From Zoogloea dura (lineage in GTDB: Bacteria; Pseudomonadota; Gammaproteobacteria; Burkholderiales; Rhodocyclaceae), in assembly GCF_012927165.1 (NCBI RefSeq), contig NZ_JABBGA010000004.1:186001-250000 (forward strand): 64,000 nt of DNA, in the 5' to 3' direction. How positions within the stretch are numbered: position 1 is the first letter of the stretch; each line of letters begins with the position of its first letter. The notes under the pieces were generated by a model that was given only the letters and a program-made list of their open reading frames with translations, did not search any database and had not been told where the DNA came from. The translations under genes and the position numbers were made by a program. This document shows, one piece after another, positions 1 through 64,000 of this stretch.

Positions 1-57
1 CTGATCTACAGCATCCTGACCGGCCTGGTCAGCCTTGCCCTCGGCGAAAAAGACTGA
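1..57 (+). CDS. C-terminal end of a gene cut by the window edge
   Basis: Frame 1 is open from the first base to a TGA at 55-57, giving 18 residues that end in LGEKD. The stretch before that tail is hydrophobic, which would fit the end of a membrane helix or a buried strand. Nothing more can be said without the upstream sequence. It runs toward the AP2-domain gene on the opposite strand, so the two would be convergent. Confidence 0.35.
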   Translation: MIYSILTGLVSLALGEKD

Positions 58-103
58 GGGACCGAGGGACCGAACACGAGCCGGCCGGCATCTCCGGTCA
101 GCC

Positions 104-622
104 TCAACCGCCGACAGCCGCAACCGCAGCCCGACGGCGAGGTGTGCGGCGCCGCACCGCCCCCGGATCAAAGGCGCCGACCAGCTTGCCCAAGGCCGAC
201 GAGCGTGCATCCATGGCCATGCGGAAGGCGCCGTCCTCACCGTACTTCTTCACCGAGAACTTGACCCGTTTGCGCCGGCCATCCGGCAGCGGCCACGAGG
301 CCACCCAGAACCAGCGCTGCTTTTCTTCCGGCAAGTCGCGGGTTTCCGACGCGCAATAGCGGCACACACCAACCACGCCCGAACGGTTGTTCTTTTTGAC
401 GATGTTGGAGTACTCCTGCATCGACAAGGGAGGATGCTCGGCGATGATCTGGTCCCGGTACTCCTTGGCCGCGGCGAACGAACGCTGCTTGCCGCCGAAG
501 ATGCCATCACTGAAATGCTTGCGGTAGATCACGCCGCGCCGCTGGATGGTAACGAGCCACCCGTGAGTCCGACTGGTTTCGTTATCGACCCGGCTGATTC
601 CATACGTACTGCCTCGGCTCAC
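104..622 (-). CDS. AP2/ERF-type DNA-binding domain protein
   Basis: 172 residues from a GTG start at 622, chosen because an AGGAGGTG ribosome site lies just upstream; longer readings of this frame have no such site. Two segments resemble AP2 (integrase-type) DNA-binding folds. Residues ~7-62 include YRKHFSDG and a following helix with SFAAAKEYRD. Residues ~80-145 begin SGVVGV, contain W..ASWPLPDGRRKR, then FSVKKYGEDGAFRMAMDAR, a typical AP2 strand-strand-helix end. The C-terminus is arginine-rich. AP2 domains are best known from plant transcription factors and from phage or mobile-element homing endonucleases. Here there is no nuclease domain, so a stand-alone DNA-binding protein or regulator is inferred. 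It is transcribed divergently from the trxC-like gene. Its target is unknown. Confidence 0.75.
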   Translation of the reverse strand: MSRGSTYGISRVDNETSRTHGWLVTIQRRGVIYRKHFSDGIFGGKQRSFAAAKEYRDQIIAEHPPLSMQEYSNIVKKNNRSGVVGVCRYCASETRDLPEEKQRWFWVASWPLPDGRRKRVKFSVKKYGEDGAFRMAMDARSSALGKLVGAFDPGAVRRRTPRRRAAVAAVGG

Positions 623-804
623 AGGCCACCTCCTGTCCGCTCCGCGAAGGCCTCGCGGCTTCAGGGGAGATTTCGGCCGTCCCGCGGGAAACTTTAGACA
701 GATTCCGAGGGCGGCCAGGCTTCCGCAAGCTCGGATCACAAGGCCTTGAAAGCGGGTCAGGCGACCCCATGATGATCTCCACCCCCCTTTGCCACGGAAA
801 CACC

Positions 805-1251
805 ATGAACCAGCCCCTGCTCGTGCCCTGTCCCCACTGCCATACCTTGAACAGGGTACCGGCGGAACGCCTCCAGGACGGAGGACACTGCGGACGCTGC
901 AAGGCAGCTCTCGTTGTCGGCAAACCCTTGGCGCTGGACGACCAGCACTTCGACATCCACGCCCATCAGGGCGATCTGCCGCTGCTGGTCGACTTCTGGG
1001 CCCCCTGGTGCGGCCCCTGCAGGAGCATGGCACCGGCCTTCGAAGCCGCCGCCGCCGCCCTCGAACCCCGGGTCAGGCTGGCAAAGGTGAATACGGAAGA
1101 AGAGCAGCAGCTCGCTGCGCGGTTCGGGATCCGCAGCATTCCAACCCTCGTGCTGATCCACAAGGGCCGGGAGCTGGCCCGACAGAGCGGCGCCCTCGGA
1201 CAGGAGCAAATCGTGCGCTGGGCGGAGGCCCACCTTCCCCGGCAGAGCTGA
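805..1251 (+). CDS. trxC: Thioredoxin 2 (zinc-containing thioredoxin)
   Basis: 148 residues. The N-terminus carries two CxxC pairs (C9/C12 and C29/C32), the zinc ribbon that separates TrxC from TrxA. The redox site WCGPC is at 68-72 and the cis-proline loop SIPT is further on. It is a cytoplasmic disulfide reductase, typically induced by oxidative stress in enterobacteria. The ATG at 805 gives an N-terminus that aligns with TrxC; an in-frame ATG at 769 would add 12 residues without family support. It converges on the kinase gene with a 27-base gap. Confidence 0.9.
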   Translation: MNQPLLVPCPHCHTLNRVPAERLQDGGHCGRCKAALVVGKPLALDDQHFDIHAHQGDLPLLVDFWAPWCGPCRSMAPAFEAAAAALEPRVRLAKVNTEEEQQLAARFGIRSIPTLVLIHKGRELARQSGALGQEQIVRWAEAHLPRQS

Positions 1252-1278
1252 AAGCGGCAGCTCCGGCCGGTGTCGCGC

Positions 1279-2640
1279 TCAATTGTCGACCAGCTGGAGC
1301 TCCATGCCAAAACCGCTCACGGTGATGCGCTCCGCCGGTGGGCCATCCTTGGAGAGCTCCCGGTAAGCCTGCCCCAGGCGGCGGGCCACGATCGTGACCA
1401 GGCGGCTCCGGAAAGCCTCCTGGCACTCGTCCGTCGCCAATGACAGAGCGGCGGGATTGATCTCGAGATATACCGTTCCGGTCGTTGCAACCGAGGTACT
1501 CACCTGGCGATGATCCTGCTGGTCGAGATAGGCCAGTTCGCCGAAGACATCGCCGTAGGCCAGCTCGCAGACCCGGTGTCCATCCACCGACACCTCGACC
1601 CGCCCGTCGACGATGATGCCGAAGCGCTGGTCTGCATCCCCCTCCCGCACCAGCAGGGTGTTCGCCTCAACCTTGCGCCAACGGGAAATCCGCAGGATCT
1701 CCCAGATCTCCACATCCTCGAACTCGACGAAGAAGGGCATCTTGCGCAGCACCGCGAAGCGCGCCGTATCCACCGGCACCAGCTTGTCATCGAGGATCTT
1801 GTAGCGGACCGCGGACAAGTCCTTGGCAAAGTCTGCGCCATTCTTGTAGCGGGAATACAGGTCCTTCTCGAGCGCCCGCCGGATGACCCCGTCGAGCTGC
1901 TCCGGCAGCTCCGAGTTGATCTGCGAAACCTGCGGTGGCTCTGTGTTGATGATCTTGTAGATCAGCTGGGCGGGGTTCTTGGCCCGGAAAGGCAGACGCC
2001 CGGTCAGCATGTGGAAGAGCACCACCCCCAGCGAGAAGAGATCTGTCTTCTGGTTGAGCGGATAGCCCTTGATCTGCTCCGGGCTCATGTAGGCCGGAGA
2101 ACCCACCCCCATGATGAAGGTCGAGTCGGAGGCGCTCTTCTTGCTGATGTTCAGCGCCAGCCCGAAGTCGGTGATCTTGACGTTGTCCTGCTCGTCGACA
2201 AGGATGTTGGCCGGCTTGATGTCCCGGTGCACGATCCCCTGCCGGTAGGCGTAATCCAGTGCCATGGCACATTTGAAGATGATGCCGATGACCCGGTGCA
2301 GCGGCAGCAGGTTCTGGAAGCCGCAGTACTGCTCTAGGGTTGTCCCCGGGAAGTACTCCATGACGATGTAGGCGTAGTCCTTCTCGATCGTGGAGTCGAA
2401 GATCTTGATTATGTTCGGATGATCGAGCTTGCTCGAGACGTCCTGCTCGGCCCGCAGCAGCTTCATCAGGCGCCGGTTCCACTTGGCCTCGTCCTTGGCC
2501 TTGTCGTCGAAGCGGATCAGCTTGAGGGCGACCGGCTCCGGATACTGGGGATGCTCGGCAAGATAGACCGTGGCCGTCGCACCGCGACCGACCTCACGGA
2601 TCAGCTTGTACTTGCCGACTTTGTCTGGCGCCTTGTCCAT
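1279..2640 (-). CDS. Ser/Thr protein kinase with C-terminal cyclic-nucleotide-binding-like domain
   Basis: 453 residues. The Hanks-type kinase domain spans ~11-285: glycine loop [10 protein letters not shown] (17-26), catalytic Lys40, HRDIKPAN (138-145), DFG (158-160) and the SPAYMSPEQ activation segment. All catalytic residues are present. From ~310 to 430 there is a cNMP-binding/CAP_ED-type beta roll with a [11 protein letters not shown] stretch like the phosphate-binding cassette, although the canonical PRxA part reads HRQVST. There is no membrane segment, so it is probably cytoplasmic. An ATG nine codons upstream (2667) is possible; 2640 was chosen because [11 protein letters not shown] leads directly into the kinase fold. 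It is divergent from grpE, sharing a ~160-base intergenic region that holds a sigma-32 promoter. The ligand and substrates are unknown. Confidence 0.88.
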
Positions 2641-2745
2641 TCCAGTTTCGCACCACAAAGATTGCACCGAAGGCCGGACTCAGCCCGGCAAACCCCGATT
2701 CTACACATGCCCGAAAGCGCGCCTTTCCGACTGCGCGCCTCCCCC

Positions 2746-2773
2746 CTTGAAATCTTACATTGCGCCCCCAGCT
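2746..2773 (+). promoter_or_regulatory. Sigma-32 (RpoH) heat-shock promoter for grpE-dnaK-dnaJ
   Basis: CTTGAAA at 2746-2752, then 13 bases, then CCCCAGCT starting at 2766. This is one mismatch from the sigma-32 consensus -10 element CCCCATNT, at an accepted spacing. It lies ~30 bases before the grpE start codon and in the correct orientation. The match was read by eye. Confidence 0.75.
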
Positions 2774-2803
2774 AGGGCGAGTCAAAAAACGGAGTCCTTA
2801 CCC

Positions 2804-3400
2804 ATGCAACAGCAAGACACCCCCCTGGGCACCGAAGGCACGACCGCGCCGGAACTCGTGGAGAGCATCTCCGGCACCGGCACCGGCGCCGACACCGCAG
2901 CCCCCGTCACCGACACCCCGGAAGCTGACATCATTCCGAGCCTCGCCGAGCAGCTCCGCAGCGCTGAACTCAAGGCCGCCGAGCACCACGACGCATGGCT
3001 GCGTGCCAAGGCAGAGACAGAGAACGTTCGCCGCCGCGCCCAGGATGACATCGCCAAGGCGAGCAAGTTTGCCGCCGAGAAATTCGCGCAGTCCATGCTT
3101 CCGGTCAAGGACAGCCTGGAAGCAGCCCTGGCCACCGAAAACGCCACCCTTGAAAGCCTCAAGCAAGGCGTTGAACTGACGCTCAAGCAGCTCGTCTCCG
3201 CCTTCCAGAGCGCCAATGTCACCGAAGTGAGCCCCGTGGGCGAGAAGTTCGATCCCAACAAGCATCAGGCAATCAGCGCCATCGAGGCCGACGGCGAACC
3301 CAATACCGTGATCAACGTGCTGCAAAAGGGCTACCTGCTCAACGAGCGCGTCATGCGCCCGGCCCTGGTGGTTGTCTCCAAGGCCAAACCTGCCGCTTGA
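2804..3400 (+). CDS. grpE: Nucleotide exchange factor GrpE
   Basis: 198 residues. An acidic, disordered N-terminal ~45 residues is followed by the long coiled-coil ([32 protein letters not shown]) and the C-terminal beta wing with the GrpE signature region [14 protein letters not shown] and [18 protein letters not shown]. It is the cytoplasmic ADP/ATP exchange factor for DnaK. The ATG at 2804 is preceded by GGAG at ~2791; the frame stays open further upstream but runs through the promoter. It is the first gene of a grpE-dnaK-dnaJ operon. Confidence 0.97.
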
Positions 3401-3492
3401 AACCGGCGACAGCATCCCCATATCGGTAACAAGTGACAGGGCAGAGCACCTCCGCCCGACCGAACAACAGAATTCGAACTGAAGGAAAACTC

Positions 3493-5427
<1,935 letters not shown>

Positions 5428-5460
5428 GTCTGTCCGGCCGAAAGCCGACCTGACCGACCC

Positions 5461-5502
5461 GGCCGAGCCATGCCGGCGCCACGTGCGCCGCTCGGCTCGG
5501 CC
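5461..5502 (+). terminator. Intercistronic stem-loop between dnaK and dnaJ
   Basis: Arms GGCCGAGC (5461-5468) and GCTCGGCC (5495-5502) are exact complements. An inner pair CGGCGC/GCGCCG with loop CACGT sits inside. Only a short TTT follows, so it is more likely a partial terminator or an mRNA-stability/processing element that lowers dnaJ relative to dnaK than a full stop. Confidence 0.5.
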
Positions 5503-5531
5503 TTTCCGCAATATAGCCAGGGCACCCAAAC

Positions 5532-6662
5532 ATGGCGAAAAGGGATTTATACGAGATCCTCGGCGTCAATCGCGACGCTTCCGAGGACGAACTGAAAAAG
5601 GCCTACCGCAAGCTGGCCATGAAATACCATCCGGACCGTAATCCGGACAACAAGGAAGCGGAAGAGAAATTCAAGGAGGCCAAGGAGGCCTACGAGATCC
5701 TCACCGACGCCAACAAGCGCGCCGCCTATGACCGCTACGGCCACGCCGGCGTGGACCAGTCGATGGGCGGCGGCGGCGGTGGCGGCCAGGGCTTCGACGG
5801 CTTCGCCGACGCCTTCGGCGACATCTTCGGCGACATCTTCGGCGGTGGTGGCGGTGGTCGCGGGCGCTCCAACGTCTACCGCGGTGCCGACCTGCGCTAC
5901 AACCTCGAGATCTCCCTTGAGGAAGCGGCAAGGGGCGCCGAAAAAACCATCCGGATTCCGGCCCTTGAGGAATGCGACAGCTGCCATGGCAGCGGCGCCA
6001 AGCCCGGCACCCAGCCCAAAACCTGCCCCACCTGCGGTGGCGCAGGCCAGGTTCGCATCCAGCAAGGCTTCTTCTCGATTCAGCAGACCTGCCCGAAGTG
6101 CCACGGCAGCGGCCGCGTCATCCCCGAGCCCTGCACCTCCTGCGGCGGCGCCGGCCGGGTCAAGCGTCAGAAGACCCTTGAGGTCAAGATCCCCGCCGGC
6201 ATCGACGACGGCATGCGTCTGCGCCACAGCGGTCATGGCGAGCCCGGCGTGAACGGCGGCCCGTCCGGCGATCTCTACGTGGAAATCCACATCAAGCAGC
6301 ACCCGGTCTTCCAGCGTGACGGCGACGACCTGCATTGCGAGATGCCGATCAGCTTCAGCACCGCTGCACTCGGCGGGGAAATCGAGATTCCGACCCTCGA
6401 CGGCGCAGCCAACATCCGCATTCCCGCAGAGACCCAGAGCGCCAAGGTATTCCGCCTGCGCGGCAAGGGCATCCGCAATGTGCGCAGCCACGCCCCGGGT
6501 GACCTGATGGTGCATGTGGTGGTTGAAACGCCGGTGAAGCTCACCGACAGGCAGAAGGAACTGCTGCGGGAATTCGAAGAGATTGCCGCAGGCAATGCCG
6601 AGCGCCACAACCCCAAGGCAAAATCCTGGATGGATAAAGTGAAGGACTTCTTCAGCGCCTGA
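5532..6662 (+). CDS. dnaJ: Co-chaperone DnaJ (Hsp40)
   Basis: 376 residues. The J domain (1-70) contains the HPD motif in KYHPDRN. A Gly/Phe-rich segment at ~75-120 follows. Four CxxCxGxG zinc-finger repeats ([32 protein letters not shown]) come next, then the C-terminal substrate-binding domains. It stimulates DnaK ATPase and delivers substrates. It is the last gene of the heat-shock operon and is followed by a strong inverted repeat. Confidence 0.98.
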
Positions 6663-6697
6663 TCCTTACGCAAACTGCTGCATTGCAACAACAAATT

Positions 6698-6728
6698 ACT
6701 GGCCGGCCCTGTTTTGGGGCCGGCCAGT
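6698..6728 (+). terminator. Stem-loop after dnaJ
   Basis: Arms ACTGGCCGGCCC (6698-6709) and GGGCCGGCCAGT (6717-6728) are perfect 12-bp complements around a TGTTTTG loop. There is no clear T-run after it, so termination efficiency is uncertain, but the position 35 bases past the dnaJ stop fits an operon end. Confidence 0.6.
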
Positions 6729-6805
6729 ATGCTTTCCGAAACCCCTTCCTTTTGTCCTATACTCGCCCCGCTATTCCCACCGACACAGACAGAAGAACGA
6801 AACCC

Positions 6806-7960
6806 ATGCTCAGCCACGCCATGAAGTCTCTGCTCGTCAACCTGGGGGCAGGAATGCTGTTTGCACTCGGCAATCCTGCCATGGCCGCCGATCCGGGCAT
6901 CAGCGACAACACCATCACCCTGGGAATGTCCGCACCGTTTTCCGGACCCAACGGTGCCTACGGAAAGGAAATGAAGGAAGGCGCCCTGGCCTATTTCGCC
7001 CAACTCAATGCCAGCGGCGGAATCAATGGCCGAAAGGTAGAACTGGTGACCCTGGACGACGGCTACGAAACTGAAAAGACCGTCGCCAACACCCGCAAGC
7101 TGATCACCGAAAACAAGGTCTTCGCCTTGATGGCTTATTACGGTTCATCGCCAACCACCGAAGCCATGAAGGTCTTTTCGGAGGCCAAGGTCCCCCTGAT
7201 CGGTACCATCAGCGGCGCCGGCACCCTGCGTACACCGGCAAACCGCTACATGTTCCACCTGCGTGCCAGCTATGCCGACGAGACGGAGGCCATCGTCAAT
7301 CATCTGGTCGGCCTCGGCATCAACCAGATCGCCGTCTTCTACCAGAACGACGGTTTCGGAAAGTCCGGCCTCGATGGCGTGATCGCCACTCTCGCCCAGC
7401 ACAAGCTCAAGCCAGTGGCAGTGGGCTCGGTCGAGCGCAATTCGCTGGACGTCGGCAACGCAGTCGCCCAGATCGCCAAGGCCACCCCCCAGGCAGTAAT
7501 CATGGTGACGCTCTACAAGCCAACAGCGGAGTTCATCCGGCAGATGCGCAAGGCCGGCCAGATTCCCCAGTTCTCGACCCTGTCGCCGATCGGCGCGGAT
7601 CTCCTGATTGCGGAGATGGGTGCAAAGGAAGCGCACGGCATCGGCATTTCCCAGGTGATGCCCTACCCGTGGAACGACACACTCCCGATCACCAAGGAAT
7701 ACCACAAGGCCCTGCAGACCCATGCGAAACACGGCAATTACAGCTATTACGGGATCGAAGGCTTCATCAATGCCAAACTGGTGGCGGAAGCCCTCAAGAA
7801 AGCCGGGCGCGACCCCAGCCGGGAGAAAGTCGTCTCCGCGCTGGAATCAGGTGCCTTCGACCTCGGCGGGTACAAGGTGAATTACTCGCCGGCCAATCAC
7901 AATGGCTCGCGCTTCGTGGACCTCACCGTGCTTGGGCGCGACGGCAAGGTCCTGCGCTAG
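6806..7960 (+). CDS. Branched-chain amino acid-type ABC transporter substrate-binding protein
   Basis: 384 residues with a Sec signal peptide (hydrophobic run, probable cleavage after AMA near residue 27). The mature part begins with the type I periplasmic binding protein pattern ITLGMSAPFSGPNGAYGKEMKEGALAYFAQLNASGGINGRKVEL seen in LivJ/LivK-like proteins; in natural homologs this fold binds Leu/Ile/Val, amides or aromatic acids. A TATACT hexamer at 6758-6763 may be its -10 box. No permease or ATPase gene is adjacent, so it is an orphan in this window and its ligand cannot be predicted. ATG 6806 was chosen; ATG 6821 is also possible. Confidence 0.88.
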   Translation: MLSHAMKSLLVNLGAGMLFALGNPAMAADPGISDNTITLGMSAPFSGPNGAYGKEMKEGALAYFAQLNASGGINGRKVELVTLDDGYETEKTVANTRKLITENKVFALMAYYGSSPTTEAMKVFSEAKVPLIGTISGAGTLRTPANRYMFHLRASYADETEAIVNHLVGLGINQIAVFYQNDGFGKSGLDGVIATLAQHKLKPVAVGSVERNSLDVGNAVAQIAKATPQAVIMVTLYKPTAEFIRQMRKAGQIPQFSTLSPIGADLLIAEMGAKEAHGIGISQVMPYPWNDTLPITKEYHKALQTHAKHGNYSYYGIEGFINAKLVAEALKKAGRDPSREKVVSALESGAFDLGGYKVNYSPANHNGSRFVDLTVLGRDGKVLR

Positions 7961-7974
7961 GCCATCGAGTTCAA

Positions 7975-9366
7975 TCAGGCACGCCGCCAGATCGTTCCCT
8001 GCGGCGTGTCCTCCAGGGCAATTCCCTCCGCCAGCAACTCGGCCCGGATGCGGTCCGCCTCCGCGAAATCCCTGGCCTTCTTTGCCTCGATGCGAGCGGC
8101 GATGCGGGCTTCGATGGACTCTTCCTCGTCGCCCCCGGTGGCATCGGCCACCCCGCCCTGCAGGAAGCTCGTCGGATCCTGCTCGAGCAGGCCCAGCACC
8201 CCCCCCAGGGCACGCAGCAGCGCTGCCGCCTCGGCCGAGCGCTCACGGTTCACCTCGCCGGCCAGATCAAAAAGCACCGACAGGCCTTCAGCCGTGTTGA
8301 AGTCGTCATCCATGGCCAGCTTGAAACGCGCCGCGTAGGGCGAATTCCAGTCCACCCCCCCGCTCTCCCCGGCCGGCGGCGCATTGCGCAAGGCCGTGTA
8401 GAGGCGCGACAGGGCATTCCGCGCATCCACCAGGTGGGCGTCCGAATAATTCAGCGGGCTCCGGTAATGCGCACGCAGAATGAAGAAACGCACCACTTCC
8501 GGGGCGTATTCCTTCAGCACATCGCGGATGGTGAAGAAATTGCCCAGGCTCTTGGACATCTTCTCATCGTCCACCCGCACAAAGCCGTTGTGCATCCAGT
8601 AATTGACGAAGGTGCATTGATGGGCGCCCTCGCTCTGGGCGATCTCGTTCTCGTGGTGCGGAAACTGCAAGTCTGCCCCACCGCCATGGATATCAAACTG
8701 GGAGCCGAGCAGCTCCGAGCTCATCGCCGAGCATTCGATGTGCCAGCCAGGACGCCCTGTGCCCCAGGGAGACGTCCATTTGACCTCTTCCGGCTCATCG
8801 GCCCGCGCGCGCTTCCACAGCACGAAATCGAGCGGATCATGCTTGCCTCCCGCCACCTCAACCCGCTCGCCCGCACGCAGCTCGTCCAGCGACTTGCCCG
8901 ACAGCTTGCCGTAGCCCTCGAACTTGCGCACTGCGTAGCAGACATCCTCGTTGTCCGCCTTGTAGGCAAGGCCGTTCTCGATCAGGGTGCCGATCAGCTT
9001 CTGCATCGGCGCCACGTATTCGGTGGCTCGCGGCTCGTGGTCCGGACGCAGCACGCCGAGGGCATCGGCATCTTCATGCATGGCCCCGATGAAGCGGTCG
9101 GTCAGAGCGCGGATGCTCTCGCCGTTCTCACCGGCCCGCCGGATGATCTTGTCATCGATATCAGTGATGTTGCGCACGTAGGTCACGTCATACCCATCCG
9201 CCCGCAGCCACCGCGACACCATGTCGAAGACCACCATGACCCGCGCGTGCCCCAGGTGACAGTAGTCGTACACCGTCATGCCGCACACATACATGCGCAC
9301 CTTGCCAGGCTCGATGGGTTTGAACTGCTCCTTCTGACGGGACAGGGAGTTGTAAATTTTCAGCAT
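7975..9366 (-). CDS. cysS: Cysteinyl-tRNA synthetase
   Basis: 463 residues, the usual size. The N-terminus has [18 protein letters not shown], combining the zinc-ligand Cys with the HIGH-type signature. The KMSKS loop reads [12 protein letters not shown] near residue 270, and the zinc-binding [13 protein letters not shown] segment is present. It charges tRNA-Cys in the cytoplasm. It converges on the binding-protein gene with a 14-base gap and is divergent from the TPR gene. Confidence 0.97.
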
Positions 9367-9554
9367 GGGAGTGACCGAAATGAAGCGTTTGACGACGAAC
9401 CACCCTCGCAGGCGGCCGAAACAGTAGGATTAACGCCGGACAAACGGGGAACGCTCATGGCCGGCGGCAGAGCTTCTTGATAAAATGTGGCGCTGGAAAT
9501 CAACTCGGACCTGATCGCCTCAGCGTGCCCGTGCGCGCCGGCGGATGATACCAC

Positions 9555-10730
9555 ATGTCAAAACGCGCCCTGGCCGTAACCCTGCTCGTTGGAAGCCTGT
9601 TCTGCAGCCCCTTGCGGGCCGATCCCCTTCAGGACCTGCAAGCCCTCGTCAAGCAGGGCCAGTTTCCACAAGCCCTCGAGCGCGCAGACCAGATGCTGGC
9701 GAGCAAGCCCCGGGACGCCCAGGTCCGCTTCCTCAAGGGCGTGGTGCTGTCGGAGCTCAACCGCGGCAGCGAGGCCATCACCGTCTTCCAGAAGCTGACC
9801 GAGGACTACCCCGAGCTTCCCGAGCCCTACAACAATCTGGCCGTGCTGTACGCTCAGCAGCGCCAGTACGACAAGGCCCGCAACGCCCTCGAGATGGCCA
9901 TCCGGACCCATCCAAGCTATGCCACGGCCCACGAGAACCTCGGCGACATCTACGCGCGCCTGGCCAGCCAGGCCTACGACAAGGCCCTGGCGCTGGACTC
10001 CTCCAACCTCACCGCCCAGAACAAGCTCGCGCTGATCCGGGAAATGATCAGCGTCGGTGGCAAGAGCGTGCGCCCGGTCACCCCGGCGGTTGCAGCCGCT
10101 CCGGCGCCCGCACCCGCGACAAAGCCGGCCCCGGCCCCGGCCCCGGCTGTAGCCAGCGCCCCGTCCGCACCCGCCAAGCCCGTTGCCGTCGCCCCTGCAC
10201 TCGTGCCCGCCCCGGCACCTTCCGCCGCCAAGCCGGCGCCTGCAGCGCCCCCCGCCACGCCCGCTGCTGCCGTCGTCGCCGCAGCAAAGCCGGCCACGCC
10301 TGTCCCGTCCCCGGCACCGGCCGCTCTTGCACCCAAGGAAGAACCCAAGCCCGCCAAGCGCCCCGAGATCAGGGATGAAGTGCCGCCGCAGGCTGCCGCC
10401 GTCGCCAAGGCCGTGCAGAGCTGGGCGGGCGCCTGGTCCCGCAAGGACGTCAAGGGCTACCTGTCACACTATGCCCGCGAGTTTGAAACGCCCAAGGGGC
10501 TCAATCGCAAGGCCTGGGAAGAAGAACGCTCCCAACGCCTGACCAAGCCCGGCAACATCGAAGTCGAACTCGAGAACGTCAAGGTTGTCTCGGTGGAAGG
10601 CAACCGGGCCACCGTCAAGCTTCGTCAGCACTATCGCTCGCTCAACCTGTCCACCTCGTCCAACAAGACACTCAACCTCATCAATCAGGACGGCAAGTGG
10701 GTCATTCAGCAGGAGCGGGTTGGCGGTTGA
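9555..10730 (+). CDS. Secreted TPR protein with Pro/Ala linker and C-terminal NTF2-like (Cds6-type) domain
   Basis: 391 residues. A signal peptide (~1-23) is followed by tetratricopeptide repeats at ~24-155 (for example QVRFLKGVVLSELNRGSEAITVF and PEPYNNLAVLYAQQRQYDKARNAL). A low-complexity Pro/Ala/Lys linker spans ~175-275. The C-terminal domain (~285-391) reads WAGAWSRKDVKGYLSHYAREF and ends NQDGKWVIQQERVGG, an NTF2-like fold. The next gene ends with a clearly related domain. The two genes overlap by one base (TGATG), implying translational coupling. It is probably a periplasmic partner of the L,D-transpeptidase; this role is inferred. Confidence 0.8.
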   Translation: MSKRALAVTLLVGSLFCSPLRADPLQDLQALVKQGQFPQALERADQMLASKPRDAQVRFLKGVVLSELNRGSEAITVFQKLTEDYPELPEPYNNLAVLYAQQRQYDKARNALEMAIRTHPSYATAHENLGDIYARLASQAYDKALALDSSNLTAQNKLALIREMISVGGKSVRPVTPAVAAAPAPAPATKPAPAPAPAVASAPSAPAKPVAVAPALVPAPAPSAAKPAPAAPPATPAAAVVAAAKPATPVPSPAPAALAPKEEPKPAKRPEIRDEVPPQAAAVAKAVQSWAGAWSRKDVKGYLSHYAREFETPKGLNRKAWEEERSQRLTKPGNIEVELENVKVVSVEGNRATVKLRQHYRSLNLSTSSNKTLNLINQDGKWVIQQERVGG

Positions 10731-11929
10731 TGCGTGGCCTGTTGCAAGCAGCCAGCCGGGCCCTGCTCGTGCTGGCGTCCTCCTGGGCATGTCTCGGCAT
10801 CGCCGCCGCGCCGCCAACCGCGCCGGCCACCGGCGATCCTGATCCCGCCTTGGCCGCGGTCATCCGTGACATCGAGGACGGCAGGCTCGACACCGCGCTC
10901 AAGAAGGTGGATGCGCTCATCGAGCGCTTTCCCAATTTTCGCCTGGCCCACCTGATCCGCGGCGACCTCCTGCTGGCACGGACACGCCCCATCGCCGCCT
11001 TTGGCAACCTGCCGGGCGCACCGGCCGACAAGCTGTCCGACCTCCGCGACGAGGCCATCGTCCGCCTCAAGGCCTATCGCAACCGCCCGCCGAGCAACTA
11101 TGTACCCCGCTACCTGCTGCAGATGGAGCAGGAGCAGAAGTACGCCATCGTCGTCGACACCCAGCGCTCCCGTCTCTACATCTACCAGAACGACGCCGGG
11201 CGCCCGCGCTTCATCGCCGACTACTACGTCGCCCACGGCAAGCTCGGTGCAGAGAAGACCCGCGAGGGTGACAAGCGAACCCCGATCGGGGTCTACTACG
11301 TCACCGCCAACCTGCCCCGCCAGAAACTGTCCGACTTCTACGGCAGCGGCGCCTTTCCAATCAGCTATCCGAACGAATGGGACCGCCAGCAGGGGCGCAA
11401 CGGCCATGGAATCTGGCTGCACGGGACGCCGAGCGACACCTACTCCCGCCCGCCACGGGCCTCGGACGGCTGCGTGGTACTGACGAACCAGGACTTCGAC
11501 GCCATCGCCGGCTACATGCAGATCGGCCTGACACCCGTCATCATCAGCAACACCATCGAGTGGCTGAGCCTCGACGACTGGACCGCCGAGCGCACGGCCC
11601 TCAGCCGCCAGATCGAGGCCTGGCGCAAAGACTGGGAAAGCCGCGACGTCGAACGCTACCTGTCCCACTATTCCAAGTCCTTCCGCAACAACGAGGGAGA
11701 CCTGGGCCAATGGGCCCGCCAGAAGCGCCTGGTCGGCGCGGGCAAGACCTGGGTCAAGATCGAACTGAGCAAGATGAGCGTCTTTCGCAACCCGGGTAAA
11801 CAGGACATGATCGTGGTCACATTCGAGCAGGACTACCGCAGCAACAACCTCTCCAATGTTCTCCGCAAGCGCCAGTACTGGATGAAGGAAAGCGGACAAT
11901 GGAAGATCATCTACGAAGGCTTCGCCTGA
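10730..11929 (+). CDS. L,D-transpeptidase (YkuD fold) with C-terminal NTF2-like domain
   Basis: 399 residues. Signal peptide at ~1-26, a short TPR-like helical part at ~35-90, and an ErfK/YkuD catalytic domain at ~135-265. The catalytic signature is His231 (GIWLHGTPSD) and Cys248 in SDGCVVL. The C-terminal NTF2-like domain (~290-399: WRKDWESRDVERYLSHYSKSF to SGQWKIIYEGFA) resembles the end of the upstream TPR protein. Enzymes of this fold form 3-3 peptidoglycan crosslinks or attach proteins to peptidoglycan in the periplasm. The start overlaps the stop of the preceding gene by one base. Confidence 0.9.
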   Translation: MRGLLQAASRALLVLASSWACLGIAAAPPTAPATGDPDPALAAVIRDIEDGRLDTALKKVDALIERFPNFRLAHLIRGDLLLARTRPIAAFGNLPGAPADKLSDLRDEAIVRLKAYRNRPPSNYVPRYLLQMEQEQKYAIVVDTQRSRLYIYQNDAGRPRFIADYYVAHGKLGAEKTREGDKRTPIGVYYVTANLPRQKLSDFYGSGAFPISYPNEWDRQQGRNGHGIWLHGTPSDTYSRPPRASDGCVVLTNQDFDAIAGYMQIGLTPVIISNTIEWLSLDDWTAERTALSRQIEAWRKDWESRDVERYLSHYSKSFRNNEGDLGQWARQKRLVGAGKTWVKIELSKMSVFRNPGKQDMIVVTFEQDYRSNNLSNVLRKRQYWMKESGQWKIIYEGFA

Positions 11930-11951
11930 GTCTCAACCCCACGGAATCACC

Positions 11952-12524
11952 ATGAAAAAATTCATTCTTGCCGCAATCCTGGCCGGCCAGGCGCTTGTCG
12001 CCGCGGCAGCCAACCCCCAGGTCGAACTGAAGACAAGCGCGGGCAACATCGTGCTGGAGTTGTATCCCGAAAAGGCCCCCAAGTCGGTGGCCAACTTCCT
12101 GGAATACGTGAAGAGCGGCTTCTATGACGGCCTGATCTTCCATCGCGTCATCGATGGCTTCATGATCCAGGGTGGCGGCATGAACACCAAGATGGAAGAA
12201 AAGCCCAAGCTGCGCCCGCCGATCGAGAACGAGGCCAAGAACGGCCTCAAGAACGACGCCGGCACCATCGCCATGGCCCGCACCCAGGACCCGCATTCCG
12301 CATCGGCCCAGTTCTTCATCAACCTCGAGGACAACCGCGCCCTCAACTCGCCCTCCCCGGACGGCTGGGGCTATGCGGTGTTCGGCAAGGTCACCGAAGG
12401 CATGGAGGTGGTGCGCAAGATCGGCAAGGAGCCGACCACCACCCGCGGCTTTCACCGGGATGTGCCCGCCACGCCGATCATCATCCAGTCCGCCCGGCAA
12501 CTGCCTGAAAAGGCTGCCAAGTAA
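11952..12524 (+). CDS. ppiA: Periplasmic peptidyl-prolyl cis-trans isomerase (cyclophilin)
   Basis: 190 residues. A signal peptide (MKKFILAAILAGQALVAAAA) precedes the cyclophilin domain, with the active-site segment FHRVIDGFMIQGG, the Q in SASAQFFINL and the closing WGYAVFGKV. It catalyses proline isomerisation during folding of exported proteins. It is in tandem with a leaderless paralog, 51 bases apart. Confidence 0.93.
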   Translation: MKKFILAAILAGQALVAAAANPQVELKTSAGNIVLELYPEKAPKSVANFLEYVKSGFYDGLIFHRVIDGFMIQGGGMNTKMEEKPKLRPPIENEAKNGLKNDAGTIAMARTQDPHSASAQFFINLEDNRALNSPSPDGWGYAVFGKVTEGMEVVRKIGKEPTTTRGFHRDVPATPIIIQSARQLPEKAAK

Positions 12525-12575
12525 GACTGCAGCCCGCACATCCACCCACACCCCAATCCCATCAGGAGCACTCAA

Positions 12576-13070
12576 ATGGCAGTCAAACTCACCACCAACC
12601 ACGGCGACATCGTTCTCGAACTGGATGCCGAGAAGGCCCCCGAAACGGTCAAGAACTTCCTCGCCTACGTGGAGTCCGGCCACTACGACAACACCGTCTT
12701 CCACCGGGTCATCAACGGTTTCATGATCCAGGGCGGCGGTTTCCAGCCCGGTATGAAGCAGAAGCCGACCCTGGATCCGATCAAGAACGAAGCCGATAAC
12801 GGCCTCAAGAACGACGCCGGGACCATCGCCATGGCCCGCACCAGCGACCCCCACTCCGCCACCGCCCAGTTCTTCATCAACGTGGCTGATAACGACTTTC
12901 TCAACCATCGCTCCCCCGACATGCAGGGCTGGGGCTATTGCGTCTTTGGCCGCGTCAGCGAAGGCCAGGACGTGGTTGAGAAGATCAAGGGCGTCAAGAC
13001 CGGCTCCAGCGGCTTCCACCAGGATGTGCCCAAGGAAGACGTGGTCATCGAACGTGCCGAAGTGATCTGA
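12576..13070 (+). CDS. ppiB: Cytoplasmic peptidyl-prolyl cis-trans isomerase (cyclophilin)
   Basis: 164 residues, no signal peptide, so cytoplasmic. Cyclophilin landmarks are [25 protein letters not shown] and [16 protein letters not shown] lies ~8 bases before the ATG. It is closely similar to the preceding periplasmic paralog, suggesting duplication followed by gain or loss of a signal peptide. It sits immediately before lpxH, with a 25-base gap. Confidence 0.95.
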
Positions 13071-13095
13071 CCCCCGTGGGAAGGGCGTCCAGCGC

Positions 13096-13833
13096 ATGCA
13101 AGTCCATTTCATCTCCGATCTGCACCTGACCGCTGATCGTCCTGCCCTGACCGTCGTCCTGGAGCGCTACCTCACGGGAAGCGCCAGGACGGCGGCGCAT
13201 GTGTACATCCTCGGCGACCTGTTCGAATACTGGACAGGCGACGACGACACAGAAGACCCGCTGAACCACCACGTTGCCGACCTTCTGGCGGCGCTGGCCA
13301 GAACGGGTACGCAGCTCCATTTCATGCCGGGCAACCGGGACTTTCTCCTCGGTCGCGAATTTGCAGCCCGAGCCGGCCTTGAGATCCTGCAGGAGCCCAC
13401 CCTGATCGATCTGGACGGACAGGCCGTCCTGCTCTGTCATGGCGATGCAGAATGCACCGACGATCTGGCCTACCAAGCCTTCCGGTCGCAGGTCCGCAGC
13501 CCCGCCTACCAGGCCCAGTTCCTGGCTCAACCCCTGGCTGCCCGCAAGCAGTTCATTGCGGGCGTACGCATGAAGAGCGAGCAAGCAAAGGCCGGCAAGC
13601 AGGCGGAAATCATGGATGTGAATGCCGCTGCGATTGCAGAACTGCTGCGGCAAAACGGCTATCCACGCCTGATCCATGGACACACTCACCGCCCGGCCCT
13701 GCACATCCACGAGGTGGACGGACATTCCTGCGAACGTTGGGTGCTGTCTGACTGGCGGGAAGACTCCCGCGGCGCTCATGGCGAAGTGCTGATCTGGGAA
13801 GACGGTCGCCTGAACCGGCTGCCTCTTGACTGA
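13096..13833 (+). CDS. lpxH: UDP-2,3-diacylglucosamine diphosphatase LpxH
   Basis: 245 residues. Calcineurin-like metallophosphoesterase motifs are in order: DLH (D8, H10), GDLFEYW, GNRDFLLG and GHTHRP. The residues following GDLFEYWTGDD are typical of LpxH rather than general phosphoesterases. It hydrolyses UDP-2,3-diacylglucosamine to lipid X at the inner face of the inner membrane in lipid A synthesis. It is the last gene of the ppiA-ppiB-lpxH run and converges on metZ. Confidence 0.95.
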   Translation: MQVHFISDLHLTADRPALTVVLERYLTGSARTAAHVYILGDLFEYWTGDDDTEDPLNHHVADLLAALARTGTQLHFMPGNRDFLLGREFAARAGLEILQEPTLIDLDGQAVLLCHGDAECTDDLAYQAFRSQVRSPAYQAQFLAQPLAARKQFIAGVRMKSEQAKAGKQAEIMDVNAAAIAELLRQNGYPRLIHGHTHRPALHIHEVDGHSCERWVLSDWREDSRGAHGEVLIWEDGRLNRLPLD

Positions 13834-13844
13834 AGGGAAATGCT

Positions 13845-13871
13845 CCCTGCCCGCCATCAAGGCAGGCAGGG
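13845..13871. terminator. Possible bidirectional stem-loop between lpxH and metZ
   Basis: CCCTGCC (13845-13851) pairs with GGCAGGG (13865-13871) in the short gap between two convergent genes. It lacks a T-run on either side, so it is a weak call. Confidence 0.35.
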
Positions 13872-13882
13872 TATCGGGCACA

Positions 13883-15070
13883 TCAGATGCGGGCCAGTCC
13901 CCGGGCCAGATCGGCCTTGATGTCCTCGATGGACTCTAGCCCGACGGCAACACGCAGCAGGCTTTCACGAATGCCGGAAGCTTCCCGCGCTTCGGGAGAA
14001 ATCCGGCCATGGGTCGTGGAAGCCGGATGGGTCAGGGTCGTCTTGGTATCGCCCAGATTGGCGGTAATCGACACGATTTGCGTCGAATCCACCACCCGCC
14101 AAGCCTCCTCACGACCGCCCCTGACCTCGAAGCTGACGATCGCCCCGCCGCTGCCCTGCTGGCGCAGCGCCAGTTCATGCTGCGGATGAGACGGCAGGCC
14201 CGGGTAATACACCCGCGCCACCTGGGGCTGGGCCTCGAGCCAGGAGGCCAATTGGAGGGCGGCAGACGACTGGGCATCCATGCGGATCCGCAGGGTCTCC
14301 AGCCCCTTCAGGATCACCCAGGCATTGAAGGGCGAGATGCAGGGCCCCGCAGTACGCAAGAACTTGAAAACCTCATCCACCAGCTTCTTGCTACCACACA
14401 CCGCTCCGCCCAGCACCCTGCCCTGACCATCCAGGTACTTGGTGGCCGAGTGGATCACCAGGTCGGCGCCCAGCTTGAGAGGCTGCTGCAGGGCCGGCGA
14501 ACAAAAGCAGTTATCCACGGCCAGCAGCACGCCAGCGTCGTGGGCGATGGCTGCAACTGCCGCGATATCGACCAGTTCGGTCAGCGGATTGGACGGTGAT
14601 TCAACAAAGATCAGCTTGGTCTTCGGCGTGATGGCAGCGCGATAGGCATCCAGATCGGTCGCCGGCACGAAAGTCGTCTCGATGCCAAAGCGGGACAGGA
14701 TGTTGTTGAACAGTTGCTGGGTGGCGCCAAACAGGCCGCGGGAGGCCACCACGTGATCGCCCGCACTCATCAAGGCCATGACCATGGACATGATGGCCGC
14801 CATGCCGGACGCGGTGGCCACACAGGCTTCGGCCCCTTCGAGAGCGGCCAGACGCTGCTGCATCGCTGTAACGGTCGGATTGGTGAACCGGGCGTAGACG
14901 TTGCCGTCCTCCTCACCCGAGAAACGCGCGGCCGCCTGGGCTGCGCTGCCAAACACGAAACTCGAGGTCAGGTAGAGCGCCTCGGAGTGTTCGTTGAACT
15001 GGCTGCGCTCAATACCGGCGCGCACAGCCTGGGTGTCCAGGCCGAGTTCATCCATGGGCTGCATGCTCAA
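13883..15070 (-). CDS. metZ: O-succinylhomoserine sulfhydrylase
   Basis: 395 residues, Cys/Met-metabolism PLP enzyme. Family features: the N-terminal [30 protein letters not shown] stretch, the YARFTNPT substrate segment, ASGMAAI, and the PLP lysine in [12 protein letters not shown] near residue 205. It makes homocysteine from O-succinylhomoserine and sulfide. A related O-acetylhomoserine enzyme is the alternative; the MetZ call rests on the N-terminus and on adjacency to purF, common in proteobacteria. Its ATG overlaps the purF stop by four bases. Confidence 0.9.
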
Positions 15071-16596
15071 CTCTCGCTCCGAGAGACCAGATTGAGATCC
15101 ATCTGCCCCTGCCCGTCCTCGGTGGCCGACTTGCTGGCGGCGTCGTTGCGCTGCGTCTCGACGCCGGTCAGGTACTCGGCGGTAACGTCACCAGTCACGT
15201 AGGTGCCATCGAAACACGAGGTCTCAAACACCGAGATCGACGGATTGAGCGCCTTGACGGCCTGTTTGAGGTCGTCGAGGTCCTGGTAGATCAGGGCATC
15301 GGCGCCGATCTCGGCACAGATTTCCTCTTCGGTCCGGTCGCTGGCGATCAGCTCGCCCTTGGTGGGCATGTCAATCCCGTAGACGTTGGCATAGCGCACG
15401 GGGGGCGCGGCCGACGCCATGTAGACCTTGGTGGCACCGGCATCGCGGGCCATCTGGACGATTTCCCGGCTGGTCGTGCCACGCACGATGGAGTCATCCA
15501 CCAGCAGCACGGACTTGCCCTTGAACTCCTGGTGAATCGTGTTGAGCTTCTGACGCACCGACTTCTTGCGGATCGACTGGCCCGGCATGATGAAGGTACG
15601 CCCGATGTAGCGGTTCTTCACAAAGCCTTCGCGGTACGGCACGTTGAGCTGGTGCGCCATTTCCATGGCGGAGGGGCGGCTGGAATCCGGAATCGGGATG
15701 ACCACGTCGATCTTCAGGTGCGGCATGGTCGCGCGCAGCTTGCGGGCCAGGAACTCGCCCATCTTGATGCGTGCGTCGTACACCGAGATGCCGTCGATCA
15801 GTGAGTCGGGGCGGGCCAGGTAGACAAACTCGAACATGCACGGGGCGTGCAGGGTGTGGTTGGCGCACTGGCGACTATGGAAACGCCCTTCAGTGTCGAT
15901 CAGGATCGCCTCACCCGGGGCCACGTCACGCACCAGCTTGAAGCCCAGCACATCCAGCGCCACGCTTTCTGAGGCGACCATCCACTCGGTGCCCTTGGGG
16001 GTGTCATTGCGGCCGATGACCAGCGGGCGGATGCCGTAGGGGTCGCGGAAGGCCAGCAACCCGGTGCCCGAGATCATCGCCAGGGTGGCGTAGGCGCCAC
16101 GACAGCGGCGATGCACGCCCGCCACGGCGGTGAACACCGTCTCTTCGTCCAGCCGGAAGCCCTTGGCGGCGGCTTGCAGTTCATGGGCCAGCACGTTCAG
16201 CAACACCTCCGAATCGGAGTTGGTGTTGATGTGGCGCAGGTCCGACAGGAACATCTCGCGCTTCAGCTCCTCCGAATTCGTGAGGTTGCCGTTGTGGGCC
16301 AGCATCAGGCCGAAAGGCGAATTCACATAGAAAGGCTGCGCCTCCTCGGCTGCCGAAGCAGACCCGGCGGTCGGATAGCGCACATGGGCGATACCCCAGT
16401 TGCCCGGGAGATCACGCATGTTGCGGGTGCGGAACACGTCACGCACGAGACCCGAGGCCTTGTGCATGTGGAAACGCCCGCCCTCCGTCGTGGCAATCCC
16501 TGCCGCGTCCTGCCCCCGATGCTGCAGCACCTGGAGTCCGTCATAAAGGAGCTGATTGACGGGTGATGTCGCTACTACGCCAAGAATCCCACACAT
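15067..16596 (-). CDS. purF: Amidophosphoribosyltransferase
   Basis: 509 residues starting MCGILGVV. After Met removal the N-terminal Cys is the glutamine-amidotransferase nucleophile, which fixes the start at 16596. The class II amidotransferase domain is followed by the phosphoribosyltransferase domain with the PRPP loop [18 protein letters not shown]. It catalyses the first committed step of purine synthesis. It is downstream of cvpA and overlaps metZ by four bases. Confidence 0.98.
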
Positions 16597-16606
16597 TTCA
16601 AACCAC

Positions 16607-17098
16607 CTATCGGTATCTAAGTCTTTGTCCAACGAGCTCAGGAAGCCACGGTCGCGATGCCATCACCGCTGTCTCGAGGGGCGCCGCAACCTGCGCCTCC
16701 CGCCACCACGCTTCCCGGGCAAAGCCGCCGATGCCGACGAGCAATGCCACAACGAAAACAATTACACCGCCTCTCAGGATGCCAAAGCACGCTCCCAGGA
16801 AACGGTCCGCCACGCCCAGCCCAGCCGCCCGGATCAACTCACCGAGCAACCAGCGCACAAGCGCAACCATGATCAGTACGACAACAAAAATCGCCAGAAA
16901 TGCCGCCACGCCCTGAAGAGCCGGCTCGCTCACCCAGCGCGCAACGACAGGCTGCACCTCACCCGTGAAGCTGCGGGCGGCAAAGAACGCCAGCACCCAG
17001 GCCGCCAGTGCAAGAACCTCCGACAAGAGGCCCCGCCAGAACCCCAGCAATGCGGAGAGCCCCACCAGGCCGACAACGATGTAATCCAGGATGCTCAA
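16607..17098 (-). CDS. cvpA: CvpA family membrane protein
   Basis: 163 residues with four hydrophobic segments (starting [33 protein letters not shown]). It matches the colicin V production protein family, which typically precedes purF as here; E. coli CvpA is of similar length. The start is uncertain: TTG at 17098 gives the family-like N-terminus, while a TTG at 17143 has a better ribosome site (AAGGTG) but overlaps the SPOR gene by 35 bases. The family is an inner-membrane protein linked to envelope stress tolerance; its molecular activity is unclear. Confidence 0.88.
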
Positions 17099-17108
17099 GG
17101 CTGCAGGA

Positions 17109-17921
17109 TCACGACTTGGGCGAAACCGATGCGGCCACGCCAAGCACCTTGCTGATCCGGGCCGCAGCCTTGTCCGCCGCCGCCTTGTTCGGGAACGGCC
17201 CCGCCCTCACGCGGATCTTGTCGCCCAAGGGCTCGACGTAGGAAGAATAGCCCTCAGCTTTCAACTTTGCGCGCAGGCCGGCCACATTGGAGGCCTCCCG
17301 GTAGGCGCCGAGCATGACCACATGGGGAGCATTCGAGCCCCCCTCCTTAGCCGGAGCGCCGGCCAGCAGGGCCTTTGCCCGCTCGGCCTCGGCCCGCTCA
17401 CGCTCGGCCTTTTCCTTTTCACGCTCCTTCTCCTTCTCCTTTTCCTTCTCCCGCTCCTTCAGCTTGGGATCAGGCTTCGGCTCAGGCTTGGGTGCCGCCT
17501 TGGCTTCCGGCTTCGGATCAGGCTTGCGGGCTTCCGCGCGCAGCTCGGCCTTCGGCGCATCGCCCTTGCGGGGCGGAGGCAGGAGCTCCTCGCCCGGCTT
17601 GAAGATCGGGGCGTCGACATCGGGATCCAGCTTGCCACGCTTCGGCGGCAGGTCATCCTGCTCCGGCGGCGCGCTCTCCTCGGCCACTGCACCGGCCACC
17701 GGTTGACTGGGCACCGGCCCCTTGCCGGTGATGACCCGGGAGGTGAAATTGCTGCCTTCCTGGCCGGGAATGCGGATCTGCACGTCTTGCGTCGGCGTCC
17801 GGGGCTCATGGTCCATCACCATCGGAAGGACGATGACCGCCGCCAGCGCCAACGCGGCCGACCCGACAAGGCGCCGACGGGCGCGCTTTTTCAGGTCGTC
17901 CTGGGAATCGTTATCCGCCAT
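17109..17921 (-). CDS. dedD: SPOR-domain cell-division-type protein (DedD-like)
   Basis: 270 residues. A short basic cytoplasmic N-terminus, one transmembrane helix (~19-37, LVGSAALALAAVIVLPMVM), a long periplasmic linker rich in Pro, Lys and Glu, then a C-terminal SPOR domain at ~195-268 (VVMLGAYREASNVAGLRAKLKAEGYSSYVEPL to RVRAGPF). SPOR domains bind denuded glycan strands at the septum. Residues ~148-180 are an unusually regular K/E/R run (see findings). It lies between folC and cvpA, the normal place for dedD. Confidence 0.88.
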   Translation of the reverse strand: MADNDSQDDLKKRARRRLVGSAALALAAVIVLPMVMDHEPRTPTQDVQIRIPGQEGSNFTSRVITGKGPVPSQPVAGAVAEESAPPEQDDLPPKRGKLDPDVDAPIFKPGEELLPPPRKGDAPKAELRAEARKPDPKPEAKAAPKPEPKPDPKLKEREKEKEKEKEREKEKAERERAEAERAKALLAGAPAKEGGSNAPHVVMLGAYREASNVAGLRAKLKAEGYSSYVEPLGDKIRVRAGPFPNKAAADKAAARISKVLGVAASVSPKS

Positions 17922-17937
17922 CTTGAAGCTATACCTG

Positions 17938-19209
17938 TTACGACGTCTTCCGCGCGGCGAGCACGTCCGCCACGGTCAGGAAAGAGCCAAAGACCACGAT
18001 TCTATCACCCTCGGCAGCCCGCTCATGAGCCAGCCCGTAAGCCGCCTGTGCCGAATCGCACTCGACGATATCGCCGGACACGCCGCACTCGCGGATGATC
18101 TCCGCCAGCCGGGACGCCGTCAGGCCACGGGGTCCCGGCAGGGTGCAGGCCACCCAATGATCCACGCGGTCCCGCAGGAGGCGGATCACGCCGGCCACAT
18201 CCTTGTCGGCGAGCATCCCGATGACCGCCCAGGTCTCGGGAAAGAAGCCCATGCTGGCCAGGTTCTCGGCCAGCACGCCGGCGGCCTGGGGGTTGTGGGC
18301 CACATCCAGGACCACCGTGGGACGCCCCGGCAACACCTGGAAGCGCCCGGGCAGATCCACCAGCATGAACCCCTGGCGGATCGCCTGCATCGGCACCGGC
18401 AGGATGTCGCGCACAGCCTCGCACGCCGCCATCACAGCCGCGGCATTGAGGAGCTGATTGACGCCACGCAGGGCGGGGTAAGCCAGGCCACCTCGGCGAC
18501 TGCCGCCAGCCAGCCAGAACGCCCACTGCCCCTGATCCCCCGCAAAACCGAAATCCCGGCCACTGACCGACAAGCGGGCACCAATGGCTTCCGCATGCCG
18601 GACCAGGGTTTCGGGCGGCTGGGGGTCGCTGCAGATGGCCGGCTTGCCAGCCCGGAAGATCCCGGCCTTCTCGAAGCCGATGGCCTCCCGGGTGTCCCCC
18701 AGAAAATCCATGTGATCCATCGCCACACTGGTCACGATGGAGCAATCGGGCTCAAAGACGTTCACGGCATCCAGCCGGCCACCCAGGCCGACTTCGAGGA
18801 TCACGGCATCCACGCCCGCCCGGCAGAAGGCCGCCCAGGCTGCCAGGGTGCCATGCTCGAAATAGGTCAGCGGCACCTCGCCGCGCGCCCGCTCGACCGC
18901 CTCGAAGGCTTCGACGAGGGCTTCATCGGAGGCATCGCGACCGTTGATATGAACACGCTCGTTGTAGCGCACCAGGTGCGGCGAGGTATACAGCCCGACC
19001 CGATAGCCGGCCGCCAGCAGCACGGCCTCCAGCATCGCGCAGGTGGAACCCTTGCCGTTGGTGCCTCCGACGATGAACACCGGGCAGGTCTGGGGAAGAC
19101 CCAGGGCATCCCTGACTTTCCGCACACGATCGAGCCCGAGCTGGATTGCCTGGCCATGACGGGCCTCGAGCAGGCCCAGCCAGCCTTCCAAAGTTTCCGG
19201 CAGTTGCAT
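17938..19209 (-). CDS. folC: Bifunctional folylpolyglutamate/dihydrofolate synthase
   Basis: 423 residues of the Mur-ligase-like family. The P-loop is VGGTNGKGST near residue 50. FEVGLGGRLDAVN-type and VAMDHMDFLGDT segments follow, and the C-terminal domain has VLDVAHNPQAAGVLAENL. It adds glutamate to dihydropteroate and folates. It is encoded one base after accD. Confidence 0.96.
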   Translation of the reverse strand: MQLPETLEGWLGLLEARHGQAIQLGLDRVRKVRDALGLPQTCPVFIVGGTNGKGSTCAMLEAVLLAAGYRVGLYTSPHLVRYNERVHINGRDASDEALVEAFEAVERARGEVPLTYFEHGTLAAWAAFCRAGVDAVILEVGLGGRLDAVNVFEPDCSIVTSVAMDHMDFLGDTREAIGFEKAGIFRAGKPAICSDPQPPETLVRHAEAIGARLSVSGRDFGFAGDQGQWAFWLAGGSRRGGLAYPALRGVNQLLNAAAVMAACEAVRDILPVPMQAIRQGFMLVDLPGRFQVLPGRPTVVLDVAHNPQAAGVLAENLASMGFFPETWAVIGMLADKDVAGVIRLLRDRVDHWVACTLPGPRGLTASRLAEIIRECGVSGDIVECDSAQAAYGLAHERAAEGDRIVVFGSFLTVADVLAARKTS

Positions 19210-19210
19210 G

Positions 19211-20086
19211 TCAGGCCACGGTCGCCACGGAAGCCTGCCGGGACAGCAAGGTCAGGACTTCGGACAGGCGGTCACGCAGTTCGCGCCTGTCGATGATCAT
19301 GTCCAGCGCGCCCTTCTCGAGCAGGAACTCGGAACGCTGGAAGCCCGCCGGCAGGGTCTCGCGCACGGTCTGCTCGATCACCCGCGGGCCGGCAAAGCCG
19401 ATCAAGGCACCCGGCTCGCCGATCACCAGATCACCCATGAAGGCAAAGCTGGCCGACACACCGCCCATCGTCGGGTCGGTGAGCAAGGTTATGAACGGAA
19501 GCTTGCGCTCGGACAAGCGGGTGATGGCCGCCGTGGTCTTGGCCATCTGCATCAGGGAGAAGAGCCCTTCCTGCATGCGGGCACCGCCGGTGGCCGTGAT
19601 GCAGATGAAAGGCAGGCGCTGCTCGAGAGCAGCCTTCACGCCGCGCACGAAGCGCTCGCCCACCACCGAACCCATCGAACCGCCCAGGAATTCGAACTCG
19701 AAGCAGGCCACCACCACCGGCACGGTCTTGATCGCTCCCTGCACGACAACCAGCGCGTCGGCTTCGCCGGTGTCTTCGTTGGCCGCGGCCAGACGTTCCG
19801 GATAACGCCGGGAATCCTTGAACTTCAGCGGGTCAACCGGCACCACTTCGGCGCCGATCTCGAAACGGGCTTCCGCATCAAGCAGATAGTCGATACGCTG
19901 GCGGGCCCGGATGCGCTGGTGATGCCCGCACTTCGGGCAGACGTTGAGATTGCTCTCGAGGTCGGAGCGGTAGAGCACCGCCTCGCAGGCCGGGCACTTG
20001 CTCCACAGACCTTCAGGAATGGACTTTCGGGCCGATGGGGTATCCCGCTTGATCTTGGGTGGCAGGAGCTTCTTGAGCCAGCTCAT
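19211..20086 (-). CDS. accD: Acetyl-CoA carboxylase carboxyltransferase subunit beta
   Basis: 291 residues. The N-terminal four-Cys zinc ribbon (C31, C34, C50, C53) is followed by the crotonase-like carboxyltransferase fold, with [14 protein letters not shown] and [20 protein letters not shown], and [18 protein letters not shown]. It pairs with AccA (not in the window) to make malonyl-CoA. Its start codon overlaps the trpA stop by four bases. Confidence 0.97.
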
Positions 20087-20895
20087 CGGGCACCTCCCGC
20101 CGCATCCATGGCCTCACGCACTCCCCGCAGAAAGGCCGTGACCCGGGACGGAGCTTCACCCGGCGCGCTGCTTTCAATCTCTTCAATGATCCGGCTGCCG
20201 ATCACCACGGCATCGGCCAGAGCGGCAATCTTTGCCGCCGTGGCACCATCGCGGATCCCGAAGCCCACCCCGACCGGCATGCCGACCTTCTCGCGGATGG
20301 CCGGGATGCGCCTGGCCACCTCATCCAGATCGAGGGTTGCGGAACCGGTCACGCCCTTGAGGGACACGTAGTAGATATAACCGCCACCCACTGCCGCGAC
20401 ATCCTCGAAGCGCTTCTCGGTGGAGGTCGGCGCCAGCAGGAAGATCGGATCGAGCCCGCCTGCCCGGCAGCTCTCGGCAAAACCCCGGCACTCCTCGGGC
20501 GGATAGTCCACCACCAGCACGCCGTCCGCCCCTGCTTCGGCAGTCGCCTTGACGAAGGGCTCGACGCCCATCGCCTCGATCGGATTGGCGTAGCCCATCA
20601 GCACCACGGGCGTCTGATCGCCGGTTGCGCGGAAGCTGCGGACGATATCGAGCACCCGCCGCATGCTCATCCCTGCCGCCAGGGCACGTTCGGAGGCACG
20701 CTGGATGGTGGGCCCGTCAGCCATCGGGTCGGAAAACGGCACGCCAAGCTCAATGATGTCGGCTCCCCCTGCCACCAGGGCCTGCATCAGCGGCAGGGTC
20801 ATTTCCGGATTGGGGTCGCCAGCCGTGATGAAGGGAATCAAGGCCTTGCGCCCTTCCCCTGCGAGCCGCGTGAAAGTCTGTTGGATTCTGGACAT
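20083..20895 (-). CDS. trpA: Tryptophan synthase alpha subunit
   Basis: 270 residues starting [11 protein letters not shown]-barrel landmarks: [42 protein letters not shown] (with the catalytic Glu and Asp), [10 protein letters not shown] and [12 protein letters not shown]. It cleaves indole-3-glycerol phosphate to indole. The open frame extends further upstream, but the start at 20895 matches the family. It is 56 bases downstream of trpB. Confidence 0.97.
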
Positions 20896-20951
20896 GGGTA
20901 TGTACGAATGGTCGGCGGCCCCGCCGGACTGACCGACGGGGCCGCGATGAA

Positions 20952-22163
20952 TCAGAACTGGATGCCGGACTTCTCGGCGACGGTGTGCATGTCCTTGTCG
21001 CCACGACCGGACAGATTCACCAGAAGGACCTTGTCCTTCGGCAGCGTCGGAGCGAGCTTGGCCGCATAGGCCAGAGCGTGGGACGACTCCAGCGCGGGAA
21101 TGATGCCCTCGAAGCGGCACAGGTTATGGAAGGCCTGGAGCGCCTCGGCATCGGTGATGCCGACATATTCGGCGCGCTGGATGTCCTTCAGCCAGGCGTG
21201 CTCGGGGCCGACCCCCGGGTAATCGAGACCGGCGGAGATCGAGTGAGTCTCGATGATCTGGCCATCCTCGTTCTGCAGCAGGTAGGTCCGGTTACCGTGC
21301 AGCACCCCCGGGCGCCCCGCGCTCAGGGAAGCGGCGTGCATGCCGGTTTCGATACCACTGCCGGCAGCCTCCACGCCGATCAGGCGCACATCCTTGTGCT
21401 CGATATACGGGTGGAAGATGCCCATCGCGTTGGAGCCGCCGCCCACACAGGCGATCACGTAGTCGGGCTGGCGACCGACCATCTCGGGCATCTGCTCGAT
21501 GCACTCCTGACCGATGATTGCCTGGAAATCACGCACCATCATCGGATAGGGATGAGGACCGGCCACGGTACCAATGATGTAAAAGGTGTTGCCGATATGG
21601 GTGACCCAGTCACGCATGGCTTCGTTCAGCGCATCCTTGAGGGTCCGGGAGCCACTCTCGACCGGCACCACCGTAGCCCCGAGCAACTTCATGCGGTAGA
21701 CGTTGGCCGCCTGACGGCGCACGTCCTCGGAACCCATGTAAACCACGCACTCCATGCCATAGCGCGCCGCCACGGTGGCAGTGGCGACCCCGTGCTGGCC
21801 GGCCCCCGTCTCCGCGATGACCCGGGGCTTCCCCATCCGGCGCGCCAGCATGGCCTGGCCGATGCAGTTATTGACCTTGTGGGCACCGGTGTGATTCAGA
21901 TCTTCCCGCTTCAGGTAGATCTGGGCGCCACCGAGGAGCTCGGACCAGCGCTTGGCGTGATAGATCGGACTTGGACGGCCCACGTAGTGCTTGAGTTCGT
22001 AGTTGAACTCGGCGGCAAAGGCCGGATCAGCCAGCGCTGCCTCATAAGCCTGCCGCAGCTCGGTCAGCGCCGGGATCAGCGTTTCTGCTACAAAAACGCC
22101 ACCATAGGGCCCGAAATGGCCGCGCGCATCAGGAAAATCGTAGGGGGCATCAGCCATGTGCAT
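20952..22163 (-). CDS. trpB: Tryptophan synthase beta subunit
   Basis: 403 residues. The conserved N-terminus is [19 protein letters not shown]; the PLP lysine is in HTGAHKVNN; the glycine-rich cofactor loop reads [10 protein letters not shown]. It joins indole and serine to make tryptophan. The ATG at 22163 has CGGAG six bases upstream; another ATG at 22157 is in frame two codons later. It overlaps the 3' end of trpF by 14 bases. Confidence 0.97.
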
Positions 22164-22773
22164 GTTCAACTCCGGCAACAAAATCGGTGATCAGGGCAGC
22201 GTCCTTGATGCCCTTCGCTGACTCGACGCCACTGGACACGTCCACCGCCCAGGGCTGTACCCGCCTCACGGCCTCTCCCACATTGGCCGCATTCAGACCG
22301 CCAGAGAGGATCAAAGGCATCGGCAGCCTGTCAGGGATCAGAGACCAGTCGAAGGTTTCGCCACCACCACCATAGCCTTCCACGAAGGCATCCAGGAGAA
22401 GCCCCTGGGCACCCGGGAAAGAAGCCGCGTATTTTAACAGATCAAGCCCCTGCCGCATCCGCGCCGCCTTGATGTAAGGCAGCCCGAAACCCAGGCAATC
22501 CGCCTCCGTTTCATCACCGTGGAACTGCAGCACCTGCAAGGGCACCGACTGCAGCGCAGTTTCGACGAAGTTCCGCCCCGGCTCGACGAACAGGCCAACA
22601 GTCGTCACAAAGGGCGGGATGAGGCGCGCCAGCTGTGCGGCCCGCTCGAACGGGACGAAACGGGGGCTGGGCGGATAAAACACGAAGCCGATAGCGTCGG
22701 CGCCGGCATTCACGGCTGCGCGAACATCCTCTTCGCGGGTCAGGCCACAGATCTTGATTCGGGTGCGATGCAC
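22150..22773 (-). CDS. trpF: Phosphoribosylanthranilate isomerase
   Basis: 207 residues from a GTG at 22773 ([17 protein letters not shown]); the catalytic Cys is in KICGLT and the acid in FHGDET. It ends with the phosphate-binding [16 protein letters not shown] and VDVSSGVE segments. A GAGG site precedes the GTG. It overlaps the 3' end of truA by 34 bases. The trp genes here are only F, B and A; trpEGDC must lie elsewhere. Confidence 0.95.
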
Positions 22774-23573
22774 GGCGCCTCGGGTATCAACAGTTGGGGA
22801 GGCGCGATGATACGCCCGCCGCCGGGCAGCGACCACCTCGGCGGATACTCCACACCGCAAAGATACAGGCCGTCAGGGGCAAAGGTCGGCGCGGCCAGGC
22901 TGCGATTGCGCAAGGTCAGCAGTTCCGCCATCCAACCAGGCGGCTGACGCCCCTTGCCCACGTAAACCAGCGCTCCGACCAGATTTCGGATCATGTGGTG
23001 CAGAAAGGCGTTGGCATGGAAATCGAACATCACCACATCGCCATGGCGCCTCACCTGGATGGAATGCATCGTCCTCACGGGTGATCTGGCCTGGCACTGG
23101 GCCGCACGGAACGAGGTGAAATCATGCTCACCCAGCAAGTCTCCCGCCGCCTGCGCCATCAGCGCCTCATCCAGGGCACCATGAATCCACCCGACCCGGC
23201 CAGCCAGGATTGCCGGCCTGACCCTCCGGTTCAGAAGAACATAACGATAACGTCGGGATTCTGCGCTGAAGCGAGCATGGAATTCGTCATCGACCTCCAC
23301 CGCCCACAGCACCGACACGCCTGGCGGGAGATGGCTGTTGGTTCCACGCACCCAGGCCTCCAGAGGGCGTTTGGCGCAGGTATCGAAATGCACGACCTGT
23401 GCCGTGGCATGCACGCCGGTATCGGTCCTCCCGGCGCACACCACGCTGACAGGCGCCTGCGCCACAGTGGAAAGCGCCTGCTCGAGGCGATTCTGCACCG
23501 TCCGGCCATGCGGCTGGATCTGCCAGCCCTCGAACAACTCGCCGGAATACTCGACACCGATTGCGACCCTCAC
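22740..23573 (-). CDS. truA: tRNA pseudouridine(38-40) synthase TruA
   Basis: 277 residues from a GTG at 23573 with GGAGGG five bases upstream. The N-terminus VRVAIGVEYSGELFEGWQ is typical; the catalytic Asp lies in GRTDTGVHATAQVVHF. HHMIRNLVGALVYVGKG is in the C-terminal half. It modifies U38-40 in the tRNA anticodon arm. Its GTG overlaps the stop of the upstream membrane-protein gene by four bases. Confidence 0.95.
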   Translation of the reverse strand: MRVAIGVEYSGELFEGWQIQPHGRTVQNRLEQALSTVAQAPVSVVCAGRTDTGVHATAQVVHFDTCAKRPLEAWVRGTNSHLPPGVSVLWAVEVDDEFHARFSAESRRYRYVLLNRRVRPAILAGRVGWIHGALDEALMAQAAGDLLGEHDFTSFRAAQCQARSPVRTMHSIQVRRHGDVVMFDFHANAFLHHMIRNLVGALVYVGKGRQPPGWMAELLTLRNRSLAAPTFAPDGLYLCGVEYPPRWSLPGGGRIIAPPQLLIPEAPCIAPESRSVA

Positions 23574-24214
23574 CAGCCCTCCCAGAAAGCAATCACCAAA
23601 CCCGTCACCGCCAGGCCTGACAGCAGCCAGTCCCGCCAGCACCAGGGCAACTGGCGAATGGCAGGAACATGCTGATCCGGCGGCAGCGCCGAATCCTGCA
23701 ATAAAGCACGCCAGCCACCGGCCGGCGGATTTTCCACGTATTGAAAAACGAGAAGAAATCGGACGATCAGGCGCTCCGGGGAGACGCCTGTCCAGCCCAG
23801 AGGCCGACAAAGAAGATCAATTCCGGCGGCCAGGGCTGATGCGTCGAGACCTTCAAGCAGGATGGCCGCCAGCACCACCACCAGAATCAGCCGGCCACCA
23901 TGCACTGCGGCCAGCACAAGACCTTCAAGACTTGGACTGCCGGGAAAACCCGAGAACAACAGTTCTCCCGGCGTAAACCACGCAAACAGCACCAGCAGCA
24001 CCAAGAGCAGGTAACGCACGCGGCGCAACAGCCGCCGGACGCGCTGGTGGGCACAGAAAACGGCAACCAGGCCTATCACCAGCCCAAGCCACAGCAACCC
24101 CTGCCCTCGCATCAACTGGACAGCCAGAACGAGGCTACCCCAGACGATCAGCAGCGACGCGGGATGAAAACGGAAGCGCGCCCCTGCCCCAGACAAAGCC
24201 CGGTGAATCAACAA
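23570..24214 (-). CDS. CbiQ-like (ECF transporter T-component family) membrane protein
   Basis: 214 residues with about five hydrophobic segments (for example LLIVWGSLVLAVQLM, LLWLGLVIGLVAVF, RYLLLVLLVLFAWF, RLILVVVLAAILLEG). The pattern FHPASLLIVW and the cytoplasmic region with LDASALAAGIDLLCRPLGWTGVSPERLIVRFLLVFQYV recalls CbiQ/EcfT coupling proteins. No ATPase (CbiO) or S-component gene is adjacent, so a classic ECF transporter is not encoded here. It is coupled to truA by a four-base overlap and lies five bases after fimV. Confidence 0.6.
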   Translation of the reverse strand: MLIHRALSGAGARFRFHPASLLIVWGSLVLAVQLMRGQGLLWLGLVIGLVAVFCAHQRVRRLLRRVRYLLLVLLVLFAWFTPGELLFSGFPGSPSLEGLVLAAVHGGRLILVVVLAAILLEGLDASALAAGIDLLCRPLGWTGVSPERLIVRFLLVFQYVENPPAGGWRALLQDSALPPDQHVPAIRQLPWCWRDWLLSGLAVTGLVIAFWEGW

Positions 24215-24219
24215 GCCCC

Positions 24220-27114
24220 TCAGACGAGGCGGGCGAGAATGGCCTGGGCTTCGTCCTTCTGGCGCCCGTTACCTTCCTTCAACACCTCCTCGACCAGCTC
24301 CCTGGCGCCATCCTTGTCGCCCATTTCCTCATAGGCCCGCGCCAGTTCAAGCTTGGTCGCCACCTCCTGATGCAGGTCGAGATCGAGGGGAGGCTCGGTC
24401 GGCGGGCCTGGATCCGGCAGCTCGAGCTCGAACGGCGCCGCCGCAGACTTGCCAAGTTCCAGGTCGATGGAGTCCAGGGAGGAGATCGGCGCCATCGGTC
24501 GGGTGCTCGTCAACTCCTCACCCGCCTTGTCGTCGAGTTCGAAATCGAAATCGAGCAGGCTGCTGTCAAAGCTGGTTTTCTCGAGATCGACGGTTGCCGT
24601 GTCAACCGGCATGCCAATGGCTTCATCAGCCAGCGTTGCAGTGAGATCCACATCAACCGTGGGTTCAGCACGTGCGATGGGCTGATGCTCACCAAATTCG
24701 GAGCTGATCTCAAAATCGAGATCGCTGGGATCAGGCAGGCTGAAATCGGCACCAACCCGCGGGGCCTGGGTCGACGTGGCCTCGAGATTCAGGGGAAAGT
24801 GATCCCCCGCCACCACCGTCGCCCCAAGAGGCGGCTGCTGGGCGGACGGCATGTCGAAGCCGAGATCGAAATCGAGGCCTCCACTGGCCGCCTCACCCAC
24901 CGAGGTGGGCTTGTTGGCCGATGCCGCCTCGACGGTACCCGCTGCACTCAGGTCCAGATCGAAATCCAGAACAGAGGTATCCGGCATGGCCGGAGAAATG
25001 GTGGCCGGGCCGGACGAGGCAACCGCCCTGTCAATATCTTCAAGGCTTGCATACTGATTGAGTTCGCCAGGCAGCGCCCATGTATCCTTGAGCTGGGACG
25101 GAGACTCCAGCGGATCATCGCTGAGGGAGGCCGGCATGGGATCGCGGACCGGCTCCAGCGGCGCCGGCCGGGCTTCGGCCTGAGCAAAGCTGGCTGCCGC
25201 CGCAACTGCCGGCGCAGCCGCTGCGACAGGCGCAGCTCCCGGCACCGGAACGCGGTACAGCGGACTGTCTGGATCAAACTTGCGCCCGAGGGCTGCCGCT
25301 TTCTCCCAATCGGGGCCATTGCCGCCGGTCAGTGAATACAGCTCGGTTGCCGTGGTCTCGAACTGCTTGAGGTTCTTGCGCTGAGCATAGATCTCGAGCA
25401 GCTTCAAATGCACCCCGGTACGACCGGGATCGGTCTTGAGCGCATCGAGCAGGATCTCCTCAGCCTGGGCATCGCGCCCGTAAGCCATGTAAACATCGGC
25501 CTCTGCAACCGGATCCACACCTTCATCCGTATCGATGGACGACAGGCCCGACTGGCTGAAGTCGGTCTGGATCAGGCTGCTGCTTCCGGTATCCACGCTC
25601 TGCCCGCCCGCGCTGCTGAACACGGAGTTCGCGCCTTCATTGAACTCGGACAGCACAGGCGTGGTGGTCGGAGCTCCGGCCGCATTCCGGCGCTGCCGGA
25701 ACTTGTAGGCGCCCCAGCCCAGCAGCAGGGCCAGGATCCCGCCACCGCCGAACAGCAGGGACATGTCCTCTGGCGCGGCAGCCGGGGGCTCGGGGGCCTT
25801 CGGCGGCTCGGGAGGCGGCACCGGCTTGGGCTCGGGGGCAGGCTTGGGATCGGCAGCCGGCGCCTCGACGGGCTTCGGAGCTTCGGCTTTCTCGGGGGCC
25901 TCGGCAGGCGGCTGAGCAGCCGCCGGAACCGGATTCGCAGCAGCCGGAGCAGCGGCAGGAGCTGCAGCCTCGGGCTGGATCTGGGCCAGCCCCTGGCTCT
26001 TCAATTCGACGAGACGCTGGAGCTCCTTGATGCTCTTTTCCAACTCGGCCAGACGGGTGTTCGCTTCACGCAGGGCCTTGTCGCGTGAGACAAGATCTTC
26101 CTCAAGAGCCTGCAGACGCGCACCGGACTTGTCGCTGCCCGCAGCAGCGCCGGACTTGCCCCCCTCCTCGCTCTTGGAGACCTTGAGCTGATCGGAGGCG
26201 CCCAGCACGGCGGGCGCCCGGTCTTCAACCTTGGCGCCGATACGGCCCCCGCTACCCTGCTGCGCCGGCGCTTCCTTGGCCGGAGCGGCAGCCGCCTGCT
26301 CGGCCAGACGGCGGCGATAACGCCCGAAATCAGCCGAATGTGCAACGACCTGCTGCCGGGAAGCATCACCTGCCACCTGCCGGACGGTGTCGGCATCGGG
26401 AATCCGGAGGATCTTGCCCGCCTGCAGGCGGTTCATGTCATCGGCTTCGAAGGCCCCGCGATTACCCTGGAACAGTGCCAGGAGCATCTGCTCCATCGAG
26501 ACACCTTCGGGGCGATTCTCGGCCGCGATCCGGTTGAGGGTATCCCCCACCTGCACGGTGTAGGAGCGCCCTCCGGCAGGCCCCTGGGCTGCAGGCCTTG
26601 CCACGCGGGGAGCTGTCGCCCTCGCAGGCCGTGCCACCGGCATAGCCTGCGGCCCCTGGCGCAGCTCGGGACTCGCAACCGGTACAGCGGCCACCCGCCC
26701 ACCACCCACATCGGGAGGATCGAGCAGGAATGTATATTCGCGAATCAGGCGACCCGCCGCCCAATTGAGTTCGACCAGCATATCGACGAAGGGCTCATTG
26801 ACCGGTCGTTCACTCGTGACCCGGACAATGGCACCACCCGCCCGCCGCTCGATTGACATGCGCAATCCGCTGACGGATGGCGAGAAATCAATACCGGCCT
26901 GCCGGAAAGCCTCTGAAGACGCCAAGCGCGCCGTCATGTTCTGAAGTTCTTCCGGCGTGGCAGAGATTTCGACCTCCGCCCGGAGCGGCTGTCCCAGCCC
27001 GCTGAGAACAGTGATTTTCCCTAGGCCAGCGGCATGGGCGCCCAAAGAGAGCGCACCGATGGAAGCCGCGAGGAGGGTGCGTTTGAGCCGACTTTTCACA
27101 AGGTTCTTATGCAC
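24220..27114 (-). CDS. fimV: FimV-family LysM/TPR pilus assembly and polarity protein
   Basis: 964 residues. Signal peptide (~1-28), a conserved FimV N-terminal domain (GLGKITVLSGLGQPLRAEVEI, to ~140), LysM at ~183-240 (YTVQVGDTLNRIAAENR), a coiled coil near ~330-370, a Pro/Ala-rich stretch, one transmembrane helix at ~450-472, then an acidic cytoplasmic part with TPR-like repeats. The C-terminal FimV motif (KLELARAYEEMGDKDGARELVEEV) is at ~918-945. FimV proteins bind peptidoglycan and organise type IV pili and polar signalling in Pseudomonas and relatives. It occupies the conserved site between asd and truA. Confidence 0.94.
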   Translation of the reverse strand: MHKNLVKSRLKRTLLAASIGALSLGAHAAGLGKITVLSGLGQPLRAEVEISATPEELQNMTARLASSEAFRQAGIDFSPSVSGLRMSIERRAGGAIVRVTSERPVNEPFVDMLVELNWAAGRLIREYTFLLDPPDVGGGRVAAVPVASPELRQGPQAMPVARPARATAPRVARPAAQGPAGGRSYTVQVGDTLNRIAAENRPEGVSMEQMLLALFQGNRGAFEADDMNRLQAGKILRIPDADTVRQVAGDASRQQVVAHSADFGRYRRRLAEQAAAAPAKEAPAQQGSGGRIGAKVEDRAPAVLGASDQLKVSKSEEGGKSGAAAGSDKSGARLQALEEDLVSRDKALREANTRLAELEKSIKELQRLVELKSQGLAQIQPEAAAPAAAPAAANPVPAAAQPPAEAPEKAEAPKPVEAPAADPKPAPEPKPVPPPEPPKAPEPPAAAPEDMSLLFGGGGILALLLGWGAYKFRQRRNAAGAPTTTPVLSEFNEGANSVFSSAGGQSVDTGSSSLIQTDFSQSGLSSIDTDEGVDPVAEADVYMAYGRDAQAEEILLDALKTDPGRTGVHLKLLEIYAQRKNLKQFETTATELYSLTGGNGPDWEKAAALGRKFDPDSPLYRVPVPGAAPVAAAAPAVAAAASFAQAEARPAPLEPVRDPMPASLSDDPLESPSQLKDTWALPGELNQYASLEDIDRAVASSGPATISPAMPDTSVLDFDLDLSAAGTVEAASANKPTSVGEAASGGLDFDLGFDMPSAQQPPLGATVVAGDHFPLNLEATSTQAPRVGADFSLPDPSDLDFEISSEFGEHQPIARAEPTVDVDLTATLADEAIGMPVDTATVDLEKTSFDSSLLDFDFELDDKAGEELTSTRPMAPISSLDSIDLELGKSAAAPFELELPDPGPPTEPPLDLDLHQEVATKLELARAYEEMGDKDGARELVEEVLKEGNGRQKDEAQAILARLV

Positions 27115-27210
27115 GAATGCGGGTCATCGAAATCGAGTTGGAGATGAACATAACATCATGGGTTTGGGGAGGCAAGTTCAAGGTATTTTTGAAGTTCCCC
27201 ACCAACGCGA

Positions 27211-27242
27211 AATAAATTAAAAATGGCGGCCGAAGCCGCCAT
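27211..27242 (-). terminator. Intrinsic terminator of the leu-asd operon
   Basis: On the minus strand ATGGCGGC, loop TTCG, GCCGCCAT is followed by TTTTTAATTTATTT. The 8-bp GC-rich stem with a UUCG loop and U-rich tail lies 12 bases past the asd stop. Confidence 0.93.
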
Positions 27243-27253
27243 CTTTAATTACG

Positions 27254-28378
27254 TCAATCCTCGAGGAGGACTCGCAGCATACGCCGCAGGGGCTCGGCCG
27301 CCCCCCACAGCAGCTGGTCGCCAACCGTGAAGGCGGACAGATACTCACCGCCCATGGCCAGCTTGCGCAGACGACCCACGGGCACCGTCAGGGTGCCGGT
27401 CACGGCGGTCGGGGTCAAATCGCGCATGGTGATGTCGCGCTGATTCGGCACAACCTTGACCCAGTCATTCGCCGTTGCCAGCAGGCCTTCGATTTCGTCG
27501 ATGGGGATGTCCTTGCGCAGCTTGAGCGTCAGCGCCTGGCTGTGGCAACGCATTGCGCCGATCCGCACGCAGAGTCCGTCGATGGGCACGGCGGGCGTGC
27601 CGAAGCCGTCCCCCCGACCGAGGATCTTGTTGGTTTCGACGCCGCCCTTCCACTCTTCCTTCGACTGACCATTACCGAGATCCTTGTCGATCCAGGGAAT
27701 CAGGGAGCCGGCCAGCGGCACGCCAAAGTTGGAGGCCGGGAAGGCATCGTCACGCATGGTGCCAGCCACTTCGCGGTCGATATCGAGGATCGCGGAGGCG
27801 GGATCGTCCAGCAGCTCCTTGACCGAGCGGTTGAGTTCGCCCATCTGGGACAGCAGTTCGCGCATGTTCTGCGCACCGGCGCCGGAAGCCGCCTGGTAGG
27901 TCATGGAGGTCGCCCACTCCACCAGGTCACGCTGGAAAAGGCCGCCCAGGGCCATCAGCATCAGGGACACGGTACAGTTGCCGCCAACCCAGTCACGACC
28001 GCCCTTGGCCAGGGAATCCTTGATCACGTTCATGTTGACCGGATCAAGGATGATCACCGCCTGCTTCTCCATGCGCAGGGTCGAGGCCGCATCGATCCAG
28101 TGGCCGGCCCAGCCGGCAGCGCGCAGCTTGGGGTAGACCTCGCTGGTGTAGTCGCCGCCCTGACAGGTGATGACGATGTCCATCGCCTTCAGCTCGTCAA
28201 TGCTCTTGGCATCCTTGAGCGCAGGAGCCTCCTTGCCAAAGTTCGGCGCCTTGCCGCCCGGATTGGAGGTGGTGAAGAACACCGGCTCGATCAGTGCAAA
28301 GTCGTTCTCTTCACGCATGCGCTGCATGAGCACGGAACCGACCATGCCACGCCAGCCAACCAGACCCACTCTTTTCAT
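27254..28378 (-). CDS. asd: Aspartate-semialdehyde dehydrogenase
   Basis: 374 residues. The NADP loop is [17 protein letters not shown]. The active-site Cys135 is in [17 protein letters not shown]. It reduces aspartyl phosphate to the semialdehyde for lysine, methionine, threonine and diaminopimelate. It follows leuB by 40 bases on the same strand and ends at a clear terminator, so it is probably the last gene of the leuC-leuD-leuB-asd unit. Confidence 0.97.
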
Positions 28379-28418
28379 ATTGATCCCCGATCAGACTCGA
28401 TAGTTTTCTAGTAATGAC

Positions 28419-29480
28419 CTACAGCGCAGCGATGACCGCGTCGCCCATTTCCCTGGTGCCGACCTGGCGGGTGCCCGCCTCGTAGATGTCGCCGGTGCGA
28501 TAACCGGCGGCCAACACTTTCTTCACGGCATTTTCGATACGCAGCGCCTGGGCCTCCAGATTGAAGGTATAGCGCAGCATCATCGCGGCAGACAGAATGG
28601 TGGCCAGCGGATTGGCCAGACCCTTGCCGGCGATGTCGGGCGCAGAACCGTGGCTGGGCTCGTACAGGCCCTTGTTGTTCGCGTCCAGCGAGGCGGACGG
28701 CAGCATGCCGATGGAGCCGGTGAGCATGGAAGCCTCGTCCGACAGGATGTCGCCGAACATGTTGCCAGTGACCATCACGTCAAACTGCTTCGGCGCCCGC
28801 ACCAGCTGCATGGCGGCGTTGTCCACCAGCATGTGGGAGAGCTCCACGTCCGGGTAGTCGGCGGAGATCTCGATCATCACGTCGCGCCACAGCTGGGTGG
28901 CTTCGAGCACGTTCATCTTGTCCACCGAGCACAGCTTCTTGCCACGCTTGCGGGCAGCCTCGAAGGCCACCTTGCCGATACGGCGGATCTCGGACTCCGA
29001 GTACACCATGGTGTTGAAGCCGACGCGCTCGCCATTCTCTTCACGCACGCCACGAGGCTGGCCGAAATAGATGTCACCGGTCAGCTCGCGCACGATCAGG
29101 ATGTCCAGGCCGGCCACGACCTCGGGCTTGAGGGTGGAGGCGTTGGCCAGTTCGGGATAGAGGATCGCCGGGCGCAGGTTGGCGAACAGGTTCAGCTCCT
29201 TGCGGATGGCCAGCAGGCCGCGCTCGGGGCGCTGCTCGCGGGGCAGCGTGTCCCACTTGGGACCACCCACCGCACCCAGCAGGATGGCATCGGCAGCCTT
29301 GGCGGCCTTGCTGGTGGCTTCGGGATAGGGCGTGCCGGTGGCATCCACGGCGCTGCCGCCGATCAGGGCGGTCTCCACTTCGAAGTTGAAACCGTCGCCA
29401 CGCAGGGCCTCGAGCACGCGCAGGGCCTGCTCCATGATTTCGGGACCAATGCCGTCACCCGGCAGAACGCAGATCTTCAT
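28419..29480 (-). CDS. leuB: 3-isopropylmalate dehydrogenase
   Basis: 353 residues, isocitrate/isopropylmalate dehydrogenase fold. It begins [15 protein letters not shown]. The substrate loop has [19 protein letters not shown], and the metal/cofactor site includes [19 protein letters not shown]. It catalyses the third dedicated step of leucine synthesis. It is downstream of leuD by 54 bases. Confidence 0.98.
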
Positions 29481-29534
29481 TATGTCTTTCTATTTTTTCT
29501 GGTGGTTGGCGCCGGCCCGGGGGCCGGCAGGCGG

Positions 29535-30173
29535 TCAGGCAAAGAGCCAGGGCTGCTCGATGCGACGACGGGCTTCGTACTCGCGGATCTTGTCGGCGTG
29601 ACGCAGGGTCAGGCCGATGTCGTCCCAACCATTGAGCAGACATTCACGGCGGAAGGGGTCCACGTTGAACGGAATCGCCTTGCCGTCGGGCCGCGTGATG
29701 GTCAGGGCCTCCAGATCGACCGATAGGCGATAGCCTTCGGTGCCGAGGCACTGGGCAAACAGCCACTCCACTTCGGCCGCGTCGAGCTTGATCGGCAGCA
29801 AGCCGTTCTTGAAGCAGTTGTTGAAGAAGATGTCGGCAAAGCTCGGGCCTATGAGCACCCGGAAACCGAAGTCTTCCAGCGCCCAGGGGGCGTGCTCGCG
29901 GGAGCTGCCACAACCGAAGTTGTCACGGGTCAGCAGGATCTGGGCACCCTGGTAGCGCGGCTGGTTGAGCACGAAGTCCGGGTTGCGGGGACGGTGGGTG
30001 TTGTCCTGCCCCGGCTGACCGACATCCAGGTAGCGCCACTCATCAAAGAGGTTGGGGCCGAAGCCGCTGCGCTTGATGGACTTCAGGAACTGCTTCGGAA
30101 TGATTGCGTCGGTATCCACGTTGGCGCGGTCCATCGGCGCCACGAGACCGTCGAGTTTGCGGAAGGGATTCAT
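29535..30173 (-). CDS. leuD: 3-isopropylmalate dehydratase small subunit
   Basis: 212 residues. The conserved swivel domain carries [14 protein letters not shown] at the start and the [20 protein letters not shown] loop (shown here as its key portion [12 protein letters not shown]). It forms a heterodimer with LeuC. It starts one base after the small lipoprotein gene. Confidence 0.97.
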
Positions 30174-30174
30174 C

Positions 30175-30300
30175 TTACTTCGCTACCTTCTGGATGGCTT
30201 CACCACCCTTTTCAATATCCTTGCCAAGGCCCTGGACAGTATTGCAACCGCCCAGGACAACCACGGCACACACGCCAAGCAGCATCATGAATGCACGCAT
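30175..30300 (-). CDS. Entericidin A/B-like small lipoprotein
   Basis: 41 residues, too short for most gene callers. The sequence begins [19 protein letters not shown], a lipoprotein signal with Cys19 as the lipid site, followed by [19 protein letters not shown]. This matches the entericidin family pattern (CNTxxGxGxDxxxxGxxI). In E. coli the entericidin pair is an antidote/toxin lipoprotein locus. Here a single gene is embedded between leuC and leuD on the same strand, 17 bases after leuC and one base before the leuD start. Its stop is TAA at 30175-30177. Confidence 0.88.
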
Positions 30301-30317
30301 GCTCTCGTCTCCACGCT

Positions 30318-31727
30318 TCAGGCCAGTTCGCGCACGTCGGCGAAATGCCCGGCGATCGCCGCAGCCGCAGCCATGGCCGGACTGACCAGGTGAGTACGCC
30401 CACCCGCGCCCTGGCGGCCTTCAAAGTTGCGGTTGGAGGTGGAGGCACAGCGCTCGCCCGGCTCCAGCCGGTCGGCGTTCATGGCCAGGCACATGGAGCA
30501 GCCCGGCTCCCGCCACTCGAAACCGGCGGCGACGAAGATCTTGTCCAGGCCCTCAGCCTCGGCCTGACGCTTGACCAGGCCGGAGCCCGGCACAACCAGC
30601 ACCAGCCTGACGTTGTCGGCCTTGCGGCGCCCCCGCGCCACAAAGGCGGCGGCACGCAGGTCCTCGATGCGCGAGTTGGTGCAGGAGCCGATGAAGACCT
30701 TGTCGATGGCGATGTTCTTGATCGGCGTACGCGGATTGAGGCCCATGTACTGCAGCGCCCGCTCCATGCCCTCGCGCTTGACCGGATCCTTCTCGAGGGT
30801 GGGGTCCGGCACGATGCCGTCGATCGGGGCGACCATCTCGGGTGAGGTCCCCCAGGTGACCTGCGGCTTGATCTCGGCCGCATTCAGCTCGACGACACAG
30901 TCAAACACCGCACCCGCGTCGGAGTGCAGGGTACGCCAGTAGGCGACCGCCCGGTCCCACTGCTCGCCCTTCGGCGAGAAGGGCCGATCCTTGAGGTAGG
31001 CAACCGTCTGCTCATCCACGCCCACCAGCCCGGCGCGCGCACCGGCTTCGATGGCCATGTTGCAGATGGTCATGCGGCCTTCCATGGTCAGGGCACGGAT
31101 GGCACTGCCGCCGAACTCGATGGCGTAGCCGGTGCCGCCCGCGGTGCCGATCCTGCCGATGATGGCGAGGACGACGTCCTTGGCGGTGACGCCCGCACCC
31201 AGCTGACCATCAACACGGATCAGCATGGTCTTCGACTTCTTCTGCAGCAGGCACTGGGTGGCCATCACGTGCTCGACCTCGGACGTGCCGATGCCATGAG
31301 CCAGACAGGCAAAGGCGCCGTGGGTCGAGGTATGGGAGTCACCGCAGACGACCGTCATGCCCGGCAGGGTGGCGCCGTTCTCAGGTCCGATCACGTGCAC
31401 GATCCCCTGACGCTCGTCCTTGAAGGGGAAATAGGCCAGTGCGCCGACTTCACGGATGTTGCTGTCCAGGGTTTCCACCTGCTGACGGGAAACCGGATCC
31501 AGGATGCCCTGCTCCCAATGGTCGGTCGGGGTGTTGTGGTCCGCCGTCGCGACGATGGAGTCCACGCGCCAGGGCTTGCGGCCGGCCAGCTTGAGGCCCT
31601 CGAAGGCCTGCGGGCTGGTGACTTCGTGGACCAGGTGGCGGTCGATGTAGATCAGGGCCGTGCCGTCATCCTCGACGTGCACCACGTGACTCGACCAGAG
31701 TTTTTCGTAAAGCGTTTGCGCTTGCAT
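30318..31727 (-). CDS. leuC: 3-isopropylmalate dehydratase large subunit
   Basis: 469 residues starting [11 protein letters not shown]. It is an aconitase-family 4Fe-4S enzyme: cluster ligands are in [11 protein letters not shown] and [19 protein letters not shown] and the substrate segment QWDRAVAYW are also present. The frame stays open upstream without homology. It isomerises 2- to 3-isopropylmalate with LeuD. It follows the M48 peptidase gene by 35 bases. Confidence 0.97.
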
Positions 31728-31762
31728 GGGCGAAAGGACTGAGAGGGGCGGAAAAACCTTAA

Positions 31763-32614
31763 TTATTTCACAGGCTTCGTGTGCTGAGTAGCTTGCTCGT
31801 AGAGGGGCATCACGCGAGCGGCGTACTGGGCAAGATCCTGCTGACGACTTTGATTGGACGGATGGGTAGACAACCACTGGGGCGGCTGGTTGCTGTTGGC
31901 CTTCGCCATCTTCTGCCAGAGGACGACCGCCGCACGCGGATCGTAGCCACCACGGGCCGCCAGCTCCACGCCGATGCGGTCCGCCTCGGTCTCGTGCTCC
32001 CGGCTGTTGGGCAGCTCGAAGCTCACCTTGGCGACCGAACCGATCAGGTCGGTCCCGGCCTGCCCTACCCCTAGCGCCGCACCCAGCACGGCCACTCCGA
32101 GATTGGTCACCATCGCCTGGGAGGCGCGTTCCCGCGCGTGCTCCCGGAGGGCATGGGCGATCTCGTGGCCCATGATGGCGGCGATCTCGTCGTCGGTCAG
32201 GTCCAGCTTCTCGATGATGCCGGAGTAAAAGGCGATCTTGCCGCCCGCCATGCACCAGGCGTTGAGATCGTTCGAGGACAGGACATTGACCTCCCAGCGC
32301 CAGTTGGGCGCATCCGGCCGGAAAGCCCCCGTTGCCGGAATGAGGCGGCGCGCCACGGCACGTACCCGCTCCACCTGCTCCTTGTCGCGGTTGAGGGCGT
32401 TCTTCTGGCCCGCCTGCTGGATGATCTTCTGGTAGCTCTGACTGGCGGCGGACTCCATCTCCCTGGAGCTCACCATCATCATCTGCGAGCGCTCCACGCC
32501 CACATTGCCGGTCTGGGTGGTCCGGACCGTCTGGCAGGCCGTCATCAGGCCCACGGCAAAAACTGCGGGCAACAGCCCCGACAAGCCCTTCAATCGGTAC
32601 TTCATGCGCGTCAC
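31763..32614 (-). CDS. M48 family metallopeptidase lipoprotein
   Basis: 283 residues from a GTG at 32614 (GAGG five bases upstream); an ATG at 32605 is the alternative. The N-terminal lipobox is LMTAC. The zinc motif is HEIAH ([14 protein letters not shown]) with the third ligand in HETEADRIG. It resembles LoiP/YggG-type outer-membrane or periplasmic M48 proteases that act in envelope quality control. It follows the MFS gene by seven bases. Confidence 0.9.
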
Positions 32615-32621
32615 GTCTTCC

Positions 32622-33785
32622 TCACTCGAATTGTGCCCGGGGCGGCTCGCCCACGCCCCGCCGCCACCCCCATGCCAGCACTAGCAAGCCCAGCAGGGCA
32701 AACAGGGAACCTAGCGTATATGTCCAGGCCGGCCCGACAGACTCCCAAGTGTAGCCGCTGACCAGCCCGCCGATCATCCCGCCGGCACCAAAAGAAATAC
32801 TTCCGTACAGCGCCTGACCACGAGCCTGGTGCTGCACGCCGAACCAGCGATTGACCGCCGCAACGGCCGCCGCGTGGTAGGCGCCGAAGGTTGCACCGTG
32901 CAGAAGCTGGGCCAGCAGGAGAAGCCACAGGGAGTCCGCCCCCCAGCCGATCAGCACAAAGCGCAGCACCGCCGCGGCAAAACTCCAGATCAACAACCCC
33001 CGCAGGGAAAACGCCTTGAGAAGCTGCGGCATTCCCATGAAGACCGCGATCTCGGCAACGACTCCCAGCGCCCACATCCAGCCCACCAGTGCCTTGCTGT
33101 AACCGTGGGCAACAAGGTGCAGGGAATAGAACACGTACAGCGCCCCATGGGCGGCCGACATGAAGAAACAGGCGGCAAACAGGGCCCGCACTTCCGGACG
33201 GCGGAGAATCTCGCCGAGGGCTACCGGTACGGCAGGCGTGCGTGGCCGCCCCGCCTCCGGGATCGTCAATGCACAAAACAGGATACCGGCCAGCACGGCC
33301 AGGGTGATCCACAGCAGCGCCCGCACCGGCAGGCCATCGAGCAGGTAGCCCAGCCCCAGCACGGCCAGAATGAAACCGACCGAGCCCCACACCCGGATAT
33401 TCCCGTAGAGCCCCGCCCTGCCGTTCAGGTGGGCAAAGGTCAGCGTCTCAACCAGCGGCAGGGCCGCGCTCCAGAAGAAGGCCAGCAGGGCCATGCTGAC
33501 GAACAGCCAGGCATAGGCATCGGTGAGCAGGAAACCCGAGAAACCCACCAGGGAAAGGAGCGCCGACAAGCGCACGATGGGCGTGCAGACGCCCATGCGG
33601 TCCGCCAACCAGCCCCACAGCGTCGGCGCTACCATCCGCATCACCGACATCAGGGACATCAGCACCGCGATCTGAGCCGCGCTCTGCCCGATGGACTGGA
33701 GGTACAGGCCGAAATACGGCGAGAAGGCCCCGACGAAGGCGAAATAGAAGAAGTAATAGCCGGACAGCCGCCAGTAGGGAATCAT
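32622..33785 (-). CDS. Major facilitator superfamily transporter (HcaT/phenylpropionate-permease-like)
   Basis: 387 residues with 12 predicted hydrophobic segments. The N-terminus MIPYWRLSGYYFFYFAFVGAFSPYFG and the loop WGWLADRMG fit the MFS_1_like/PPP group that includes E. coli HcaT. The substrate cannot be told from sequence. ATG 33785 fits the family; the frame extends further into the terminator region of the next gene. The M48 peptidase gene follows closely. Confidence 0.83.
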   Translation of the reverse strand: MIPYWRLSGYYFFYFAFVGAFSPYFGLYLQSIGQSAAQIAVLMSLMSVMRMVAPTLWGWLADRMGVCTPIVRLSALLSLVGFSGFLLTDAYAWLFVSMALLAFFWSAALPLVETLTFAHLNGRAGLYGNIRVWGSVGFILAVLGLGYLLDGLPVRALLWITLAVLAGILFCALTIPEAGRPRTPAVPVALGEILRRPEVRALFAACFFMSAAHGALYVFYSLHLVAHGYSKALVGWMWALGVVAEIAVFMGMPQLLKAFSLRGLLIWSFAAAVLRFVLIGWGADSLWLLLLAQLLHGATFGAYHAAAVAAVNRWFGVQHQARGQALYGSISFGAGGMIGGLVSGYTWESVGPAWTYTLGSLFALLGLLVLAWGWRRGVGEPPRAQFE

Positions 33786-33807
33786 CGTTCGGTGTCTCAC
33801 CCGCCTC

Positions 33808-33836
33808 CAAAAAGAAGAGCGCCCTGAGGCGCTCTT
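33808..33836 (-). terminator. Intrinsic terminator after the ydcH-like gene
   Basis: Minus strand: AAGAGCGCC, loop TCAG, GGCGCTCTT, then CTTTTTGG. The 9-bp stem and T-run lie just past the stop at 33859, separating this gene from the MFS gene. Confidence 0.88.
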
Positions 33837-33858
33837 TGACACAACCCGGATACAGCGT

Positions 33859-34101
33859 TCAAACGGCAGCAACAGCCTTCAGCATGCCGTGCAACTCATC
33901 CTTCAGCTTCAGGCGGCGCTTCTTCAGCTCTTCCAGCTCGAAATCCGTGGCGACATCTTCGTTGATCTCGACGCGGACGACCTGACGATTCAGGATGTGA
34001 TAGTCATCGAACAGTCTTGCGAAGTGCCCGTTCGACACCTTGAGTACGTGAATCTGATCCCGGTATTCGGGAAACTCGTGATGCAGATCGTGTTGCTCCA
34101 T
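33859..34101 (-). CDS. YdcH family (DUF465) protein
   Basis: 80 residues, all-helical and highly charged: HHEFPEYRDQIHVLKVSNGHFARLFDDYHILNRQVVRVE, then FELEELKKRRLKLKDELHGML. This is the DUF465/YdcH family of small coiled-coil proteins of unknown function. It has its own terminator. It is 80 bases downstream of aroC on the same strand. Confidence 0.9.
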   Translation of the reverse strand: MEQHDLHHEFPEYRDQIHVLKVSNGHFARLFDDYHILNRQVVRVEINEDVATDFELEELKKRRLKLKDELHGMLKAVAAV

Positions 34102-34181
34102 GCACTTCCTCCAGCTTCGTCAATCGGATCCCGTTTGAAATCCACTCTACGCCGCTGAGGCATGGCCAAAGTTGACCCTCG

Positions 34182-35321
34182 TCAATCCTTGGACCGGGGG
34201 GACGGCACGCTCTGGCGGGCTCCCGGCGCAAGCCCCGCGATACGGGGCGTTGGGCATTCGACATCGGCGTTCTGTGCCCGATGGCGCAGGGCATGATCCA
34301 TCAGCACGATGGCCAGCATGGATTCTGCAATGGGCGTCGCCCGGATACCCACACAGGGATCATGGCGCCCGTGGGTATTTACCACCACCGCCTCGCCGGC
34401 CTTGTTGATGGACTGGCGATCGAGGCGGGTGCTGGAGGTCGGCTTGATCGCCATGCTGACCAGGATGTCCTGGCCCGTCGAGATGCCACCCAATACACCG
34501 CCGGACTCGTTGGACAGAAAGCCCTCGGGGCTCATCTCGTCGGAATGCTGGGTACCGAGCTGGGACACGCTGGCAAAGCCGGCACCGATCTCCACACCCT
34601 TGACGGCGTTGATGCTCATCATGGCGTAGGCGATGTCCGCGTCCAGGCGGTCGTAAACCGGCTCGCCCCAGCCTACCGGCACACCGGTCGCCACCACGTT
34701 GATGCGGGCACCCACGGAATCGCCCGACTTGCGCAGGTCGTCCATGTAGGACTCGAGCTGGGGCACGATGGCCTGATTGGGGGCGAAGAAGGCATTGCCA
34801 TCGACCTCGTCCCACGACGCAAAGGGAATCTCGATGGGGCCGAGCTGGGCCATGTAACCGCGGATCACCACGCCGAAGCGCTCGAACAGCCACTTGCGTG
34901 CAATCGCGCCAGCCGCCACGCGTACCGCAGTTTCCCGGGCGGAGGAACGGCCACCACCACGGTGGTCGCGGATCCCGTACTTTTGCCAGTAGCCATAGTC
35001 GGCATGCCCCGGGCGGAAGCTCTCGGCGATGTTGCCGTAGTCCTTGGAGCGCTGGTCCTGGTTACGGATCAACAGCGCGATCGGGGTACCGGTGGTGACG
35101 CCTTCGAAGACACCGGACAGGATCTCCACCGCATCCGGCTCACGCCGCTGGGTCACGTGGCGCGAAGTGCCCGGCTTGCGCCGGTCGAGCTCGGCCTGGA
35201 TGTCCGCCTCGCTGATGGCCAGCCCCGGCGGACAACCATCCACCACGCAACCGATGGCCGGGCCATGGGATTCACCGAAGGACGTGACACAGAACAGCGT
35301 ACCGAGGGAGTTACCGGACAT
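34182..35321 (-). CDS. aroC: Chorismate synthase
   Basis: 379 residues, slightly longer than E. coli AroC. The three family signatures are [35 protein letters not shown] and [15 protein letters not shown]. It converts 5-enolpyruvylshikimate-3-phosphate to chorismate using reduced FMN. It is 105 bases after the ilvBN unit and separated from it by a strong stem-loop. Confidence 0.97.
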
Positions 35322-35389
35322 GGGAAGACTCGCGAAGACGAAAAGGAGAAAGACAAACCGACGCCGAGGTCAGGCGCCGGAGTCTATCA

Positions 35390-35414
35390 CGCCGCCGGCA
35401 CGGGGCCGGCGGCG
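35390..35414 (-). terminator. Stem-loop at the end of ilvBN
   Basis: CGCCGCCGGC (35390-35399) and GCCGGCGGCG (35405-35414) are perfect 10-bp complements with a 5-base loop, starting 13 bases after the ilvN stop. It has no T-run, so termination may be incomplete or Rho-assisted. Confidence 0.55.
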
Positions 35415-35426
35415 CACTGCAGCCGC

Positions 35427-35762
35427 TTACTGGAAGAACTCGTCGAGCCTGCCAAAGACCGGGTGCTCACCGGCATGCTGATTAACATAGAGCACATCCT
35501 CCAGCTTCTCGACCTGCTTGATCATCTTGGACAGACGCTCGTCCTCGAAGATCAGCAGCCAGATGCGGCTGGTTTCACCCGTTCCCACCGGCATGCACAG
35601 GATGCCTTCAACGTTGAAGGCACGGCGGGCAAACAGGCCACAGATATGGCTCATCACCCCCGGGTGGTTGGCCACACCCAGCTCGAGCACGACCTTGGTG
35701 AAGCCGTTGTGCTCGGGAACGTCGGGGATGAATTCGGAAAGGTTGGTGTTCTGTTCGGACAT
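35427..35762 (-). CDS. ilvN: Acetolactate synthase small (regulatory) subunit, IlvN type
   Basis: 111 residues: a single ACT domain (TKVVLELGVANHPGVMSHICGLFARRAFNVEGILCMPVG) without the long C-terminal domain of IlvH. This short form matches E. coli IlvN. It is expected to bind valine and confer feedback inhibition on the adjacent large subunit, 18 bases upstream. Confidence 0.92.
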   Translation of the reverse strand: MSEQNTNLSEFIPDVPEHNGFTKVVLELGVANHPGVMSHICGLFARRAFNVEGILCMPVGTGETSRIWLLIFEDERLSKMIKQVEKLEDVLYVNQHAGEHPVFGRLDEFFQ

Positions 35763-35780
35763 CGTGTTATCTCCTCGGGC

Positions 35781-37445
35781 TCAGCCGATCATCTCGGAGT
35801 TGGCGGCACCCGGCGGCACCATCGGGTAGACGAATTCGTTGGGATCGATCGTGGCGTGGATCAGGCAGGGGCCCGGGGTATTGAGAGCCTCGGCCAGGGT
35901 CACACGCGGGTTCGGCGCCGGATCCAAATCCACTGCGCGCATGCCGAAGCCGTCAGCGATCTTCAGGAAGTCGGTCGGACGCTCATAGCGGGACGCCATG
36001 ATGCGCTTGCCGTAGAACAGGTTTTGCTGCTGGTGCACCAGCCCCAGGGACTGGTTGTTCATCAGCACGATCTTGACGTTGACGTTCTCCTGGGCAGCTG
36101 TCGCCATCTCCTGGATGTTCATCTTCAGGCTGCCGTCACCGGAGAAGCACACCACCGTGCGGTCGGGCGCCGCCAGCGCCGCACCGATGGCCGCCGGGAA
36201 GCCGAAGCCCATGGTGCCGAGGCCACCGGAGTTGAGCCATTGGCGGGAACGGCGGAAGGGATAGGCCTGGGCCACCCACATCTGGTGCTGACCCACATCG
36301 CTGGTGATGATCGCGTTGTCGTCCAGGCAATTGGCGACCGCGTGGATCAGGCCATAGGGCGAACGCGGATTGTCGACACCGGGCATCGCCAGCGGGAAGC
36401 GCCCCTTGAGGCTCTCCACGTGGGACAGCCAGCGCTTGCGCAGTTGCGGCTTGACGCGCGGCAGCAGCTCGGAGAGCACCTGACCCACATCGCCAGCAAT
36501 GGCCACATGCGCGTTCTTGACCTTGTGCAGCTCGGAGCGGTCGATGTCGATATGGATGATCTTCGCGTTCGGACAGAACTCGGCGGTCTTGCCGATGGCA
36601 CGATCATCAAACCGCGCGCCGACGCAGATCAGCAGGTCGGCCTCTTCCAGAACGTAGTTGGTGTAGCGGGCACCGTGCATGCCCAGCATGCCCAGGGACA
36701 GCGGATGGTCCATGGGCATCGCACCCAGTGCCATCAGGGTCATGGTGGTCGGCAGGGAGGCCTGCTCCGCCAGGGTGACCGCCATGTGGGCTGCGCCGGA
36801 GTGGATCACGCCGCCGCCCAGGTACAGCACCGGACGCTCCGCCGACTCGATCATGCGGGCAGCCTCTTCGATCGCCGCGATGTCGAAGCTGGGCGCCGCA
36901 TCGGGCACCACCACGTCGGGGAACTCCTCGAAGCTCACCATCTGGTTCTGGACATCCTTAGGCACGTCGATCAGCACCGGCCCCGGACGATCGGACATCG
37001 CGATGCGGAAGGCGGACGGCACGGCCGTCAGCAGCTCCTTGGCCGAACGGACCAGGAAATTGTGCTTGGTGATGGGTATGGTCAGACCATAGGTATCGAC
37101 CTCCTGGAAGGCGTCGGTACCGATCATGGACAGGGGCACCTGGCCGGTCAGCGCGATCATGGGGATCGAATCGAGCTTGGCGTCGGCGATGGCGGTGATC
37201 AGGTTGGTGGCACCCGGGCCACTGGAGGCCAGGCACACCTCGGGACGGCCGGAGACGCGGGCCATGCCCTGGGCAATGAAGCCGGCGCCCTGCTCGTGAC
37301 GGCACAGCACGTGATGGATCTGTTCGCTCTTCGACAGGGCGTCGTACATGGGCAGGGCCGCACCGCCAGGCACGCCGGCAATGGTGTTGATTCCCTGCCG
37401 CTCGAGCAGCTTCACGATCAGGTCTGCTCCAGTCATTTGATACAT
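35781..37445 (-). CDS. ilvB: Acetolactate synthase large subunit, IlvB type
   Basis: 554 residues. ThDP enzyme fold: the catalytic Glu is in VLCRHEQGAGF, and the diphosphate-binding motif is SGDGSLKMNIQEM ending in NN. It condenses two pyruvates, or pyruvate and 2-oxobutyrate, for valine, leucine and isoleucine. The start at 37445 has AAGGAG six bases before it. It is paired with a short IlvN-type subunit and preceded by a valine-rich leader and terminator, the same layout as enterobacterial ivbL-ilvBN. Confidence 0.95.
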   Translation of the reverse strand: MYQMTGADLIVKLLERQGINTIAGVPGGAALPMYDALSKSEQIHHVLCRHEQGAGFIAQGMARVSGRPEVCLASSGPGATNLITAIADAKLDSIPMIALTGQVPLSMIGTDAFQEVDTYGLTIPITKHNFLVRSAKELLTAVPSAFRIAMSDRPGPVLIDVPKDVQNQMVSFEEFPDVVVPDAAPSFDIAAIEEAARMIESAERPVLYLGGGVIHSGAAHMAVTLAEQASLPTTMTLMALGAMPMDHPLSLGMLGMHGARYTNYVLEEADLLICVGARFDDRAIGKTAEFCPNAKIIHIDIDRSELHKVKNAHVAIAGDVGQVLSELLPRVKPQLRKRWLSHVESLKGRFPLAMPGVDNPRSPYGLIHAVANCLDDNAIITSDVGQHQMWVAQAYPFRRSRQWLNSGGLGTMGFGFPAAIGAALAAPDRTVVCFSGDGSLKMNIQEMATAAQENVNVKIVLMNNQSLGLVHQQQNLFYGKRIMASRYERPTDFLKIADGFGMRAVDLDPAPNPRVTLAEALNTPGPCLIHATIDPNEFVYPMVPPGAANSEMIG

Positions 37446-37502
37446 CGATTTCTCCTTGGACTTGAAAGCCGATGCGCTTTTCCGGCCTGTGGGGTGTGCC
37501 TA

Positions 37503-37540
37503 AAAGACAAAACCCCCGCCGGTTGCGCGCCGGCGGGGGT
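37503..37540 (-). terminator. Attenuator terminator upstream of ilvB
   Basis: Minus strand ACCCCCGCCGG, loop CGCGCAA, CCGGCGGGGGT followed by TTTGTCTTTTA. The 11-bp GC stem plus U-rich tail lies between the leader peptide stop (37574) and the ilvB start (37445), so it must be read through for ilvBN expression. Confidence 0.92.
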
Positions 37541-37573
37541 CTGAAATTCCTAACTCTTGACTGCCTTGGACCC

Positions 37574-37651
37574 TTACGACGCGCGCCTGCCTACGCTTAC
37601 TACGCGTACTACTACGACGTCGACAGGAAGGGCGAAGGCGAAAATGGTCAT
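37574..37651 (-). CDS. ivbL: Valine-rich ilvBN leader peptide (ivbL-like)
   Basis: 25 residues starting MTIFAFALPVD and containing VVVVRVVSV; eight of 25 residues are valine and most of the run uses GTA codons, which look rare in the neighbouring GC-rich genes. From memory, the E. coli IvbL leader also contains VVVVRVV. It is followed by an intrinsic terminator and then ilvB, so valyl-tRNA supply would set ribosome stalling and choose between terminator and antiterminator. One Ile and one Leu codon also occur outside the run. The ribosome site is weak. Confidence 0.88.
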   Translation of the reverse strand: MTIFAFALPVDVVVVRVVSVGRRAS

Positions 37652-37677
37652 GAGGTCATCTACAAGACTAAGCATTG

Positions 37678-37706
37678 ATTATTCGCATGTCAGCTCCAAA
37701 ACACAA
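37678..37706 (-). promoter_or_regulatory. Probable sigma-70 promoter for the ivbL leader and ilvBN
   Basis: TTGTGT (37706-37701), 17 bases, AATAAT (37683-37678; five of six matches to TATAAT). This places the start of transcription about 20 bases before the leader ATG. Confidence 0.55.
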
Positions 37707-37754
37707 GCCCTTTTTGCATCGCAGCACCCTGCCCCGGGCAATCGATCACACACA

Positions 37755-39416
37755 TTAACCATCCCTCAGCACCCGCCGCAGGATCTTGCCCACGTTGCTC
37801 TTGGGCAACTCGTCGCGAAACTCCACGAATCTCGGCACCTTGTAGCCCGTGAGGCCTTCCCGGCAATGGGCGAGCAAGGCCTCTGCCGTCAGGGCTGGAT
37901 CCTTGCGCACCACGAAGATCTTCACTGCTTCACCCGAGTGCTCATCAGGCACCCCCAGCGCAGCCACCTCCATCACTCCGGGATGGCTGGCCACCACATC
38001 CTCGACCTCGTTCGGATACACATTGAAGCCCGACACCAGGATCATGTCCTTCTTGCGGTCGACGATCCGCACGAAGCCCTCAGCATCGATGGTCGCCACA
38101 TCCCCCGTGCGCAGATAGCCATCATGGGTGAACGCACGTGCCGTGTCCTCGGGGCGATTGTAGTAGCCCTTCATCACCTGCGGCCCCTTGACGCACAACT
38201 CGCCGGGCAGCCCCATAGCCACCTCATAGCCCTCATCGTCGCGCAGGCTGACGTCGGTCGAAGAGATCGGCAGGCCGATGGAGTGATTGAACTCGGGCAG
38301 ATTCAGCGGATTGATGCAGACCGCCGGCGAAGTCTCCGTAAGGCCATAGGCCTCCGCCAGAGGCTTACCGGTAACCGCCTTCCAGCGATCCGCCACTGCC
38401 TGCTGGACAGCCATGCCGCCACCGAGGGCAACCTTCAGCCGGGAGAAATCCAGCTTTGCAAATTCGGCATTGTTCAGCAGCGCATTGAACAGGGTATTGA
38501 CCCCCGTGATGACGGTGAAGGGGTGCGCGGCCAGCTCTGCAACAAACCCCGGAATATCCCGTGGATTGGTGATGAGCACATTCGCCGCGCCAATCTTCAA
38601 GAAGGTCAGGCAATTCGCCGTGAGGGAAAAGATGTGATAAAGCGGCAAGGCGGTGACGATGACCTCCTCACCCTCCTTCACGCAGGGACTGATCCAGGCG
38701 TGGGCCTGCTGCAGGTTGGAGACGATATTGCCGTGTGTCAGCATGGCCCCCTTGGCCACACCGGTCGTCCCGCCCGTGTACTGGAGGTAGGCCAGATCAT
38801 CGTGCGTCAGCCTGACCGGTTGCAGGGCATGAGCCTGCCCCCGGGAGAGGGCATCCCGAAACCCGACATGGCCGGGCAGATCCCAGGCCGGCACCATCTT
38901 CTTGACGTAGCGCAGCACAAGATTGACCAGCAGGGACTTTGGAAAGCCCAGCAGATCTCCCAGCCCCGTCACCACCACATGCCGGATCTGCGTATGGGCG
39001 CGCACCTCCTGGAGCGTATGCGCGAAGTTCTCCATGATGACGATGGCTTCGCACCCAGCGTCACCGAGCTGGTGGGCAAGCTCCCGCGCCGTGTACAGCG
39101 GATTGACATTCACGACGACAAACCCTGCCCGCAGGATCGCGAACATCGCAATCGGGTATTGCAGGCAATTGGGCATCATCAGGGCAACCCGCGCACCCGG
39201 AGCAAGCCCCAGTTCTCCCTGGAGATAGCCGGCGAACTGCCGCGACAGTACATCCAGTTCCGCATAGGAAATGGACTTGCCCATATTGATGTAGGCAGTC
39301 CGCCCGGCAAACTTCGCAACGCTCTTGTGGAACAGATCGGCGAGGGAAGCGAACTCCCCGGGATCGATCTCGGCGGGCACACCAGGGGGATAGCTTTTCA
39401 GCCAAATCTTGTCCAT
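37755..39416 (-). CDS. fadD: Long-chain fatty acid--CoA ligase (FadD-like)
   Basis: 553 residues from ATG 39416 with AAAGGAG upstream. AMP-binding enzyme: phosphate loop [30 protein letters not shown], and the C-terminal [26 protein letters not shown]. FadD-type features and length favour long-chain acyl substrates, but medium-chain ligases look similar. It activates fatty acids to acyl-CoA for beta-oxidation or lipid synthesis. It is transcribed toward ilvBN but ends before the ivbL promoter. Confidence 0.87.
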
Positions 39417-39650
39417 CGTTTGTCTCCTTTGTAGTTGGTGATCGGACCTGCAACACCTGACCACATGCGTGGCACAGCCATCGGCAGGATCCCGCCCTCC
39501 CCGGCGGCCCGGCATGCATCACATGCCGGCTCCCAACATACCTTTCGACAGGCGCTTTCCGCGCCTTGTTCTTCAGGCCGCCCGCCCCCTGCGCAGCGCG
39601 GCCATCTTTACTGCAAACTCCCGGGGACCGGCTCAAGCCGTCCCCGCACA

Positions 39651-40097
39651 TCAGGCCTGATCTTCAGCGGGCCAGTTCCTGATGTAGTTCTTGAGCATCC
39701 GGTTCTCGAAACTCTGCTCTTCGAGCACAGCCTTGGCTACGTCGTGGAAAGACACCACGCCCATCAGCACGGAATCATCCATGACAGGAAGATAGCGCTG
39801 ATGATGTTCAACCATCTGGCGACGCAACTCGTCCATTTCCATGTTGAGCGCCGCGACCACGGGATCCTTGAGCATGGCCTCCTCGACCGGCAAGGCCTCC
39901 CAGGCCGCTCCAGCACGCTGGGTTGCCAGCAACACCTCGCGGAAAGTCAGAAGGCCCACCATGCGCCCCCGGTCAAAGACCACCAGCGAGCCCACATCCT
40001 GCTCCGTCATGATGGAAACAGCCTCGGCGAGGGTCTTGTTGGAGGCAACCGTAAACAGCACCTTGCCCTTGATCGCGAGAATTTCACTGACCAGCAT
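39651..40097 (-). CDS. Tandem CBS-domain protein
   Basis: 148 residues from ATG 40097 with GAGGAAAAG upstream. Two CBS motifs: one at ~8-62 (GKVLFTVASNKTLAEAVSIMTEQDVGSLVVFDRGRMVGLLTFREVL) and one at ~78-135 (ending LMGVVSFHDVAKAVLEEQ). Such stand-alone pairs bind adenine nucleotides in natural homologs and act as energy sensors; the partner here is unknown. The gap of 234 bases to fadD contains a CCGGCATG/CATGCCGG hairpin (39509-39529) but no gene that I can see. Confidence 0.87.
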   Translation of the reverse strand: MLVSEILAIKGKVLFTVASNKTLAEAVSIMTEQDVGSLVVFDRGRMVGLLTFREVLLATQRAGAAWEALPVEEAMLKDPVVAALNMEMDELRRQMVEHHQRYLPVMDDSVLMGVVSFHDVAKAVLEEQSFENRMLKNYIRNWPAEDQA

Positions 40098-40367
40098 TTT
40101 CTTTTCCTCTTGGTGGCACGGATCGGCCGAAATAAATCCTGCACCGGATGGTATTCGATTGCGCGCTGCCCGCAAAGCCTTTCGGAATCAGGACTTACCC
40201 CATGTCAAAGGGAAAAGGTCCGCCAAAAGAGGGATCCAGGGCAAAGAGCATTCACAATGCGAAAGTCGATTTCGACACAAGAAATACCAGACCTTATAAG
40301 CGCGAATGAGGATGCAAAACAGCACTGACCATCCAACCCCCCCGCGCCACACCAAAAGCACAAAAGC
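40098..40367. other. Mostly non-coding gap between the CBS gene and ilvC, with one weak small ORF
   Basis: About 270 bases before the ilvC terminator. It is less GC-rich than its surroundings. The only open frame with any signal is a plus-strand 35-codon ORF at 40202-40309 (listed separately). The upstream part should hold the CBS gene promoter. No convincing RNA fold was seen. Confidence 0.5.
40202..40309 (+). CDS. Possible small basic protein
   Basis: A 35-residue frame starting MSKGKGPPKEGSRAKS and ending RPYKRE, very basic and hydrophilic. CAGGAC occurs about eight bases before the ATG. Family unknown. It runs against the flanking minus-strand genes in a gap lower in GC than its surroundings. 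It may be chance; I list it because of the ribosome-site-like sequence and non-repetitive composition. Confidence 0.25.
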   Translation: MSKGKGPPKEGSRAKSIHNAKVDFDTRNTRPYKRE

Positions 40368-40393
40368 AAAAGGGGGACTTCCGTCCCCCTTTT
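40368..40393 (-). terminator. Intrinsic terminator of ilvIHC
   Basis: AAAAGGGGGAC (40368-40378), loop, GTCCCCCTTTT (40383-40393). On the minus strand it is followed by GCTTTTGTGCTTTTGG. Its A/T flanks could also stop transcription from the plus side. It lies 22 bases past the ilvC stop. Confidence 0.93.
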
Positions 40394-40415
40394 GTTGCAA
40401 TCATGCCTGCAGCGA

Positions 40416-41997
<1,582 letters not shown>

Positions 41998-42103
41998 AAT
42001 TGTCTTGTTCTGGATGGCCAACAACCCACGCAGCCAGTGGGCATCAAGCGCCGTGGAAGGGTCGGAAGCCTGCCGGATCTTCCCCACGGCAAACTCCTGC
42101 GAT

Positions 42104-43813
42104 TCAGAGGTCCTCGGCCGACAGGATCATGTCCGTCAGGCCCTTGCCACCCTGCACCATCGGATACACGTTTTCGGTGGCATCCACCTGGAAATCGAGG
42201 AAGACCAGATCGTTCTTCTGCTTGAAGGCCTCACGCAACGCCCCTTCGACATCACCCGGCTTGTCGACCCGGATGCCCACGTGACCATAGGCCGCGGCCA
42301 GCTTCGGAAAATCGGGCAGCGCGTCCATGTAGGACTCGGAATAACGGTTGCCGTGGAACAGCTCCTGCCATTGCCGGACCATGCCCAGGTAGCCGTTGTT
42401 CAGCAGGATCACCTTGATGGGCAGGCGGAACTGCTTGCAGGTTGACAGCTCCTGGATGTTCATCTGGATGGAGCCCTCACCCGTGACGCAGGCCACCGGT
42501 GACCCCGGATGGGCAAGCTGAACGCCCATCGCTGCAGGCAGGCCGAAGCCCATGGTGCCGAGACCACCGGAATTGACCCAGCGACGGGGCTTGTCGAACT
42601 TGTAGTACTGGGCGGCCCACATCTGGTGCTGGCCCACGTCCGAAGTCACGAAGGCCTCGCCGGAAGTGACTTCCCAGAGCTTCTGGATCACGTACTGGGG
42701 CTTGATCAGACCTTCGCCCTGGGTGAACTTGAGGCAGTCGCGGCGACGCCATTCGTCGATCTGCTTCCACCACGACCCCAGGGATTCCTGGTCCGGCCGC
42801 TGCGAGGTCGCCTCGAGCTGGGCGAGCAACTCACCCAGCACCTCAGCCACGTCGCCGACAATGGGCACATCCACCTTCACGCGCTTGGAGATGGAGGACG
42901 GATCGATGTCGATGTGGATGATCTTGCGCGGCTCGGACGCGAAATGGTCCGGACTGCCGATCACGCGGTCATCGAAACGGGCACCCACGGCGAGCAGCAC
43001 ATCGCAGTAATGCATGCCCATGTTGGCTTCGTAGTTGCCGTGCATGCCGAGCATGCCGACGAACTGCGGATCGGTGGCCGGATAGCCGCCAAGCCCCATG
43101 AGCGTGTTGGTACAGGGGAAACCGAGCTTGCGCACCAGGGCCGTCAGCTTGTCGGCCGCGTCGCCCAGCACCACCCCGCCGCCGGCATAGATCATCGGCC
43201 GTCGCGCTTCGAGCAACAGTTGCAGGGCCTTCTTGATCTGCCCCTGATGCCCCTTGACGACGGGGCTGTAAGAGCGGATCGAAACCGTCTGCGGGTACTC
43301 GAACTCACACTTCTGAGCTGTGATGTCCTTGGGAATATCGACCAGGACAGGACCAGGACGACCCGTCCTGGCCAAGTAGAAGGCTTTCTTGATGGTGGGC
43401 GCGATGTCGCGCACGTCACGCACCAGGAAGTTGTGCTTCACGCAGGGACGCGTGATACCCACGGTATCCACTTCCTGAAAAGCATCCTGACCGATGGCGG
43501 CGGACGGGACCTGCCCGGAAATCACCACCATCGGGATCGAATCGCAGAAGGCCGTCGCGATGCCGGTCACCGCGTTGGTCGCGCCGGGACCGGAGGTCAC
43601 CAGGGCAACACCCACCTTTTCGGTGGAACGGGCGTAGCCGTCGGCAGCATGGATCGCCGCCTGCTCATGACGCACGAGCACATGGCGGACCTTGTCCTGC
43701 TTGAAAAGCTCGTCGTAGATATACAGTACAGCCCCACCCGGATAGCCGAACAGATAATCGACCTTTTCTTCCTGGAGGCACCTGATTACAATTTCCGCAC
43801 CGGTCATGACCAT
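42104..43813 (-). CDS. ilvI: Acetolactate synthase large subunit, IlvI type
   Basis: 569 residues. The ThDP Glu is in VLVRHEQAAIHAADGYAR and the diphosphate motif reads VTGEGSIQMNIQELSTC ending in NN, with GEGS rather than GDGS. It is paired with full-length IlvH and IlvC on the same strand. The start could be 43813 or 43807 (MVMTGAE / MTGAE); longer readings run into the promoter. Confidence 0.94.
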   Translation of the reverse strand: MVMTGAEIVIRCLQEEKVDYLFGYPGGAVLYIYDELFKQDKVRHVLVRHEQAAIHAADGYARSTEKVGVALVTSGPGATNAVTGIATAFCDSIPMVVISGQVPSAAIGQDAFQEVDTVGITRPCVKHNFLVRDVRDIAPTIKKAFYLARTGRPGPVLVDIPKDITAQKCEFEYPQTVSIRSYSPVVKGHQGQIKKALQLLLEARRPMIYAGGGVVLGDAADKLTALVRKLGFPCTNTLMGLGGYPATDPQFVGMLGMHGNYEANMGMHYCDVLLAVGARFDDRVIGSPDHFASEPRKIIHIDIDPSSISKRVKVDVPIVGDVAEVLGELLAQLEATSQRPDQESLGSWWKQIDEWRRRDCLKFTQGEGLIKPQYVIQKLWEVTSGEAFVTSDVGQHQMWAAQYYKFDKPRRWVNSGGLGTMGFGLPAAMGVQLAHPGSPVACVTGEGSIQMNIQELSTCKQFRLPIKVILLNNGYLGMVRQWQELFHGNRYSESYMDALPDFPKLAAAYGHVGIRVDKPGDVEGALREAFKQKNDLVFLDFQVDATENVYPMVQGGKGLTDMILSAEDL

Positions 43814-43852
43814 CACTGCACCCGAAGCTATATCGGCGATGTAAAACGTTGA

Positions 43853-43881
43853 ACCATACCGCCGCCCCGCGGATTGGTCAA
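43853..43881 (-). promoter_or_regulatory. Probable sigma-70 promoter for ilvIHC
   Basis: TTGACC (43881-43876), exactly 17 bases, TATGGT (43858-43853), pointing toward ilvI 40 bases away. There is no leader peptide with a run of branched-chain codons in this 5' region, unlike ilvB. Confidence 0.6.
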
Positions 43882-43993
43882 GGAAGCCGTTGGGCTGCCC
43901 TGCATTCACCTGCGCCAGCGGTTGCGCCATCCCTGCCCCCCGGCAGCGACAAACAGTCGGGCCAGGCGCGCCCGGACCACAAAGGATTTACCC

Positions 43994-44557
43994 CTGTCAT
44001 CCCGCCTAGAACTATCGGATTTTCTTGCCAGCGTCGAGAGACGGGCCCTCAAGCAGGCCCTCTTTGCGGTCCGCAATGAAGAGTCGGCGCTGGATATCGT
44101 TCAGGACGCGATGATGAAGCTCGCCGAGAAGTACGGGGACAAGCCGCCGGAGGAGTTCCCCATGCTCTTCCAGCGCATCCTGCAGAACACCATCCGCGAC
44201 TACTATCGCCGACAGAAGGTCCGCAGCATGTGGACCACCCTGCTGTCAGCCTTCTCCGGCCCCGAAGATGACGAACACGATCCGCTCGACACCCTCGAAT
44301 CTGCCGACAGCGACTTCAAGAGTGAATCGCCTCAAGCTCAACTGGAACAAAGACAGACTCTGGTTGCCATAGAAAAGGAAATCGAAAGGCTTCCTCCACG
44401 TCAACGCGAAGCCTTCCTGATGCGTTACTGGGAAGAAATGGATATCGCTGAAACGGCTGCAGCAATGGGTTGCTCCGAGGGCAGTGTCAAAACACACTGT
44501 TCCCGTGCCACGCACACCCTTGCTGCTGCACTTGCTGCAAAGGGCATCAAACCATGA
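43994..44557 (+). CDS. ECF-type RNA polymerase sigma factor
   Basis: 187 residues in the reading chosen. Sigma region 2 (~14-80): QALFAVRNEESALDIVQDAMMKLAEKYG then FPMLFQRILQNTIRDYYRRQKVRS. An acidic linker follows, then region 4 (~125-185): IERLPPRQREAFLMRYWEEMDIAETAAAMGCSEGSVKTHCSRA, the -35-binding helix-turn-helix. The start is unclear: no ATG or GTG fits. A CTG at 43994 has AAAGGA seven bases upstream and gives a family-like N-terminus; a TTG at 43874 lies inside the divergent ilvI promoter. It overlaps the next gene by four bases (ATGA). It heads an operon with DUF3619, DUF3106 and RDD proteins. Confidence 0.87.
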   Translation: MSSRLELSDFLASVERRALKQALFAVRNEESALDIVQDAMMKLAEKYGDKPPEEFPMLFQRILQNTIRDYYRRQKVRSMWTTLLSAFSGPEDDEHDPLDTLESADSDFKSESPQAQLEQRQTLVAIEKEIERLPPRQREAFLMRYWEEMDIAETAAAMGCSEGSVKTHCSRATHTLAAALAAKGIKP

Positions 44558-44928
44558 ACGAACGGGAACTCCAGATCAGGATCCGGCAACATCTGAACAT
44601 GTCTGCCCGGGAAATCTCCCTGCCGGCGGCCAATCGTCTGGCCGAAGCGCGACAAAAGGCCCTGTCGCGACAGAAGGTACGCGTCAAGAGACTCAGCCTG
44701 GCGGGCATCGGCCAAAGCATGGTCGAACATATTCTTCCGCATGGCCGGACTGCGGTCGCCATGCTGGTGGTCCTGCTGCTCGCCGTGGGCAGCGGCTTCC
44801 TCGGCGAACTGCAGCATGTGGCTGACCTTGAAGAAGTGGACAGCGCTCTGCTCGCCGACGACCTTCCCATCGACGCTTACCTTGATCGCGGATTCGACGC
44901 ATGGGTTCAAAACGAATCTCCCGACTGA
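44554..44928 (+). CDS. DUF3619 family membrane protein
   Basis: 124 residues. Residues 1-65 are soluble and basic (MNERELQIRIRQHLNMSAREISLPAANRLAEARQKAL), then one transmembrane helix at ~70-88 (AVAMLVVLLLAVGSGFL), then an acidic ~35-residue tail. This matches DUF3619, an uncharacterised family found with sigma factors in betaproteobacteria. Topology (soluble N-terminus, one helix, outside tail) resembles anti-sigma factors, but no known anti-sigma fold is recognisable. Overlaps: four bases with the sigma gene and 28 with the next gene. Confidence 0.82.
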   Translation: MNERELQIRIRQHLNMSAREISLPAANRLAEARQKALSRQKVRVKRLSLAGIGQSMVEHILPHGRTAVAMLVVLLLAVGSGFLGELQHVADLEEVDSALLADDLPIDAYLDRGFDAWVQNESPD

Positions 44929-45548
44929 TCGCCGCGATTGCTCTCGTGGCCTCGACCCAGGTCGTGGCCACACCGCCTCTCACGGTTCCTGCCTGGAAAG
45001 ACCTCTCGCCTGAGCAGCAGCGCACGCTCGCCCCGCTGGCCAAGGAATGGAAGGACCTCCCCGACGATCGCAAGCGCAAGTGGGCAGGCATTGCTGACCG
45101 CTTCCCCGGTTACACCCCGGAAGAGCAGTCGCGCCTGCAACGACGAATGGAGACCTGGTTCGCCCTGACCCCTGAAGAACGCGCCACGGCACGTGACCAG
45201 TACCGCAACCTCCAGCGCATCCCCGCCGAGAAGCGCGAAGTTCTGCGCGAGAAGTGGATCACCTACCAGGAACTGCCCAGCGAGGAAAAGTCGCGCTTCA
45301 AGGAGGCCGCCAGCAAGCCGGCCGCCAAGGCCTCCGTCCCCAAGACCGGCGCCGCCCCCCTCAAGCCGCTGAGCGCCCCCCTGCCCCCCCGGGTTGTCGT
45401 CCCGAAGAAGCCCGCACCGCCTCCACCGGTCGAGCCCGCCACGGTCCAGGAGACCCCGCCCCCGCCTGCTCCGGGCACCACTGCCATGCCGCCCGCGCTG
45501 GAGCCTCCCGCGGGCGCCAGCACCGCCATCGTTTCCGGCAAACCCTGA
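44901..45548 (+). CDS. DUF3106 family secreted protein
   Basis: 215 residues. A signal peptide (~1-24) precedes a helical, Trp-containing region at ~25-140 with repeated SPEQQ/LAPLAKEWKDLPDDRKRKW-like units (PAWKDLSPEQQRTLAPL, ALTPEERATARDQYRNLQRIP, ELPSEEKSRFKEAA). A Pro/Ala-rich tail follows. This is DUF3106, function unknown; the repeated helical pattern recalls periplasmic CpxP/Spy-type stress sensors, an inference only. It overlaps the DUF3619 gene by 28 bases, so they are co-translated. Confidence 0.85.
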   Translation: MGSKRISRLIAAIALVASTQVVATPPLTVPAWKDLSPEQQRTLAPLAKEWKDLPDDRKRKWAGIADRFPGYTPEEQSRLQRRMETWFALTPEERATARDQYRNLQRIPAEKREVLREKWITYQELPSEEKSRFKEAASKPAAKASVPKTGAAPLKPLSAPLPPRVVVPKKPAPPPPVEPATVQETPPPPAPGTTAMPPALEPPAGASTAIVSGKP

Positions 45549-45620
45549 CCCCAGCCACAGCCTCCCCGCCCCCGGGGAGCAGCTGGCTGCGGACGCTCTC
45601 AACCGCTGCCTCCCCATTTC

Positions 45621-46097
45621 ATGCCCCAGACCTCTCCCTCTTCGCCGTCGGCGACGCACCCGCGCCAGCTCGCCGAACTCGCCGGGCTGCGCCGCCGCCT
45701 GGCGAGCATGCTTTATGAAACGCTTCTTCTTTTGGGGGTGCTGGCCCTGACCTTCATGGTCCCGCTTCTCATCCTCGGCATAGGCACGGGCTACAGCCCC
45801 CCGGGCGAGCTACTGTGGATCCATGTGTTCATAGTGCTGGGGATGTACTTCCTGTGGTACTGGCGCAGAGGCGGCCAGACCCTGGCCATGCAGACCTGGA
45901 AACTGCGCATCGTGGATACGGCCGGCAACCCGGTCAGCCTCGGGCGCGGGTGGGCACGCTACGCCCTGGCCTGGCCGTCGGTGCTGTTTCTTGGAATGGG
46001 CCTGTGGTGGGCCCTGATCGACCGGGATCGGCAGTTCCTGCACGATCGCCTCGCCGGCACCCGGATCGTCCTGCTCTCGGGACAACCGACCGCCTGA
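45621..46097 (+). CDS. RDD family membrane protein
   Basis: 158 residues. The N-terminal basic region with LAGLRRRLASMLYETLLLLG starts the RDD domain, then two to four hydrophobic helices (VLALTFMVPLLILGIG, VFIVLGMYFLWYWRR) and the conserved GQTLAMQTWKLRIVDTAGNPVSLGRGWARY. It ends DRDRQFLHDRLAGTRIV. RDD proteins have been linked to ion transport, but the function here is unknown. It ends the sigma operon and converges on lptG. Confidence 0.87.
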   Translation: MPQTSPSSPSATHPRQLAELAGLRRRLASMLYETLLLLGVLALTFMVPLLILGIGTGYSPPGELLWIHVFIVLGMYFLWYWRRGGQTLAMQTWKLRIVDTAGNPVSLGRGWARYALAWPSVLFLGMGLWWALIDRDRQFLHDRLAGTRIVLLSGQPTA

Positions 46098-46113
46098 AAT
46101 ACAGGAGCGGGCC

Positions 46114-47190
46114 TCAGCGTCGCTCCACCCACCACATCATGAACATGGCCGCCAGCAGGAAGGCGATGCTGGGCGTCAGCGCCGCAACGGCGGGCACCCA
46201 GCCGTTGATCACGCCCAGATTGGAGAACAGGCCATTGAGCAGGTGGAAACCCACCCCGATCATGATGCCCGAGAAGACTTTCAGGCTGACCCCGCCCATC
46301 CGCGTCTGCATGTAGCCGAAAGGCAGGGCCAGCCCCATCATCACCAGGGACGCAAAGGGGTAGGCCAGCTTCTTCCACAGGGCAATCTCGTAGCGCGTCG
46401 TGCGCTGACGGTTTTCATCCAGGTGGCGGATGTACGAATACAGGGTCGACACCGACATCCGTTCCGGCACAACCATCAGCACCGACAACACATCCGGCGT
46501 CAGCTCCGAGTGCCAGATCAACTCGTCGATCTTCAGCACCTCGGTCCGCTCGCCATGAAACACCGTCTTGCCGACTCCTTTCAGACGCCAGCCGGCACTC
46601 TTGTCATACGCACCGGACTCGGCCTCGCTGATGGACAGCAGCATCGCCCGATCATCGAACTCGTAGATGCGGACACCCTGCAGCGAGGTATCCGGCAGCA
46701 CGCTGCGCACATTGACGAACAGATTGCCATCACGCACCCACAGACCGGTCTTCAGCTCCTGGGACACCATCGAACGGGTCGCGGCCAGGCGCCATTGCTG
46801 CGCGGCGCGCTCCGCCGGCGGCGCCAGGTATTCACCAAACACGAAGGTCAAGGCCACAAATACCAGCCCCACCGACAACAACCCCAGCAGGAAACGCCGG
46901 GTCGACAGGCCGGACGCCCGCAGCACGGTGATCTCGGAATGCCGCGCCAGGGTGGTCAACGCATAGAGCGTACCGATCAGCACCGCGATGGGCAGGAGCT
47001 CGTAAACACGCCCCGGCATGATCATTAGCACATAGATCGCGGCGTGATGCAGGGCATAGCCGTTCTTGCCGACATCGTCCAGCTCGTTCACCAGGTCAAA
47101 GAAGGCGAACAGGCCAAGAAAGGCCAGGAGCACAAGAGCGACAGCCGCGTAGATCTCGCGGCTGATATAGCGAATATAGACAGGGATCAT
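46114..47190 (-). CDS. lptG: LPS export ABC transporter permease LptG
   Basis: 358 residues, six hydrophobic helices split 3+3 around a periplasmic beta-jellyroll domain. The N-terminus [37 protein letters not shown] fits LptG. It pairs with LptF and LptB to extract lipopolysaccharide from the inner membrane. Its ATG overlaps the lptF stop by one base (TGATG). Confidence 0.95.
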   Translation of the reverse strand: MIPVYIRYISREIYAAVALVLLAFLGLFAFFDLVNELDDVGKNGYALHHAAIYVLMIMPGRVYELLPIAVLIGTLYALTTLARHSEITVLRASGLSTRRFLLGLLSVGLVFVALTFVFGEYLAPPAERAAQQWRLAATRSMVSQELKTGLWVRDGNLFVNVRSVLPDTSLQGVRIYEFDDRAMLLSISEAESGAYDKSAGWRLKGVGKTVFHGERTEVLKIDELIWHSELTPDVLSVLMVVPERMSVSTLYSYIRHLDENRQRTTRYEIALWKKLAYPFASLVMMGLALPFGYMQTRMGGVSLKVFSGIMIGVGFHLLNGLFSNLGVINGWVPAVAALTPSIAFLLAAMFMMWWVERR

Positions 47191-48266
47191 CAGCTTCTGC
47201 GCCAGCGGGCGAACACGCTCAGACGCCGGTAGAACAGCAGGGCCAGCACGCCGAGCATCACCACGTGGGGAACGATCAGGCCCACGTCGAAACGCAGCCG
47301 TCCCTGCCCGACCCAGGCCTGGCAGACGCTGATCGTGTTGCTGTAAATGAGATAGACCAGGATGGCCAGGATCAGGTTGTTGGTGCGCCCTGCCCGCGGA
47401 TTGACGAAGGACAACGGAATCGCCAGCAAGGCCAGCATCACCGCCAGCAGCGGCGTGCTGATCCGGGCCAGCAGCTCGGCCTGGTTGCGCTGGTCCGGAT
47501 TCTTGATCAGGGCCGGCAGGGCCAGGGTCTTGGGCTGGCGGGGGCCATCGACCGCCTCCTTCGACTCCATGAGGATCTGGTAGCGCTCGAACTCCATCAC
47601 CCGGTAGCTCGGCGTACCCGGCGTGCCCTCGTAACGACGCCCGTTCTCGAGGACCACGAAGCGATTGCCGTTGGGATCCACCTCCATGTGCCCCTCGGCC
47701 GCCACCATCACACCCAGGCGGCCATGCTGCATGCTGCTCGCGAACACGTTGCGGACCCGCCCCGCATCGCCTGACAAGGCCTCGACGAAGAACACCCGCT
47801 CGCCGCCCGACGACTCACGGAACAGGCCGGGCGCCACCCGGGTGACGTCATCGCGATTGTTCAGTTGCTCCTTGTACTCGACGCTCTTCTTCTGGGCCCA
47901 GGGCGCGCCGAAGAGGGACAAGGCCGCGATCACCACCACCACCGGAAGCACGAAGCGCAGCACCGGCCGCACCCACGCGGTGAGCGGCAGGCCACTGGAA
48001 AACCAGACCACCATCTCCGAATCCCGATAGGAGCGGGACAAGGACATCAGCACGGCGATGAACACGGTCAGGGACAGCACCACCGGCATCTGGGCGACGG
48101 CACCGAAACCGATCAGGGCCAGCACGGCGTCGGCCGGCACACGCCCTCCCGCAGCCTGACCCAGCAGGCGGATCAGCACGGTGGAAATAAGAATGGCGAA
48201 CAGCGCCACAAAGACCGCCACGGCGTTCTGCGTGAATTCGCGCTGGGCAGCTCGGAGAAAAATCAT
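47190..48266 (-). CDS. lptF: LPS export ABC transporter permease LptF
   Basis: 358 residues from ATG 48266 ([39 protein letters not shown]). It has the same six-helix plus periplasmic domain layout as LptG, ending in [26 protein letters not shown]. It is divergent from pepA with a 108-base shared upstream region, the usual proteobacterial arrangement. Confidence 0.95.
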
Positions 48267-48374
48267 GCGGGGGCAGTAATTGGCGCCTGGGAAGGCCGTT
48301 TTGACGTCTGCCGGGGTGGCGGCCATAATGTGCCGCGATATCCCCAATTGACGCGTGTTTCCAAGGAGAAGCGG

Positions 48375-49862
48375 GTGGAATTTACCATAAAGGCCGGAGC
48401 CCCGGAAAAACTCAAGAACGGCTGTGTGGTAGCGGGCGTTTTCAGCGGCGGCGAGCTGTCTGCAAGCGCCAGGGCCCTCGACAAGGCTGCTGACGGTGCC
48501 ATTTCGACCATCCTGGCGCGCGGCGACCTGGACGACAAGGCCGGCGCCACGCTAATGCTCCACGCCCTGCCCGGCCTGGCCACGCCCCGCGTGCTGCTGG
48601 TCAGCCTGGGCAAGAGCGACGCCCTGTCCGACAAGGCCTACCGCGATGCCGTGTCTGCCGCTGCGCGCCAGCTCGGCGCCTCGCCGGCCGAAGACGCCGC
48701 CTTCTGCCTGGCTGAAGCCGAAGTACCGGGCCGCGACCTCGCCTGGCGCCTGGCCCAGGCCACCCAGATCCTGCTCGACAGCACCTATCGCTGTGACGAA
48801 CTCAAATCCAAGCGGGACGAATCCCGCAAGGATGTCCGCCAGATCGTCTTTGTCACCCGCGCCAAGATCGACGACAACCTGAAGGAGGCCGTGCGCGAAG
48901 GCCAAGCCATCGCCGAAGGCATGGCCCTGGCCAAGACCCTCGGCAACCTGCCCGGCAACGTGTGCACCCCGGGCTACCTGGCCACCACCGCCAAGAAGCT
49001 CGCCAAGGACCACAAGATCAAGGTCGAGGTGCTCGAGCGCGCCGACATGGAAAAGCTCGGCATGGGCTCCCTCCTCTCTGTGGCCCGCGGCTCCCACGAG
49101 CCCCCCAAGTTCATCATCCTCAACTACAAGGGCGGCAAGGCCAAGGACAAGCCGGTCGTGCTGGTCGGCAAGGGCATCACCTTCGACACCGGCGGCATCT
49201 CCTTGAAGCCCGGCGAGGGCATGGACGAGATGAAGTACGACATGTGCGGCGCCGCCAGCGTGCTCGGCACCTTCAAGGCCATCGCCCGCATGGAACTCCC
49301 GATCAACGTGGTCGGCCTGATCCCCACCACCGAGAACATGCCCGGCGGCTCGGCCATCAAGCCGGGTGACATCGTCACCTCGATGTCCGGCCAGACCATC
49401 GAGATCCTCAACACCGACGCCGAGGGCCGCCTGATCCTGTGCGACGCCCTCACCTACGCCGAGCGCTTCGAGCCGGCCGCGGTAGTCGACATTGCCACCC
49501 TCACCGGCGCCTGCATCATCGCCCTGGGCAACCTGACCTCCGGCCTGCTGGCCAACGACGACCAGCTCGCTGCCGAACTGCTCGCCTCCGGCCAGGCCGC
49601 CGGTGACAAGGCCTGGCAGCTGCCCCTGTGGGACGAGTACCAGGACATGCTCAAGAGCAACTTCGCCGACATCCCCAACATCGGCAGCAAGGGCGCCGGC
49701 ACCATTACCGCCGCCTGCTTCCTGGCCCGCTTCACCAAGGCCTACAAGTGGGCCCACCTTGACATCGCCGGCACCGCCTGGAAGTCGGGGGCCGACAAGG
49801 GCGCCACCGGCCGGCCCGTGCCGCTCCTCACCCGCTTCCTGATCGAGCGGGCGTCCCGCTGA
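48375..49862 (+). CDS. pepA: Leucyl aminopeptidase (cytosol aminopeptidase)
   Basis: 495 residues from a GTG at 48375 with AAGGAG six bases upstream. M17 catalytic domain: [29 protein letters not shown] (metal-binding Lys/Asp) and the signature [18 protein letters not shown]. It hydrolyses N-terminal residues from peptides; in E. coli the protein also binds DNA. It is upstream of holC by 20 bases. Confidence 0.97.
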
Positions 49863-49882
49863 GCACCACCCCGGGCCTTCCC

Positions 49883-50317
49883 ATGACCACCGAGATCCGC
49901 TTCTACCACAACGCCCCGGACCGTCTGCGCGTCGCCTGCGTGCTGACCGCCAAGGCGTGCGCAGGTGGCAAGCGCATCTCGGTGTTCGCACCAGATGGTG
50001 GCACGGCCCGCCATTTCGACCAGATGCTGTGGGCCTTCCAGCCCCTGGCATTCGTGCCCCACGTCCCGGCTGGCTCGCCACTCGCGGCCGAAACCCCGGT
50101 GGTGATCGGCACCACCCTCGACGTGCTTCCCCACGACGACGTCCTGATCAACCTGGGTGACGAACTCCCCGCCGGCTTCGACCGCTTCGAACTGGTGCTC
50201 GAGATCGTCGGCCCGTCCGACCCCGAGAGGGCTGCCGCCCGTGGCCGCTACCGGGACTACAAGGCCCGCGGCTACACCCTGGCCGCCCACGACCTGGCCC
50301 AGCGGAGCGGCGAATGA
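49883..50317 (+). CDS. holC: DNA polymerase III chi subunit
   Basis: 144 residues, the normal size. Family landmarks: EIRFYHNAPDRLRVACVLTAKACAGGKRISVFA and FDQMLWAFQPLAFVPHVPAGSP. It links the clamp loader to single-stranded-DNA-binding protein. It lies between pepA and valS as in many proteobacteria, and overlaps the next gene by four bases. Confidence 0.95.
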   Translation: MTTEIRFYHNAPDRLRVACVLTAKACAGGKRISVFAPDGGTARHFDQMLWAFQPLAFVPHVPAGSPLAAETPVVIGTTLDVLPHDDVLINLGDELPAGFDRFELVLEIVGPSDPERAAARGRYRDYKARGYTLAAHDLAQRSGE

Positions 50318-50772
50318 ACATCCACCACAGTTCCGACTTCGAGATCTCCCTCGAGGACGAGGACACCGAACCTCACTTCTCCGCCGAAATCGACGCGGAC
50401 AGCGCTGATGGCGACGACCTGCCGGTCCTCACCGAGGTGGTCAGCGAACGGGTCGAACCCTATATCGGCGAGAGCACGCCCATCATCCTCGAGCCGCTCA
50501 CGCCAGACCCGGCGCCCTTCGCGGCGCCCGCCGGGATCGGCCCGGAGGCCGCCACCAACCTGATGGCGGAACGCCTGATCGCCCTTGAAACCGCGATCAG
50601 CCGCCACATCGAGGACTGGATGGCCAATGAGCTGCCGCAGCTCATGTCGCGGGAGCTCGACGAATTCGCCGACCGCATCCGGGTCAAGGCGGTGGCCCAC
50701 CTGCGCAGCACCCTCCTCCCCCTGATCTCCACCGAGATCGCCGACAACCTGGACGACGACAGGAGCACCTGA
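50314..50772 (+). CDS. Uncharacterised protein between holC and valS
   Basis: 152 residues, family not recognised. The first ~60 residues are strongly acidic and probably disordered ([25 protein letters not shown]). A Pro-rich hinge at ~60-75 is followed by an amphipathic helical part at ~80-150 ([57 protein letters not shown]). No signal peptide or membrane helix. The four-base overlap with holC implies co-expression; a role near replication or translation is only guilt by association. Confidence 0.8.
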
Positions 50773-50807
50773 GGCCTGTCGGTTCGGGGCAAGACGGGCG
50801 CATCCGC

Positions 50808-50813
50808 TATAAT
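50808..50813 (+). promoter_or_regulatory. Perfect -10 box before valS
   Basis: TATAAT at 50808-50813, 30 bases before the valS ATG. No good -35 hexamer lies 16-18 bases upstream (TTCGGG is at a 19-base spacing), so this may be a weak or activator-dependent promoter. Confidence 0.45.
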
Positions 50814-50843
50814 CCGCCCTTTGCCTTAACAGACAGAGTCCCC

Positions 50844-53714
50844 ATGGAACTGGCCAAGAGTTTCGAACCGGCGGAGATCGAACGCCGCTGGTATGAGCAC
50901 TGGGAGTCGAGCGGCTACTTCGCCGCCGGCCTCGACCGCAGCAAGCCCGCCGATCAATCCTTCTGCATCCTGCTGCCGCCGCCCAACGTCACCGGCACCC
51001 TGCACATGGGTCACGGTTTCAACCAGACCATCATGGATGCGCTGACGCGCTTCCACCGCATGCGCGGCTGGAACACCCTGTGGCAGCCGGGCACCGACCA
51101 CGCCGGCATCGCCACCCAGATCGTCGTCGAACGCCAGCTGGACGCCCAGGGCATCTCCCGCCACGACCTCGGCCGCGAGAAGTTCCTCGAGAAGGTCTGG
51201 GAATGGAAGGAATACTCCGGCGGCACCATCACCCGCCAGATGCGCCGCATGGGCACCAGCCCGGACTGGTCGCGCGAGCGCTTCACCATGGACGCCGGCC
51301 TCAACAAGGTGGTCACCGAGACCTTCGTGCGCCTCTACAACGAAGGCCTGATCTACCGCGGCAAGCGCCTGGTCAACTGGGACCCGAAGCTGCACACCGC
51401 CGTCTCCGACCTGGAAGTCGTCCAGGAAGAGGAAGACGGTTTCATGTGGCACCTGAGCTACCCGCTGGCCGACGGCAGCGGCAGCCTCACCGTGGCCACC
51501 ACCCGTCCTGAAACCATGCTCGGCGACACCGCCGTGATGGTCCACCCGGAAGACGAGCGCTACGCCCACCTGATCGGCAAGACCGTGCGCCTGCCGCTGG
51601 TGGACCGCGAGATTCCGATCATCGCCGACGAATACGTCGACCGCGAGTTCGGCACCGGCGTGGTCAAGGTCACCCCCGCCCACGACTTCAACGACTACGC
51701 CGTCGGCCTGCGCCACGGCCTGCCGATGATCATCGTGCTGACCCTCGAAGGCACCGTGCCCGCCAACGGCACGGTGGTCACCCACGGCGTGGTCAGCGGC
51801 GCCGTCCCGCTGCCGGCCGACCTGGCCGGCCTCGAACGCTTCGAGGCCCGCAAGCAGGTGGTGGCCCGCTTCGAGGCCCTCGGCCTGCTCGGCAAGATCA
51901 AGCCCCACAAGCTGCAGGTGCCCCGTGGCGACCGCACCGGCGTGGTCATCGAGCCGATGCTCACCGACCAGTGGTTCGTGGCCATGTCCAAGCCCGGCGA
52001 GGACGGCAAGTCCATCACCGAAAAGGCGCTGGAAGTGGTTTCGTCGGGCGAGATCAAGTTCGTCCCCGAAAACTGGGTCAACACCTACAACCAGTGGCTC
52101 AACAACATCCAGGACTGGTGCATCTCCCGCCAGCTCTGGTGGGGCCACCAGATCCCCGCCTGGTACGGCGACAACGGCGAGACCTTCGTCGCCCACAGCG
52201 AGGAAGAAGCCCGCGCCCTGGCCGACAAGGCCGGCTACGGCGGCGCCCTCAACCGCGACCCGGACGTGCTGGACACCTGGTACTCGTCTGCCCTGTGGCC
52301 CTTCTCGACCCTCGACTGGACCTCCGAATACCCGGCCAAGTCGAACGACGCGCTGGATCTCTACCTGCCGTCCACCGTGCTGGTCACCGGCTTCGACATC
52401 ATCTTCTTCTGGGTGGCGCGCATGGTCATGATGACCAAGCACATCACCGGCAAGATCCCCTTCAAGCACGTCTACGTGCATGGCCTGATCCGCGACGGCG
52501 AAGGCCAGAAGATGTCCAAGTCGAAGGGCAACGTGCTCGACCCGATCGACCTGATCGACGGCATCGGCATCGACGCCCTGGTGGCCAAGCGCACCACCGG
52601 CCTGATGAACCCCAAGCAGGCCGCCAGCATCGAGAAGAAGACCCGCAAGGAATTCCCCGACGGCATCCCCGCCTTCGGCACCGACGCCCTGCGCTTCACC
52701 TTCGCCAGCCTGGCCAGCCCCGGCCGCGACATCAAGTTCGACATGAGCCGCTGCGAGGGCTACCGCAACTTCTGCAACAAGCTGTGGAACGCCACCCGCT
52801 TCGTGCTGATGAACGTCCAGGGCCACGACCTGGGCCTCGAGCACAAGCAGGACGGCCCCAGTTGCGGCGGCAACGGCCCGCTGGAGTTCTCCTTTGCCGA
52901 CCGCTGGATCGTCAGCCGCCTGCAGCGCGTCGAAGCCGAGATCGCCCAGCACTTCGAGGAATACCGCTTCGACCTCGTCTCCAAGACGGTGTATGAGTTC
53001 ATCTGGGATGAGTACTGCGACTGGTACCTCGAACTCGCCAAGGTGCAGATCAACACCGGCAACGAGGCCCAGCAGAAGGGCACCCGCCGCACCCTGATCC
53101 GCGTGCTCGAGACCATCCTGCGCCTGGCCCACCCGCTGATCCCCTTCGTCACCGAAGAGCTGTGGCAGACCGTCGCGCCGCTGGCCGGCCGCAAGGACGT
53201 GGACAGCCTGTGCCTGGCCCGCTACCCCGAGGCCGACCCGGGCCGCATCGACGAGAAGAGCGAGGCCGACGTGGCCGAGCTCAAGGGTCTGATCTACGCC
53301 TGCCGCAACCTGCGTGGCGAGATGAACATCTCCCCCGCCCAGCGCATGCCCCTGGTCGCCGCCGGCAACGCCGAGCGCCTGAAGAAGTTCGCCCCCTACA
53401 TCGCCGGCCTCGCCAAACTGTCCGAGGTGCAGGTGGTGGACGAGATCAGCAGCGAGGAGCTGGCTCCGGTCGCCGTCGTCGGCGAGCAGCGCCTGATGCT
53501 CAAGGTGGAGATCGACATCGCCGCCGAGCGCGAGCGCCTGTCCAAGGAGATCGCCCGTCTCGAAGGCGAGATCATCAAGGCCAACGCCAAGCTCTCCAAC
53601 GAGAGCTTCGTGGCCCGTGCCCCCGCCGCCGTGGTGGCCCAGGAGAAGGAGCGCCTGGCCAACTTCAGCGCCACCGTGGACAAGCTCAAGCCTCAGCTGG
53701 CCAAGCTGGGCTGA
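50844..53714 (+). CDS. valS: Valyl-tRNA synthetase
   Basis: 956 residues. Class I signatures: [15 protein letters not shown] (HIGH) near residue 50 and [11 protein letters not shown] (KMSKS) near 555. The editing (CP1) domain has [15 protein letters not shown]-terminal coiled coil ([21 protein letters not shown]) is typical of ValRS. It charges tRNA-Val. It ends at a strong terminator. Confidence 0.98.
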
Positions 53715-53738
53715 TCGCTGAGTCAGTCGCAGCCCACG

Positions 53739-53769
53739 AAAAAAGGCCACGCAATGCGTGGCCTTTTTT
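53739..53769. terminator. Bidirectional terminator between valS and the tusA-like gene
   Basis: AAAAAA then GGCCACGC (53745-53752), loop AAT, GCGTGGCC (53756-53763), then TTTTTT. The A6/T6 flanks serve both converging genes. Confidence 0.93.
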
Positions 53770-53793
53770 CATCGCGACCCGTGCAACCGCGGC

Positions 53794-54024
53794 TTACTTG
53801 CGGCGCAGGAAGAACTCGAAGACGCTGTCCGGCAACTCCCCCTGGCTGACCAGCTCGTTGCCGGTCTGCCGGGCGAAGGCGGCAAAATCCTTGACCGAGC
53901 CCGGGTCTGTCGCCAGCACCCGCAGCACCTGCCCCGCCTGCAACTCCGCCAGGCCCTTCTTGGCCCGCAGGATGGGCAGCGGGCAGTTCAGGCCCCGGGC
54001 ATCCACTTCCTTGTCAAAATCCAT
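53794..54024 (-). CDS. TusA-family sulfur carrier/sulfurtransferase
   Basis: 76 residues. The DARGLNCPLPILRAKKGL stretch holds the sulfur-accepting Cys14 in the CPxP motif, and LATDPGSVKDFAAFARQTGNEL is the second family motif. TusA proteins relay sulfur for tRNA thiolation or sulfur oxidation. The homolog here is without other tus genes, and tusA/SirA and YeeD-like subgroups cannot be separated. Confidence 0.9.
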   Translation of the reverse strand: MDFDKEVDARGLNCPLPILRAKKGLAELQAGQVLRVLATDPGSVKDFAAFARQTGNELVSQGELPDSVFEFFLRRK

Positions 54025-54083
54025 TTACGGTTCACTCCATGTCGAAGGCGCATCAGCCGCGATTCTAACCGTGCCCGGCGCTT

Positions 54084-55520
54084 TCAGCGCTCGCGCCGCT
54101 CCTTCATCTGCTCCGCCAGCAGGGCGCGGACTTCGCGCAGGCGCGAATCCACCGCTGACATCTCGAAGAAATCCCCGTCCTTGGCGCCTTGGGCCAGGGT
54201 GAGCTGCTCCGCCGACGCCGCATATTTGCCCTGGATCGCGTACATCTCACCCAGCGAGCGATGCTGTGCCATCCGATGCCCGAAGGCGGCCTCGGTGCGC
54301 GCCCGCAACTCCCACAGCAGCGCATCACCCGGGGTGGTCTGCAACTCGGTCTTGACCAGGTTGAGGGTCTCCGTCGTGCGCCCGGCATCGAGCAAGGCTC
54401 CGGCCTCGCCGTAGAGCAGCCGACGGGACTGCGGAAAGCGGCTCCGGCCGTCATGAAACACCTTTGCCGCCCCCGCCGCATCGCCCTTCGCCAGCAGCAG
54501 CTCGCCATCCAGGCCCTCGATCATCGCGGAGGGCTGCTTGAGGCCACGCAGGGCCACCAGCTCCCGCTCCGCCTCGGCAAAACGTCGGCTCGCCAGGTAA
54601 GCGCGCGCCAGCGCATAGTGCGCCACCACGCTCTGCCCGTCGCGGCGCCCGGCATCCTGCAGTTCGTCCATCAGCTCCCGCGAGGCCGCCTTGCCGACCC
54701 GCAGCTTGGCGCGCACCAGCTGGAAGTCGAGGGAGTCAGGCACCTGCCGGTAGGGCAGATGGAGGATACGGTCCTCCATCTCGGAGATCCGGTCGGAGGT
54801 CAGCGGGTGGGTCCGCATGTAGGCGGGCGCGTTGTTCTCATAGAGCCGGCTGTTGCGCTGCAGACGCTCGAAGAAGCTGGCCATGCCGCGCACGTCGAAG
54901 CCCGCCGCGGCCAGGTTCTGGACACCCAGGCGGTCGGCCTCGTGCTCGAAATCGCGCGAATAGGACAGCTGCGAACTGATGCCCGCCGCCTGCCCGGCCA
55001 TGATCGCGGCCTGGCTGGCATTCGGGCTGGACTTGGCGGCCAGCACCGCCACCAGCAGGGTCGCCAGCATCAGCATGCTGGAACGCCCCTGCTGCCCCAC
55101 CATGCGCGCGATGTGGCGCTGGGTGACGTGGGAGATTTCGTGGGACAACACGCCGGCCAGTTCGGATTCACTCTGGGCAGCGAGGATCAACCCCGTGTGC
55201 ACGCCGATCTTGCCGCCCGGCATCGCAAAGGCATTCAGCGACGGATCGTTGACCCCGAAGAACTCGAAAGGCATCCCCGCGCCGGGCCCGGCCGCCACCA
55301 GGCGGTCGCCCAGGCGGTTGAGGTAGTCCTCCACCTCGGCGTCGCGCAGGTAGGCCGGATCAGCCCAGCGGATGTCGCGCATGATCTGCATGCCGAGCTT
55401 CTGTTCGGCCAGCGGCGACAGGTCGGCGGAGGCGCTATCCCCGAGGTCGGGGAGGCCCTGGGAGTAGCTGCCCGGCACCAGGGCGAGGCACAGCAGGACG
55501 GCGATCAGGCGATTTTTCAC
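54084..55520 (-). CDS. bepA: BepA-like periplasmic M48 metalloprotease with TPR repeats
   Basis: 478 residues. Signal peptide at ~1-20; zinc motif HEISH ([18 protein letters not shown]) with the third ligand in [10 protein letters not shown]. The active-site plug-like region [30 protein letters not shown] is typical. TPR repeats from ~300 ([25 protein letters not shown]). BepA assists LptD and BAM outer-membrane protein assembly and degrades stalled substrates. It is divergent from moaC. Confidence 0.92.
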
Positions 55521-55573
55521 GGTGCTATGATAGCGCCCCGCGCCACAGGTTCCCCACCTTCACCACGCCGATC

Positions 55574-56062
55574 ATGAGCAACACCCTCCCCCCCCTCACC
55601 CACTTCGACGCCCAGGGCCAGGCCCACATGGTGGATGTCTCCGCCAAGTCAGAAACCCGCCGCGTGGCCCGCGCCGAAGGCCTGATCGTGATGCTGCCCG
55701 CCACCCTAGAGCGCATCCTCGCCGGCGACAACAAGAAGGGCGACGTGATCGGCATCGCCCGCATCGCCGCGATCCAGGGCGCCAAGCGTACGGCCGACCT
55801 GATCCCGCTGTGCCACCCCATCCCCCTGACCCGCGTCGCCGCCGACTTCGCCATCGAGGGCACGGATACCATCCGCTGCACCGTCACCGCCGAAACCGTC
55901 GGCCGCACCGGCGTCGAGATGGAAGCCCTCACCGCCGTGCAGGTCGGTCTGCTGACCATCTACGACATGTGCAAGGCCGTGGACAAGGGCATGACCATGA
56001 CCGGCATCCGCCTGCTCGAAAAACAGGGCGGCAAGTCCGGGCACTGGACGACCGGGGGCTGA
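55574..56062 (+). CDS. moaC: Cyclic pyranopterin monophosphate synthase
   Basis: 162 residues. Conserved [29 protein letters not shown], the active-site region [11 protein letters not shown], and [11 protein letters not shown] near the C-terminus. It makes cyclic pyranopterin monophosphate in molybdenum cofactor synthesis with MoaA (not in the window). It converges on the acyltransferase gene, three bases apart. Confidence 0.97.
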
Positions 56063-56065
56063 GGC

Positions 56066-57184
56066 TCAGGCAGCCCGGGCCGCCAGCGGAAAGGAACGCA
56101 GGCCCAGGCGGATGGCCGGTGCTTCCACCAGCCGGTAACTCAGCAGCGCCAGCGCCAGGCTTGCCAGGGTGGCGCCTCCCAGCACCCACAGCGCCATCGC
56201 CGGAGCTCCGGCATCGGTGGGCAGGGCCGCCTTCAACCACAGCAGCACAGGCAGATGCCACAGGTAGAGGCCGTAGCTCAGGTCTCCCAGCCGGCGCAGC
56301 GCGCCGGAGCCCAGCACCGGCAAGGGCTTCTCCGCGAGCGACAGGGCATGGACGATAGCGGCGATGGCAGCCCCTGCGCAGGTGGTCCACACCGTGAGCA
56401 ACAGCCCACCCTGGTAGTAGGTGGCGAGGTTGTCGAGCAGGATCACACACAGGATGACCAGCCCCGCCATTCCCCCGAGCAGCCACGCCAGCACAGCACG
56501 CGGGGATGCCTTGCGCGGAGCATGAGCCGCCGCAACCCCCAGCACGAACAGCGACAGGGAGCCAGGCAGCGCGTTCAGGATGGTCAGGTTATCCGCCTGA
56601 TTCGGCGCGGGCCAGATGAAGGGCACCGCATAGCGCCACAGGAAGGTCACCACCACCGCCGCCAGCAGCACCTGGACGGCGCCTCTCGCCCGGATCAGCA
56701 GCACGACGGCCGGCAGGATGAGGTAGAACATCATCTCCACCGGCAAGGTCCACGCCACGCCATTGATGGGTCGCTCCATCCACGGCGGCAGATCCATCCA
56801 CAACAGCAGGTTCGCGGCAAACTGGCGCGCCGGCGGCATCCCGGGCCAGCTCGCCCCCATCGCCGCGATGGCGATGAAGGCCATCAACTGCACCCAGTAG
56901 GCAGGCAGGATGCGCAGCCCCCGGTGGGCCAGGTAGGCACCGACAAAGCGCGCGTCGAGCCGTGCATCCTTCAGCTTCCCCGCCAGCAGGAAGCCCGACA
57001 GGACGAAGAACACCGTCACCCCCAGCCAGCCGAAGCCCAGCGGCGTCGCCAGGCTGAACGCCAGCGGCCCCGCGGAGAACTGCAGCAGGGGCGCCGCACC
57101 GGGAATCAGCGCAACCCAGTGGAACAGGAAGACCGCCAGCGCGGCCAGGCCACGCAGGCCATGCAGATTCAGGTTGAACTTCAA
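56066..57184 (-). CDS. Acyltransferase 3 family membrane protein
   Basis: 372 residues from a TTG at 57184; the frame stays open much further upstream but is then antisense to soxYZ and the CYTH gene, so a near start is needed. The N-terminus LKFNLNLHGLRGLAALAVFLFHWVAL carries the Arg and His of the acyltransferase-3 family, and about ten hydrophobic helices follow. Family members O-acylate sugars of surface polysaccharides, LPS or peptidoglycan. The substrate is unknown. It is divergent from soxY. Confidence 0.85.
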   Translation of the reverse strand: MKFNLNLHGLRGLAALAVFLFHWVALIPGAAPLLQFSAGPLAFSLATPLGFGWLGVTVFFVLSGFLLAGKLKDARLDARFVGAYLAHRGLRILPAYWVQLMAFIAIAAMGASWPGMPPARQFAANLLLWMDLPPWMERPINGVAWTLPVEMMFYLILPAVVLLIRARGAVQVLLAAVVVTFLWRYAVPFIWPAPNQADNLTILNALPGSLSLFVLGVAAAHAPRKASPRAVLAWLLGGMAGLVILCVILLDNLATYYQGGLLLTVWTTCAGAAIAAIVHALSLAEKPLPVLGSGALRRLGDLSYGLYLWHLPVLLWLKAALPTDAGAPAMALWVLGGATLASLALALLSYRLVEAPAIRLGLRSFPLAARAA

Positions 57185-57262
57185 GTGAGGGCCTGTCTTA
57201 TCTTCAACGCAAAGGATGAGATGATACGGCCCCCAACCCGCTCCCCCACACCCACGCACACC

Positions 57263-57727
57263 ATGAATCGGCGGATCTTCCTTGAGCTCTTCAGCAAGGC
57301 CGGCGCTGTCGCCCCCTTCATCGGCAGCGGCCTGCTGCGCCCCGGCCAGGCACTTGCCGTCGACTTCAACCGCGCGCCCTTCGAGGCCAAGACGGCCGCC
57401 GACGTGCTGCGCCTCACCGGCACCGGCGGCGCGGAGGCGACCCGCGACATCTTCCTGAAAGTGCCCGAAGTCGCCGAGAACGGCGCTTCCGTGCCCATCG
57501 AGATCGCCAGCAACATCCCGGGCACGACCCGGCTCATGGTGATCATCGACAAGAACCCCCTGCCCCTCGCCCTGCAGTTCAACTTCGGCCCCGAGGCCGT
57601 GCCCCGCCTGCAGACCCGGCTGCGCATGGCCGAAAGCTCCCGCTTGCGCATCGTGGCGACGGCCGCCGGCAAGCACTACACCGTGTTCCGTGACGTCAAG
57701 GTCACGGTCGGCGGCTGCGGCGATTAG
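57263..57727 (+). CDS. soxY: Thiosulfate oxidation carrier protein SoxY
   Basis: 154 residues. A Tat-type signal (RRIFLELF at residues 3-10) is followed by the SoxY beta-sandwich (VPIEIASNIPGTTRLMVIIDKNPLPLALQFNF). It ends VTVGGCGD, the swinging-arm motif whose Cys carries the sulfur intermediate; the last residue is Asp rather than the usual Gly. It works with SoxZ (18 bases downstream). No soxAX, soxB or soxCD gene is in the window. Confidence 0.93.
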   Translation: MNRRIFLELFSKAGAVAPFIGSGLLRPGQALAVDFNRAPFEAKTAADVLRLTGTGGAEATRDIFLKVPEVAENGASVPIEIASNIPGTTRLMVIIDKNPLPLALQFNFGPEAVPRLQTRLRMAESSRLRIVATAAGKHYTVFRDVKVTVGGCGD

Positions 57728-57745
57728 CGGAAGAAAGGCCCCACC

Positions 57746-58063
57746 ATGAGCGACCCCATCAAGATCCGCGCCAGCATCAAGGGCAGTGAAGGCGAAGTCC
57801 GCGTGCTGATGCCTCACCCCATGGAGACCGGGCTGCGCAAGGACCCGTCCGGGCGCATTCCGCCGGCCCACTTCATCATCCAGGTCAGCCTCAGCCTCAA
57901 CGGGCGCAGCGTCATCGAGGGCGCGCTGGGCACCTCGGTGTCGGCCAACCCCCTCTTCGCCTTTCAGCTCAAGGACGTCAAGGCCGGCGACCGGGTGGCG
58001 GTGAGCTGGCTCGACAACACCGGCCAGAAGGGCGCGGCCGAAGCGGTTTTCGGGGCCAGCTAA
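57746..58063 (+). CDS. soxZ: Thiosulfate oxidation carrier complex protein SoxZ
   Basis: 105 residues, full length. PIKIRASIKGSEGEVRVLMPHPMETG and the FQLKDVKAGDRVAVSWLDNTGQKGAAE end are typical. It forms the SoxYZ heterodimer. A GAAAGG stretch precedes the ATG. The pair is flanked by an acyltransferase and a CYTH-CHAD gene rather than a sox cluster. Confidence 0.95.
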   Translation: MSDPIKIRASIKGSEGEVRVLMPHPMETGLRKDPSGRIPPAHFIIQVSLSLNGRSVIEGALGTSVSANPLFAFQLKDVKAGDRVAVSWLDNTGQKGAAEAVFGAS

Positions 58064-58183
58064 GGCCCGCAGACTGTAACCCGGGCGCGCAAGACAGGCG
58101 CGCATCATCGGGTCTAGAATGGGCCGCTTCGCCGATCCCGCCCGGGTTCGGCCGCCCACTTCATCCAGCCCGACGGCCTGCCC

Positions 58184-59692
58184 ATGAGCCACGAAATCGA
58201 ACTGAAGCTCACCCTTCCCCAGAAATCCCTCGCCGCGCTCCGTCGCCACCCGCTGATCGCCGATGCGCCCCGCGACGGACGCACCTGCACCCTCGAGAAC
58301 ACCTATTTCGACACCCCGGAGCTGGAGCTGCGCGAACGCCGCATGGCCGTGCGCACCCGCAAGGCCGGCACGCGCTGGCTGCAGACGGTGAAATGCGCCG
58401 CCGAGTCCACCGGCGGCCTGTCCTCCCGCCCGGAGTGGGAGCAGCCCTACACCAACGGCTGCTTCGACTTCTCCGCCATCGACCGGGACGACGTGCGCAG
58501 CCGCCTGGAATCCCTGCATCCCCGCCTGGTGCCGGTGTTCACCACCCGCTTCAAGCGCGAGACCTGCATCCTCACGCCGCGCGAGGGGGTCAAGGTGCTG
58601 GCCATGATCGACTCGGGCACCATCGAGGCGGACGGCCGCGAACGCCCCCTGTGCGAGCTCGAGCTTGAACTGGTCGAGGGCGAGCCCGAGGAGCTCTATG
58701 CCCTGGCCCTGCAGCTGGCCGAGACCCTGCCCCTGACCCCCGAGAATGTCAGCAAGGCCGAACGCGGCTACCGCCTCTTCTCCAACCACGCCCTGCGCCC
58801 GGCCAAGGCCCGCCCGTCCCGCCTCAGCGCCGAGCAGTCGCCGGTGGACGCCTTCCGCATCATCGGCTTTGATTGCCTGGCCCTGTGGCAGGCCAATGAA
58901 TCCGGCGCCCGCGAGAGCGACGACCCCGAATTCATCCACCAGTTGCGCGTCGCCCTGCGCCGCCTGCGTTCGGCCCTGCGCCTGTTTGGCCCGGCCCTGC
59001 CCACCGACTTCGTGGCGCGCTGGTCCGACGCCCTGAAGGACGCCGCCGACGGCCTGGGGGCCGCCCGCGACCTGGACGTGATGCTGGCCGAAGTGCTCAG
59101 CCCGGTGGCCGAATCCGGCCTGGCCGACGAGGCCACCCAGCGCCTCATCGCCATGGCGGTGGACCGCCGCGACCGTGAAAAAGCCGCCGCCCGCGAGCAG
59201 TTGCTCGCCGCCAGCCACGGCCGCCAGATGCTGGCCCTGGCCGCCGACCTGTACACCCTGCAGAGCGACGCCCTGGTCAAGTCCGCCAACCTCACCACCT
59301 TTGCCCGCCTGCAGCTGAGCCAGCTGCGCAAGCGGGCGCGCAGGCGCTTCAGCGCCGCCGCGGACGACCTGCACGCGGACAAGCTGCACGAGCTGCGCGT
59401 GTCCCTCAAGCGCCTGCGCTATGGCATCGAGTTCCTGCTGCCCCTGCTGCCCGAAAAGGCCACCGTGCGCTTCGCCAACGATGTCGCCGAAGTGCAGGAG
59501 ACCCTCGGCTACCTCAACGACGAAGCCGTTGCCCGCAGCCGCCTCAAGACCTGGGCCGGCAAGGACCCGGAGTTGCGCAGCGGCGCGGCCTTTGTCGCCG
59601 GCTGGCATGCGCCCCGTGTCGCGCGCCTGCGCAAGAGCGTGCTGCCGGCACTCGAGCCCCTGCTGTGGGGCAAGGCCCCGTGGAGGCGCTGA
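58184..59692 (+). CDS. CYTH and CHAD domain protein (inorganic triphosphatase-like)
   Basis: 502 residues. The N-terminal CYTH domain starts MSHEIELKLTL, with the EIELK (ExExK) metal/triphosphate motif, and extends to ~200 (ELELELVEGEPEELYALALQLAE). The C-terminal CHAD domain (~215-490) is helical with conserved FIHQLRVALRRLRSALRLF and LHELRVSLKRLRYGIEFLLPLLP; its basic helices bind polyphosphate in studied homologs. This arrangement matches E. coli YgiF-type triphosphatases. It is upstream of a SixA-type phosphatase gene, 74 bases before its start. Confidence 0.92.
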   Translation: MSHEIELKLTLPQKSLAALRRHPLIADAPRDGRTCTLENTYFDTPELELRERRMAVRTRKAGTRWLQTVKCAAESTGGLSSRPEWEQPYTNGCFDFSAIDRDDVRSRLESLHPRLVPVFTTRFKRETCILTPREGVKVLAMIDSGTIEADGRERPLCELELELVEGEPEELYALALQLAETLPLTPENVSKAERGYRLFSNHALRPAKARPSRLSAEQSPVDAFRIIGFDCLALWQANESGARESDDPEFIHQLRVALRRLRSALRLFGPALPTDFVARWSDALKDAADGLGAARDLDVMLAEVLSPVAESGLADEATQRLIAMAVDRRDREKAAAREQLLAASHGRQMLALAADLYTLQSDALVKSANLTTFARLQLSQLRKRARRRFSAAADDLHADKLHELRVSLKRLRYGIEFLLPLLPEKATVRFANDVAEVQETLGYLNDEAVARSRLKTWAGKDPELRSGAAFVAGWHAPRVARLRKSVLPALEPLLWGKAPWRR

Positions 59693-59766
59693 TGGATTCA
59701 TCCGCCCGTAACATCCCTGCTCCAGACTGCCGGCCTCTCGATAACAACAAAGAGGAGACGCACAGG

Positions 59767-60219
59767 ATGGATCTGCTTTTGTGGCGCCACGCCGAAGCCG
59801 TGGATGGCGTACCCGACCACACCCGGGAACTCACGGAGCGCGGCATTCGCCAGGCCCACAAGGTGGCCGAGTGGCTCGAGAGCCGGCGCCCGAAGAAGCT
59901 GCGCGTCCTCGTCAGCCCCACCACGCGCACGCGCCAGACGGCGGGCGCCTTCACCTCCAGCTTCGAAGTGGTGCCCGCGCTCGCCCCGGGCAACGACATC
60001 TCCAGCATCCTCGCCGCCTGCGGCTGGCCGGATGGTGGCGGCTCGGTGCTGGTGGTCGGCCACCAGCCCGAACTCGGCCGCCTGGCCGCCCTGCTCCTGT
60101 CCGGCCAGGAGGCCGACTGGACGATCAAGAAGGGCGCCCTGTGGTGGTTCACCAACCGGGTGCGCGAAGACGAGACGCAGACCGTGCTGCGCACCGTGAT
60201 GCCTGCCGATCTGGTGTAA
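59767..60219 (+). CDS. sixA: SixA-type phosphohistidine phosphatase
   Basis: 150 residues from ATG 59767, preceded by GAGGAG. Histidine-phosphatase fold: DLLLWRHAEA holds the RH catalytic His and VVGHQPELGRLA the second. SixA removes phosphate from phosphohistidine proteins (in E. coli, the nitrogen PTS NPr). The adjacent CYTH-CHAD gene suggests a shared phosphate-related role, by context only. Confidence 0.9.
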   Translation: MDLLLWRHAEAVDGVPDHTRELTERGIRQAHKVAEWLESRRPKKLRVLVSPTTRTRQTAGAFTSSFEVVPALAPGNDISSILAACGWPDGGGSVLVVGHQPELGRLAALLLSGQEADWTIKKGALWWFTNRVREDETQTVLRTVMPADLV

Positions 60220-60494
60220 GCCCCTCTGCGGGGGATGGTCGCCCCTTTCATCCGGATCCATGCGCCGCTCTCCCGGACAGGCCGGCCCATGCCCCGGGCT
60301 GCTCCGGTCCGTCTTCCCGAATGGCCGCCCCTATCCCCGGATAGCGCACGAGCATCTCAAGGCCCCTCGCGAGCGAGCTTTGGGGTGGGCGGGGCCTTAT
60401 GCGGGACAGGGGCGATCTGTCCCATCAAGCGTCGCGAGGCACCCGCGGACAGGGCTTGCCCTGTGCGCAGCCCCTCGCGAGACACTCCCGCACC
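60220..60494. other. Non-coding gap with consecutive stem-loops between sixA and pntB
   Basis: No convincing gene. Hairpins in order: AAGGCCCC (60359-60366) with GGGGCCTT (60391-60398); GGGACAG (60403-60409) with CTGTCCC (60417-60423); ACAGGGC (60449-60455) with GCCCTGT (60458-60464). CCCCTCGCGAG occurs twice, at 60363-60373 and 60471-60481. The region then runs into the pnt terminator. It could be an RNA gene, a REP-like element or messenger-end structure. Confidence 0.6.
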
Positions 60495-60531
60495 AAAAAA
60501 AAGGCCCGCAGGGCGAACCTGCGGGCCTTTT
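60495..60531 (-). terminator. Intrinsic terminator of pntAA-pntAB-pntB
   Basis: Minus strand: AAGGCCCGCAGG, short loop, CCTGCGGGCCTT then T6. Stem of 12 pairs with a long T-run, 17 bases past the pntB stop. The plus side also has a short T-run. Confidence 0.93.
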
Positions 60532-60548
60532 GGCATGCGTGCTGTCGA

Positions 60549-61922
60549 TCAGACCGACAGCGCCTTCACATGCTGGATCACCTCGCCGATGGCCTGCTGG
60601 GCAGAGCCGTAGAGCAGACGGGTGTTGTCCTTGTAGAACAGGGCGTTCTCGATGCCCGAGTAGCCGGTGCCCTTGCCCCGCTTCACGACGATGACGTTCT
60701 GCGCCAGGTCGGCGTTGAGGATGGGCATGCCGTAGATCGGGCTGGACTTGTCGGTGCGCGCCGAGGGGTTCACCACGTCGTTGGCACCGATCACCAGGGC
60801 CACGTCGGCCTGGGCAAAGTCGCCGTTGATCTCTTCGAGGTCGAAGATCTTCTCGTAGGGCACCCCGGCCTCGGCCAGCAGCACGTTCATGTGGCCGGGC
60901 ATGCGCCCCGCCACCGGGTGGATCGCAAACACCACCTCGACGCCCGCTTCCTCCAGCAGTTCGGACATCTCCCACACCTTGTGCTGGGCGCCCGCCACCG
61001 CCATGCCGTAGCCCGGCACGATGATGACCTTGGAGGCATAGCGCATCACCGCCGCCGCATCCATCGCACCGATCTCCTTCTGCTCGCCCTCCACCGCCTC
61101 GCCGCCGCCGGCGGCGGCCATCGGCACGAAGAGGATGTTGCTGATCGGCCGGTTCATGGCCTTGGCCATCAGCTGGGTGAGCAGCGTGCCGGCGGCGCCG
61201 ACCACGATGCCGGCGATGATGAGCGCCGGAATGCCCATCACGAAGCCCTCGAAACCCACCGCCAGGCCGGTGAAGGCGTTGAACAGGGAGATCACCACCG
61301 GCATGTCGGCCCCGCCGATGGGCAGGGTGATGATGGTGCCGAGGACCAGCGACAGGACGAAGAAGGCCACCACCAGCATCGGATCGATGGCCGGCGCCAG
61401 CACGATGGCCGCACCGAGGCCCACCGCGGCCAGAGCCAGCACGATGTTGACGACGTTCTGCGCCGGCAGGCGGAAGGCCGACTTCATGACCCCCTGCAGC
61501 TTGGCCCAGGCCACCACCGAACCGGCGAAGGACACGGCGCCGATCAGCGCACCGAGGGTCGCCAGCAGGGTCACCACGGTGCCGTGCATCTCGCCGCGGG
61601 CAAACTCCACCGCCGCAATGGCCGCCGCCGCGCCGCCGCCCATGCCGTTGTAGATCGCCACCATCTGCGGCATGTCGGTCATCGCGACCTTCTTGCCGGA
61701 GATCCAGGCCAGCGCACCGCCGAGGGCGATCGCCAGCACCATCAGGGCGAAGTTGTTCATGCCCGGGGTGAGGAAGGTGACGACGGTGGCCAGCACCATG
61801 CCCACCCCCGCCCAGACAATCCCCTTGCGCGCCGAAACCGGCGAGCTCATGCCCTTCAGGCCGAGGATGAAGAGCACCGCGGCCACAAAGTAGCTCGCGT
61901 CAATCAGCCACTTGATCGCCAT
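60549..61922 (-). CDS. pntB: NAD(P) transhydrogenase beta subunit
   Basis: 457 residues. About eight or nine hydrophobic helices, then the NADP-binding domain III (VIIVPGYGMAVAGAQHKVWEM, and VLVGANDVVNP-like LVIGANDVVNPSA). It is the membrane/NADP subunit of the proton-translocating transhydrogenase that makes NADPH from NADH using the proton gradient. Its ATG overlaps the pntAB stop by one base. Confidence 0.96.
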   Translation of the reverse strand: MAIKWLIDASYFVAAVLFILGLKGMSSPVSARKGIVWAGVGMVLATVVTFLTPGMNNFALMVLAIALGGALAWISGKKVAMTDMPQMVAIYNGMGGGAAAAIAAVEFARGEMHGTVVTLLATLGALIGAVSFAGSVVAWAKLQGVMKSAFRLPAQNVVNIVLALAAVGLGAAIVLAPAIDPMLVVAFFVLSLVLGTIITLPIGGADMPVVISLFNAFTGLAVGFEGFVMGIPALIIAGIVVGAAGTLLTQLMAKAMNRPISNILFVPMAAAGGGEAVEGEQKEIGAMDAAAVMRYASKVIIVPGYGMAVAGAQHKVWEMSELLEEAGVEVVFAIHPVAGRMPGHMNVLLAEAGVPYEKIFDLEEINGDFAQADVALVIGANDVVNPSARTDKSSPIYGMPILNADLAQNVIVVKRGKGTGYSGIENALFYKDNTRLLYGSAQQAIGEVIQHVKALSV

Positions 61923-62206
61923 TACTTCTTCTCCTTCGACTTGAACATGGCGAGCATGCGTTCGGTCACCACGTAACCGCCCGCCGCGTTGGCCGCGCCG
62001 AGCAGCACGGCAACGAAGCCGATGGCCTGCTCAAGCGGGGTTTCCGCCTGGCCGAGGGCGATCATGCCGCCCACCAGCACCACGCCGTGCACGAAGTTCG
62101 AGCCGGACATGAGGGGCGTGTGCAGGATCACCGGCACACGGGAGATCACCTCGTAACCCGTGAAGGCCGCGAGCATGAAGATATACAGTGCAACGAATCC
62201 GTCCAT
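61922..62206 (-). CDS. pntAB: NAD(P) transhydrogenase alpha subunit, membrane part (PntAB)
   Basis: 94 residues from ATG 62206 with GGAGGAC upstream. Three hydrophobic helices (ALYIFMLAAFTGYEVI, VVLVGGMIALGQ, AIGFVAVLLGAANAAGGYVV). It is the C-terminal membrane domain of E. coli PntA encoded as a separate gene, as in Rhodospirillum-type three-subunit enzymes. It sits between pntAA and pntB. Confidence 0.94.
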   Translation of the reverse strand: MDGFVALYIFMLAAFTGYEVISRVPVILHTPLMSGSNFVHGVVLVGGMIALGQAETPLEQAIGFVAVLLGAANAAGGYVVTERMLAMFKSKEKK

Positions 62207-62219
62207 GGTCGTCCTCCGC

Positions 62220-63344
62220 TTACATTCCAAGGGCCTGCTTCACGCCGGCATGCCGCAGCACCCCGTCGTGGGTGAGGCAGGCGCCAGCCATCACTTCGTC
62301 CTCCCAGTCCAGGGCCAGGGCCCCGTCCTTGATGAAGGGCGAGATGAAGTTGAAGAGGTTCTTGGCGTACATCTCGGAGGCATGCACGGGCATGCGGCTG
62401 GGGATGTGGGTGGGGCCGATGATCAGCACTTCGCCAACCCAGGTCTTCTCGCCCGCCACCGTGCCGGCCACGTTGCCGCCGGTTTCGGCGGCCATGTCCA
62501 CCACCACCGAGCCCGGCTTCATGCGGGCCACCATGTCGGCGCTGACGATCTGCGGCGCCTTGCGCCCCGGGATCGCCGCCGTGGTGATGAGGGCATCGCA
62601 CTCGGCGATGGCCTTGCCCAGCTTGTCGGCCTGCTGGCGCTTCTCGTCATCGGTGAGTTCCCGCGCATAGCCGCCGCTGCCGGCCGCCGACACGCCGGTG
62701 TCCACGAACTTGGCGCCGAGGGATTCGATCTGTTCCTTGGTCTCCGGACGCACGTCATAGCCGGACACCATTGCGCCAAGACGCTTGGCGGTGGCGATGG
62801 CCTGCAGGCCGGCCACGCCCGCGCCGATCACCAGCACCTTGGCCGGGCGGATGGTGCCGGCGGCATAGGTGAGCATCGGGAAGAACTTGGGGCTGTGGTC
62901 CGCCGCGATCAGGGCGCATTCATAGCCCGCCACCGCAGCCTGGCTGGACAGCACATCCATGCTCTGGGCCCGGCTGATGCGGGGCAACAGTTCCAAAGCG
63001 AAACAGGTGATCTTCTTTTGGAGCAACAGCTCGACGCGTTCGCGGCTGGCCCAGGGCTGCTGCAGCCCGACCAGCACGCTGCCCGGCTTGAGCGTGTTGA
63101 GCGCATCCAGCCCGAGGGGCTGAACCTGCAGGAACAGATCAGCCTTTTGCAGCACGGCAGCCTGATCGGCAGCCAGCTCGGAGGCCCCGTAATCAGCATC
63201 ACGGTAATACGCTGACTCGCCAGCACCCGCCTGGAGCAGCAATGCTGCGCCAAGCCCTTGATATTTCTTGGCTACGTCCGGTACGAGCGCTACGCGGCGC
63301 TCCCCCGGCGTGAGCTCTTTGGTCACACCGATGACCAGAGGCAT
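62220..63344 (-). CDS. pntAA: NAD(P) transhydrogenase alpha subunit, NAD-binding part (PntAA)
   Basis: 374 residues. Starts MPLVIGVTKELTPGERRVALVPDVAKKYQGLG, the alanine-dehydrogenase/PNT N-terminal domain. The Rossmann region KVLVIGAGVAGLQAIATAKRLGAMVSGYD binds NAD(H). The end has the GEVLIIGPTHIPSRMPVHASEMYAKN motif. It is soluble and docks on PntB domain III. It is the first gene of the pnt operon. Confidence 0.96.
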   Translation of the reverse strand: MPLVIGVTKELTPGERRVALVPDVAKKYQGLGAALLLQAGAGESAYYRDADYGASELAADQAAVLQKADLFLQVQPLGLDALNTLKPGSVLVGLQQPWASRERVELLLQKKITCFALELLPRISRAQSMDVLSSQAAVAGYECALIAADHSPKFFPMLTYAAGTIRPAKVLVIGAGVAGLQAIATAKRLGAMVSGYDVRPETKEQIESLGAKFVDTGVSAAGSGGYARELTDDEKRQQADKLGKAIAECDALITTAAIPGRKAPQIVSADMVARMKPGSVVVDMAAETGGNVAGTVAGEKTWVGEVLIIGPTHIPSRMPVHASEMYAKNLFNFISPFIKDGALALDWEDEVMAGACLTHDGVLRHAGVKQALGM

Positions 63345-63496
63345 GGAACCTCCTTATAAGTAAGTGGAATTCTGCTATCGTCGCGAGAGGGGTTCGCCGA
63401 CGTAACACTATCTGACAGGAACTACCGGGAATTGCCGGGTAAAAACCCCGATCCTGAGCTCAAATCCGGCCAATTGATCCGAATATTGCAAACAAG

Positions 63497-64000
63497 ATGC
63501 GCAAGTCTAGCAAGAAACGAACCCATCTTCCCCGAAAGTTGGGGTTACCCCCAGGTACCCTGGTGCATGTGGGTGAGATCAAGACCGACAAGCCCAGCAT
63601 CACGCTGATCGAGTTCGACGCGGGCGGAATCACCGAGACGCACTTCGACTCCCTCGAGGCCTCCCGGCAGCATCAACCGGTGCGCGAGAAGCTGTGGCTC
63701 AACGTACACGGCCTGCATGACCCTGCCGTGATGGCGGAGATCGGCCGGCGCTTCAAGCTGCATCCGCTGGTCCAGGAAGACATCCTCAACACCCAGCAAC
63801 GCCCCAAGAGCGACGAGTTTGCCGACTACCTGTACATCGTCGTCCGTTGCTTCGACTTCGACCCGGAGCGCCATTGCCTGAACTCCGACCAGGTCAGCAT
63901 CGTGCTTGGACGCAATTTCGTGCTGACCTTCCAGGAACGCCCCACCGGCGCCTTCGAAGCCATCCGCGAACGCTTGCGCGCCGAGAACGGCGCCATGCGC
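63497..64000 (+). CDS. corA: CorA-family Mg2+/Co2+ transporter, N-terminal part (cut by the window)
   Basis: 168 codons are present from ATG 63497, open to the last base. The basic N-terminus (MRKSSKKRTHLPRKLG) is followed by the CorA cytoplasmic domain: REKLWLNVHGLHDPAVMAEIGRRFKLHPLVQEDILNTQQRPK is diagnostic, then YLYIVVRCFDFD and SIVLGRNFVLTFQE. The membrane part with GMN is beyond the window. A divergent gap of 152 bases separates it from pntAA. Confidence 0.92.
   Translation, partial: MRKSSKKRTHLPRKLGLPPGTLVHVGEIKTDKPSITLIEFDAGGITETHFDSLEASRQHQPVREKLWLNVHGLHDPAVMAEIGRRFKLHPLVQEDILNTQQRPKSDEFADYLYIVVRCFDFDPERHCLNSDQVSIVLGRNFVLTFQERPTGAFEAIRERLRAENGAMR

Follow-up and report, generated by a model that had tools for sequence, protein, structure and literature searches.

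A valine-rich leader and putative attenuator upstream of ilvBN in a betaproteobacterial family, and its probable passage to enteric bacteria

The ivbL system and the ilvBN locus of the window

The closest described system is the ivbL-ilvBN operon of E. coli, whose attenuator was reportedly described by Friden in 1982 and in which a leader, a terminator, ilvB, and ilvN follow one another. The leader of the E. coli locus in our sample (L112) carries a VVVVRVV run, and the Klebsiella copy is annotated as ivbL. Attenuators of a similar kind precede the enteric ilvG gene (L145), where a leader rich in branched-chain amino acids (which we take to be ilvL) and a terminator again stand before an acetolactate synthase gene (presumably that of the type-II enzyme), although that leader mixes Ile, Leu, and Val and is followed by a different terminator. 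More broadly, PMC6123439 reports, citing Vitreschak 2004, that putative leader peptides and terminators precede branched-chain amino acid genes in various Gram-negative species. Among the papers listed by our full-text search, none dealt with an ilvBN leader in Rhodocyclaceae or betaproteobacteria or with the transfer proposed here, and the attenuator survey of Vitreschak 2004 may describe it.

The window, i.e., the whole stretch of 64,000 nucleotides that was analyzed, carries the following elements on its minus strand.

37701..37706, minus strand: -35-like box TTGTGT (direct reading)
37678..37683, minus strand: -10-like box AATAAT, after a 17-nt spacer (direct reading)
37574..37651, minus strand: leader peptide ORF of 25 residues, MTIFAFALPVDVVVVRVVSVGRRAS (direct reading and ORF list; at 21 of 21 genus loci)
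37577..37584, minus strand: predicted antiterminator helix 1, 5' strand GCGCGTCG, covering the final 8 nt of the leader ORF ahead of the stop (duplex prediction, pair counts)
37569..37573, minus strand: predicted antiterminator helix 2, 5' strand GGGTC, immediately past the stop (folding, duplex prediction)
37525-37532 and 37537-37541, minus strand: predicted antiterminator 3' strands, which are the 5' arm and loop of the terminator (folding)
37510..37542, minus strand: predicted intrinsic terminator hairpin AGACCCCCGCCGGCGCGCAACCGGCGGGGGTTT (terminator and folding predictions)
37502..37512, minus strand: U-rich tract at the end of the hairpin (direct reading)
37452..37457, minus strand: ilvB ribosome-binding site AAGGAG, 6 nt before the ATG (direct reading)
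35781..37445, minus strand: ilvB, acetolactate synthase large subunit, equivalog NF006016 (PRK08155), 1025 bits against a cut-off of 870
35427..35762, minus strand: ilvN, small subunit, equivalog NF006036 (PRK08178), 152 bits against a cut-off of 128

The initial annotation had described a 25-residue, valine-rich leader with mostly GTA codons, a GC stem and U-rich terminator behind it, and then ilvB with a good ribosome-binding site, followed by ilvN, and each of these elements was recovered. Specifically, the 25-residue form (37651-37574) contains 6 GTA and 2 GTC codons by direct reading, the hairpin (37542-37510) folds at approximately -27 kcal/mol with TGTCTTTTAG directly 3' of it, and AAGGAG occupies 37457-37452; the leader RNA has a folding z-score of -2.51. 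Further, IlvB and IlvN both exceed their equivalog cut-offs, which makes the operon one for type-I acetolactate synthase. A chorismate synthase gene comes after ilvN, and a separate ilvI-ilvH-ilvC set lies at 40416-43930, with a large subunit 43% identical to the window's IlvB. When the window was scanned for short ORFs rich in a single amino acid and accompanied by a terminator, the ivbL-like leader alone reached 7 Val in 10 residues; a site on the plus strand near 6696 had 5 Val in 10, and Thr-rich ORFs with 5 in 10 occurred at three places. No second attenuator was found at the window's ilvIHC, where terminator-like sites lacked an ORF having 5 in 10 of one tested amino acid.

Upstream of the leader, the TTGTGT-N17-AATAAT boxes reported earlier are present and form a plausible promoter. 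Of the 21 genus loci, 20 share the exact pair, spaced by 17 or 18 nt (L012 has TTGTCT instead), and a sigma-70 consensus scan listed no promoter here, TTGTGT agreeing with TTGACA at 3 of 6 positions. The longest ORF, of 33 residues, begins at an in-frame outer ATG at 37675 (ORF list). Because the -10 box predicts transcription from approximately 37670, downstream of this outer ATG, and because the outer ATG occurs at 1 of 21 genus loci, that of the window alone, the inner ATG of the 25-residue form is the likely leader start. No obvious Shine-Dalgarno sequence precedes the leader. The interval from the -10 box to the start of the leader contains TAGTCTTGTA at 37661-37670, which has a similar counterpart across the genus and possibly represents the start region or an unusual initiation signal.

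The VVVVRVV run of the window, which the initial annotation had likened to that of E. coli IvbL, is indeed present in L112, but the window's leader is 25 rather than 32 residues long, has the tail RAS rather than GNAP, and uses GTA where E. coli uses GTG and GTC. The window's leader has no match to Pfam PF08049 (IlvB_leader) or NCBIfam NF007579 (IvbL), and the leader of L075 scored 19.1 against a cut-off of 25 bits with the former and 19.3 against 60 with the latter. Membership of the attenuator in an Rfam family was likewise rejected, the window having 0 matches at gathering score; a weak match to His_leader (RF00514) at 37504-37647 reached 19.7 bits against a gathering score of 49, and the codons here are for Val, not His. 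On E. coli L112, the only Rfam match was istR, not the ivbL region. We count the device as one of the ivbL-ilvBN kind, in whose manner it would work; the proposed mechanism is classical.

Distribution of the leader and terminator

IlvB of the window's type was found in 21 of 23 genus genomes at E 1e-150, and the Val leader and terminator were kept at all 21 genus loci examined; loss of either in close relatives had been named as a possible refutation of the reading. Within the family, which we take to be Rhodocyclaceae, probably in the GTDB sense, the operon occurs in 74 of 150 genomes and 34 of 68 genera. The earlier impression of a betaproteobacterial host agrees with close relatives by IlvB in this family, where the protein of Candidatus Accumulibacter regalis matches L069 at 89% and that of Tepidiphilus matches L055 at 98% over 384 residues.

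A fold-based detector, run as one tool with fixed thresholds on all 134 type-I and 70 other IlvB loci, found leader and terminator together at 123 of the 134 type-I loci in its strict form, against 5 of the 70 others (among the matches listed) and 0 of 536 dinucleotide-shuffled upstream regions from type-I loci. A laxer form (4 Val in 10) gave 127 of 134, 8 of 70 (among the matches listed), and 3 of 536, respectively. A locus counted as type I if its IlvB was 52% or more identical to that of the window, with L111 included as well, and the 134 loci comprise 92 from the own genome, genus, and family, 12 from the order and class, 13 from named or plasmid records, and 17 from the enteric order; L133 (short upstream sequence), the repeat copies L097, L099, and L100, and the paralogues L002-L005 were left out. 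The control loci were drawn from a scan of named genomes that covered at least 80 loci, mostly of other ilvB types. Among the 92 own, genus, and family loci, the detector was positive at 84 (strict) or 88 (lax), and thus the search of betaproteobacterial ilvB upstream regions that had been proposed did find Val-rich ORFs with terminators, and the suspected underappreciated spread of the attenuator is supported. These results point to a small peptide, whose window copy the curated leader models miss, ahead of an operon present in 74 of the 150 sampled family genomes. A chance origin of the arrangement is ruled against by the 21 of 21 genus loci and the 0 of 536 shuffles. A first version of the detector, which required a perfect stem and was superseded by the fold-based one, was positive at 69 of 134 type-I loci, 2 of 70 others (among the matches listed), and 0 of 670 shuffles. 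A terminator pattern count gave 89 of the 92 own, genus, and family loci, but the fold-based detector is the better test, since the pattern was written from the same sequences and the most Val-rich ORF was taken with no minimum.

The strict detector missed L046, L055-L057, L068, L088, L090, L091, L109, L110, and L114. By eye, leader and hairpin are present at L093, the attenuator is absent at L090 and L091, where ilvB directly follows a rhodanese-like gene (the gene name being our own reading), and L109, L110, and L114 have hairpins without a clear U tract. Genome G160 contains both L091, without the attenuator, and L085, with a leader. Beyond the family, type-I IlvB is rare: it was found in at least 5 of 300 genomes of the order (one from another family), at least 12 of 369 of the class (own genome included), and at least 17 of 247 genomes (9 of 87 genera) in the order centered on G709, which is taken as Enterobacterales from its rpoB likeness to E. 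coli; these are lower bounds, as few candidates per genome were scored. A Val-rich leader was recognized by eye at the 12 order and class loci and the 17 enteric-order loci, the weakest being L110 and some lacking a clear U tract. Separately, a Val-rich short ORF with a terminator also precedes ilvB genes that are not of type I at L144, L158, and L126 (strict) and L131 (lax), whose hosts are Fibrobacteres, Breznakibacter, Treponema, and a spirochaete MAG.

Antiterminator pairing and leader codons

Folding of the leader RNA, which the initial annotation had suggested for finding mutually exclusive structures, yielded an alternative pairing. In the window, GCGCGUCG (37584-37577) is predicted to pair with CGGCGCGC (37532-37525), and GGGUC (37573-37569) with GACCC (37541-37537); as in the window, the last leader codons and a post-stop GGG of E. 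coli L112 can pair with the terminator's CCC...CGGCGC. At least 8 cross pairs between the terminator region and upstream sequence formed in 84 of 89 locus folds, for which the RNA was folded from a point 24 nt ahead of the stop codon's end and trimmed of the hairpin's final 12 nt. Relative to the end of the stop codon, the leader strand begins 12 nt upstream and finishes 5 nt downstream (medians), and because it ends just past the stop, a ribosome there would block it, while one stalled in the Val run would free it. Folding and pair counts thus suggest an antiterminator that would exclude the terminator and be covered by a ribosome at the stop.

Some covariation is also suggested by an alignment of 44 of 50 loci (L031, L055, L065, L072, L094, and L113 being left out). 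In this alignment, 87.3% of cells pair, versus 32-68% in slid versions, a test that leans somewhat towards the structure because the duplex itself had helped to define where each locus was cut. There were 12 double-changed cells (shuffled mean 4.1) and the covariation score was 0.134 (0.099 when shuffled), values that 0 of 500 shuffles reached in either case; 28 of 500 shuffles matched the 4 double-changed pairs, 18 of 500 matched the pair types, and a +3 slide gave 11 double-changed cells in 5 pairs versus the real structure's 12 in 4. RNAalifold predicted the terminator alone, and no antiterminator, from the same 44-locus alignment. At single loci, the duplex beat all 50 leader-end shuffles in just 22 of 127 cases (median z -1.81), a low yield attributable to GC-rich sequence, and the locus's own terminator arm beat partners swapped in from other loci in 94 of 127. 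In the Tepidiphilus-like loci the terminator arm is different (CCCCCTCCGGAG), and the leader end matches that arm (CCGGAGGG; L055).

The ivbL-type reading that the initial annotation had put forward, with attenuation as in E. coli, is supported by the leader and terminator, by the pairing of the antiterminator, by conservation, and by the layout in E. coli. In the mechanism we propose, the 25-residue leader would be translated as soon as transcription has begun near 37670. With Val-tRNA plentiful, the ribosome would reach the stop and cover the 3' end of the leader ORF, the terminator would form, and ilvBN would be off. With Val-tRNA short, above all the tRNA that reads GUA, the ribosome would stall in the Val run and uncover GCGCGUCG...GGGUC, which would then pair with GACCC...CGGCGCGC in the 5' arm and loop of the terminator, and with this antiterminator formed the polymerase would continue into ilvB.

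The run is enriched in the rarest Val codon: seven verified genes of the window use GTA for 8 of their 250 Val codons. In the leaders of the genus (21 loci), GTA accounts for 126 of 178 Val codons, against 0.9% in ilvB there, and for the remaining family members (67 of 71 loci) the count is 332 of 614, against 2.3% in ilvB. Enteric leaders (22 loci), by comparison, use GTA for 4 of 205 Val codons, with 15% in the ilvB of the 16 enteric loci counted. In the own genome, where tRNAs were recovered at 30 of 59 tRNA loci, these include tRNA-Val genes with the anticodons TAC, GAC, and CAC. A model of leader-codon sensitivity is said to be due to Elf and Ehrenberg. PMC1183508 sets out a model in which codons rare in bulk mRNA make attenuation more sensitive, an argument that the leader's use of such a codon fits; GTA could instead be kept by RNA structure. 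The GTA of the family and the GTG/GTC of the enterics provide a natural experiment on whether rare leader codons sharpen attenuation.

Evolutionary history of the operon

The IlvB/IlvN tree that had been proposed places the enteric operon inside the betaproteobacterial family. Specifically, the enteric rows of the IlvB trees, E. coli's included, nest in the family at 100/98, 100/96, and 100/99, forming one clade, three nodes deep, that adjoins g12 and g14 and then g8. These rows are families f247, f255, and f256 together with named enterics (12 rows in the analysis that gave these supports); f241 genomes of the same order (L210-L213) fall outside the enteric group, L210 and L213 with other gammaproteobacteria. 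L096 of the family branches elsewhere and was left out of later trees. In AU tests, family monophyly was rejected for IlvB at p 0.006 (22 rows) and p 0.002 (35 rows, with L098 of another family and without L096), and for IlvB plus IlvN at p 0.00027 (51 rows), p values that are optimistic because the groups were partly chosen after the trees had been seen; in a sample with fewer enterics, monophyly was not rejected (p 0.0545 and 0.066). In an RpoB tree of 33 of the 40 genomes sought (g14 having no RpoB match), the 25 family rows come together at 96/94, with g8 and g12 inside at 98/89 and the enterics far away. The nearest family relatives of enteric ilvBN are, where tested, ordinary family members by RpoB. 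By IlvB, g39 and g16 belong to the window's group but by RpoB they fall outside it, and L098 lies within the window's family by IlvB only, discord which indicates that the operon has also moved within the order. A leader ending in NAP is found at 5 of 89 family loci, which make up the complete set from g12 and g14; among enteric leaders 13 of 22 end in NAP and 3 more in NAPRRD, which agrees with the nesting in the IlvB trees.

We considered and rejected a recent import of the window's ilvBN from gammaproteobacteria, which the IlvB/IlvN trees, the AU tests, and the RpoB tree do not support. Of the earlier idea of horizontal transfer, the transfer itself is supported by the nested enterics and the AU tests, but the direction it implied is probably to be reversed. 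We place a probability of approximately 0.87 on the reading that this is a ribosome-mediated ilvBN attenuator sensing charged tRNA-Val, old and mostly resident in the family, which a relative of g12 and g14 (and g8) probably gave to an ancestor of the enterics. The sequence shows the leader, the terminator, the complementarity and some covariation of the antiterminator, the co-occurrence with type-I ilvB, and the tree topology; the promoter, the stalling, the termination, the signal sensed, and the direction of transfer are inferred. The attenuator-ilvBN unit looks mostly resident in the window's family, and the simplest account is probably that leader, terminator, and ilvBN passed together from a g12/g14 (and g8) relative to an enteric ancestor, where they would have become ivbL-ilvBN of E. 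coli. That E. coli ivbL-ilvBN is a horizontally acquired betaproteobacterial module from a g8/g12/g14 relative, leader and terminator included, with codons retuned from GTA to GTG/GTC and the switch kept, is a proposition we favor with distinctly less assurance. If true, the textbook enteric attenuator would have a betaproteobacterial origin, which would be the new part, and a leader, RNA switch, and operon could travel as one working module between distant lineages.

It is unlikely that the attenuator works as proposed but moved the other way, from an enteric ancestor to the g8, g12, and g14 genera. Either direction would group the enterics with these genera, type-I ilvB is patchy (the at least 5 of 300 order, 12 of 369 class, and 17 of 247 enteric-order genomes above), and IlvB shows other transfers (g39/g16, L098); yet the enterics are a single clade three nodes deep inside the family, g8 and g12 stand together by both IlvB and RpoB, and several separate gifts would be needed, which is less economical. 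Slightly less probable again is vertical descent from the proteobacterial ancestor, a scenario that takes a great many losses and an erroneous gene tree. The unit is old, since a Val-rich leader accompanies even the deep type-I ilvB branches, as vertical descent would have it, and the smaller tree left family monophyly unrejected; the AU tests with fuller sampling speak against such descent, as does the NAP ending, confined within the family to g12/g14 and common in enterics. It is very improbable that the conserved region serves chiefly for protein binding or processing, or that the leader is a mere reinitiation aid (PMC4833913 presents short leader genes as proposed to raise downstream translation), with a hairpin that is not a regulated terminator. 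Against this stand a strong, U-tailed terminator, mutually exclusive pairing with some covariation, and a run that consists of the pathway's own end product and is enriched in the rarest Val codon.

Two further loci were noted in unusual settings. L124, on an Opitutaceae (Verrucomicrobiota) MAG contig, has a type-I-like IlvB (63-64%) with a Val-rich leader and a terminator upstream of position 3001, and reflects either a transfer or a misbinned contig. L114 lies on the Pantoea plasmid pJZ29-02, typed as conjugative, where a leader-like ORF containing Val, together with the hairpin that lacks a clear U tract, accompanies ilvB and an ACT-domain gene.
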